Shown one piece after another: positions 1 through 64,000 of a stretch of 64,000 bases of DNA. Within the stretch, counting starts at the first letter, position 1. Every line of letters begins with the position of its first letter. The position numbers were made by a program, and so were the translations under genes. The stretch is from the NCBI GenBank assembly GCA_036925085.1, contig JAUPFP010000039.1, positions 683,501-747,500 of the forward strand, given 5' to 3'. The notes under the pieces were generated by a model, which had not been told where the DNA came from, searched no databases, and saw only the letters and a program-made list of their open reading frames with translations. The DNA comes from Brachycybe producta (lineage: Eukaryota > Arthropoda > Diplopoda > Playtdesmida > Andrognathidae).

Positions 1-371
1 CCGTTGGTGGTGTCTCGTGTGAACACTCCCATAGTAATGAATGTTCTGCTAAAAACGAACACTTTTTGTGGCGACACAAAGTATTTCGTGTGAAGCGGCT
101 CTGGATATGAAGATCATGAAAGAAGTCGAGTTCGACTTGAACCTTGACTTCGACCTTTTATATATAGCGTGGTTAAAACTAGTTTCGTTCAATTTCGACT
201 TCCTAGAGCTCAACAAAACGAATGATGAAATGATGGCTTTTAGAACTTTTTTCTTGTAAAAACCTTCTGAAAAGAGAAAACTCTAAAAACTGGTACCACT
301 GTGACAGTGTGACCATGTGAAAATACATTGCAAAATTCTTATTCACGGCCATGGCCGACCACATACTTTTA

Positions 372-590
372 ACAGGCAATTAGAAATCGGGACATACAGA
401 AGTTGGCTCCACCCTTTTTAGGACGAACGGCAACTTCTATAATTGGTTTGTTGTGTGGTTCGACGTTGAAAAGGGGCGGATCATGTGACGTCAGACTACA
501 TAACCAACCAATTAGAAGTTGCCGGTCGTCATAAAAAGGGCGGAGCCAACTTCTGTTTGTCCCGATTTCTAATTGCCTGTCATACTTTCA
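372..590. mobile_element. GGGCGG-box MITE, copy 1
   Basis: Terminal inverted repeats start ACAGGCAATTAGAAATCGGG and end with the complement. Internal inverted blocks contain CCGCCC/GGGCGG and CCAATTAGAAGTTG. Flanks CATACTTTTA and CATACTTTCA suggest a 10-bp target duplication with one change. Non-coding. Confidence 0.85.
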
Positions 591-1423
591 CTAGATGGCA
601 TTCATTATTTCAGAATTTTCATTTCAGAGGTGTTGTTCAGCTTTAAAAAGACTTGAAATTAAATAATTTCAAAATATATTAGAAAAAAAAAACATTTTGT
701 AAGGAGTCTATGACAATATTTTTCATTAATAAATTGAAGGAGAAAATAAATCATTCATCAAAAGAAGAAATTTTTGAAAACTTCAAACAATAATAATACA
801 CGTACAAAATGTCAATCATCTTTTCTTTTCAACACGTTTATGTTTATTCTAATATGTCTTTTTTTTTTTCAGAGAAAAAGAGAGTCTGAATAATTTATAG
901 TAAATACATAAAGGTCCTGTTTTTAATGGATGATGATCGTAATTTCAAAAGTGCAAAAAAACAACATATAGATTGTTTTTTTTTGTTTTTTTTGCTGAGA
1001 TTGTCATAATAAACTCATAACAATATTTCTTTGCACATTGTTTGAAATTATACTGTGTGTTTGTGTGTGCCAAAGGCGTTATATTGTTTACAGACATTGT
1101 CATCATCATCATTATCAAGTGTTCCACTCAACAACTCTCTCCCCGTCCTTCTCCTATAACCACCCTTCTCCCATAACCATGCGTCCCCTATAACCACCAC
1201 CCTTTCCTATCCAAAATCTCTTTTAGAACTCGGATTTCCTTCCTGTAAAACAAAATGTACTTTTTACACGATCTATATATGAAAAAAAAAAAAGGATGAT
1301 GTGAAAGAATCTTCTTCAGAGATGTGTTTTCTTTACAAATTTCACCCCAGTTTCAACACCCTGTAATAGGCTTAATTCTGACAGTTCACATGGTTACAAT
1401 AGCCAGGGTTGAATGACACTCTT

Positions 1424-1858
1424 ATGCCGCAGTCACACTAGGCTGGTTTCCCAGCCGCTGGTTGCTGCTGGCTGGTTGTAGCGCTCTAGCAGCATAGTCT
1501 GAACTGCTACCAGCAGCTGCTTTTCCCAGCATGCTAGTGATTTTAACAGTGGCTGGTGAAGTTGGACATGTCCAACTTTAGCAGCTACCAGCTGGTCATG
1601 TGACTCCCTTCCTGCTGCTGCCATCTAGTGTGAACTTTTTGTTGCTAGTAGTGGCACTAGTGGTAGTTGAAACTCCACTGCTTGGGTTGGTTGTTGTTAG
1701 AGTTTGTGTTTTTGCAAGACGATGATTGGATGACTTGCACTGCTAATACCAGCAGTGACTGGACAAGTGTGAACCCAAAGCAGCTGCTGCTTGCTGTTGC
1801 TGCTAATAGCCAGCAGCAACCAGCAGCTTGTAAACCAGCCTAGTGTGACTGCCGCTTA
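1424..1858. mobile_element. CAGC-rich MITE with ~50-bp inverted ends
   Basis: The left end GCCGCAGTCACACTAGGCTG is mirrored by the right end CAGCCTAGTGTGACTGCCGC. The interior is a dense field of CAGCTGCTGG-type words on both strands. The flanks TTAT/TTAA hint at a TTAA target. The open frame across it is a by-product. Confidence 0.8.
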
Positions 1859-1962
1859 AAGGTGGGTTTTCATGCACGCTTTGACCTTTCAAATGCATGC
1901 GCTCTGAGCTGTGTGAGGTGAGCTAAACACAGCATGCAACGCATGTGCAAAACGCACTGGCT

Positions 1963-2165
1963 GAAACTCACTTAAACTGGCTTCACCTCCCTTAAACTCG
2001 CTTAAACTGGAGTTAAAGTCGCTTAAACTGGTTGAAGCGCACTTAAACTGCCTTAAAAACTAACAAAAAATCGCTTAACTGCCTTAAACTGGCTTCACCT
2101 CCCTTAAACCGTGTTAACTGTAGTTAAAGTCGCTTAAACTGACTGAAACTCACTTAGACTCCCTT
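1963..2165. repeat. Degenerate tandem repeat of CTTAAACTGG words
   Basis: About ten near-copies of GCTTAAACTGG / CACTTAAACT at 15-20 base spacing, some with CTTCACCTCC inserted. Irregular period, non-coding. Confidence 0.6.
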
Positions 2166-2820
2166 TATTCTAATTTTGGGTGATTTTGAAATAGGCCTGT
2201 TTCATTAATAATTCAATGTAAATAAATACATGTGTATATAATAACATTTCATTTTCAAATTTCCTTTTTTTTCTTTGATACTTTCATTGGCATCGGCATA
2301 ATTATACTATTGGTCGAGCCCTACTGATTATTAGTGATTATTAGCATTGTTTAAGAGCCAAACTGAACAAACGCTAAAGTGAATAACCCCTTAGCTATCT
2401 GAAAAATGGGCAGGGAAAGAGAGAGAGAGAAAGAGAGAGAGAGAGAGCTGCTTGGTTGGCTCATTATGCTCCGGCCCATCAAAACGACCAATCAGATATT
2501 TTTATTATGGTTCTTTTAAATAAACCAAACGGTAAACTTAAATATTTCATAAACTAAGTCATCATAGAAATCACAGTAAAGAAGAACACGTTCTTCTCTT
2601 TGCAGCAGTTACCACAATTCGATAATTTTTGATTACACCCATCACTAAATTTAGAAATCTAAAACTAAGTTGAACCATTCCCTTGAGGGTTTTTCTTTCT
2701 CATTTTAGTTTCAACTTAAAGGGGGTTTAAAAGTTGGGCTAGACAACTAGTACGTGACCAAACACATTAAATGCTGATGATGTGGAAATTCAGAGAATTG
2801 CAAACACCAGAAACACAGTT

Positions 2821-3236
2821 AAGCCTCGTTTTCACGGTGGCGTTAGTTCTATCGTGAGAGTAGCTGTCATGAAAGTTGTGATAGTTCACTCTCTCACGAT
2901 AGCAACTGTCTACATGTGTCTTGAAGTAACGTGATAGTTGTCTGTCACGTGACAGTGTGACGTCTACTTCATTAGAAATCATTGAGTCAACAACAGTGTT
3001 GCCTCTCTCTCTCTCCCTCCAGAAGCCAAATATCCCTACAAAGTGGATATTTCCCTACAAGCGCCGGTCACACAACAACTATTACTATCGCGATAGTACT
3101 ATCAACTATCTAGTCAAACGAGATAGTTGTGATAGTGACTATCATGTGGTTTTCACTATGATAGTTCTCGCGATAGTTGCTGCTCTCATGACAGCAACTA
3201 TCGTGACACAACTATCATCGTGAAAACGGGGCTTTA
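2821..3236. mobile_element. Foldback MITE built from CTATCGTGATAG words
   Basis: The left end AAGCCTCGTTTTCACGGTGG is mirrored by CATCGTGAAAACGGGGCTTT at the right. The interior holds repeated palindromic words such as GTTGCTGTCATGACAGCAAC-like blocks and CTATCGCGATAG. A second copy is at 36296-37080. Confidence 0.75.
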
Positions 3237-3362
3237 TAGTATTACCTACCACGTCTAGTAGCAGTAGTAATAGACCTATAGTAGGCCCACTACTTACTGG
3301 TGGTACCGCCAAAGAATGGCAAATTGGTTTGCAGCAACGCAACAACCCTTTCCTTCCCTTCT

Positions 3363-3717
3363 TTATCTCTCTCTCTCTCTCTCTCTCACTCCCTATCTCT
3401 CATTCTCTGTCTTTCTCTCAGTCCCTGTCTTTCATTTTGTCTTTCTATCACTCTGTTTTTCTCTCACTCCTTGTCCTTTCTCTCTCTCTCTCTTTCACTC
3501 TCTGTCTTTCACTCTCTCTCTCTTTCACTCTCTGTCTTTCACTCTCTCTCTCTCTCTCTCTCTTCTCTCTGATTCTGTCTCTCTCAATGTTTCTCACTCC
3601 CTCACTCTTATCTCTCGCACTGCCTTTCTGTCGCTCTCAATATTTCTCTCACTCTGTCCTTCTCGCTCTCTATCTCTCTCTCTCTCACTCCCAGTCTTTC
3701 GCTCTGCCTTTCTCTCG

Positions 3718-3760
<43 letters not shown>
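3363..3760. repeat. (CT)n / (CA)n microsatellite block
   Basis: About 360 bases of interrupted CT repeats run into a (CA)n tract at 3728-3758. All three long frames here are Ser/Leu low-complexity translations of the repeat, not genes. Confidence 0.95.
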
Positions 3761-4089
3761 GTACAGTCTTATTATTGTTATTATTATATGACTAAATCGA
3801 TAGAGAAATCAATATTGACCTTGAAGATGCTCAAAATAAAATAAAAAAAGATGCTTCTTCGTTTGACGTAATTTTTAAAAAAAGATTTGTCTTTCTTTCT
3901 CTCTCTCTCTCTCTCTATCTTTAATATTATTAAAAAAATAATAAGTATGCACAGGTCTCTAATTTATATTTAAGTGCACATATACAATTATGATGACGAA
4001 CAAAAGATGATGAAGAAAAAACAAAACTTAATTTCATTTTGTTTTCAGAGACAAAAACAAAAATGTGTCTCTGTGTTTTTGACGTTCTT

Positions 4090-4163
<74 letters not shown>

Positions 4164-4170
4164 TCTCTCT
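4090..4170. repeat. (CT)n microsatellite
   Basis: Nearly pure CT dinucleotide run of about 75 bases. Confidence 0.95.
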
Positions 4171-4513
4171 ACGTTGAGATTACACTTCTTTCAAAGCAAT
4201 TTCGACGCAACTCAAAACACAACTCAACCGATTTTAATGTCTTCTTCTTTTTTTCAATTAACTTTTCTTTTATGGAGATTTACTCAGATAATGTCCAATA
4301 AATATTTTTAAATTTTAAACACCCAACCTAACTCTAAACCTAATTAAGTTCATCTAAAAAAAAAGTTAAAATTTGTTTATGAAAAACTTTTTATTTATAT
4401 TGAAATTATTAATTTTAGAAATAAATTAGCTCATAATTACAAATGTACGATCATAATATATATTGATCATAACCGATTTCAGCCCACATTCTACTAAAAT
4501 TTTAACCCCACCA

Positions 4514-4585
4514 ACTTTATTTTAAGCAACGTTTTTGAATACTTGGGGGGGGGGCAGTATTCAAAAACGTTGCTTAAAATAAAGT
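4514..4585. repeat. Perfect 30-bp inverted repeat with poly-G loop
   Basis: Arms 4514-4543 and 4556-4585 are exact reverse complements (AAGCAACGTTTTTGAATACT at the inner left side). The 12-base spacer is T, ten G, C. The block AACGTTGCTTAAAATAAAG recurs near 41382. Confidence 0.9.
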
Positions 4586-5181
4586 GACACTTAAACCATG
4601 AAATAAGACAAAACTATAAGTTTAGCTTTGTTGAAGTTTCACTTTCGGTTGTTAAAAAAAACTTGAAGAAACTTTAAACAAGTTTTAGAAACTTTGAAGA
4701 AGATCTGAATCAGTTAAAACTAGTTTAATATTAAAATCTTTCAAAATACATTTTTATGGTAATTTAAAAAATTATCCTATTTTGCATTTTTTGAGACATG
4801 AGGCTAAAAATCATGTTTTAAAAAATTGTTTTTTAGAATATTTTTTTTTAAAAAACATGAATATTTTTCTCTTTCGTGAGATGAATTTATTATAATAATG
4901 TGTTATATTATTATAATAAATTCATTTCATGAATTGATGTTTTTTATGAATTCAATTCAGTTTCAATTATTTTATAAAACTTTAAATTTAAAAAAAAATC
5001 TGATTTTAATTAAAATATTCTGTTTTTGAATTCAATCTCAATTAAAAAAAAATGGAGAATTTAAAATAGGGGTTACGTTAAGGTAGACCCTATTCGAAAG
5101 AAAATCCACATTAAAAGTTTATTTTTAAATATATCAAACAATAAAAAATGTCTTTTAAAAGGGTGTCCCAGTAACGTAAAA

Positions 5182-5552
5182 TGTACAGCCTATAAATCAT
5201 TGGTGCGCCCACATCTTGAGTACTGCAGTACCGTGTGGAGTCCCCATACTGCTGATCTAATTCATGCGATTGAGATGGTACAACGCAGAGCAGCAACGTT
5301 TGTGATCCACTAGCAAGTGTGACTGGTATTCTTGCAGAACTGGGATGGGATCAGTTAGCAGTTAGAAGGTCTGACCTCAGCATCAATGTGTTGAGTTCTT
5401 TGAGCAAGGCTAATTATTTGGAAAGGGGTGACTACTCTAAAAAGATTAGGGAGATTTTTGCTTGTACAGACTCATATAATTGGTCTTTTGTTCCACGGGT
5501 CATTCGACAATTCAATTTGCTTCCAGAGGATGTTGCGCATGGGGAATTATAG
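5182..5552 (+). pseudogene. LINE reverse-transcriptase C-terminal remnant (frameshifted)
   Basis: The first frame reads YKSLVRPHLEYCSTVWSPHT then EMVQRRAATFVI, the standard C-terminal part of non-LTR retrotransposon reverse transcriptases. The frame is lost near 5312 and resumes at about 5319 as ILAELGWDQLAVRRSDLS to SFVPRVIRQFNLLPED, ending TAG-like at 5550. The frameshift and lack of the rest of the element show it is 5'-truncated and dead. The 3' tail runs to about 5700. Confidence 0.85.
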
Positions 5553-5700
5553 ACGTTTTAGAAAGTTAGGTGGGTGTTACATAAAATCAGGTTAGGATTA
5601 TTGACAATGCATTATGCTGCATTTGGACTATGAAGTCCCTCTGCCACAGGCCAATTGAGCTGCTTGCAGAGTATTTATTCAGATTCAGATTCAAATTCTA
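5553..5700 (+). mobile_element. 3' tail of the LINE remnant
   Basis: The tail contains CCTCTGCCACAGGCC and ends in an AGATTCAGATTCAAATTC motif. The same CTCTGCCACAGGCC signature recurs near 18130 (+) and, reversed, near 45620 and 41530, so this LINE family left several 5'-truncated copies here. Confidence 0.65.
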
Positions 5701-7419
5701 AAACACTTTTCAATCTCTTCTTAATGATGTTTTTCTTAAATTTGCATAATTTTTTTTTGTTGTTGTTGCAAAGGCCCTAATTAGCTGAATGATAATGCCA
5801 TGATCTTAATCCATGATTATTTTTCTTCTTCTCAAAAGAAGAAGAAAAAAAGCCGAACTTAATTAAATCGCTCATTTAACGTCATCATCATTATAAGAAG
5901 CCACATTCTTATTTGATAACAACCCCGTGTATATAATGTAACATCAAACGATCATAAGTGCAAGAAATCCTAAATTATAATTTTAAAACGACATTATATT
6001 AATGAACAGAGCCGCACCACGACAACCAAATCAAACGCCTCAATTCGTTAAATGATTAGAATCTAAATTAAGCCTAGATCAATCTATGCTGTCACTAATT
6101 ACCTCAAACAATTAACTGCAGTTAAAAAGTTAATCGCAGTTAATTTTCTGTAGAAGTAGAAACAAATGTGGTTGCATTAACTATGTTTAAATTTCTGAAA
6201 AATGGAGTTAATTCAACTGCATTGATACAATGTGGTTAATTAACTACATTATTGAAATGGTTAAATACGTCACTTCCTGCGGTTCAATACATATTTAGCC
6301 TACAATCAACATGGCGGATAGTGAGAGCAATCTTATTTTTTACTATGGCAAGGACTACATATAGAGAATATAGTATTTCTTGAATAGAAGAAAGAAGTTA
6401 AGAATTTGAAGCAATTAGGTGCACATACATGGCGTCTCACACTCTTGATATGCACAATGTTTAGACGCCATAATGGTTCACCTATATAATACAAAGAAAC
6501 CCCAGCCTTGGCTTTTTTTTTCTATGGAGGCGGATTTTTCTTTTACGTTTTTTTTATGATTTTTTTGCAATTTTTCCGGAAATTTTTCTCTAGTGTTTTT
6601 AGGTAGATCAGTTGGAAACCTTTAATTTGTTATGAATTTTGTATCCAAGTTAGTTTTTTTTTTGAAATCCCTCTACACCTATTAATAAGAGCGGCTACAC
6701 TCCTATTGATGCAACTATGACGTGACCAAAACAAACATGGCCGCTTTACCTAACCTTGTATTAAGTGAACCTTGACAAATAACAATATGCAAATGTCACC
6801 ACCCCCCTTAACGAACAAACTTGTACATTTATCAAATGATATAATAATCGATAACCCCCTCATTACCCTTCTACAAAAAAAAAACACACAAAGTCAGTAA
6901 AGTAGAAACAAGACTGATTTCACGTTAACAATCTCAGTGTATGTGTGATTCAGTTCATGCAAATAATTGTGTGAATGTGCGCGTGTACACGTCATTAATA
7001 ATTCACTTGTATGACACACAAACAGTAACTTCAATTTTGCTTAAGAGAATGTCGAAGTTCGTTATTTATTTATTCATATATATTTTTTTTATCTTTACAC
7101 TTCAAAAAAGTAGTGTAAAAATTGAATAAAAATGAAATAGCGTGTCAATACGCTTTTAAGTACTTCAAATAAACCACATCATAAAATGTAAATAAAAAAA
7201 AAGGAAGTTCGATAATAAAGAAAACCTTCCGCCGTTTAGATTTTGGTTTTGTTTTGCAAAAAAAACCCCAAAAGTTTGATGCTAGCAGTGATTGCGTTCT
7301 TACGAGGGGCTGCACAACCGTACCCGAGGAAAGGGTTAGCACTAATTATGTCGTGTTTATAGTCAGGAATTTCATGATCACAGTTCTCTCTTGCTCTTTA
7401 GACGTCTGGCAAATGGCAA
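5701..7419. other. Intergenic, no gene seen
   Basis: AT-rich, with palindromic GTTAATTAACTGCA words at 6110-6250. No coding exon, RNA gene or complete element was recognised. Confidence 0.5.
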
Positions 7420-7428
7420 CAATAAACG

Positions 7429-7625
7429 ACAGGCAATTAGAAATCGGGACATACAGATGATTTTTATGACGAACGGCAACTTCTAATTGGTTGGTTATGT
7501 AGTCTGACGTCACATGCTCTACGCCCTTTTCAACGTCGAACCACACAACAAACCAATTAGAAGTTGCCGGTCGTCATAACAAGGGCGGAGCCAACTTCTG
7601 TATGTCCCGATTTCTAATTGCCTGT
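7429..7625. mobile_element. GGGCGG-box MITE, copy 2
   Basis: Same family as 372-590. It is flanked by an exact 9-bp duplication CAATAAACG (7420-7428 and 7626-7634). The 197-bp element is non-coding. Confidence 0.9.
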
Positions 7626-7711
7626 CAATAAACGCGGCATTGTTCTTTGCTTTTTTTTTAAAAAACAATAGGCGCCTTGTATATGCAGTTCACAATTGGT
7701 TCATTCTTTAA

Positions 7712-8203
7712 GGTGGCTGAATATGTATTTATTTTTGCTTTTGTACTCTCCACATGGCGCCACAGTAGTGGCTATTGCTAACCGCCATGGATGTTTTTTT
7801 TTGTAAAATTTGGACGACAAAACGTCAAACGAACGTTTTTGTAGAAACATTCAAAACTAGAATGGCAAATGATAATGTTAGACGTTTTTTTCATGGGAAA
7901 TTCTGGGGTGTTTTTTTCGTTAACATTTCATAAAAAAAAACTATTTTCGCCTTTTTTCAAACTGTTATAAAAAGTTTATTTTGAAAGATATCATCATGAA
8001 AAAACTTTTAACATTATTGCCAACTATTCTAGTTTCTAAAACACTTCTTTTCAATTTTATACACGTTTTTAATTATGTTATTTGGTTAATTTCAGTTATT
8101 TTTTTTTAATTTTAACTGCATCATGTACTCCTATAAAACATAATAGCCAACGAATCGCGCCATCTGTGAGGACCAAAACAAAATAAATATTTATAAAGCC
8201 ACC
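7712..8203. mobile_element. TTAA-flanked MITE, copy 1
   Basis: Starts after TTAA with GGTGGCTGAATATGTATTTA and ends AAATATTTATAAAGCCACC followed by TTAT, a one-base-decayed duplication. It shares its interior (poly-A/T hairpin, CTAGTTTCTAAAACACTT) with the other TTAA copies. Confidence 0.8.
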
Positions 8204-8259
8204 TTATAACCTTAAGTGATAGAGCTACTTTTCTAGTTTAGAAAAAAAACTGTCAGAAA

Positions 8260-8459
8260 CTGTTAGAAATCGGGAAGAACTTCAGTTGGCTCCGCCCTTT
8301 TTATGACGACCGACAACTTCTAACTGGTTTGTTGTGTGGTTCAACGTTGAAAAGGGCGGAGCATGTGACGCCAGACTACATAATGAACCAATTAGAAGCC
8401 GCGTTCGTCATAACAAGGGCGGAGCCAACTGAAGTTCTTCCCGATTTCTAAATGCCTGT
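8260..8459. mobile_element. GGGCGG-box MITE, copy 3
   Basis: Left CTGTTAGAAATCGGGAAG and right CTTCCCGATTTCTAAATGCC with the CCGCCC/GGGCGG core. Ends are more diverged than in copies 1 and 2, and no clear target duplication is visible. Confidence 0.75.
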
Positions 8460-8473
8460 AGTTTTTTGGTTGC

Positions 8474-8757
8474 TTTATTATAATGTTAAATATGTTCCTC
8501 TAATATTGGGGTCACATTAACGTCTAATGCCGTTAATTGTCGCATTATTTGACATTAAACACAGGTGTAGCCACGACTTAACGCGCTAATGTATTATCGG
8601 CATTATTAATGACGTTAGACGTTACGCGATAGCTCGGGTGGCGGTCTTTTTTGACACATCAAAGCGATTTACCGCGTAGTTTAATCTATATTTTTTGACG
8701 CCTTAATTATTGCGATAATGGACGTTAACGTTAGTGTGGTCCCACCATTAGAATGAG
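8474..8757 (-). mobile_element. Dispersed repeat A, inverted copy
   Basis: The segment rich in ACGTTAACGTC words, including GTGTAGCCACGACTTAACG, is the reverse complement of 27804-28080. End words CATTAACGTC and GACGTTAACGTTAGTGTGG look like inverted ends of a MITE. Confidence 0.8.
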
Positions 8758-8769
8758 AATTAAGAATGC

Positions 8770-9072
8770 AAGTTCTGTAGATCAATTACTTTATTTCTGT
8801 AGCATTAGATGGCGCCACTAATCCTCTACTCACCTTCCTTTTTTTTTGCACGTGGCAAACTTTTTATTGCGTCATCGCTATTTCTCTACACGTGCTCTCT
8901 CTCTCTTCACTTATATTATGTTCTGGGTATAAGTTTGTCACGTGCTGATAATTAAGGTTGTTTTGGACGCTTTTATTAGCTAAAAGGAGGCTGCATTCTA
9001 TTTCAACTAATTGCATGCGAGCGTATGAGGTTGCAGGCGCCATCTACCGTGCAATTTACACAAGTATTTTTC
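8770..9072 (+). mobile_element. Dispersed repeat B, copy 1
   Basis: About 300 bases bounded by TAGATGGCGCCACTA and GGCGCCATCTACCG are repeated in the same orientation at 28930-29274, including the AAAGGAGGCTGCATTC block. The mirrored AGATGGCGCC ends suggest a TIR element. Confidence 0.8.
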
Positions 9073-9093
9073 TACGGAGCCCTCTTAAATGAT

Positions 9094-9299
9094 ACAGACA
9101 GTTAGAAATAGGTCAAAACTTCAGTTGGTTAGGCCTTTGTTATGACGACTGGCAACTTCTAATAGGCTGATTATGAAGTCTGACGTTGAAAAGGGCGGAG
9201 CACGTGACGTCAGACTTCTTAACCAGCCAATTAGAAGTTGCCAGTCGGCATAACAAGGGCGGAGCCAACTGAAGTTTTGACCTATTTCTAACTGCCTGT
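9094..9299. mobile_element. GGGCGG-box MITE, copy 4
   Basis: Ends ACAGACAGTTAGAAATAGG and CCTATTTCTAACTGCCTGT, flanked by an exact 8-bp TAAATGAT duplication (9086-9093, 9300-9307). Confidence 0.85.
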
Positions 9300-9835
9300 T
9301 AAATGATAAATAAAAAAACCGTGAAATTGGCTCATAAAGTCATTTGTACTTTTGTTGCACACATGTCATTCTCAGCCTAATTGCCTAAAGTTAGGCGTTT
9401 TGTCCCCAAGTTATACACAACAACAACAAAGAAGAGACCTTGAGGCCTCCTAACAACAATTTTGAGTGCATATTAAAATCCCCATTAACCAGTAATATGG
9501 TGCAGAATAAATGAATGTCAAAAAAAAGCCCTCGACATGATTTTAGCTTACATTGGACATGTAATATATCATCATCATATTATTATTTTAAATGGCACGC
9601 AAGCACGAATATCTATTGTCCACGCAAAATCACATTCATAAAAGGCGTCATAATTCAAGTCAGTCATCGATATTTTGCACGGTTTTTTTTTTTCACAAAT
9701 AATTATCTCTCTTTCTCACTCTTTTCTACCTACAATACAATACAAATCAATCAACCCCAATACCTTTAATGCTATAAAAGGCCCCATGGTCCTCCCTGAT
9801 TTATGAAATCTGAACAGGAACAATAAAAACTAGAA

Positions 9836-10672
9836 AGTATTTTAGAAACTAGAAGTGTAGCTCAATCACTTGAAGCTGTTTTCATATCGATATCTTTCAA
9901 AATAAGCTTTTTATATCAGTTTGAAATAGGGGAATCGGCAAACCAATCGGCGCCGATAGTTAACGGCTTTAATATATCGGCATTGGCAATCTTATTGGTG
10001 AACAATAAAAATTGATATCTTTCAAAATAAATTTTTTAGAGCCATAAATTAAAACAATATCGTCTGAAAAACATTGCCTGCTTAAAATTTCAAACTATAA
10101 TCGATATTATAACTTTGGCGATTATTTTCCCAATTGTTCAGACGATATAATCAGCCAATACTTTCAAATTTCTTCAAAAGCTATTATTTAATACCTTTAA
10201 CGAGTACTAAAGTGCATTACAGCACTAAAAATTGGTCTTAAATTCACCTTCATTTCTAATTTGAAGCAAAAAAAATGAAAAAATAGTAGAATATATAAAT
10301 TATTAATTGAAATGCTTAAAAAAGGCATGTTTTTTTTCAGGCTAAAACCTAGAAGAACTCAGGATTAATTGAAGGTCAATACAAGGTTCTAATAGATTTC
10401 AAGCCTCTAATTGGTCTCTTCAGTTAAATAAAGGCATATTTTTTTGCCTTACGGATTTTTAATGGATTTGCATGTTATTTCTTTATTTTTAATTAAAGTG
10501 TCGGCATAATTGGCGTCAAGAAATACCGATGCCGATATAATAAAAACCTTAACTATCGACGCTAAAACACTCGCTTTGCCGAATCAGTCGATCCCTATAT
10601 AAAACTGAACATAAAAAGTTTATTTTAAAAAATATCAAGATTGAGCTACTCTTCTAGTTTCTAAAAACATTT
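9836..10672. mobile_element. Foldback MITE interrupted by another TIR element
   Basis: The outer arms (TTTTAGAAACTAGAAGTGTA on the left, CTACTCTTCTAGTTTCTAAA on the right) belong to the foldback family. Between about 9926 and 10602 lies a different element with ends GGGGAATCGGCAAACC and TTGCCGAATCAGTCGATCCC and GGCGCCGATAGTTAA near its left end. Confidence 0.75.
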
Positions 10673-11691
10673 CCTAGGACACATCCATTGCATATGGTAC
10701 ATATATGCAAATAAAATAATTATGCAACATACAAAAATGCATTTTATTTAACGACTCTAGAAGCCAAGAAGTATAAGTAACATAATTTATTCTCTTGAGT
10801 AAATTGAGTTCAAAATACAAAGATCTCCATAGATTATCATTGTTTTAGTTTTACGTTTTGACACTAGGTTGCAGCAATGAGAAGCTTGTTCGTTTATTCC
10901 TCTCATGTCCACCTTTTCCCGTTTGTATTATTTCCTTTAAAAAAACAAGTACTTATTTCCACTTTATTTTTTTTTTTTTTTAAATGTCACTTATACCCCT
11001 TGACTTCTAATGTCTTCATTTTATATTCCGTATAAGAAATGTCACAGATTTACACATTTTCGTTGCTAAATAAATAAAATTGCAAAGTTGAACATTTACA
11101 AGGGTTAATCTGTATTTTTAAACTCATGTTAATCATAGTTTAGAATATATAATTTAAATATTCTTATATTTTTTTTAAATATACGACACGTTTGATCGAA
11201 AATGGCGACGCTGTATTGTAGCAGACGATACGACGTTTCATGTTTAAACAAATTTTCTAATAAATGACAACATGTCACATTATTGAAGTATAATACGGCA
11301 ACATAGAGAAATAACTAATATGGCTCTATCTCATTCAAAACTATGTTAAAACGCCATATTGGTATACCCACCTCGTGTATTGTCGTTGGCAGAAAGAGAC
11401 TATGCCCTATGCTTCAGAACATTACACTAGCCGGATAGTTTATGCCACCTACCTTCACAGGTCATCGCCCCGCGGCTATACCGTCACTTCCGACAAGAAA
11501 GCGGCACAACTTGATAAATAAAATGAAGCTAGAATAGATGCTCTAATATGGTGCGTTTTTTAATACATCTTTGATATAAATTACAAATGCCATATTAGTT
11601 CACCCCTTTCGTTTATCTCAATAATTGTCTAGGACACGCCTTGTGCTTCAAAAATATAACAAGCTCGCTCTTTAATACACACGAAGAAACA
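10673..11691. other. Upstream region of PXMP4
   Basis: AT-rich with poly-T runs. The stretch 11385-11530 is more GC-rich and may hold the promoter and 5' UTR; no TATA or initiator was clear enough to call. Confidence 0.4.
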
Positions 11692-13788
11692 ATGAATTTG
11701 ATCGTCGATTTGGTGACCGTTTTGAATGAATTTCTTGCAAACCCCGGCCCGTATCGACCCGCCCTAGCTGTACTTAAGGGTTTAAGAAATGGAGCCGTGT
11801 AAGTATTCATTCTTTATCACCTCATCCCTATTTACTATGGCCCATTCAATTAACCTAATGACCGATGTGATTATGTTTAGTTATGGAGCGAAGATTAGAG
11901 CACCTCACGCTTTCGTCATGACGTTTCTATTCCGTGATGGATCGTAAGTTTCCGTCCGATTGCCCGCCTTTTTTTTGTTCAACCTTTGACCCCCATTAAA
12001 CTTATTCGTTTTCAAGGCTAACAGAGAAATTGAAGTTAATTCTTAGAGCGACGTTGACTCACTCTCGTAACTTAGCATTCTTCGTGTTTGTCTATAAAAG
12101 TTTAAAAGCAATTCTGTCACTTACGTCTTCTTCTTCTTCGACGAAGACGGCATCAAGTTTACGTCCATTGCACGTATTTCTTTCGGGATTTACTGCAGGT
12201 TACGTTGTTTTTCACAAGAAAAATCAAGTTTCCCATCAGGTATAAAATATGCAACAAAGTGGCGCGAATTCGAATGAAGAATGTGTGTTAATGGGCAGTT
12301 GGGCGCAGCCAGAAAAATTCTGTTAGCCCCGCCCTTTTATGAGCATCAGACCAACAAGAAACCCATAAAAACAGAATCATACGCGTAACGAACCTAAATT
12401 ACCAATCAGAACGAACTTTTCTGGTTGCGCCCAAATGCTTGTTATGTGTTATGGGCATATATAAGAACTGTGGTTATGGGTCAGGTGAATGTCGTTTTGA
12501 AATCAGAGCTGGATTCCTTTCACATCATTGGAATGAATAAGAAGGTTGTACGAAAATGGCGTTGTCATTTTATACGTTTTAATATGTGAATTACGCCATA
12601 TTCGTACACTTCTTTTATACCAATTCTGCTTCAGAAATAAATGACGTCGCCACAATGATAGTGGAGAGCAGTACAAATAGCGCTCTTATTTAAAGACGTT
12701 AATATCGTTCACAATTAAATTTTCCCTAAAAAGAGTCATAAATTTTTATAATCAATGTAAAAAAAAATTTAGAAACAACATAAAAATATTAAAATACAGT
12801 CTATTAAAAATATTTTTTTTATTTAAGATTTAAGAAACTAGAAGGGTAATTGTAACGGTATTTAATGTTGATATCTTTTAAAATAAACTTTATATAGACA
12901 ACAATTTTAAAAAAAATATCGTCTGCTAAAAGATGGGCCATTTTTAAATTCGTATAAAAAGCTTATTTTGAAAGATATCAACTTGAAAATACATTAATTG
13001 AGCTACCCTTCTAGTTTATTAAAGAAAATTTTATTTTATTTTCATTTTGCACCTGAAAATGTTGATTAAATCTATGGTTCTTCTTTATTTCTGAAACAAC
13101 AAGTTTCAAGGAAAAGTTTGAAGGTGTTTTAGAAACTAGAAGGGTTATTCAATCACTTCTGGGTATTTTAATGTTGATATCTTTTAAAATAAACATTTTA
13201 TGTCAAGTTTGAAAATGACCGAACTTTATGTAGAGATGGTATTTTTTTAAAAAAAATTTTCTATAAAAAGTTTATTTTGAAAGATATCAACATGCAAATA
13301 CAATTGAGTGATTTAGCTGCCGTTCTAGTTTCTAAAACACTTTCAATGTTTCTTTAGTGTTGCTCTTTTGAGTTTGAAATCAACTCTATTGATTCATTTA
13401 CTTTTCTAGTTTCTAAAACACACTTTCAAATATAGAATAACCAGAGTGTTCTTTTCCATTGTTGTTCATCATTTGCATATTTTATAAATGGCTGGAGGTT
13501 ATATGATTGACTTTATTATATATTTTTCAATTTCAGATAATTCTCTACTTGTTATCGCGTATAATAATGGGATTAGTGAATGTGGCCATCAAGAAGAAAC
13601 TATTAACGTTACCAAAGAACGTTGAATTCTTTCCCTGGGTTGCAGCTACAGTATGGGGAATAGTGATGGTCCTATTCGAATATGAAAGGACCTCACTTCA
13701 GGATTCTTTGGTCTCATCCATGACTTACCTGTACGATGACAGCGAATCTTGGACCAATCTCAAAGATTTCTTGTGGCATAACAAATGA
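11692..13788 (+). CDS. PXMP4: Peroxisomal membrane protein 4 (PMP24), complete, 4 exons
   Basis: Exons read as 11692-11798, 11881-11943, 12017-12239 and 13537-13788, all with GT-AG introns and consistent phases, giving 214 aa (human PXMP4 is about 212). The family is Tim17-like integral proteins of the peroxisomal membrane; the molecular role is not well defined. Family-diagnostic stretches are LAVLKGLRNGAVYGAKIRAP across the first junction, HAFVMTFLFRDGS, a mid-protein LTHSRNLAFFVFVYK block, and a C-terminal LFEYERTSLQ...SSMTYLYDDS block. The start is the first ATG in frame before the conserved block. Introns 1 and 2 are 82 and 73 nt; intron 3 (1297 nt) is swollen by a GGGCGG-box MITE and two foldback elements. 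AATAAA begins one base after the TGA (13789) and again at 13879. Identification is by recalled similarity; I am confident in it. Confidence 0.95.
12291..12441. mobile_element. GGGCGG-box MITE, copy 5, in PXMP4 intron 3
   Basis: Ends CAGTTGGGCGCAGCCAGAAA and TTTCTGGTTGCGCCCAAATG with a CCCCGCCC core. Diverged subfamily; flanks ATGTGTGTTA / ATGTGTTA are near duplicates. Confidence 0.7.
12832..13022. mobile_element. Foldback (CTTCTAGTTTCT) MITE in PXMP4 intron 3
   Basis: Left arm AGAAACTAGAAGGGTAATTG to AATAAACTTT is mirrored by AAGCTTATTTTGAAAGATAT to CTACCCTTCTAGTTT. Non-coding hairpin. Confidence 0.8.
13127..13345. mobile_element. Second foldback MITE in PXMP4 intron 3
   Basis: Same family: GTTTTAGAAACTAGAAGGGT at the left, CCGTTCTAGTTTCTAAAACA at the right, with the GATATCTTTTAAAATAAAC / GTTTATTTTGAAAGATATC arms between. 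Confidence 0.85.
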
Positions 13789-13884
13789 AATAAAAGTCGA
13801 ATTAAAAAAAAAACCTATTAAAAACCAAAAAAAAATATTTATTGTAATTATTTGATTTTAATGGATGTAAAAATATTCAATAAA
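13789..13884 (+). terminator. PXMP4 polyadenylation signals
   Basis: AATAAA occurs at 13789-13794, one base after the stop codon, and again at 13879-13884. The first would leave almost no 3' UTR; the second is the more conventional choice. Which one is used cannot be told from sequence. Confidence 0.6.
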
Positions 13885-14064
13885 AATTGCTTTTTTTTTA
13901 AATAGAATCAATCTATTTATGGTTTTTTTTGTAACCTTTTTTTGTTATTAGTGAATTTTTATATCTCTGGAAAAAAATACCTACTATGTGAATAAAATAT
14001 AATAAATTGCAAAATGCACAATGTTTTGCAAAAAAAAAAATAACTGAGTTTAGAAAGTTAATTT

Positions 14065-14289
14065 TTAGAAAAATGTTATTAAATAAAACATGATTGTTAT
14101 TAACAGAAAGTTTTTAAATAAAGATGCATGAGGGTCATTTGGAAAGTTTTGTCCAGCATATTGGACAAAAATGAACAGTTGTGTAAAAATAGTCACACCA
14201 GCTAACCAACTAATAGAGGCCTGCATTAATATATGGTAAAAGTCCTCTGGTTTCTTAACGAGCCACATCTTCAACCTCCTTGCTAACAT
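14065..14289 (-). CDS. Possible small membrane protein ORF, unrecognised
   Basis: A 74-aa open frame lies antisense just downstream of PXMP4, convergent with it. The N-terminus is basic (MLARRLKMWLVKKPEDF), followed by a hydrophobic segment at about residues 27-45 (ASISWLAGVTIFTQLFIFV) and a second hydrophobic tail from about residue 60. The first 60 residues have more protein-like composition than the surrounding AT-rich DNA, while the last 14 are AT-driven and may be intron or 3' read-through. No family was recognised. It may be one exon of a small (possibly mitochondrial) membrane protein, or chance. No splice sites or upstream exon could be assigned. Confidence 0.3.
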   Translation of the reverse strand: MLARRLKMWLVKKPEDFYHILMQASISWLAGVTIFTQLFIFVQYAGQNFPNDPHASLFKNFLLITIMFYLITFF

Positions 14290-15550
14290 ATTTTACATGA
14301 TTTCATCTCTAAACTTTTGTCCACAAGTGATGGAATCAGAAATTGAAGACATAGACATAGCCATCCGAAGCTTATTAAAGAGCTATTAATGATGCATATT
14401 TCTGGTCTTTCAGAATATACTGTAGTTCTGTTTTAGGACAAATACAATTTGACAATGATGTAGGCCTATTCATTTATGATTGGAAATTAATCCCACAATC
14501 ACATACATGGCTCTTGAGCTGATTGCATTTGTATTGATTTGAATTGTATTGAATGTGATTTTTGTGGATACAGCCACGAGGGTTCTAGAACATTTCACCT
14601 GAAGTTGTTCAAATAAAAGACAGTTCACCTAAACAATTACACCTAAATCAATTAATCTAAATGTTTTGTCACCTAAATGACAGTACACCTAAACCTTTTC
14701 ATCTAATGAAAAGATGCTGACAGCAAAGAAAAAATGGTGCTTTGCAAATAAAGGATGTGAAAATTTCTAAACCCAAATTTCAACTTATTCTCAACATTTT
14801 TCAGCCATGATAAAAAAGTAGAGCTAAACCTATTTAATTATCCTACTATAAATATGATTTTGAAGGAAATCTAACTCTATTATAGCAATTATTGTAACGA
14901 AAGGGTTTGTCCATAATATTACAAATTGTAAGTTTTGGTAGGTAAAATTTGAGTGCCTTAACAGATACTAAGCAAATGAGGAGAAGGGAGGATATACATT
15001 AGGCCACACACATACACAGATAAATTCGTAGTTACACACTGAACCTATAAAACCGGTTTGACATTCAAAAACTGTTTTTGATGATTAGTATTTACGAATA
15101 GGCAAATAATATATACAAATATAAAACTGCAAAAAAAAACAAAAAATGCAGACTTGCATAAGTTGTAAGAATTAATGAGGTTCCATTCTTTTATATTGGT
15201 AATTTTTGGTAACCATTCGAATTTTTTGCCATTTTAAATTACTCGACAACAAGGTAACAACAACTCGGCCAAATTTTTAAAACAGAATCAACTTGTGACC
15301 GAATTTTAAAAAACGTTTTTACACAAAGAGAGAGAGAGAGAGAAGAAAATTTTCTTTTTCCAGGTTAAATGGTTTTACAATAAGAAGAAGAATATAAGTG
15401 ATGGTTATATAAGAAAAATGGCACTTTTAAGTAATTCATTCATCGTTTTAAAGGTCACATTCTGATTCAGTGGGCCAGACCTTCCCATTTGTCCCAGATC
15501 CTGTCATGCAATTGAATATGTCAGTGAATTAGGGACAATATGATTCTCTG

Positions 15551-15643
<93 letters not shown>

Positions 15644-16540
15644 ATAATATGGGGAGGTGTTTTGTGTCTTCATTATAAAAATAATAGCTTTGAATATATT
15701 TTTGACAAGAATCCTAAGAAAATCTATTTATAAAAAAAACTCTTCTAGAAAGTTCATTGACCAATAAAATATACAATTTTTCAATTTTTTTCTACTTGTT
15801 TTTTTTTGCTAATCAGTAGTTTTAAAAAAGAAAAAGCGAAGTATTTTTTACCAGTGGTCAATTACTGACCATCATATCATAAAATATACAGCTTATAATG
15901 TTAAAATAAAAACTTCAAGAAGTAAAGTGATGGTTCAGAGTTTCTCAAAGTTTTGACCACTGGACGGGTCAAAGAATGTATTGGGTGAGCCCTTTTTACT
16001 GTAGATAACCTGTATATGGAAGAATTTATTAGTCAAAATATATAAACAAGACTAGAAGATAAACTCAAAATGCGTGTATTTCAACAATTTCAATCTAAAC
16101 ATTAAAAACTTTGAACCAACTATTAAAGTCTAAAAATATCTATTATCAATGTTTGTTTATTTTTCTTACTTCTATCTATTTGCATTCTACTTCTTTTTTT
16201 TTTAACTCTTTCAATTTATAAATTACTTTTTAGCATGAATTAAAAATGTTTGAATTTAAGACCAGTGTTTCCTGAAAATGCGATACGTGAACCCACTAGG
16301 AGTACGGTGTACTCAACATAATTTTATGTGGCATGCATGCAAGCTAGCATTTTTTTTATTTTAATAGTTATTTATTTTTTAATGTCTATTAGAAAAAAAT
16401 ATAATAAGTAAGAAATAAATTTTAAAATGGTTATAAGATTATTTGTGGATAATTAAAAAATAAAGGCTGCTGCATTTATAAAATTATTGAATAATGGTAC
16501 GTACGCCTGCAGGTGGTGAAAAATCGGCAATAGTAAAATA
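14290..16540. other. Intergenic, no gene seen
   Basis: Contains repeated CACCTAAA words at 14595-14705 and the (TA)n tract. Otherwise unremarkable AT-rich sequence. Confidence 0.5.
15555..15641. repeat. (TA)n microsatellite
   Basis: About 85 bases of uninterrupted TA. Confidence 0.98.
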
Positions 16541-16912
16541 GTAGAATGTTTTATTGGTAAAATAGTAGAATGTTTTATTGGTAAAATGGTAAAATGGTAG
16601 AATGGTAAAATGGTAAAATGGTAAAATGGTAGAATGATAAAATGGTAAAATGGTAGAATGGTAAAATGGTAGAATGGTAGAATGGTAGAATTATAAAATG
16701 GTAAAATTGTAAAATGGTTAAATGATAAAACTCAAAAAAGTAAAATGATAAAACTCTAAAATAGTAAAATGATAAAATGGTAACAATGTAGAATGGTAAA
16801 AGGGTAGAATGGTAAAAGGGTAGAATGGTAAAAGGGTAGAATGGTAAAAGGGTAGAATGGTAAAAGGGTAGAATGGTAAAAGGGTAGAATGGTAAAAGTT
16901 TAGAATGGTAAA
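16541..16912. repeat. Minisatellite of GGTAAAATGGTAGAAT words
   Basis: About 370 bases of a 7-16 base unit, ordered as GGTAAAAT variants on the left and GGTAGAATGGTAAAAG on the right. The long minus-strand frames (LPFYHSTILPFY-type) are translations of the repeat. Confidence 0.95.
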
Positions 16913-17369
16913 ATTTGCACGAAATGAAAATGAAATAGTCCCCATGATTCATTGATTAATCAAACTTTCTAATTCAGATTTGATTTCAAGTTTCTTTTTC
17001 TTTTTTGATGACTTTCGTCAGTTTTTGGGAGACTTTTCCTACTATTTTTCAGGGTTTTCAGGTCGAAACCTTTAGTTTTGGTATGTACATTGTATTCAAG
17101 TTTATTTTTGTAAAAAAATCTCGCTTCATCTATAAATATAATAGATGTGCAATTTTGCATAATGAACATGTTGCACGTGCTGTATGTGAAAACTCAAACC
17201 ACCCTTTAATCAAGTTAAACCGGTTGAAAAATTCGCAATTTTGCTCAATAACCATCGTATACAAAAGATGCCAATCTTTTTTGCTAAAACTACAGGATGC
17301 CCCATAAGTCCGGTGTGATAGGCCACTACTAAACAAAATTAGAGATTTTTGCACGGACAGATCAATTAA

Positions 17370-17787
17370 CAGGGGTGCCCACAGGGGGTAGTCTGATGAG
17401 CAACTCGCCATTTGCCTTTTTGGGGGGTGACTGAAATTTTGTATTAAAATATTTTTATAATAATCAGAATGAGCGAAAATCCAAATTTATTATTTAATTT
17501 ATATTTTAAAAGAAAGTAGTGTTTCAGCCACTGTTATACGTCATATTACAAGTGCAGTTTTCTTACTGCTCGCTACGCTCGCCAGACTTGATAGCAAGTG
17601 TATACTATAAAATAATTGCTCGCTCGCTACGCTAGCAAAATAGGGAAAATATTCATGTTTTCCAAAGTTTAAAGACTGTTTCAAACACATCTTATGGCCA
17701 ATTGAAATTATATTTGCAAAGTTATAAAAAAAACGGGGGGGGGGGGGGTTGAATTCTCCACTGGCTTTGGGGGGTTGGGCACCCCTG
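17370..17787. mobile_element. hAT-like MITE, CAGGGGTGCCCA ends
   Basis: Begins CAGGGGTGCCCA and ends TGGGCACCCCTG, a perfect 12-bp inverted terminus of hAT type. The interior carries CGCTACGCTCGCC words and a poly-G run. No clean 8-bp duplication is visible. Confidence 0.75.
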
Positions 17788-19677
17788 GATTAATATTACT
17801 GGTTATTTGTTCCTATCTATTTCCTGACAATGCAATGATTTCAGCTGCACCAGAACACATTGCAATTGTTATGCGGTTTATTATATCTTTGGGCTTTGAC
17901 AATCAGGGTGAAATTATCCATTAGGCTAAATAGGCGGAAGCCTAGAGATCCGTAACTCTTGCTAACCTGTGCAAAACTTCCAAAAACTTACTAAACTTAT
18001 TGGCATTTTATTGCCTATTAAGGACAAGAAGCCCCCCCCCCCTCTGAGCACCAAATCCCTAGATGTCCTTCTTGGCTTAATCTGGCCTTGTTAATAATGC
18101 ATTTCACATGCTGCAATTGTACTTTTCTTCCTCTGCCACAGGCCTTATCGGTTACTTGTAGAGTGATTTTTTTCAAATTCAAAATCCCTCAGTAATGCAT
18201 TGCTACAAGTAGAGAAATATGAAAAATACGATTATGGGACATCCTGTATAAAGTGGTCCAGTACCACAGTGAATTTATGCAAAACAACACACCACAAACA
18301 TAAACACAAATAAAAGAAACTCTTCATATTTGTAACTTAAGCATTCAAAATTATAAGTGACAAGTTACTTTTACACACGAAATGCGGTTCTTCTTATTTT
18401 GAGAAAAAATTCTTTATTATGAATCATACGGGACACTAACCCTTTCTTTCCTTATTTATGAGAAACTGTTTTATTTTTTAAATGGAAACAAATATTTATT
18501 ACCAAAAAAAAATCTTAAAGATCCTTTTGTAAAAAAAAAGATAAATAAAGAACCAGTTTCATTTTTTTTTTGAAGAACAAATTAATTTTGTTGTGAATAT
18601 TTTTCAAGTTTGAAAACAAAAGTTAGAAGTTAAAAAAATAATTTTGTTGTGAATATTTTAAAATTTGAAACAAAAGTTACAAGAAAAATAATGAGATCAA
18701 TTTTTCAAGCATGTTTTAAATTTTTTTTCCTAAAACCTTGACCTCTCTACAAATTACAAAGACCGTTCCCTCTATTTGTTATATGGCACATTTTAACAAA
18801 AGAAATTGATGCATTTTTTTAAAAAAAGCAACATTTGTGCATTTTTTTAAAAAAAAATACTTTCAAGACAAGAAAAAAAATCAAGAGAAACTCTTTTTGG
18901 GCATTTAAAATAGATTCCTATGTTTTGATTAAATGACTGTCAAGATGGATAAAAGTTTCACCACTTTTGTCCCAAACTTGATTAGAAATTCCAACAGTGT
19001 TTCGTGGCCATCGAAAACCTACAGGTTGATGGCCACCAAATAACCAAATAGCCAACCAACGACTCCACTAACTCACTTGACAGGTATATAGTAAAGGTAA
19101 GAAATAGAGAGATAGAAAACAGGTAAAAAAAAATGAAACATTGACCTTGCACACATTCATAATAAACGAGATGAAAGCACTCTTCTTCTTTTTTCTTGAG
19201 AGCTGAGAGAAAGAGAGCCTGAGAGCAAAATAAAAATTCTGAGAGATTAAAAAGAAAGATGCTTTTCCTAAGGATATCTCATTCTTGTTGAGATCTCCTT
19301 CCAAAGAGGACTTCTTTTTATATGTTACCTGTCCTAACTAACAATATTACCGGACTAACTGGATTCGGAATTCAAGACAACAACAACAACTAAATTGATT
19401 GTCATTTTAAATTTAGGTATGAATTGATCTTTTGTTTTGTTTTTATATTAAAAAAAGTACATACAAAAAATTAACTAATTATTATTAATATTATTGCTAG
19501 TTTGGAATGGGTCATCATCAATGGGTTGTATGGACATTGGTCAATTTCTTCATTTGTATTCAAGCACAGATATGGACACAACAAGGCAAGAAACAGTTTT
19601 AAAGCTGTTTTTAAAGTGTAAACGTACCCTCGTACTCTGGTTATTCTGTCTTTCAGGTGAACAATTAAGAGCAACTT
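17788..19677. other. Intergenic, no gene seen
   Basis: A LINE 3' tail fragment (CTCTGCCACAGGCC near 18133) is the only recognisable item. The missing 5' exon of the CLIP protease could lie here or further left. Confidence 0.45.
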
Positions 19678-20176
19678 GAAAGTGTTTTTAAGAAACTAGA
19701 AAAGGTAGCTCAATCACTTAAAATAAGTTTCTTATATCAGTTTGAAAATGACATAATTTCAAGCAGGCAATATTGTTTTTAAAAAATTTTTTATCTATTT
19801 AAAAAGTTGATTTTAAAAGATGTCAAGATGAAAATACCCTTAAGTGATTAAGCTACACTTCCAGTTTCTAAAACACTTTCTAGTTTCTTTTAATTTTGTA
19901 CTTCTGAAACTGCAGTTCTAATAAAATGTTCAAAAACAACATAGGAAGAAATTGAAAGTGTTTTAGAAACTAGACGGGCAACTCAATCACTTAAGGGTAT
20001 TTTTTCATTTCGATATCTTTTAAAAAATAAACATTTTACGCGAGTTTGAAAATGACTAAACTTAAAGAAGACAATATTTTTAGAAATTTTATCCGTAAAA
20101 AAATCTATTTTGAAGGATATCATCAAAAAATAACTATTAAGTGATTCAGCTACCATTCTAGTTTTTAACACACTTT
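19678..20176. mobile_element. Two foldback MITEs in tandem upstream of the CLIP exon
   Basis: Units at about 19678-19880 and 19954-20176, each with AGAAACTAGA...TCACTTAA at the left and the complement ending TTCTAGTTTTTAACAC or similar at the right. Confidence 0.8.
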
Positions 20177-20471
20177 CAATTTCATCTTAATGTTGCTCCT
20201 GAAATAAACCACAGTTTGAAAATTGTATGTTCGTAAATCAGCTTAATTTAGTTACTCTTAGTTAAGCTCTTGATATAAAAATAACGATACAGTCTTGAAA
20301 CGTGGGGCAATAACAAAACATTCAATAGGTGTGTCCCACTTTTTGAAACTGGTTTATTCTTCTCAAGTTCAAGGGCTCAAGTAAGAGTAACCCACCTTTA
20401 TCAATACATTAATATTTTATTAATATTTTTTAATAAATAATAACATAAATTAATTTTTTGACGTTGCTCAG

Positions 20472-26057
<5,586 letters not shown>

Positions 26058-26361
26058 GGAGAAGCAGACTTAACAAGTTCAACCGAGGTCACAAAAAACA
26101 ACAACATCAGAGTCATATCAGCATCACTTGGTGTGATCAAATTTGAATATAGGATGATGTCCAATTAAAAAAGCCCTCTTTATTAAATCTTTTTTTATTA
26201 TTAATTAAACAAAGGGCTACCTCACTTGTCATGTCTTTTTTTTTTTAAATGTTTTTATGTTTTTAATGGAGATGGGATCGGATGCAATTGCATTTTTTTG
26301 TTATTGTTATTTTTATATAAAAAAAAGTGCGTTTGGTAAACCTGATTAAAAGCTTGTTTTT

Positions 26362-26367
26362 AATAAA
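26362..26367 (+). terminator. Candidate polyadenylation signal of the CLIP protease
   Basis: An AATAAA about 305 bases after the stop codon is the first good hexamer on the plus strand. The context is A-rich, so this is only a candidate. Confidence 0.35.
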
Positions 26368-26805
26368 AAATATTTTCAAAAAAAAAATCTTAATTTAAAT
26401 TTAAAAAAATACATTTGGTTTGGTCGGAAACTAAAGAATTGCTTCTTAATGTAAAGAATCTAGAAGGGTGATTGCACCACCTCTTAGAAAATTCTTTAAA
26501 TGAAAAGAATTTCCGGATGTGCATGATTTTGCCATTTCCTTTTGAAATATGCGTTCTTAAAAAGCCTCACAGGAGGTGGCCATGATGCAAACATGACGTT
26601 AACATATAAACATTGTATACATTTATTGCATTCTCACCTTCACGCTGAAGGTCCCCATATATAAGTTAATCTTCTCAAGAAAGCAAGTATGTCTGGAGAT
26701 AGCATGGTTACCGGACACGTTTTCTTTAGTCTAGTCAAGTCTGAGGTATCACCATATATAAGTTGGTTTTGGTGTGTTATCATCTGTTTAAAGTTGGGTC
26801 GTTTT

Positions 26806-26905
26806 GAATCTCACATAAAAAGCTTATTTTGAAAGATTATAATTATCATCATGAAAAATACCCTTAAGTGATTGAGCTAATGTACCCTTCTAGTTTCTAA
26901 AAATC
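26806..26905. mobile_element. Foldback MITE, right half only
   Basis: Has AAAAAGCTTATTTTGAAAGA to CTTAAGTGATTGAGC and ACCCTTCTAGTTTCTAAAAA. The left half is absent. Confidence 0.6.
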
Positions 26906-27119
26906 ATGTGTTCATAAACAATCTTAACTAAATCTTCATCCAAACGGAAAAAGTCAAATCATCATAATCTTTAAAATAACTTGAATATTTGCATAGTTAT
27001 GACATATATATTTGAAATCTCACCCCCCCCCCCCCCCCCCTCCGCCTTCCACACACATTATTTCTGTTTTCATGAAAAGCAACATCATTGTTTACATTTT
27101 TAAAATTGTTATGCTAATT

Positions 27120-27190
27120 AAAACAGGTTCAGGCACTGACTCGAACCCACACGAGGGGACAAAAGCCCCAGAGAGAGCAGTGCACTATGT
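27120..27190 (-). repeat. Possible tRNA-derived SINE fragment
   Basis: The minus strand contains GTGGGTTCGAGTCAGTG, a good internal promoter box B, preceded by GCACTGCTCTCTCTGGGGC. No complete tRNA fold. Weak call. Confidence 0.35.
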
Positions 27191-27803
27191 CTGGAGTCTG
27201 AAATTTTAACTTGTCTGTGGGTGTGTGGGAGTTCTTACTTTCATATTTAATAAAATGGTTATATTGCTCCCAAATGTAAGTTTCACAGGTAGAAAATTAC
27301 ATTGTATAAAATAAATGGAGGCCCAACCCAGAGGATAAAACTTTAGAGTGAGCCCAGCCAAGCCCATGTGGCCCATGAAGCTCACAAGACCCATAAAGTT
27401 CTTAAAACCCACCAGACCCACACAGCTAATGAGTTTTTTCATAAAATTGTCAGCTACATTTACCAGAAGCAGTGGTAAACAATACCAATGACAGTGTATT
27501 CAATGAAAAGGTGACACTTTTTAGTCTCAAAACACTGATTGCAATAACAACATTATAACACAAGGAATCTTATTTGTCAAAAAACATCAATTATACCATC
27601 CGGATTTGTCTTGCACTAATTACTTGTAGAGTGTAGAGTAAAACTTTTCACCTAAAACATAAAATATGAATATGCAAAACAGCAATTTTCTTCATAAAAT
27701 GTCCATAAATAATTTCCTAAAAAATCCTCAACCTCCAATAGCATGTTTTATGAACAGCTGATTTTTGAATTTTTTCGTTATTAATGCATTTCAGGTGCAA
27801 CAC

Positions 27804-28080
27804 TAATGGTGGGACCACACTAACGTTAACGTCTAACGTACATGATCGCAATAATTAAGGCGTCAAACATATAGATTAAACTACGCGGTAAATGACGCGC
27901 TACATCGCTTTGATGCGTCAAAAAGACCGCCACCCGAGCTATTAATAATGCCGATAACACATTAACCCGTTAAGTCGTGGCTACACTTGTGTTTAATGTC
28001 AAATAACGCGACAATTAACGGCATTAGACGTTAATGTGGCCCCAGCATTAGAGGAACATATTTAACATTATAAACAGTCG
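27804..28080 (+). mobile_element. Dispersed repeat A, forward copy
   Basis: Reverse complement of 8474-8757 over about 270 bases, from CTAATGGTGGGACCACAC to AGAGGAACATATTTAACATT. Confidence 0.8.
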
Positions 28081-28929
28081 ACAAAAAGTCGAACTGTTAA
28101 AGTTGAGCTGCCTTTCTAGTTTCTAAAACAGTTTCAAATTTCTCCTGAAAGACAGAATAATACACATTCAAGGGGCGTTTGCCCTTTAAAACCTCCTTAT
28201 TAAAAATTCAAAATCATATTTAAGTTAGAAATATTTACTGAGTTTGTATTCTGATTCAAATATGTAATTATTGAAATAAATTAATTTTAAATCCTAATCA
28301 ATCAAATATGTTTATAAATTGTTTTAAAAAAATTACCAATAGATGGCACCGTCCATGTCCTTCTAGTATACAATTGGTGCGAATTTCAAACTAGAAAAAG
28401 AAATAAATTGTTTGCAAATTAAGTGAAAAATTCACAAAAAAAAAATTTTATTTGCTGTCATAAAATTCATAAATAATAATTAAAAACATTTAATTGTTTT
28501 ACAGCGAATTTAGTACAATAAAAAAATTTAAATTACAAGATACAAATTGATTTTTGTTTTCTGACAAACCAACAACTGGTTAAAATTAAACCAAATTTTA
28601 TAAAACTTCAGCTTATTTTAAAAAAGCTCCAAATTTAATTCAGAATGGAACTATTTCGTGCAATTCCCTGAATAATTTTCAATTTCTCATTTTCCTTTCT
28701 AAAAAAAATACCAATTGATAACAATAACAAGAAATCTAAATTCATAATCCCACTTTAGCTGAAAATAAAAAAATTGCATTAATTCTAAAATCTATTTTCC
28801 AGCGATTCTCAATCTTCTTTTTAATCATTGTTTTGAGACAAATTACTTTTCAAAGTAATTAATAACAATGAAGGACCTGCACTTGGGGTTGGTTTTCCAA
28901 AATATATTTATTATTAAAGAACTCTGCGT

Positions 28930-29274
28930 AAGAATGCAAGTAGATCATTTATTTTATCCCTGTAGCGTTAGATGGCGCCACTATCCCTCCTCCCATAGAA
29001 ATGTACTGACACTCTTCAAATCTGACTCACCTTCCTTTTTTTTTTGCACGTGGCAAACTTTTAATTGCGTCATCGCTATTTCTACACGTGCTCTCTCTTC
29101 ACTTATATTATGTTCTGGGTATAAGTTTGTCACGTGCTGATAATTAAGGTTGTTTTGGTCGCTTTTATTAGCTAAAAGGAGGCTGCATTCTATTTCAACT
29201 AATTGCATGCGAGTGTAGTTGGCCACCTATGGAGGTTGCAGGCGCCATCTACCTTGCATTTACACAAGTATTTA
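28930..29274 (+). mobile_element. Dispersed repeat B, copy 2
   Basis: Same as 8770-9072 with a 35-base insert after TAGATGGCGCCACTA. The shared GCACGTGGCAAACTTT and GTTTGTCACGTGCTGATAAT blocks are unusually well conserved. Confidence 0.8.
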
Positions 29275-29727
29275 AATCAAAATGATAATTAAACATTTAA
29301 TAAATTGTTTATTACTGTTTCTCGAACCAATGTTTGAAATGTTTCACGTTCTACCACCGCAGATCGAGAACTGCTGAATCTATTAAACTATTCTAGTACC
29401 AAAATTAAAAAATAGGATTATGATTACGAAATGTGGTCATAGAAGATTTATCACAACAAAAAATACCTGTACTGTTAAAACTAGTGGTCCACATTAAACA
29501 CACACCTTCAAAGAAGTGGCAACTCACTCCGGGTCACTGTTCCGTGACCAGAGGAAGATCGAAAGAGAGAGAGACATGAAAAGAGGAATTGTGGTCTCTT
29601 GCCTTTTCAAAATGTACAATTATCGTAACAAACTGCCAAAATAAACTTAAAAGCTGGAACAGAAAAAAAATATATATATGAACCAGTAGAAATAAATCAC
29701 AAGATTATTTCATAATCCTTTAAATTA

Positions 29728-30159
29728 CAGTGGAAACCGTTTAACACGAAATAGGTAAAACTCGAATATTTTTCGTGTTAAAAAAAAACATTTTAATGAT
29801 GTATTTATGGTTAAGTCTTATACGTTAGCATTTGATGGACTGGTCAGACTATGTATCCAACGTAGGTTCCAACACTGGGTAAACTTTGGAAACCTTTGAT
29901 CTGGAACAACGAAACCGACACCTTCCCGAATGCCTTCCAATACTCTCCACTGTCGACCGTTGGACACTCGGCATTCGACACTTGACATCCGTCTCACGGC
30001 CACACTGTGTGTCAAACTATCATTCGTCCAGCGTTCCACGCATAGTGTGTCCCAGGCTAACCTGAGCTTGACTGCATTTAGAAAACTCCTTTCCTTCTAA
30101 GTAACCTGACTCACCTTATATTTCGCATTAAGCGTTTTCGTCTTAAACGATTTCCACTG
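29728..30159. mobile_element. Tigger/pogo-type MITE
   Basis: Starts CAGTGGAAACCGTTTAA and ends TTAAACGATTTCCACTG with TA on both sides. Typical of pogo/Tigger elements. The open frame inside is not recognisable as transposase. Confidence 0.75.
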
Positions 30160-30535
30160 TATATGAGAAGGAAAAAAAACCATCAATAGAAAGTTTCAAA
30201 TAATTATTCAATAAAAAAAAATCAGAAGAAAAAGTTCTCAACAACTTTGTAATTTCTCTTTTAAACAGGTGTAAATTGACGTTTCAAACTGAATGATTGA
30301 AATAATTCTCACACAATTAAATCCATCAACTATTTAATTAACGTAAAATTACTATTCTTTTGTAAAAAATATATATGAAAAGTGTCACCCCAGTTTCCAA
30401 TGTACGAAAAATGAAAAGTAAAGTAAGGTAATACTGTCTGTTGTACTAATTAAAAATTAGAAAGGCAACTTTCGTATTGAATTTCAGCCGCCAACCTTTC
30501 ATTAAAAACAGAAATTCCTCTTTCATTTTTCTCTC

Positions 30536-31357
30536 CTAGCGTTTGCTTTTAACTCTGATGGTTAATTTCTTCCAAAAACTAGACTTCGTATTTTCCTGAT
30601 GGACATTCGAAGAATCTCCTCCTCCTCCTCCTCCTTTAGCACCATTTTTGATGGCATTATTTTTCAAACCATTTTTCTTTTCGTAATTCTTCGGCCACTG
30701 AGACTGTAATACGTCCAGATCTCCGATCGGACTACAATGACCCGAATCACCATCTCCACCACCAATACCAATACCATTACCATAACCACCACCATCGCCG
30801 CCGTCGCCGACGACGTCATCGTTATCTCGAACCTCTTTCAAGAGATCCAAAAAGTTCGATTCGGACTTCGCAACGTTCGATTGCGTCAAAGTCATATTAT
30901 ACGAATGTTTCGTATTTCCGTTGTTCTTCTCGTTTTTCATACAAGACGAATCACCTCCTCCTCCTCCTCCCGATTTGTTGTCACCATTCTGTTTCTCCGA
31001 CTTCAAATTACTTTCGGAATCGACAAATGCTTGAGTTAAATGTCGACTCAGTTGCTTCCTTATGGTTTTCTTCATAGATAAGTGACGTTCGATGTGTTTC
31101 AGGTCCTTTTCGGTTAGAGTTCGGCCATAGTTACCGTACTGTTGATCGTTACGGTTCTGAATGCAACCTCTCTGCTTTAGACGACCGTCGTAATCGTAAT
31201 GCTCTTCGTCACTGTGATCCTCGCTCGAAGGTGGATGCTTACGAACGTCACTCGTCATCCATAATCTTTTGTCGATTTCTAGCCGATTTTCGTTAGATGG
31301 TATCTGAAATATGTTACGAACATGTGGAATGTAACGTTCCGGTTGTCGGCTGGCCAT
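30536..31357 (-). CDS. Uncharacterised Gly/Asn/Ser-rich protein (long exon, stop included)
   Basis: A 273-aa frame runs from ATG at 31357 to TAG at 30536. A splice acceptor (TGCAG, exon edge at 31375) sits 18 bases upstream of the ATG, so this is probably the last exon, with an untranslated or coding exon further right. The N-terminus (MASRQPERYIPHVRNIF) and a basic helical block at about residues 85-110 (KDLKHIERHLSMKKTIRKQL, then SRHLTQAF) look conserved. The middle is low complexity: poly-Gly runs, GDGGDGGGYGNGIGIGGG and acidic stretches. The C-terminus is basic (SSFWKKLTIRVKSKR). No enzyme motif, signal peptide or membrane segment is visible. The codon-like GC content is clearly above the flanks. 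I do not recognise the family; a cytoplasmic or adaptor-type protein is only a guess. Confidence 0.7.
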   Translation of the reverse strand: MASRQPERYIPHVRNIFQIPSNENRLEIDKRLWMTSDVRKHPPSSEDHSDEEHYDYDGRLKQRGCIQNRNDQQYGNYGRTLTEKDLKHIERHLSMKKTIRKQLSRHLTQAFVDSESNLKSEKQNGDNKSGGGGGGDSSCMKNEKNNGNTKHSYNMTLTQSNVAKSESNFLDLLKEVRDNDDVVGDGGDGGGYGNGIGIGGGDGDSGHCSPIGDLDVLQSQWPKNYEKKNGLKNNAIKNGAKGGGGGGDSSNVHQENTKSSFWKKLTIRVKSKR

Positions 31358-31552
31358 TTTTACTTTAAATGTCACCTGCACAGATCAATAAGAAAAATTC
31401 CAATTAATGAATTTTCGAACTCTTAAAAGGGCATTTTCACGGTATCTTTCAAAATGTTTCTTTTAAAATATATAACATGCAAAAATCCACTGAAATTTAT
31501 TTCAAATTGAACTTGAACTCTTGTCATTTTGTTTTTCAGGAGCAAAGTTAAG

Positions 31553-31681
31553 AGAAACTAGAAAGTGTTTTTAGAAATTAGAAAGGTTACTGAATCACGT
31601 CAATAGTATATTCATGTTGATATATTTTAAAATAAACTTTTTTTTATATAGAACAGTTAAGACATAAAATGTCTATTTTTT

Positions 31682-31753
<72 letters not shown>

Positions 31754-32058
31754 TATAATTGTGTGATTGGGCTACGTTTCTAGTTTCTAAAACACTTTCA
31801 AGCCTCTCTTAATTTCGCTTCTGAAAAACAAAAGTATCAAGAATTCGAGTGGTGTTTACACTTTGAAACAAATTTCAGTGGATTTTCTCATGCTGTATAT
31901 AATTTAAAATAAAACTTTTTATGGGAGTTTGAGAACATTAACAAATTCTAAGCAAGTTTTTAAAATTTTTGACCACAAAACGTGTATTTTGAAAGATAAC
32001 ATGAAAACATCTTTAAGTGATTGAGCTACCTCTTTCTAGTATTTAAAACACTTTCAAA
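31553..32058. mobile_element. Two foldback MITEs, one with a (TA)n loop
   Basis: Units at about 31553-31800 and 31890-32058. The first has a (TA)n tract of about 70 bases (31676-31747) at the position of the hairpin loop. Confidence 0.8.
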
Positions 32059-32534
32059 TTACTCTTAATTATGCTTCTGAAAAACATAAATATGCAGAGT
32101 TCAAGAAACAATTTACACTTTCAAACCAGCTTATCACCTTAAAAATTACAAACTAAGTTTTGCGTAACTTTCATCCTACGTAGAAATTTCCTTTTTATGA
32201 TCCGAGCAAAATAAAAGTAAACAACTTTATGATAAAATAGCCCAATATATTTCATATATATATTGACAACGTGTTTATTTCATCGAGAAAAAAAAAACAC
32301 TATAAACACCTGTGTAACTTCACAATAAAATTAACCTTTTCCATCACTAATCTATTATGAATAATAATATAATAATCATCAAAATCTTTACACCAAGAAA
32401 ACATTGTACAAAATAAACCACCCACTCCCTACATCAATAATGTTCAATAATAAATTCTAAAAGAGAGGCTAGTAAATTTCTAACAACATGTTTGTTGTAC
32501 AAGTGAGTGGGTCATCTAATATTAAATAAAGAAG

Positions 32535-33075
32535 CTCGGATTTTTATGCAAAATATCAAGCAAATGTTTCTCAATTTGTGGCCTAAGTGTCAAATGTGAA
32601 ATAATAATCATCATCATCATTAGAGCAACTGCAATTATGCTTTTTTTTCCTAATCAAAAAAGGCTCTTTAGAGGCTAGATGTCTAGTTATTATCAGTTGT
32701 CAACTAGGAAGTTCTAGCTTCTAATCAAGTGTTTATGATGGAAAAAAACCTTAATTATTAGTTCCTCTAATGAAGATAATTATTTCACAATTAGCACTTG
32801 GGTCATAAATTGAGAAATATTTCATTGATATTCCGATTAAAAATCCGAACTCCAGCAATTATGCTTTTTTTTATATTTATAATCAAAAAGGGCTTACTAG
32901 AGGCTAGATGTCTGGTCACTATCAATTGTCAATTAGAGTTCTCTAGACTCTAACCAGTGGTTTTGAATCATAATTGTTGGTTGATCTAAACTGGGGGATT
33001 GTTACTTCACAATTGGCCCTTGGGCAACAGATTGAGAAACATTGGCTTGATATAATACATAAAAATCCGAGCCTA
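32535..33075. mobile_element. AATCCGAGC-ended MITE, copies 2 and 3, end to end
   Basis: The first unit runs from GCTCGGATTTTTATGCAAAA to about 32850, the second from there to AAAATCCGAGCC near 33075. Both hold GGCTAGATGTCTRGT blocks and mirrored TTTCTCAAT ends. The units share a junction. Confidence 0.75.
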
Positions 33076-33571
33076 ACTAATAAATTTAGTAGAAACAACA
33101 CGAACAAACAAAAATAAAACAATAGAATAGGACACAATCGAATTCTCTCTTAAATAATCTATTACAATCTGAAAAAAAAACTATTTTTTGAGGTCAGCGC
33201 GATTTATTTTCCTTTTTTAAAACTTCGATTAAAAACTAAACATCATCCGTATTATAACACCAAATAAAAAAAATCAACAAATATGACACCAAAATGAGTG
33301 TATTCTTCTAGTATGATATTACCAAAACTAAAAAAGGAAATTGAATAATAATAATAATAATAAAAATAAAACCGGATTATTTGAGGTTAAAAACCATGAC
33401 CAATTTTTCACCTATTTATATATATTTAACAATAATAAAATGATTGTTTATTTGGAATACAAACCATATTGTTTAAGTTACTAATTAGAACAAGACTTGA
33501 ATAAATTCAAAATCCAAAATATTGAAAAATAGCCCTGAAGGATTGAGTAATTTAAAACCAAGTACACACGA

Positions 33572-34344
33572 TCAATTCTGGCTCATCCATCCAACTTGGC
33601 TTTTCGAAGTCAAAATTGACTGTGTATAATATCAGTGACTATCAAAAGGGTTTTTTTTTGCTTTAGGTGACGCAAAACTTTAAATGTTATATTGAATATG
33701 TTAATATAATTTAGTATACAGTAAAATCCGGAAAATCCGAAAGTCCGGATAATCGCAGTATTTTTTAATTTAATTCTCTCCTTCGCTATCGGAAAGTTTA
33801 AAAGTCAAAAACACTGATAAACTAAAAAAAAATAACATTTATATTATGATAAAAACTGGTTCGAATTACTCGAAAGTCCGGATAGTGCCGAGATTCTAGT
33901 GTATTCCAATAATTTTAACTTTATTGGAAAATGCAAAACTTTCCTATTACACCCACATTAAACCAGTAATTTCCAAAAGATATGCCATGGAACAGCTAGT
34001 GTGCCATGATTTTTACCAGATGTGCCGTGCTTTCTCCAGGCAAACAATACTGTTCCATAAGAAAGAAAAAAAAGTTTCTAAATCACTTGTGTATGTGGTG
34101 GATTTTGTTAATTGAATCCAACTTTAATTGTTTTTCCCATCTTAACTGGAACAAGCTCAGCTCAGTCAGAAATTCACTTCAATCTATGGATTGTGTGTGG
34201 TGTAACTGGACAAGCCTTTCAGCGTGAAAACATACGCAATTGTTCAAATCGGAATGTTTTCAATGATGGAAAAAGAAACTATGGTTTGCTCGTGTGTGGC
34301 TAGAACTGGACAAGCCAGAATTGATCGTGTCGTGTGTACACCCT
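33572..34344. mobile_element. MITE with GTACACACGATCAATTCTGG ends and an inserted pogo-like element
   Basis: Left GTACACACGATCAATTCTGG and right CCAGAATTGATCGTG...TGTACACC. Inside, 33720-33902 looks like a second element: left CAGTAAAATCCGGAAAATCC, right CTCGAAAGTCCGGATAGTGC, of pogo/Tigger style. Confidence 0.65.
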
Positions 34345-34692
34345 GCTTAAAAAGTAGACTGACTTCATAATGCCCAAAAATATTTTTAAAAAAAATTAGT
34401 GACGAGAAACACACCGAATACAATTATTAGAGAACCACCTGCACAAAACACAAAAGAAGATTTAAAATTGTATGTTATTTCACGCAATCATTATTACACT
34501 AATTAACTGGACCTAAATTAGAAAATAACAGAATTCAAAAGAAAAATTTTGAATAATCTCCTTTCAAGCTCGACAAAGTTTCAATTGTAATAATTTGAAG
34601 AAGAAACAAATTCAAGTTTCTCTTCGTTTTGCACCTGAAACACAGAATAATCAAAGAGTTCGAGAAGTGTTTACACGTTAAAACTACCTTAA

Positions 34693-35236
34693 GGTGGCTG
34701 AATAGACATTTATTTTGGTTTTGTCTCGCTCTCCGGACGGTGCGATTGCAGTGGCTAATGCTATATGCTCCATAGATGTTTTTGGAATACTTAGACGTAA
34801 AAACGTCAAGCAAACATTTTTTTTAGAAACATTGAGAAAAAATTCATATTGTTTTCAAAAGTAGAATGGTAAAAGTTATTTAATGGCCATTATCTTTAAA
34901 AAAAAAATGTTTATAGTCGTTTGAAATTTAGAGTTTTCACTTGACATTTCATGAAAAACTTAATTTTCGCCTTTTTCAAACTGTCATAAAAAGTTTATTT
35001 TGAAAAATATCATCATCAAAAAAAAAAACTTTTATTATCAATTTATCACCAACTATTCTAGTTTCTAAAACACTTTGGATTTTTTGGACGTTTTTCAGGA
35101 GAAATATTCTCCTGAAAAACGTTTGCTTGAAAACCGCATATGGAGAGGGGAAGAGACCTCCTATAGAACATACTAGCCACAGCAGTGGCGCCATCTAAGA
35201 GGACAAAAAACAAAAATACATACATATTCATCCACC
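34693..35236. mobile_element. TTAA-flanked MITE, copy 3
   Basis: Left GGTGGCTGAATAGACATTTA after TTAA, right ACATATTCATCCACC before TTAA (35237-35240). It includes GTGGCGCCATCTAAGAGG near its right end. Confidence 0.88.
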
Positions 35237-36436
35237 TTAAGAGTTCTCGAAACCGTTTTCACTTAGTGAAGTGAACTTTATTAACATAATTTATCATATT
35301 ATTCAAAATTATATTTTGTTTTTTGTCACTTGTCTACTTTTACTGAACTCAAATAAGTTTTGGTCTGATACATTTATAAATAAAAGACAACTTAATTAAC
35401 ATTAAAATATTAGGTTAACTTTATTCACTTGGTTAGTTTTTTTCTTCAAAATCATTTTTATATGACTGAGTGAGGGGCAGGAGGACAGAAGAAATAATAA
35501 TAATAATAATAATCGTATTTCCACATACAGCATACACACATACACGGCATCAACCCTTTAATATAGTGGCGTGCCCATGGAAGCATTTACCCATAGCCTT
35601 AAAAAAATACAAACACAATACATTTTTCAATTCATTCTGAACATCAATTTCCTTTCTAAACATGTTTCTTTTATATATTTTTTTTTGTTCTTCTTTTTCT
35701 TAAAAAATCTTACTCGTTTTTACATCACGCTAACATCATCATCATCATCATCACACAGCAACAAATCTGAGAGAAAACAACCCAAAAAAAATTCATTTTC
35801 ATTCAATTTTATCATTGATTTAAGAAGAAAACAACTTCCAAAGCGACATTCTTTGGTGGTGGCATTGCGTGTAAAACAATGTGTAAAGAAATACTTTAAA
35901 AAAAAAACTATTATATATTTATGACTTCAATCATATAAACTATCTTATAAAAATAATCATAAGACATTTTTTTTTGCAATAATCTCTTTCATATAATCAA
36001 CAAGTCGTGAGAAATTTGTATCAAAATCTTCACGAAAAAAAAAGTCCAATAACCTTTTCTCAAATCGTTATTCTTCTTAAAAGTTCTCAAACTAAAATTA
36101 AAACTTTCTTTCAATTTCTTTAGAAAACCCTGTTTTAAACACACTTGTGACCTATATCATTGAATGAAAATAATTCATATTCAAACTTTGAATATTGCAA
36201 TGTAACAACAACAAAAAAAGTTCCAAATTGCAATATATCTTAAATAGATGTATTGTAATATGGAATAAACAACTTCCAGGTGATGTTTTTAGTTCTCTGG
36301 AGACTCGTTTTCACGATGATAGTTTTCGCGATAGTTGCTGTCATGACAGCAACTATCACAAAAAATATCATCGTGCAGACCACGTGATAGCCGCTATCGC
36401 ACTTCCGCGATCTCACACTATCTCTTTTGACTAGAT

Positions 36437-36706
36437 CAGTAATTCCCAACCAGGGTTCTGAGAGAATTTGCAAAAAAAAAAAGCTTGCGAAAAATAGTAA
36501 ATAGAAATAAGCAATAAATACTCTTATAATATTTTATTCAAAATTATGAGTTAATTATTATTCATTAACACTACTGCTTTACATGCCTATTTTGTAATTT
36601 AAACCTGTCGAACCTAATATGTGTCAGCCAGGTTGGAGAGGTTTCCCGAGATTTTACCAAATATTTCAAGGGTTCCTCTTCAAACAAAAAAGTTTGGGAA
36701 TCGATG
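36437..36706. mobile_element. hAT MITE 1 at the GACTAGAT target
   Basis: Left CAGTAATTCCCAACCAGGG, right GTTTGGGAATCGATG. Flanked by GACTAGAT at 36429-36436 and 36707-36714, identical 8-bp duplications. Confidence 0.88.
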
Positions 36707-36714
36707 GACTAGAT

Positions 36715-37058
36715 CAGTGTTTCCCAATTTTATTTGACTACGGAACCATTTTATAATCTTTAAAATATTACAGAACCTCAATAGTATTTTTACAAAATAC
36801 CGTAGACGGAATATGAGAAAAATGTCAGAAAAAGTAGATATGGATAAAAAATAATAGACACGTAATCATAATAAAAATGGTAATTTATGGCATTTTAGAT
36901 TCACTTTTAATTAATAATACTAAACCACATGTCTCATTTAATTTTTGAGTTGTGTTGGAATTATGTCTAAAGATGGACATGTTGCGACTACTTGAATTTC
37001 CTTATTTTTCCCTTCACGGAACCCGAAGGTTCCGCCGAACTTCATTTGGGAAACACTA
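36715..37058. mobile_element. hAT MITE 2 at the same target
   Basis: Left CAGTGTTTCCCAATTTTAT, right TTCATTTGGGAAACACTA. Flanked by GACTAGAT (shared with MITE 1) and GATTAGAT (37059-37066), 7 of 8 matching. Confidence 0.85.
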
Positions 37059-37080
37059 GATTAGATAGTTGATAGTACTG

Positions 37081-39036
37081 TTAAGCAGTGAACCTTTAGG
37101 TTTAATAATTATTATTATTATTATATAAAAAGACAATTACTATTTCAATTGTCATTATTCCAAATTACAGAGTAGTTTCTAACATAAGAGGGGTATGATA
37201 AAGTTATGCTTAAAATTTCGTAATCGAGATTTGATTTTTAGTTACATCAAATTTAAAGTCCTTCCAAAAATGCTATCGTGACATTTAGTCGAGATAATTT
37301 ATCATATTCTTGCTAATCTCACGTAAATCAAAATCATGAATACAATAAAAAAATATTCAAAATAATCATAATGATAATTCCTAAATGGTGATAAATCAAA
37401 ACATTAATAAATAAAGAGATAAAGCAAAAATGACAAGTTCACTTTAAGCCTCGTTTTTCCTGGTACGCGGTAATTCAGAAAGTTCAACTGCATGGATATT
37501 TAGTAAAACAAAACGGAAGTGACAAATTCATTTTAAACTGAGAAAAAGGCAAAAATAATCGCCAAAAAAAGTAAGCTCAAAGTTGATTAATGTCAACTTT
37601 TCAACTAGTTGAATTTGTTTTCAACTTGTCAGGTGATATTGGTCGCCATCGTTAGATTTCTCTTTGGTTCGCGTGCATTTCCATCAATTATTCATCATTT
37701 CAGGAATTGTAATGCATTTTAATTAGTTGTTGGTTATATTTAACTATAACTTTACCTAGAAATAACATTTCAATGATGAGAAATGGCAATTTATGGTTTA
37801 AATAAAGTGGTAGGGCAATAAGGGTTTTCTCACTTCAATTGACCTAACATAATAAAGCAAACTATTATGGTGAATAGGTGGGCCACGTTTAGTTGTTAAT
37901 ATTGAATAGCTTTTCTCCTAATAGTGACATTATGTTGTCCAACTAATAATCGTAATGAATTAGCTAATTTCACTTAGTGAACTCTCATTTTTGTAAATCT
38001 AAAATTTTCATAGTTTAATAATTTTCGTCCAGTAGAAACAGGGACTAAAAAGGAAATGTCTGTTTGTCTTTTCGTTTTGACTTTGCAAAATTACTTTATA
38101 AATTCATATTCAAGCTAGGTTAACAACTAGGCTACAAGTACAGAAAAATAAAAAAGTCCTTGTAAAACTATTTACAAAATAAGTCTCGAGTTTCTAATCG
38201 AAAATTTGGTCAATTTTTTTTTCTCCATCAAATTATCTGATCGAAGTTAATCGATGTATGTTAAGTGTTGATGACTAAACCATAAAATACGATCCGTCGT
38301 CTTTTTGCACAAAAACAAGTTCTAATAAAGCTCCGGAATTTTGGTTCTGTGTGTAAATCGGGCATTAGGTGTGCTGTTCCTGTGAATAAATCCAGGTTCA
38401 CAATGATTTAAAATGTTAATTTACGATTAAACTGTTAAATGGAACACATTTTAAGAGAAGATCTACACTTGAAGGAGTCTTTTGTTGAAGCACTATCGGT
38501 CATTGAATTTTTTAATGCAAAGATCCGCCCAATAAAAGTACAAAAAAAAAGTTGGACTAAAAAAAAAGCAAACTGTGGTAAACCCACATAATTGTCATTC
38601 AATAAAAAAAAATCAACCCTCTTCATTTCTAGTCTGTGGGTTAATCGGTGTTTTGTTTTTCAAGGAGAAAAATCATCTACCAAAAGTTAAAATTTAAAAA
38701 AACCAACGATTTTTCTATTAAGGTTATGGTTCTGAATGCTTCGAATGAGTTTGTAAAAAAAAACGCCCTGACAGAAAAGGAGTATTAATTAGAATCGTTT
38801 AAATGGGGGAGGGCCACAGTCAATGTATTTTTTTTTACTATATTATTATTAAAAGCAGTTTATCGACCTCTATTTTAAATAAACTAATAATAGAAAAAAA
38901 GGTTTTTTCAAATCGAATAAATTATTTGAAAATTGTTAAAATATAGCAGAATTTTTTTAATTGAATTTTTAATAAGAAAAATATAGAAATTAAGTAGTTT
39001 AATTAGAAACCCATATGTCAACTAATAGAAGAAAAC
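37081..39036. other. Intergenic, no gene seen
   Basis: AT-rich with short poly-A and poly-T tracts; no exon-like segment or clear element ends. Confidence 0.5.
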
Positions 39037-39380
39037 GACTGGCGCTGAAAACGCCAAACTGAAAAAGTGCCAATTGGAATAGGCGACAAACTGAACAAAC
39101 GTCAAACTGAATAACCACCAATGCCTCATACCGCCTGAAACTGCCAAAAAATAGTAAAGCTGTAATTGTAGACTTGTTATAAAGGTGTGGCGCATAAGTG
39201 GCGCCAAAAGAAATGAATAAGTGCTAAACTAATAATACGCCAAACTTGGTGTTTCAGTTTGGCGTTTGTTCAATTTGACGCTTATTCAGCCTTGTCCTCA
39301 TGCCGTTTTGACGCTTATTCAGCTTGGCGTTTGTTCAATTTGTCGCTTATTCAGTTCGGCGTTTGCTCAATTTAGCGATT
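39037..39380. repeat. Foldback of GGCGTTTGTTCAATTTGGCG words, copy 1
   Basis: The left arm has CCAAACTGAA/AACAAACG words and the right arm their complements (TTTGGCGTTTGTTCAATTTG, CGCTTATTCAG), each repeated several times at about 20-base steps. A tandem array folded on itself. Confidence 0.75.
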
Positions 39381-39756
39381 TTTTGTCTATTTATTTTCTA
39401 ACCTGAATTTTTAATTAGTGAGTGAATGTATTATTTAAAATTATAATTTTAAAATAATAAATTTTGCAGTTAAAACATTTTACAAAATTAATATTGTTCA
39501 TGTTTGACTAGTTTTATTATTACAAATCTCATTATTTCAATTATAATTTAAACACAAAGCAAATTTAAACAATGACTGAGAGTTGGTTTTATATTATTAT
39601 ATAAAAAGAAATATGGTTTTGTTCTTTGTTATTGATTTATAATAAATGAAATCAATCAATCAATTCAATTCTCAGTACACATGAAATCCTTAGGATCTTT
39701 TAAGATATATTTTATGAATAAACAGATTTTCGAACTCTGGTCTGGTTCTGCATTTC

Positions 39757-39809
39757 ATCCGTTCTAGTTTCTAACACAATCTGAAATTGTGTTAGAAACT
39801 AGAACGGAT
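39757..39809. repeat. Perfect 23-bp inverted repeat
   Basis: ATCCGTTCTAGTTTCTAACA... and its exact complement, spacer TCTGAAA. It is the tip of a foldback MITE end duplicated in inverted orientation. Confidence 0.85.
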
Positions 39810-40184
39810 ATCTGAATTACTTAATACCATTTTCATATCGATATCGTTCAAACTAAAACTAAACAGTTTACTTTTAAACAATTAGTTGACAAATTAGACA
39901 ATTAGTCTACTGAATTTTTAGTCGACTAAAAAAAGTTTTAGTTGCACGGCTCGACTCCTAACTTTTTTTTTTGGTTACAAAGGCCTCAAAATATTGGTTC
40001 AACGCTTTTTTGTTTTGTTTTCGTTCGATTGCCTTTTGTAGTAATTAGACTAGTTCATCATCAATTATTAGACTTTATATTTAACAACATAACTCATCAA
40101 TTTAAGGGGAATAAATTAGGCTATTTACTTAAACCAAAAAGGCTGGTTAGAGGCTAGAGTTCCCTCTCTCTCTGTGGTGGTTAA

Positions 40185-40568
40185 GGTGGTTTTTTAAAGT
40201 GTAAACGCCTCTGGAAAACTTAATTATTATTCTGTCTTTCAAGTGCAAAATGAAGAGAAACTTGAATGTGTTTTTATAAACTAGAAGGGTAGATCAATCA
40301 CTTAAAGGGTACTTTCATGTTGATATATTTCAAAATAAGCTTTTTATGTCAGTTTTAAAATAATCCAGCTTTAAGCAGACGACATTTTTTTTTAATTTTT
40401 TGTCTATAAAAAGTTCATTTTGAAAGAAATCAAACATGAAAATAATATCTTTAAGTGATTGAGCTACCCTTCTAGTTTGTAAAACACATTTTAATTTCCT
40501 TCATTTTTGTCACTTCTGAAAGAAAAAATAATCAGATTTCGGTGTGATCAGCTTTTAAATAAACCATC
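40185..40568. mobile_element. Full-length foldback MITE with TTAA flanks
   Basis: TTAA at 40181-40184 and 40569-40572. Left GGTGGTTTTTTAAAGTGTAA and right CTTTTAAATAAACCATC mirror each other; the inner arms are the AAACTAGAAGGGTAGATCAA / complement pair. It shows the complete family extent and its relation to the TTAAGGTGG MITEs. Confidence 0.85.
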
Positions 40569-41682
40569 TTAACAAGAAGTTCTCCTCGATTTTAGCCTCT
40601 AAACAGAAGAAAAAAATCCTAATTTTTTTTTTTGCTCCACATTTTGATTTATGTTTACATATATGGATTCTATTATTCTAATATGTATTTGTTGTTTAAA
40701 TGCACTGACAATGAAATCAATTGCATAATTTAGCCAGAATAACAATGCTCGGAAGTACATTTTATACTTTGCACAAATCAAAATGGCAGATTGTTGTTGT
40801 TGTTAACTTGTTGTTGTATTTTTTTCCATTTTTTATATTCAGGTAATGTTGTTACATTGGATTAATAAGAAGGAAATAAAAAGGGCGGAGGTGGAATGAG
40901 AAAATTATTTAATATGAACCACCACCCCCTTTAACATTTATAAGCTCAACCTATATAATAAAAAGCCTTATGGAACAATAAGATTGTTATTCACCTTTGC
41001 CCTCAAATTAAAAATTGAAAAATTAACAAAAAAAATTATAATATACTGTACCTATTTATTGTAATATATGGCTTTATGTTTATGAAGAATATTTCGTGCA
41101 ACTTCTTTTCTTTAAAAAAAAACAATGTTGTTATATCTAGAAACATAATTTTAGCTTTATTTAAGTGTCCATTAAACACGCAAACTTAAGTATTGTTTTC
41201 ATAGTTTTAGTGTGTTTGATAATGGCACAATGACACAGTGTATTTGTCGTGTCAATTGAGTTTTACTGGTCTAATTTAACTTGTAAATTTGAAAATAGAT
41301 CATAAGTTCAGAGGTTATATTCGGAGTTTTCTGACAGCAAATTTGAAATAACTCCTTTTTTTAAACAAAAAAAAACAGACTAACGTTGCTTAAAATAAAG
41401 CTAAACTTAAAGCATTTTATGTTTAGCTTTGTTTAAGTTTCACTTTTACTTAAGTTGACTTTAGTCGTCTAAACTAAAAACTACCTTTTAGTTTGAAGTA
41501 TTACAATTACAATTAGTACTCTGCTAGCAGCCAAATAGGCCTATGGCAGAGGGATGTTAGTATTAAAAAGAAATGTTCAGCAATTAGTGAATGAGAAGTT
41601 AATTGCGTTGACTAATTCGAGTATTTACTCATTTTAGTTTACTATAAAATTTTAGTTGCTCGCCTCTTAATTCGGGGCGACT

Positions 41683-41915
41683 GAATAAGCGCCAAATTGA
41701 ACAAACGCCAAACTGAATAAGCGCCAAATGGAACAAACGCCAAACTGAATAACCGCCAATTTTTTGGCTTTTATTCAGTTTGGCGTTTCTTCCATTTGGC
41801 GCTTATTCAGTTTGGCGTTTGTTCCATTTGGCGTTAGTTCAGATTGGCGTTTGTTCAATTTGGCACTTATTCAATATGGCGCTTGTTCAATTTGGCGCTT
41901 GATCAGCGCCACCCT
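41683..41915. repeat. Foldback of GGCGTTTGTTCAATTTGGCG words, copy 2
   Basis: Same unit as 39037-39380: AATAAGCGCCAAATTGAACA on the left, TTTGGCGCTTATTCAGTTTG on the right, six or so units per side. Confidence 0.8.
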
Positions 41916-42634
41916 TAATTCAGATAGAAAGAGACAAAATTAACCCGTTTTCAATTCATTTTTTGTCAAACAAAAAAAAAATTTCTCATGAAATACTGTA
42001 ATATATTAGGATTATGAGGCATTTGTTTATAATTATTAAAATTGTGGAAATTTTCTTTTTGTACATCAAAAAAAACCGTTTTCATTTTTTTCTGATTTCA
42101 TAAAATGTGTGACTGTGAGAAATTTTCGTAAAAAAAAATCATAAAATACAGCAAGTCATTTTTAGTCAAAAAAAAATCCTTTTTTTTTTGTTATTATCTA
42201 AAAACATTTTCACTTTTTAAAAAGTTAAGATATTTTAGAATGAATAGAAAACGTTGTAAGCCACAATTTCTCAATGACTAAACTAATTTCAAGTTACTTT
42301 TTTTCTTTCTCACAGTATTTTTTTCAAATATGGACAATTAGGACAGAAAAATAAGAAGAAAAAGGGCTTTGAAAAAAGAAAAGAATCTCACGATATATTT
42401 TTTCCCTTTTTAAATTGTCACTTCTTTGAAATTGCGACATGATTTTTTTTTTTTTTAAAAAAAGGGAACTCAATTATCGAATTGTTAAAATTAAGATTAA
42501 AAAACGATTAATAATGTTCAAATAATAATCAATATCTAAATATTAACTACATTTACTTAAGTAGCTGGTTTTCAAGTGTAAATCCCCCCTCAAACTGTAG
42601 TTATTATACCTTTCAGAAGAGCAAAATTAAGAAT

Positions 42635-42960
42635 AACTTGATAAGTGCTTTAGAAACTAGAAGGGTAGCTCAATCAGTTTCTCGAATTCTGATTATTTTG
42701 TTTTCAAAAGGTGCAAAATGGAGATAAGTTTGAAAGTGTTTTAGAAAGTGGAAGGGTAGCTCAATTAGTTAAGGTATTTTCACATTCATATCTTTCAAAA
42801 TAAACTTTTTATAATAGTTTTATAATGACAAAAGTTTAAGCAGATGATACTTATTAATTTTTTACTATAAAAAGTTTATTTTGAAAGATATCAAACATGA
42901 AAATATTAAATAACTCAGCTAATATTTATAGTTTCTAACACAATCTCAATTTCTCCTTGA
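42635..42960. mobile_element. Foldback MITEs (half copy plus full copy)
   Basis: A left-half fragment at about 42635-42680 (TTTAGAAACTAGAAGGGTAG) is followed by a complete unit at 42735-42960. Confidence 0.7.
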
Positions 42961-44003
42961 TGTTGCTCTTCATAAAACTATAGAATAACCAGGTTTATTT
43001 ATAAAAAAAACCACCTGTTCATAAAACATCTTAAATAACTTTACCATAAAACTGCAGAAAACCCCTTATTTTCCAGCTGCCAAAAATGATAAAGTTACTT
43101 AAAAAGTAGAAATCACTTACATATATTTACCTATCCCCAGAATGTCAGTGATATTGTCAACTTCCAAATGCCGTTATTCAGGCAAAACTGACCAATGGTC
43201 ACGTATAGAAACCCATTTCATCCAACTACTTCAACATTTAAATTAAGTCTTCAAAAAAAAACTTTCAAGAACTGTTCCTTGAAGTTTTAAAGTTTCAGAA
43301 ATATTAAATCACACATAAAAAAAAGCCAAAGACACTAAAAAAAATTCCAAATGTGCATCCACCAAAAAAAATCACTTTTCAAAATAAGAAAATATTAAAG
43401 CTAATTGACATTATTTCAATCAGCTGACAAAATAGTAGAAGCAAAAAGAAATTTCCTACAATTGTTTAAACAAACTAAAAACCTGATGTGTATGTGTGTG
43501 GTTGTTGTGTCTTTACAAGTTCAGAAGAAGAAGAATAAACGCTGAATAGAACAAAAAGAACAATTGTGATTGGTAGAAACCTGAAAGTATAACGTCACCA
43601 TTAATACACACACCTGAAGGTTTTTTTTTATTATTGTGTTTTAAACAAGGTGGTTTACAAAATGAAAAACAAGATATGGATTGGTGCACATGGTTGAATC
43701 AGAACTCAGCTGACCTGTAGCAAAGACTATTAATGACCACCATTAGGAACATTGAAAAAGAGAAAAGATGCCTTTAAGGAGTAGGAGGAGGAGGAGGAGG
43801 AGCACAGACTCAGGACTCGACTCACTCTACTCAGCACAAATGCAAACTTACTCATGCTCAAATAATACAACTAGCACCTTTTTCTTATTCTTCAATTCTA
43901 AGAAATGTTTTCAAATGAAAAAAATAACAAATCCAACCAAAAGAAGAAGATCTGACTGTCACAAACAAGCATGAAACGCACGAAACAAAAATAGTCAATT
44001 CTT
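42961..44003. other. Intergenic, no gene seen
   Basis: A GGAGGAGGA-rich patch at 43775-43805 encodes an Arg run in one frame but has no support as a gene. Confidence 0.5.
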
Positions 44004-44880
44004 ACTTAGTATTTATCCTAACATGTCAATTTAGGTGAATTTTCAAAGTATCTTTTCCAAGCCTTTCCTCTTTCCAGTCTAGAATTTTTAAAGCTGTGAA
44101 TAGACGGTCAATTTTGGCTTGTCAATCCTTTCATTTTTTATGTTTTGTTCTTTTTGAGCATAATTGTTAAGTTTCCCATCATAGAAAAGCGTTACATTTT
44201 TTAAAGAAAAAAAGGTATGTTACTACGTTTACGGATTGACAAGCCAAAATTCACCGTGTATTTACAGCTTTACTTAGTATTTATCCTACATGTGAATTTA
44301 GATGTATTTAAAAAGTCTTTTTCCATTTTAGAATTTTTAAAGCCAGTCAATTTTGGCTTGTCAATCCTTTCATTTTTTGAATGTTTTGCATGCGTATTTT
44401 TTTGTTTCTCTTTTTTTTTAATTGCTTAGTTTCCCATCAGAGAAAAGCATTACATTTTTTTTTTTAAAAAAAAGGTCTGTTACCACGCCCAAAGATTGAC
44501 AAGCCAAAACTGACGTTGTAATTACAGCTTTATTTAAGCTTAATCCTACATGTCAATTTAGATGTATTTTAAAAGTCTTTTTCCAAGCTTTCTTTTTCCA
44601 TTTTAGAATTTTTAAAGCCAGTCAATTTTGGCTTGTCAATCCTTTCATTTTTTGAATGTTTTGCATGCGTATTTTTTGTTTCTCTTTTTTTTTTAATTGC
44701 TTAGTTTCCCATCATAGAAAAGCATTACATTTTTTTTAAAAAAAGGGTATGTTAACATGTTCAAGGATAGACAAGCCAAAATTAACCGTGTATTTACAGC
44801 TTTACTTAGCATTTATCTTAACAAGTTAATTTGGGTGGATTTTCAAAGTCTCTTTTGTAGCTTTCTCTTTTCATTCTCCA
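44004..44880. repeat. ~265-bp tandem repeat, 3+ units, each an internal hairpin
   Basis: Unit marker TACTTAGTATTTATCCT recurs at 44004, 44273, 44531 (variant) and 44804, spacing 258-273. Every unit has GTCAATTTTGGCTTGTCAAT facing GATTGACAAGCCAAAATT. It resembles the ends of the MITE at 33572-34344. Confidence 0.88.
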
Positions 44881-45767
44881 AACTTTAAAAAAACTTTCTT
44901 TTTACCTCAAGTCAACTCCCCTTTGTTTCCCACAAATACACCCACAACATTATTTTTGCAGATGACAAAACACTAATTGAATGCGTGGAAATTATAATCT
45001 GGAACTCTTTTATTATATACCTCTCCCACCTGAGAGAGAGAGAGAGAGAGAGAGACAGATAGAGAGAGAAAAAGAGAATGAGAGAAAGAACTAGAGAGAA
45101 AGATAGAAAGAAAAACACTTGCCTTCAGAACAATTTATATCAAAATAAAAGTCATTTTTGACAGAGAAAAAGATATTAATTTCTCAGGTCATGTTCCAAC
45201 TTACAAAGAACAATAGAGTTTAAGAGAAAAAAACCTAAACTAAACAAATGATAAGAAATGAGATCAATAATAAATAGTTATAGAGTCCAATATATAAATA
45301 TCAATGAAAATTCATAACAGAACTTCTTGGCACTCTTGCTATTTTGATTTTTAATTAAGGTAGTTGAATAGATATTTATTTTGTTGTTGTCCCAATGGAT
45401 AATAGCTAAAAAAGCTTATTTTAAAAGGTGTGTGTCAACATAAAAATGTCTATAATTAAATGATTGAGCTACCCTTCTAGTTTTTTAAAAAAAAAACACA
45501 TTCAAATTTCTCTTGAAAGACACAGAAATAACCAGATTCTGAGAGTTAAAGTCTGATAGAAACTAATTGATATTTGAATTTGACTAATTATTCTGCAAGC
45601 AACACAAGAGGGCCTGTGGCAGAGGGGCCATTTAGTCCAAAACAGCGTAGAAATGCGTTGTCAAAATAAACATTTATTCGTTGTGATATCTTTCAAAATA
45701 AACTTTAAATAGACAAAAATATAAAAACTAGTGGGGTAACCCGTCATAAATGACGGGAGCAAAATTC

Positions 45768-45896
45768 ACAGGCAATTGTGACCAGCATTCGAATTTCTTT
45801 TATGACGTCAGACCAAGTAACAAACCAATTAGAAATTGATGACGTTCATAAAAAGGCGGAGCAAAAGAAATTCTAATGCTGGGCACAATTGCCTGT
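45768..45896. mobile_element. GGGCGG-box MITE, copy 6
   Basis: Ends ACAGGCAATTGTGACCAGCA and TGCTGGGCACAATTGCCTGT. The core is shortened and the GGGCGG box on one arm is lost. Confidence 0.75.
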
Positions 45897-46201
45897 GATA
45901 AACTGTAGTTTAATTTTGGGGTTTAATTTTCCCTTTATTTGAAAGGGAAAATGAGTTTTTTCATTTTCTCTGGTGTGCGCGTGCGCGTCGTTTGTTCCTT
46001 TTTTACTCCTTTTATTTCAATTTCAGTTTCTCCCTCCCACTTTTCTCCCTCCACGTTTCTCTCCCCCGTCTACACTTTTCAACCTTTTCCCCTCTCCATT
46101 TTAATATCATGGGGTTCTTGGATGGGGAGTGTGCAACATATAGTTGACCTTGAGAAAAAAAAAAAGCGGTTCATTCTTTTAAATTTATATAAATTCCGAT
46201 G

Positions 46202-46237
<36 letters not shown>

Positions 46238-46701
46238 CTGGCTTAATATATATGTGTCATAATATTACTTGCTTAAAAGTCGGCCAGTGTGAAAATGAGA
46301 TTTAAAAAAAGCTCATTTTAAAAGATATCAACATGAAAATACCCTTAAGTGATTCAGCTACTCTTCTAGTTTATAAAACACTTTCTAGTTTTTTTCTGGA
46401 AAGACAGAAATAACCATATTTCGAGAGGCGTTTCCAATTTTTTTTTACACCACCCTTAATAAGTATTATAAAACTATAAAAACCTGAGTCTCGAGTTCAT
46501 TGACACTTCGTCAACATAAAAGTCAAAAGCCATCCTACCATTGTAAACAATTCACGATTTTAGAACTGTGATTTTAGAATTGTGAACACCCAGTCTGAAT
46601 CCAAACCCGAGGCAAACATTTCCAGTTTCCGAAGGATATTATAAAACTTTCACGTGTTCCAAAACCTCTCCATAGATTTAACGGTTTATGATAATATTAT
46701 A

Positions 46702-46944
46702 TACCTGCCTCGGTCTAAGAAGAAGCTTGTGACGTCACAGGAATTGACCAAAAATATAGGATTGTGTCATTTAGTCTGATAAAACCAAAAAGAGACGGTA
46801 TCAAACGTTTTCAACAGTTTGAACAAAAGGATTCTTGAATTCTTTTGTTATTACTCCATTTGTTATCAGACAAAATAATGGGAATCCTAATTTTGTAAGC
46901 AATCCCTATGACGTCACAAGCTTCTTCTTAGGATGAGCCAGGTA
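46702..46944. mobile_element. MITE with ~40-bp ends and TA flanks
   Basis: Left ACCTGCCTCGGTCTAAGAAG with AAGCTTGTGACGTCAC, right GTGACGTCA-type mirror ending TTCTTAGGATGAGCCAGGT. TA on both sides suggests a Tc1/mariner-like origin. Confidence 0.7.
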
Positions 46945-46981
46945 TAAACAGTATTGACGATATTTCTAAAACCGTACTTAC

Positions 46982-49900
46982 TCATTTCGTAACTTGCATC
47001 GTCTTCGTTCTCTCTGTTTTCCTGTGCTTTAAAATGAGCTAAAAAAAATAAAACAAAAAGCCAAGCCCGTTTTATGGTTCATAATTAGCAATAATTAAAA
47101 GTATAATTTACAGCTTTCGTCTTTTCCAACGTCGTATACTCGTAATCTGGTCTGAGATTCGTGACGGTAGCGACATAACTTCTACGCTGCGCCTCTACGA
47201 ATGCTCTCGTGCTTTTCACCTGATTTCGTAGAATCTCGTTGAGAGCCATCAGAGACGGATTGTACGAAGACAACACTATACAACAGAATTCAACAGCAAT
47301 TTTATGTCAAAAGGTCACTAAAACACTTCAAATATTCAGCGTTTTGGTTACAACTTTATACAAAAAACCTGAAAGTGTTTTTGAAACTAGAAGAATAAAT
47401 GAATCACTTAAGGTGACTGAATATTTATTTTGGTTTTGTCCCCATGTATGGAGCCACCGCAGTGGCTATATGTTTTGTAGGAGGCCTCTTCCCCCCAACT
47501 CACCCACTATTTTGAGAACATTTACTTTTTCAAGCGAATGTTTTACATTACGAAAAAACTGAAAGTGTTTTCGAAACTAGAACAGTTGGTGATAATGTTA
47601 AAAGTTTTTTCACGACGATATCTTTCAAAATAAACTTTTTAATGATATTTTGAAAAAAAAAAAAAGTAGTTTTTTTCATGAAATGTCAATAGAAAAACGA
47701 AAAATCGTGTCATTTTCAAACTGAACTATAAAATGCTTCTTATTTCAGATATTGGCATAAAGAACCTTTTAACATAATCTTCTGCCATTCTAGTTTTGAA
47801 TTTTTTTTTCCTAATATTGTTTCTAAAAAAAGTTCACTTGACGTTTTTTCATCCAAATTTTCCAAAAACCGCAGTGGGCCGTGGCGTCATCCGAGGAAAC
47901 GAAAACAAAAGAAATATCAATTGAGCCAACTTAAGGGTATTTTCATGTTTACATCTTTCAAAATAAGCTTTTTATGACAGTTTGAATACGTTTGTCTATA
48001 TAAAGTTTATTTTGAAAGATATTAACCTGAAAGACAGAAAGTAATATGAATACTTTCATTTAAATTTTAAATAAAAAAAACCTGATTTCAAAACTAGTGA
48101 ATTTACCCTGAAGGGTTTCTGATGATATGACAAAAGACGAAACTCTTTGTGGATCGACAAAAGACGAGATTGGAACCCTAGCGTCGTTCAACTGCGAGTG
48201 AAGCAAACGGTTCGGATCTGGTCCGAGTCCCACTTCCGATATCGACGTTTGAACGCCTCGTGACAACACAGACCTTTTCCGTTGTTGCTTCATTTCGAGT
48301 TTTATTTTGATCTGCGAAACTTCCGACTCTTCGATACATTGTTCACTTAATCTACGAACGGATTTGGTATTCGGTCGAACAGATTTGGAACTCGATTCCA
48401 CCGTCCGAGATCGATCTCCCTCCACTTCGAAATCATCCTCGTACGAATAGTCGTCCGATTCCAATTCTCCACCTGTTCTTCTAGAAGGAAAACTATCGAC
48501 AGAAGAAACAGAAACACCGTCTTTCACAATTACCGTTTTCTCTCGAACTTCGGTTGAATCGAGATCACCGAAACTTCGTAGTTCCAACTTAAAACTACTG
48601 TCCGTAAGTTGCCCGTTGCCGTTTTCGGACTTTTCTTCTTCGGCAACATCCGTAATACGACTCGCATCACGATGTTCACTAACCGAAACGATGTTTTCTA
48701 CAACGTCTTCGATCTCCGAAGCAAAATCTTCGAATGATTTCACATTGAATATACTGACAACGCTAGACTCTTCTTTATCGTCTTCTTCTTGCGTAGATGA
48801 AACTCGACGATCATCGACAGGTTTCGATGTCGGTTTTGTTGCAAGTGTTTCTAATTTTTCCCTGGAGGTATCGGAACTTAGTTCTTCTTCTTCCTTTACA
48901 GCCAAAGTAGAAGAAGAAACTTTTGCATATTTGTTAGTGAAAAACTGAGCTTTCTGAAGAGCTGCACTTAAAGTTCGGCCACCGGCACCGATAGAAGGTC
49001 TTAAATCAGTCTTACCGACGTTATCACTCTTACCGATAACATTTAATGATTCTTTTTTTAAAAATAGGTTCTTACGATTCGTCTGTAACACAGTATTTGT
49101 TAATCGAGCGTCTTCTTCGAGCGATATGTTGTGAGGATGTTCGGCGTTGTCGTTTTTCTCACTCGTTTTCTTCTTTAAAGCTTTCAAATACTCCTGAAAG
49201 AAAAATTATAATTTAACAAATTGAAAAGATTTCCCCAAAAATATGACAAAAACTGCTGTATTTTTGTTATGTTAAGCACACATTCCAGGCAGCACGGTTT
49301 TGGTGTGGGTGGGTTGTGTCATTGGTTGGGAGCGTCAGTGGGAATTTCTGGTGTGGACTTTTTTTTTTTCGTTTTTAAAATTGAAATTTTTATGTTTTTT
49401 TTTTTTAAACGCTAATATAAAATCAAAAATCAAATCCTAGTGTACGCTTGTAATATATATTAACATATATATTCTAACTCACAAATGTCAGGTAAATAGT
49501 TTATTTTGAAAGATATCAATTTGAAAATACTATTTCAACCATTCTAGTTTTTTCTTTCGAAAGTTCAAAATAACAAAAAGATAAAAACGCTTTTTTTAAG
49601 TATAATATTCAAGATTTTATAAGATTTTTCAAGATTTATTTCAAAATAAACTGTTTATGGCAGTTTTGAAATCTTTTAATTGAAAAATGTAAAATTTCAT
49701 CGGATTTTAAATTGCCTTCGAAGCATTATTTACTCTTCTAGTTTCAAACAAATCTCTGAATTTGTTGATAATTAGTTTCAATAAAGAGAATTCGTTATAT
49801 AAACCTAAACTACCTGAAGTTGATCATTTTCCGATGAATAACGTTTCGTTCTTTCTGGATCTAAAGGCGTTTCTCGTCCAACAACCGGTGGTCTCGTCGC

Positions 49901-50016
49901 TTTGCCTGATATACCGACAGAAATTTCATCGCTCGATACGAGATGAAGAGACGGTTGAATGAAGTTACTTTTTCCGTCGCCAAATCTTCTCTTGTTCATC
50001 ATCTTATCATACAACA
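46982..50016 (-). CDS. C19orf44 homologue (DUF4614 family), 3' four exons
   Basis: Exons in transcript order: 50016-49814, 49193-48107, 47275-47112 and 47038-46982 (stop TGA), with matching phases and about 502 aa visible. The C-terminal region aligns by eye with human C19orf44: GVQTSISEVGLGPDP, SSFVDPQRVSSFVISSETLQ, VLSSYNPSLMALNEIL, STRAFVEAQRRS and the end YEYTTLEKTKALILKHRK. A YSYEDDFE motif matches YSEDFE in the human protein. The middle is acidic and Ser-rich, likely disordered. Function is unknown. The first exon listed starts with two bases of a split codon and its KMMNKRR resembles an internal human stretch, so an upstream coding exon probably exists between 50040 and 52400; I could not find it. 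The ATG at 50002 is the alternative start. The gene is divergent from calreticulin. Confidence 0.85.
47412..47930. mobile_element. TTAA-flanked MITE in a C19orf44-homologue intron
   Basis: TTAA at 47408-47411 and 47931-47934; ends GGTGACTGAATATTTATTTT and AGAAATATCAATTGAGCCAAC. It sits in the 831-base intron 47276-48106. Confidence 0.85.
49490..49750. mobile_element. Foldback MITE remnants in a C19orf44-homologue intron
   Basis: Two decayed pieces with GTTTATTTTGAAAGATATCA and CTCTTCTAGTTTCAAAC words. Confidence 0.55.
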
Positions 50017-50039
50017 CTAAAACTAAAGGAGGGAGGAAA

Positions 50040-52317
50040 AAAAACATACGATTTAAATGGTTCCATACTTGTTATTGGACACAAAAACGTCAAACGAACG
50101 TGTTTTTTTTAGAAACATTACGAAAAAAAAGTTAAAATTGTTTTCAATGGTAGCAGATTTATGTTGAAATATTTTTCATCGCAATACCTTAAAAAAATAA
50201 ACATTTTATAAGTTCAGCTTGAAAATGACCCAAAAAATGATCCGAAAACAAAACTAGTTTCGCCTTTTTCAAACAGTAATAAAAAGTGTAATTTGAAAGA
50301 TATCATTATGAAAAAAACTTTTAACATTATCATCCAATTATTCTAGTTGTTAAAACACTTCGATTTTCCCTTTTTGTAATGTTTCTCCTGAAAAAAGTTT
50401 GCGTGAAAAACTTAAAATTTTCTGAAAACCGCGGGGAAATTCAAGTATGGAAACCACATTCAGCAATCAAGTTAGTTATACTTTCTGACGTTCAGGTGGC
50501 GCAACATTCGTTTCACATGTTGCAGAATTTCAGAAACAGCAAACTACAGCAGCGCCACCTAAACGTCCAAACATAAATATAAATCAAGTGTCCATTCTTT
50601 TTGCAACGAAAATACGATATAATTCAACTTTCCCGCTAAATGTTCATTTCTTTATATTAAAAAAAAAACGAAATTACTCAGAAATGACGAAACTCACATT
50701 AATATGGTATTTCAAAAACGCTTGCAATACGTTTAGTGTCCATAAAATAAGTAAATACGCATGAAATTCTGATTCATTTCACCAAATTGTCAATAAAAAA
50801 TTACACAAATTGCCGTAAATAGTGAGAATTCTTTCGATTAAGACTTTTTGATGCGGTTAGCCTCCAAGACAAGGCTCTGTAATTGTTTTATAGGCATGGT
50901 TAGAGCCATATCGGGCGAAAGCCGTAAAGTGAATGAGCTGTATATAGAGGCTACATAACAATTTGCAGCAGTTTCCTGTCAAAATAAATTCGTATACAAC
51001 TATTTTTACGGAAGCCCGGTTGGCTCCTTAACACTTCATACTTAATAAAAAAAATCTTCCGTTACCTTCATACTTCACAGTTACCTTCACACTTCATCTA
51101 TAACTTCACACTTTATACATACCTTCTCAATATGTGTGAAGCTAAATGTGAAAGCAACTATGAAGATTTTTATTAACTTTTAAAAAACCGACCAGGCCTC
51201 CGTAGGGCTTTCATATTATTTGTTTATAAATGAACGTGACGACCTTGGTGAGAGGTGGAGGTCATAGCCTCAGTAAAGGTTCTCTTTATAGAGAGAACCT
51301 TGGCCTCAATTGGAATAGACCATAGAGGCAATGTTAAAGAGAAACGTACTCTTAGCCTCTACATGAAATGTGCTTTTTGTTTTTCAAAATTGTTATCGTA
51401 TTTTTTCTGTTTACATTGGATATCATTCAAGATAAATATATAGAGGTAGCAAATATTCATGTTAGAAAAAACATCGAGTGAGTGAGCATTAATTGTATAT
51501 CCTCTCTTCAAGGTTCTTTTTATTCCTCTTATCATTCCTTATATTTATTTTTTATAAAGATAACATTAAATCTCTTTTAAAAATTCCATACACTATTTTT
51601 ATATGTTCATAACATTTTCCTAGAAAAACAATTTGCTTTAAATAAAGGTGGCGCCATCTATTGGATACATTCAGCTACGGTTCGAAAATGCTCTATAGAC
51701 TATAGCCGAGCTTATAGTTTAGTTGAGCTACCTCTATTCATACTGTTATCTTTCTATAATATTTAGGATGTAAGTTAGAGGCTAGAATTTGGAGTTCAGT
51801 CATTACGATTCACGACTAGAGATCATCATCTTATAGCAAGACAAGCTGGCGCACCTATGTTGTCTATAAAGCCGCCATGTTCGGACCGCTGCGAAGCGGC
51901 TGGGCTAATAAATTTCCATTGCATTTTTTGCGCTAACTTTTTTCAGGGGCGACATAAAAAAAACTTAAAAGTGTTTTATAAAATAGAATAGTAGGTCCTA
52001 GTTTTTACGTCATCGCTGTCAAACTGGCAAATGTGTAATCGCAAATAGAACGAGGATAATGACAGCAAAATATTGGAAGTTTTGCGAAACTAAAAAATAT
52101 ATAACTAACACATACTTTGACTCGAAAACATAAAAACTACATCACGTTCATTAATAGACAGTGTAGATTATTTTCAGTCTGATGACATTTTCTTGTATTT
52201 TAACTAAATTTTAAGTTATTTCAATTTTTTGCGAAATCTAAAAATAAAGAGCTCCAAAGATGAAACTGGACAGAAAATGCCTACGTAGCCAACTCGTATA
52301 GATTAAGGCGCCTTTAT
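50040..52317. other. Divergent intergenic space or unseen C19orf44 5' exons
   Basis: It contains a diverged TTAA-type MITE at about 50075-50590 (ACGTCAAACGAACG, ACAGCAGCGCCACCTAAACG) and imperfect palindromes of AGCCTCTA words at 50870-51360. An upstream coding exon of the DUF4614 gene is expected here on the minus strand but none could be assigned. Confidence 0.4.
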
Positions 52318-52325
52318 TGACGTCA
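52318..52325. promoter_or_regulatory. Full CRE/ATF palindrome TGACGTCA
   Basis: A perfect TGACGTCA lies 280 bases before the calreticulin ATG. It is the classical CREB/ATF site. It lies in the same upstream block as the ERSE, which supports a regulatory role, but a chance 8-mer cannot be excluded. Confidence 0.45.
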
Positions 52326-52360
52326 TTGTAATGAAACGTTTAAAAATATTGAGACAGTGG

Positions 52361-52379
52361 CGTGGGTGCCTCCGATTGG
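52361..52379 (-). promoter_or_regulatory. ER-stress response element (ERSE), reverse orientation
   Basis: The plus strand reads CGTGG, then nine bases, then ATTGG; its complement is CCAAT-N9-CCACG, the exact mammalian ERSE consensus bound by NF-Y plus ATF6/XBP1. It is about 225 bases upstream of the calreticulin start codon, a usual distance for ER chaperone genes. ERSE function in either orientation is established for mammals; use in this animal is inference. Confidence 0.75.
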
Positions 52380-52394
52380 TTGTCAGTTGTTCAA

Positions 52395-52430
52395 CCAATC
52401 AGAACTTTCCATCTGGAAGGTGGTCACGTG
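52395..52430. promoter_or_regulatory. Second CCAAT box and CACGTG box upstream of calreticulin
   Basis: CCAAT is at 52395-52399 and CACGTG at 52425-52430, the latter extended to TCACGTGGG, which contains the ACGTG core used by XBP1-type bZIP factors. The spacing is not a canonical ERSE. Together with the ERSE this makes a compact chaperone-type promoter. Confidence 0.5.
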
Positions 52431-52604
52431 GGTCGTTTGCCTTTTCCTTATATTTTGCTCGTCGCCGGTGATTAATTTTTCTCGTTTTGTCCGTCGTCTT
52501 CGGTTAGCGTTTGACGTTTTCTTCGGTCTCTTTTTACATCTTATTTCAGCCACATTTTTTTTACACGTAGCTCAATATATAGTTTATAATTTCAATATAA
52601 GAAG

Positions 52605-55600
52605 ATGAAGATACTTTTAACGTTTTGTGCCTCGATTCTTCTATTCTTTTGTTCGGTCAACGCTAAAGTTTTCTTCTTGGAAACTTTTGACGGTTTGTAT
52701 AAACGAAAACATTCTCGGAAAAAAATAATCCGCAGTTTTTTTTGGTTCATTTTTAAACGAAAAACCGATTAAATCTATTCATAAGATGAATTATTTATCT
52801 AAAATAGTCAATTTTGATAACGTGGCTGTTTTTAAATGTTGAATTTCGTTTGAATTTTGATGAAAATTGCGATTTTTCGTTGAATTTGTTCGTCTCTGAC
52901 GTGTCACTTTTTAACCCTTTCATTATCCCTGTATTTTTTTCTAATCTTTAAAATGTTTCATTTTAAACTTTTTAATAAACAGACAATTCGTGGGAATCGA
53001 CGTGGGTCCAATCGACTCATAAAGGAAGTGAAGTTGGTGCTTTTGTTGCATCAGCTGGAAAATTCTACAATGATCCTGTTAAAGACAAAGGCATTTTTAA
53101 TTCTTAAATAAATTGAAAATTGTGTCGATTTCAGTTAATTTTTATGTTTTGTGTGTTTTTTTTTATATAGGAATTCAGACTAGTCAAGATGCTCGATTTT
53201 ACGCGCTTTCTTCCAAGTTTGAACCGTTCAGTAATGAAGGAAAGGATTTGGTCGTTCAGTTTTCTGTAAAACATGAACAGAACATCGATTGTGGTGGTGG
53301 TTACATTAAGTTATTCGATTGTAGTCTTGATCAGAACGATATGCACGGAGATTCACCTTACGTCATCATGTTTGGTTTGTTTTAATGACATTTTTTTGGT
53401 TCTTTTCTGAATGTGGATAATAAGATCGGTTCATTTTTAATAATCCATTTGGTGAAAATATGAGAAACGATTTGTTTAGAAAACTACTTCTGAAACAAAT
53501 TTCATGGTTTTGGATTTGAAATTTAAAACCGTTTTGATAAAATGGAAAATAATGGTTTTTTTTTTTTTAAGTAAAGATGACATTTTTTAGGTTTTGATTT
53601 GAAAAAAATGGTTGGAGAGACTTCCAAGAAATGCAGTATTTTTAAGATTTAACTTGAAGTAGTTGACATTTTCAGGTATCGAGTTTAAAGTGTTTGGGGA
53701 AAAAAACAGTGCTAAGGAATTATTTTTACGTTTTGACAGCCGAAAACATTGAAAAACAGTTTAAAATTGCCATAGAAGTTCATTTTTTTCCAGATATGAT
53801 CATAAAAATAATCAAAATTACCTTTCTTTCATCTTCAATTTACTAAATAAACTTAAAATTAAGCCGTTCTCGTCGTTTTTTCTGCACCGATGATCAGAAA
53901 AATGGACCGATTTTGTTATTAAATGAAAAAAAAATAACTGAATGTGATCCTTTTTGTTTAGGACCCGACATATGTGGACCGGGAACGAAAAAAGTTCACG
54001 CCATTTTTAACTACAAGGGAAAGAACCTTTTGATCAATAAAGATATTCGTTGCAAGGTTTTTTTTTTATATTTATGAAACACAACTTTATAAATCGAACT
54101 TTTTGATTTGAATTACAAACTTTCTCGATTTTATGTTTCAGGACGACGTTTTTACTCACGTTTACACTTTGATCATTCATCCCGACAACACATATGAGGT
54201 CAAGATCGACAATGAAAAGGTTGAAAGCGGTGATTTGGAATCCGATTGGAGTTTCTTGCCACCGAAGACGATCAAGGATCCCGAAGCGAAGAAACCTGAC
54301 GATTGGGACGATAGGCCAAAGATCGACGATCCGACCGACACGAAACCAGAAGACTGGGAGAAACCCGAACACATTCCGGATCCCGATGCCGTGAAACCCG
54401 AAGATTGGGACGACGAAATGGACGGAGATTGGGAACCACCTCAAATTGATAATCCCGAATACAAAGGAGAATGGAAACCGAAACAGATTGATAATCCGGA
54501 TTACAAGGGACCTTGGGTTCATCCCGAGATCGATAATCCAGAATACGTCGTCGATACGACTCTTTATAAGTATCCGGAAATCTGTATCGCTGGTTTCGAT
54601 CTTTGGCAAGTGAAATCCGGAACGATCTTTGATAACGTTCTCATCACCGACGACGTCGAACATGCCAGGCAGTACGCCGAAGAGACGTGGGGAGCTACTA
54701 AGGTAAAAACTAAAGATCAAGAGACGTTTATTTGTCGGAATAACGACTTGTGGCAGGCTTAAGATTCTTTTTACGTACAGGTCTCGACATAATTCTTCGA
54801 AATTAAATTTTAAATTATTAAAAAGCCGTTGAAAAACGATAATTTCATTCTTGGAATGATAATAAACAAAAATGTTTATTAAAATTATCCATTTTAATGG
54901 CTTTTTTTAATTCTTTCAAATTTATTTTTGGAGAATTTTCAAGACTTACGTTAAAGTGAATTGCAATGAAAAATAGTTTAAACGCGAATCGGATGAGAAA
55001 AACACCATAAAAATTCTTATAACAAACAACTTGTTTAAAGAGGTTTTTGATTATTCTGTCTTTCAGGTGCAATATTTAGAGAAACTTGTGTTCTAAAAAC
55101 TAGAAGAGCTAGCTGAACCACTTAAAAGATTATTTTCACGTTGATATCTATCAAAAGCAGTCAATATTTTTTTAATTTTTTTTTTATATATAAAGTTTAT
55201 TTTGAAAGATATTAACATGAAAATACCCTTAAATGATTAAGCTACCTGCTCTAGTTTCTAAAACACTTTCCTAGTTTCTCTTAATTTTGCTCTTCTGAAA
55301 GACAGATAAATCAAGAATTCGAAAATCAGCTGTTCATGAATGATAACGGTCGCGAAAACATATTCGAAACCTGATGTTTCGTGTTAAACGACTTCTACCG
55401 TACTTATTATTTTACTAAATTATCGTTTGTGTTCGTTTTTTACAGGTAGGAGAAAAGAAGATGCACGACGAACAGGAAGAAGAAGAAAAGAAGAAACGAG
55501 AGGAGGAAGACAAAGCGAAGAAGGTTGAAGAAGACGAGGAGGAGGAAGACGAAGATGAAGAGGAAGAAAAAGAAGTAAGCACAAATCGTAATGACCGGCG

Positions 55601-55690
55601 TTTGATATATTTATTGATCTTTTCCTCTTATCTTAGGTTGAAAAGGAAGAAGAACACGACCACCACGATCATGAACACGAAGAACTATAA
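52605..55690 (+). CDS. CALR: Calreticulin, complete, 7 exons
   Basis: Exons: 52605-52692, 52983-53090, 53171-53374, 53962-54056, 54142-54702, 55446-55574, 55637-55690, summing to 412 aa (human about 417). This is the Ca2+-binding lectin chaperone of the ER lumen that folds monoglucosylated glycoproteins. An N-terminal signal peptide (MKILLTFCASILLFFCSVNA) is followed by the globular lectin domain with KHEQNIDCGGGY and PDICGPGTKK carrying the conserved disulfide cysteines. The P-domain has three repeats of the DDPTDTKPEDWEKPEHIPDP type and three of the WKPKQIDNPDYKG type. FDLWQVKSGTIFDN closes the lectin fold. The C-tail is acidic (EEEEDEDEEEE), with a His-rich stretch just before the end. It ends HEEL instead of KDEL/HDEL. 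Intron 2 (53091-53170) begins with GC rather than GT. Intron 5 holds a foldback MITE. Confidence 0.98.
53091..53170 (+). other. GC-AG intron of calreticulin
   Basis: The 80-nt intron runs from GCATTT to TATAG. The flanking residues KDK|GIQTSQDARF are invariant in calreticulins, and no GT placement keeps the frame, so the donor is GC. The rest of the donor is also weak (GCATTT, not GCAAGT). Confidence 0.8.
55038..55335. mobile_element. Foldback MITE in calreticulin intron 5
   Basis: Left TTATTCTGTCTTTCAGGTGC and AAACTAGAAGAGCTAGC, right CTACCTGCTCTAGTTTCTAA and CTGAAAGACAGATAA. Intron 5 is 743 bases mostly because of it. Confidence 0.8.
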
Positions 55691-55754
55691 TCATATTTTT
55701 TGGTTGTTTGGAAATTTGGCAAAAACAAAAAACACAGAAGAAATAGAAACAGCA

Positions 55755-55938
55755 AATAAAATAAATGGTTCTTGCAGTCGTTTCTTATTTTACCCACCAA
55801 AACCACTTTTTCTCTTCTCTTTGTTCAAACTTTTGAGTGAACGAAACCCATTTCATCAACTTTTTTTTCCTTCCCTTTTGCTCATCGTTACGTAAAACCT
55901 TCTCTTTCCTCCTCCTCTCGTTAATATCACTAAATAAA
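55755..55938 (+). terminator. Calreticulin polyadenylation signals
   Basis: AATAAA occurs at 55755-55760 and 55933-55938, 65 and 243 bases after the stop codon. Both are plausible; the downstream stretch becomes AT-rich with no further coding. Confidence 0.55.
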
Positions 55939-56553
55939 ACGTTTTATACATCTTCAAATTGAAATTAAGTCTTATTTGCATAAATATTATATTAAAAAAT
56001 TGAATGAATTATTTTGAAAAAATAATTTTGGCGGTTTTTTTGTTCACCTTTGTTCATCTGTTTTGTCATTGGGGGGAAATTTGTTCAATTGTATTTCACT
56101 GGTGAAAAACAACAAAAAAGTGGTTAATTCATTGAATGAAATGTTTGTAAGAGTCTTTTTGTAATTATTTGAAATGTAGACTTTTTTTTCAATTTTTTTT
56201 TGAAAAAAAAAATATGTGAATTTGAATTTAATGGTTTAAGGAAATAAAAGAATTCAAAACAAAATTCATCATCTGTTTCAATTCTCTCTTAAAGTTGCAA
56301 GTTGTTTTCTAAAGAACGAAAAGGTGGCTAGAAAAATGGGCCGTTTTTGAAGTCAATGGTCGTTAGCATAATTCAAAATTGCATAAAATAAAAATGCATT
56401 TGAATATTGCAACAAAAAAAAATACCGTAGTTAATATACCTGGCCACAACATTCAACACGAAATTACAACGTTAATTATCGTTAGAAATGAAATTTAAAG
56501 GTACCACAAAGGTAGCTAGAATCCAGACCATGTTTTTGGATACATCAAATTTC

Positions 56554-56745
56554 ACAGGCAGGTTTGCTCAGCACAAATCCATCGTTTGCCCCGCCCTTTT
56601 ATGAGCGTCAGACCAGATATTAACCAATTAAAAATTGAAAGACGGGACATGTGGCATTAGACCAAATACCAAACCAATTAGAAGTTGTTGTTCCTTATAA
56701 CAGGGCGGGGCAAACGATGGATTTGTGCTGAGCACACCTGCCTGT
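56554..56745. mobile_element. GGGCGG-box MITE, copy 7, between CALR and TRIM23
   Basis: Ends ACAGGCAGGTTTGCTCAGCA and TGCTGAGCACACCTGCCTGT, with CCGCCC/GGGCGG blocks. Exact 9-bp duplication TCAAATTTC at 56545-56553 and 56746-56754. Confidence 0.92.
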
Positions 56746-56879
56746 TCAAATTTCACATTGCATCACAGGCGTCACGCGCAGCTCGTGCACGTGCTTCAGT
56801 GTCGAGGTTCTTAATCCATGTAAAGCGCAGATTTTTTTTTAATAAGAAGTCAATACGATGACATGAAATTGAAGTGATA

Positions 56880-56885
56880 TTTATT
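56880..56885 (-). terminator. TRIM23 polyadenylation signal
   Basis: TTTATT on the plus strand (AATAAA on the minus strand) lies 29 bases beyond the TRIM23 stop codon, a very short 3' UTR. The gene is convergent with calreticulin, with about 0.9 kb between their signals. Confidence 0.6.
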
Positions 56886-56913
56886 TACAACATGAACGAT
56901 AATACGACAGACC

Positions 56914-60870
<3,957 letters not shown>

Positions 60871-61478
60871 TTTTGACATTGACAACATAAATACATAGAG
60901 GTAGGTCAATTCAGAGCTCACCTCTGAGTTAGCCCAATAGATGGCGCCACGTCTACGTATAGCTAAATATCATTTTAAAAAATGATACAGTGAACATAAA
61001 AAACCATTGAGTGAAATAAAAAAGAAATATAATATGTATTAAAACAGTTTTGTTGTATTTTTGTCGGAAATCTACATACTGTAATATATAATAAATGGCA
61101 AACAAATGCACATTTTTGTAGTCTGAAATTCAGAGATGACAATTCCTATGAAAAACATCGATATATCGTTTTTCCAATATATCGTAAACAATATATCGCA
61201 TCTTTTTTTTTTTTTTTTTTGCTTTTTCAACAAATGTTGAAGTTTCAAACCTCACCGAATCTAAAGCAGCAATAAACAATCTTTTTTTCTGAGGTAGAGG
61301 CCTAAAATTACAAAAAAATTGTAATTAACAATTGAACAGATTGAAATACATTGGAAATGACTTACTTCATCTCTATACAAATATTGAAAAAAATATCGAT
61401 ATATTGATTGGATATATCGAAACATTATTATCGATGTAAAAACATTGAAGGTGGTTATTTTAAAAAAACAAGAGACAA

Positions 61479-61546
61479 CTGCGGGATTTGAACTCACAGA
61501 ACATAACTTCAAACCTAGAGGCTTTAACCACCTAGGCTATCCTGCC
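61479..61546 (-). repeat. tRNA-like segment 1 (SINE head or tRNA pseudogene)
   Basis: The minus strand has GGCAGGATAGCCTAGGTGGT (box A-like) and GTGAGTTCAAATCCCGCAG (box B-like) at tRNA spacing. The stems pair poorly, so a functional tRNA is unlikely. Confidence 0.5.
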
Positions 61547-61629
61547 AACCACATATAAGAGAATTTTAACAATAAATATATTTAAGATTAATTTAAAAAT
61601 TCAAACATGTTAAAAACTTAAAGTCCCAA

Positions 61630-61700
61630 CTGAGGTTTGAACCAAGGACCTCTAGCTCAGAGATCAATGGTCTTAACCCCACAGCTATACTGACAACTGC
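61630..61700 (-). repeat. tRNA-like segment 2
   Basis: The minus strand has GTATAGCTGTGGGGTTAAG (box A-like) and TTGGTTCAAACCTCAG (box B-like). It is homologous to segments 3 and 4, with the same GCAGTTGTC head. Confidence 0.5.
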
Positions 61701-61951
61701 AATGACAAAAATAATAAACTCTACTTAGGAATTGTTTAACATCTTGAATATTTCAAAAAAAAAAAAATAAAAAAAAAATTCAGCCAAAGTAGATGGAGCC
61801 ACCATCTCCATTAACAAAATTTTGCGAAAAAGCAAAAACTTTTTTTTGAGGTATAGGATTTTTAACATAGAACTTTTTTAATTAATGTTTCAAATGTTTG
61901 AAGACAGGGGCGCTACAATCAACTATTACATAGACTCCATGTATAAAGTGT

Positions 61952-62073
61952 TAGGTTAGTTTAGTGGGTTAGGTTAGTGAGTTAGTGTTGGGTTAGGTTA
62001 GTGGGTTAGTGTTGGATTAGGTTAGTGAGTTAGTGTTGGGTTAGGTTAAATTAGTGGGTTTAAGGGTAGGTTA
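61952..62073. repeat. TTAGGTTAGTGGG-type repeat run
   Basis: Repeated GGTTAGTG / TTGGGTTAGGTTAGTG words over about 120 bases, containing TTAGGTTAG. A second run lies at 63130-63210. Degenerate, not a clean (TTAGG)n. Confidence 0.7.
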
Positions 62074-62160
62074 GGAGGTTCTTCTCTCTATCTATGACTC
62101 TGCTATTACTGTATTACATAGCTTCCCTGTATAAAGAGTTAGGTTAGGTGTAGTGTTGGG

Positions 62161-62354
62161 ACAGGCATTTGGAACCAGCACAAGAAACTTATTTGCCCCG
62201 CCTTTTTATGAGTGTCAGACCAAATATCAGCCAATTAGAAATAAAAAGGGCGGGACTTGTGACATCAGAGTGAGTAACAAACCAATTAGAAATTGATGAT
62301 GCTCATAAAAGGGCAGAATCAAAAGAAATTCTGAAGCTGTCTACAGATGCCTGT
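62161..62354. mobile_element. GGGCGG-box MITE, copy 8
   Basis: Left ACAGGCATTTGGAACCAGCA and right GATGCCTGT. A further left end, CAGGCATTTAGAACCTGC, starts immediately at 62355. A third left end is at 63216. Confidence 0.75.
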
Positions 62355-62619
62355 CAGGCATTTAGAACCTGCAAAAGAAATTTGTTTGCTCCGCCTTTTT
62401 TTCAAAACATAATCTAATTGGGGAGGGGCAGGAAGTTAACTGGTTAACAAATAATAGCCAATATATATACATGCAGGTAGTTCAACCTTAGACCATTAGA
62501 CTAATGGTCTAAGGTTCAACTGATTGCACATTCCTTTAATCATCTAATTATCATCCATTAATGTGATGTCACGTTTATATTTTAAAAATACATGTATATA
62601 AAAGTTATGTCACACTGAG

Positions 62620-63215
62620 TCTAAAATAGCAATAAAAAATCTTTTTTTCTGAGGTAGAGGCCTAAAATTACAAAACACTTGTAATTAACAATTGAACAGA
62701 TTGAAATACATTAAAAATGAATGACTTAATTCATCTCACATATGAGAGAATTCTAACAATAAATATATTTAAGATTTTAAAAATTCAAACACATTAAAAG
62801 TTCTAAAAGAAACATCAGAGGTTTGAACCCAGGAACTCTGGCTCAGATAGCAGTGCATTTAACCCCACAGCTAAACAGACAACTGCACAAGGCAAGCTAA
62901 TAAATTATATTTAGGAACCTATGCAACCTTGAATGTTTCCTAAAACAAAATTAAAAAAATTCAGCCAATGTAGATGGAGCCACCGTCTCCATTAAAAAAA
63001 TTTTGACAAAAAGGAAAAACTTTTTTTGAAGGTATAGGATTTTTAACATAGACATTTTTTAATTAATGTTTCAAATGTTTGAAGACAGGGGCGCTATAAT
63101 CAATTATTACATAGAGTCCATGTATAAAGTGTTAGGTTAGTGGGTTAGTGTTGGGTTAGGTTAGGGGGTTAGTGTTAGGTTAGGGGGTTAGTGTTAGGTT
63201 AGGCATAGTGTTGGG
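62620..63215. repeat. Right-end repeat block, copy 2
   Basis: Matches copy 1 in order (62640 TTTTTTTCTGAGGTAGAGGC; 62966 AGCCAATGTAGATGGAGCC; 63090 GGGGCGCTATAATCAA). Includes tRNA-like segment 3 and a TTAGG-rich run. Confidence 0.85.
62815..62887 (-). repeat. tRNA-like segment 3
   Basis: Minus strand GTTTAGCTGTGGGGTTAAA and CTGGGTTCAAACCTCTG; homologous to segment 2. Confidence 0.5.
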
Positions 63216-63423
63216 ACAGGCATTTGGAACCAATCAACCAGCAGCAGAAATTCGTTTGCCCCGCCCTTTTATGAACGTCAGACCAAAGTCACGTGATGTC
63301 GTCTCTCTTTATTTTAACCTCCTTCATATCAATGAAAATGATAGTTAATTAATCTTTAGCGAAAGCGTCATTGTTTAGCTGTATTTAGAAGGACATTTTG
63401 CAACTCACCGATTTATGCAGCCT

Positions 63424-63590
63424 TCTGACGTCACTTATATTATAATATGTGAACGTGACGTCACTTATATTGTTTTATATATATGAATGTGACGTCACTT
63501 ATATTGTTATATATGAACGTGACGTCGCTTATTTTGTTATATATTAACGTGACGTCACATATTGTTATATAAGAACGTGACGTCACATTG
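63424..63590. repeat. ~30-bp satellite with TGACGTCA in each unit
   Basis: TGACGTCA at 63426, 63456, 63490, 63550 and 63579, with TGACGTCG at 63520; steps of 30, 34, 30, 30 and 29. Units read GAACGTGACGTCACTTATAT with AT-rich spacers. Confidence 0.9.
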
Positions 63591-63679
63591 CTGGCTAAAT
63601 CGATGAGTGAACAGAATGTTCTGATTAGTTCTGATGTTTGTTTTTTCTAGGCTAACCTACCTGCCTACTGCACAAGACA

Positions 63680-64000
63680 GAATTTTAACAATAATAATTA
63701 ATACTTTAAGATTATTTTAAAAATTTAAAAATAATAAAAACTAACTGACACTAGTTAGGTTCGAACCTACGAACACCAGTTCCAAAGCCAGTGATGTTAC
63801 CCCCCACAGCTAAACTGACAACTGCATCAGGTGATGCTATAAATTATAGTTAGGAACCTATGCAACCTTGAATGTTTCCTAAAACAAAATTAAAAAAATT
63901 CAGCCAATGTAGATGGAGCCACCGTCTCCATTAAAAAAATTTTGCCAAAAAGTAAAAATTTTTTTTTGAAGGTATAGGATTTTTAACATGGAACTTTTTT
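63680..64000. repeat. Right-end repeat block, copy 3 (cut by window end)
   Basis: Repeats AATTCAGCCAATGTAGATGG and GGTATAGGATTTTTAACATG in the same order as copies 1 and 2 and runs off the edge. Confidence 0.85.
63755..63825 (-). repeat. tRNA-like segment 4
   Basis: The minus strand carries a near-perfect box B, GTAGGTTCGAACCTAAC, with GTTTAGCTGTGGGGGGTAAC as box A-like. The best preserved of the four; stems still not convincing. Confidence 0.5.

Follow-up and report, generated by a model that had tools for sequence, protein, structure and literature searches.

Divergent calreticulin and C19orf44-type genes in Brachycybe producta, a possible ancient linkage

Introduction

Has a calreticulin gene kept the same uncharacterised neighbour since the early bilaterians? 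The question is raised by a 64-kb stretch of the Brachycybe producta genome (the whole of the DNA analysed here, hereafter the window), in which a calreticulin gene and a DUF4614 gene face away from each other. The original prediction for this DNA proposed that the pair resembles human CALR3 and C19orf44 and, if so, that the linkage has been conserved, suggesting a shared promoter or a role tied to ER folding. Here we examine the two genes, the gap between them and the vertebrate counterpart, and we weigh the explanations for their proximity.

Results

Identity and copy number of the calreticulin gene

The calreticulin gene lies on the plus strand (52605..55690), where seven coding exons (52605-52692, 52983-53090, 53171-53374, 53962-54056, 54142-54702, 55446-55574 and 55637-55690) join into one open frame of 412 amino acids and make a complete gene. 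The splice sites of its six introns are consistent, with five GT-AG and one GC-AG. By hydropathy the protein has a hydrophobic, signal-peptide-like start, and it closes with an acidic tail and a C-terminal HEEL instead of KDEL. HEEL is likewise the end of Limulus P0007. Pfam family PF00262 matches it in two stretches (E 1.6e-78, 264.7 bits vs a cut-off of 25), and the solved structures closest to it are calreticulins (E 4e-190). The best organism-named whole-protein match is calreticulin of the centipede Strigamia maritima, at 79% over 89% of the query; by E-value the top row is a longer moth protein covering 57%, with three further proteins ranking between it and S. maritima. Arthropod calreticulins lead the named matches, which marks the protein as calreticulin and not calnexin. 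Scanning the bacterial and viral collections for animal calreticulin loci brought up a single locus, in a bacterial MAG, whose match is short (39% across 38 aa, E 0.002) and which was set aside.

Across the 295.3-Mb assembly (442 contigs), PF00262 is found at two loci, the window calreticulin and a calnexin-like locus on C15. The C15 locus shares 32-48% identity with the window gene over the pieces that align and, like calnexin, codes for a membrane segment. Within reach of profile searches, calreticulin proper is single copy in the assembly.

A tree was built from 42 sequences, namely the window protein, 34 organism-named proteins and 7 others of the 120 listed. The window calreticulin groups with proteins P0002 and P0003 (support 100/98). 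This trio stands outside a cluster of molluscs, an annelid, a brachiopod and vertebrates (100/99), and also outside the crustacean (100/99), insect (100/99) and chelicerate (80/94) groups, near a weak trio that contains Strigamia (Myriapoda; 86/72). A constraint that joins the window trio to the Strigamia trio was not rejected (p-AU 0.483), nor was one that joins it to the non-arthropods (p-AU 0.484). The protein is probably of arthropod and perhaps of myriapod placement, a reading from the aligned sequences that is weakened by the near-equal p-AU values.

The neighbour is a putative C19orf44-type gene with a partial model

The known part of the DUF4614 gene comprises four minus-strand exons (50002-49814, 49193-48107, 47275-47112 and 47021-46983) encoding 493 amino acids, and it is partial at both ends. 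The junction from 47112 to 47021 was picked for frame-keeping and is the least certain one. PF15391 (DUF4614) is already recognised when only the ORF at the third exon is used (E 6.7e-16, 59.3 bits vs a gathering score of 25), and joining the four exons raises the match to E 1.6e-23 and 84.1 bits over profile positions 3-172 of 180, in a single stretch (residues 314-479) that spans the boundary between exons 2 and 3. A profile search of the 295-Mb assembly placed PF15391 at the window gene and nowhere else. We take PF15391/DUF4614 to be the domain of C19orf44, and the window gene is thus a putative ortholog of C19orf44/FCAP71 on the strength of the Pfam profile and this domain identity.

No relatives were found by a whole-protein search of a database that includes animal proteins (7991 candidates scored), nor with residues 385-480 as the query (354 candidates), an outcome that reflects divergence and the reach of word matching rather than a lack of relatives. 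The term DUF4614 is absent from the literature searched. A C19orf44-like gene is listed on chromosome 1 of Mytilus chilensis, without neighbours, in the accessible part of PMC11817969.

Position 46982 had been taken for the limit of the DUF4614 gene. The boundary 46982/46983 is instead a probable splice donor (ATG/A gtaagt) and, the donor of the last exon being good, the model lacks one 3' exon or more. At the other end, an acceptor-like AG at about 50024-50023 follows a pyrimidine tract roughly 20 bases before the start codon at 50002 (50003..50024, minus strand), and this acceptor-like tract suggests an earlier 5' exon upstream of the ATG.

The proximity of the two genes could be taken to mean that the DUF4614 protein works with calreticulin in ER folding, as the original prediction had proposed, and an alternative start at 50047 would even give the protein a hydrophobic N-terminus (MFFFLPPLVLVLYDK). 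That start, however, sits in a pyrimidine tract of intronic appearance. In the spliced model, which has one cysteine, the peak 19-residue hydropathy is only 0.66, so that neither a signal nor a membrane segment is evident. The mouse homologue of C19orf44, FCAP71, is moreover reported at the base of the cilium in the available text of a paper that calls its function uncharacterised. We therefore consider the ER-folding role very improbable. The same text cites biallelic null variants of C19orf44 in retinal degeneration (2025).

The gap between the two genes

Calreticulin (plus strand) and the DUF4614 gene (minus strand) have their 5' ends facing, with start codons 2603 bp apart. Gene models, the PF15391 and PF00262 matches and the opposite strands all bear out that the two are neighbours transcribed apart. 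The interval from 50.0 to 52.6 kb, predicted to hold no other gene, yielded none: neither tRNA genes nor Rfam families at gathering score turned up in the 64-kb window, and none of 10 ORFs picked from the gap has a Pfam match above the cut-off. Two sub-threshold Pfam matches in the gap ORFs (E 0.046 and 0.1) seem to be chance hits. Beyond calreticulin, and convergent with it, lies a minus-strand gene (56917..60709) whose RING, B-box and ARF exons were recognised by Pfam and which we presume to be TRIM23-like.

Repeat matches within the window and the genome identify 50075..50428 as one copy of a dispersed repeat that is partly palindromic and present in high copy number, an insertion that widened the gap by 354 bp (~350 bp). 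It has six matches, each 100 bases or longer, at five other places in the window, and a related copy lies inside a DUF4614 intron (47510-47856). Genome-wide, a first look gave 3274 candidates; 40 of them were scored, and the top non-self match among these is 78%. Many of the scored places match on both strands, so the repeat looks palindromic and MITE-like, the latter being our own label. Roughly 21% of the gap is matched elsewhere in the window. The remaining interval (50429..52360) is without a tRNA, Rfam or above-cut-off Pfam feature in the searches made.

Could the two genes have come together by chance, independently in the Brachycybe producta lineage and in vertebrates? One invertebrate locus is known, as such a coincidence would allow. 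For two single-copy genes placed at random in the 295-Mb assembly, starts within 2.6 kb have a probability of ~2e-5 (2 x 2603 / 295,300,729), a figure that assumes random placement for a pair chosen after the fact and that a common ancient linkage group would raise. Independent origin by chance appears improbable to us.

Promoter signals upstream of calreticulin

A pattern scan revealed one exact CCAAT-N9-CCACG element on the minus strand (52361..52379), 226 bp ahead of the calreticulin start codon. We take this pattern to be the ER stress response element (ERSE) of mammalian calreticulin promoters. It occurs once in the 64-kb window vs an expectation of 0.00 (100 shuffles) or 0.05 (Markov simulation). 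With one mismatch there are 5 matches vs 1.45 expected; this excess was reached in 3 of 100 shuffles, so it is mainly the exact match that is telling. The element overlaps a perfect 9-bp inverted repeat, GATTGGTTG/CAACCAATC (52374..52400), which contains two opposed CCAAT boxes and was observed once vs 0.017 expected per 64 kb. The simplest reading of the ERSE and the CCAAT dyad is that they form a putative, ordinary UPR-controlled calreticulin promoter.

A two-way promoter for calreticulin and the DUF4614 gene is possible. It would be a more specific form of the explanation that we favour below, and not exclusive of it. The CCAAT dyad and ERSE (52361-52400) would start both genes, and an untranslated first DUF4614 exon at ~52.1-52.3 kb would be spliced to the acceptor at ~50023. 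The paired opposed CCAAT boxes with the ERSE, the acceptor-like site ahead of the DUF4614 start codon and, at 52115 on the minus strand, a donor-like AAAgtatgt would all fit. The ERSE lies 2.36 kb from the DUF4614 ATG, so promoter sharing would require such a further upstream exon, and its candidate donor at 52115 ranks only fifth of the 15 minus-strand sites listed in the gap, of which 51122 scores best. Opposed CCAAT boxes within 25 bp are, under this looser pattern, not rare (1 observed, 2.1 expected), and ERSEs ordinarily serve the chaperone gene alone. We regard promoter sharing as doubtful. Two loose patterns for the cilium-type RFX X-box, taken from its consensus, gave no match in the gap.

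Linkage of CALR3 and C19orf44 in vertebrates

In the accessible parts of the papers concerned, EPS15L1, CALR3, C19orf44 and CHERP are printed at one locus at human 19p13.11 (PMC3128114), and a human interval of ~232 kb is given as EPS15L1, CALR3, CHERP, C19orf44, SLC35E1 and MED26, with CHERP between (PMC11061283). A 50-kb chicken window holds CHERP, C19orf44 and CALR3 (PMC11050503). As printed, the gene order differs between the two human lists, and direct adjacency of CALR3 and C19orf44 fits two of the three lists. In their accessible text, these papers bring up the two genes as members of a single interval in scans for association or selection (PMC3128114, PMC11061283, PMC11050503).

The strand of human C19orf44 can be derived from a variant table, as far as it is available, in which C to T gives Arg293Cys (PMC3665763). 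In the same table C to T in ICAM3 gives Ser376Asn and G to C in MUC16 gives Ala6390Gly, rows that make sense only if both genes are on the minus strand, which shows that the table is written in genomic letters. Since Arg to Cys needs C to T on the coding strand, C19orf44 lies on the plus strand. The strand of CALR3 was not found in the literature searched. The head-to-head arrangement that the original prediction gave for human chromosome 19 is thus printed as far as linkage goes and derived for the C19orf44 strand; CALR3 would directly adjoin C19orf44 and lie on the minus strand, with an intergenic gap of ~0.1 kb. GADD45GIP1 (PF10147) and RAD23 (PF09280) presumably lie near human CALR. MED26 (PF15694) lies near human C19orf44.

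Records from other vertebrates are scattered. In zebrafish, according to the text available from PMC5098260, calr maps to chromosome 8, calr3a to 22 and calr3b to 2, and the position of zebrafish C19orf44 was not found in the literature searched. Cattle C7H19orf44, the one of six C19orf44 symbols of other vertebrates that was found, is on chromosome 7 according to a paper whose accessible part is without CALR3. In the excerpted analysis of PMC5824609, CALR3 of human and chicken falls as an outgroup to the other vertebrate calreticulins and has no salmon orthologues, which leaves the history of the vertebrate calreticulin paralogues unsettled. In the literature searched, mostly without subscription papers, we found no description of the calreticulin/DUF4614 pair as conserved.

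Expression of the vertebrate genes

CALR3 expression appears to be testis-restricted, and knockout male mice are infertile, according to the available text of PMC6189092. C19orf44 is described as ubiquitous, especially in testis and ovary, in the part seen of PMC11050503, and it is linked with GAPDHS in testis in an excerpt of PMC10298883. With CALR3 testis-restricted and C19orf44 ubiquitous, strict co-regulation is not evident in human.

This reported difference would suit an adjacency that is ancestral yet neutral, where rearrangement was slow and nothing in regulation or function holds the genes together. The gap has tolerated the insertion of a high-copy repeat, which points the same way, and the accessible part of PMC5722932 warns that microsynteny can be neutral. 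A pair kept in an arthropod and in vertebrates has nevertheless survived long for neutral neighbours, and we hold neutrality to be rather unlikely. Most gene neighbours are lost over the time span that separates arthropods from vertebrates.

We also offer a bolder and highly speculative proposal. A bidirectional ERSE/NF-Y promoter as old as the bilaterians might couple the ciliary-base gene to calreticulin. Cells building a cilium or sperm flagellum would then step up ER chaperone capacity along with the cilium-base protein, and testis-specific CALR3 in vertebrates would be a relic of this coupling.

Discussion

We believe that the divergent pair goes back to a bilaterian ancestor and that cis-regulatory constraint has preserved it, each protein having a role of its own, and we put the probability of this explanation, for which one invertebrate locus has been seen, slightly above even (about 0.55). 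For bilaterian inheritance we count the single copy of each gene, the ~2e-5 chance figure and the linkage in human and chicken; the Strigamia match, the tree position, the ERSE/CCAAT dyad and the cilium-base homologue also count for the explanation as a whole. Common descent, cis-regulatory constraint and gene function in Brachycybe producta are what we infer from these observations. Provided that the source is an arthropod, it is a fair inference that the linkage is older than the split of arthropods and vertebrates, and its retention through cis-regulatory constraint or slow rearrangement is the best reading.

Under inheritance with constraint, the calreticulin-DUF4614 pair would already have been present in the bilaterian ancestor. 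In vertebrates calreticulin would have been duplicated, and CALR3 would have kept C19orf44 as its neighbour. What retained the pair may have been an originally compact promoter region between the head-to-head genes, where breaks would harm at least one of them. Calreticulin would serve as an ER chaperone under an ERSE/CCAAT promoter and the DUF4614 protein would act at the base of cilia, in separate roles. The present gap of 2.6 kb with its repeat insertion is not compact, and we count this against the compact-promoter reading.

Among known systems the closest is human CALR3-C19orf44 at 19p13.11, which in the printed excerpts likewise has a calreticulin-family gene at one locus with C19orf44. 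The likeness would extend to the head-to-head arrangement, given the derived plus strand of C19orf44 and the presumed minus strand and adjacency of CALR3. The two differ in that human CALR3 is a duplicated paralogue, reported as testis-restricted, across a gap of ~0.1 kb, whereas Brachycybe producta has its sole calreticulin across 2.6 kb.

Two further systems are comparable as far as the available text describes them. In the PDIA1/RhoGDI-alpha microsynteny an ER-folding gene is also linked to a non-ER gene, and the linkage, more than 800 million years old, is explained by cis-regulation and/or functional cooperation (PMC5722932). That pair was followed through many species, with co-induction and binding tested, whereas for the calreticulin/DUF4614 pair gene order was read in one invertebrate. 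The ancestral bidirectional promoters of chordates, 372 putative cases of which most were lost in vertebrates, are similarly head-to-head neighbours retained from a deep ancestor (PMC6292497). Those cases were defined by CAGE or by 5'-5' neighbour orientation, and the text available names none of the pairs. If the calreticulin/DUF4614 pair is found in many phyla, it would offer an evolutionary approach to C19orf44, which has been tied to retinal degeneration, and would test whether deep microsynteny between an ER chaperone gene and a cilium gene reflects shared control. Ancient head-to-head gene pairs are an already known class, to which the calreticulin/DUF4614 pair adds a member.

Splicing of the calreticulin gene

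The calreticulin gene contains a GC-AG intron that begins at 53091 (AAAG/gcattt ... atatag) with GC in place of GT, and the conserved calreticulin protein stays in frame across this junction. At 54703-54762 the reading frame of the large calreticulin exon runs 19 residues into the following intron before it reaches a stop codon. Judged from the sequence, retention of the intron from 54703 would yield a calreticulin that lacks the acidic tail and the terminal HEEL.

Surroundings of the DUF4614 gene

An upstream ATG at 50047 is in frame with DUF4614, and its use would give the protein the hydrophobic N-terminus MFFFLPPLVLVLYDK. The pyrimidine tract around this ATG looks like intron sequence. The repeat at 50075-50428, which lies between the start codons of the two genes, is about 350 bp long, partly palindromic and very abundant (40 of the 3274 first-look candidates were scored in a search of 295 Mb). 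Another inverted-repeat element, read by eye, occupies 46717-46945, with arms around AAGAAGCTTGTGACGTCA, a short way downstream of the last DUF4614 exon found.

Other coding regions of the window

On the minus strand at 56917-60709, consecutive exons encode RING, B-box and ARF domains and make up a TRIM23-like gene that stands tail to tail with calreticulin. A minus-strand frame at 59882-60340 is built of tandem repeat units and appears to lie within an intron of this TRIM23-like gene.

Trypsin-type protease exons (PF00089) are found on the plus strand at 23600-25900, where the Pfam match at 24672-25115 is over the cut-off and that at 25605-25880 is under it. Ahead of them is a cysteine- and proline-rich exon (20462-21142), for which Pfam returned no match. 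The plus-strand ORF at 13507-13785, also without a match in Pfam, resembles peroxisomal membrane proteins of the PXMP4/TMEM135 kind.
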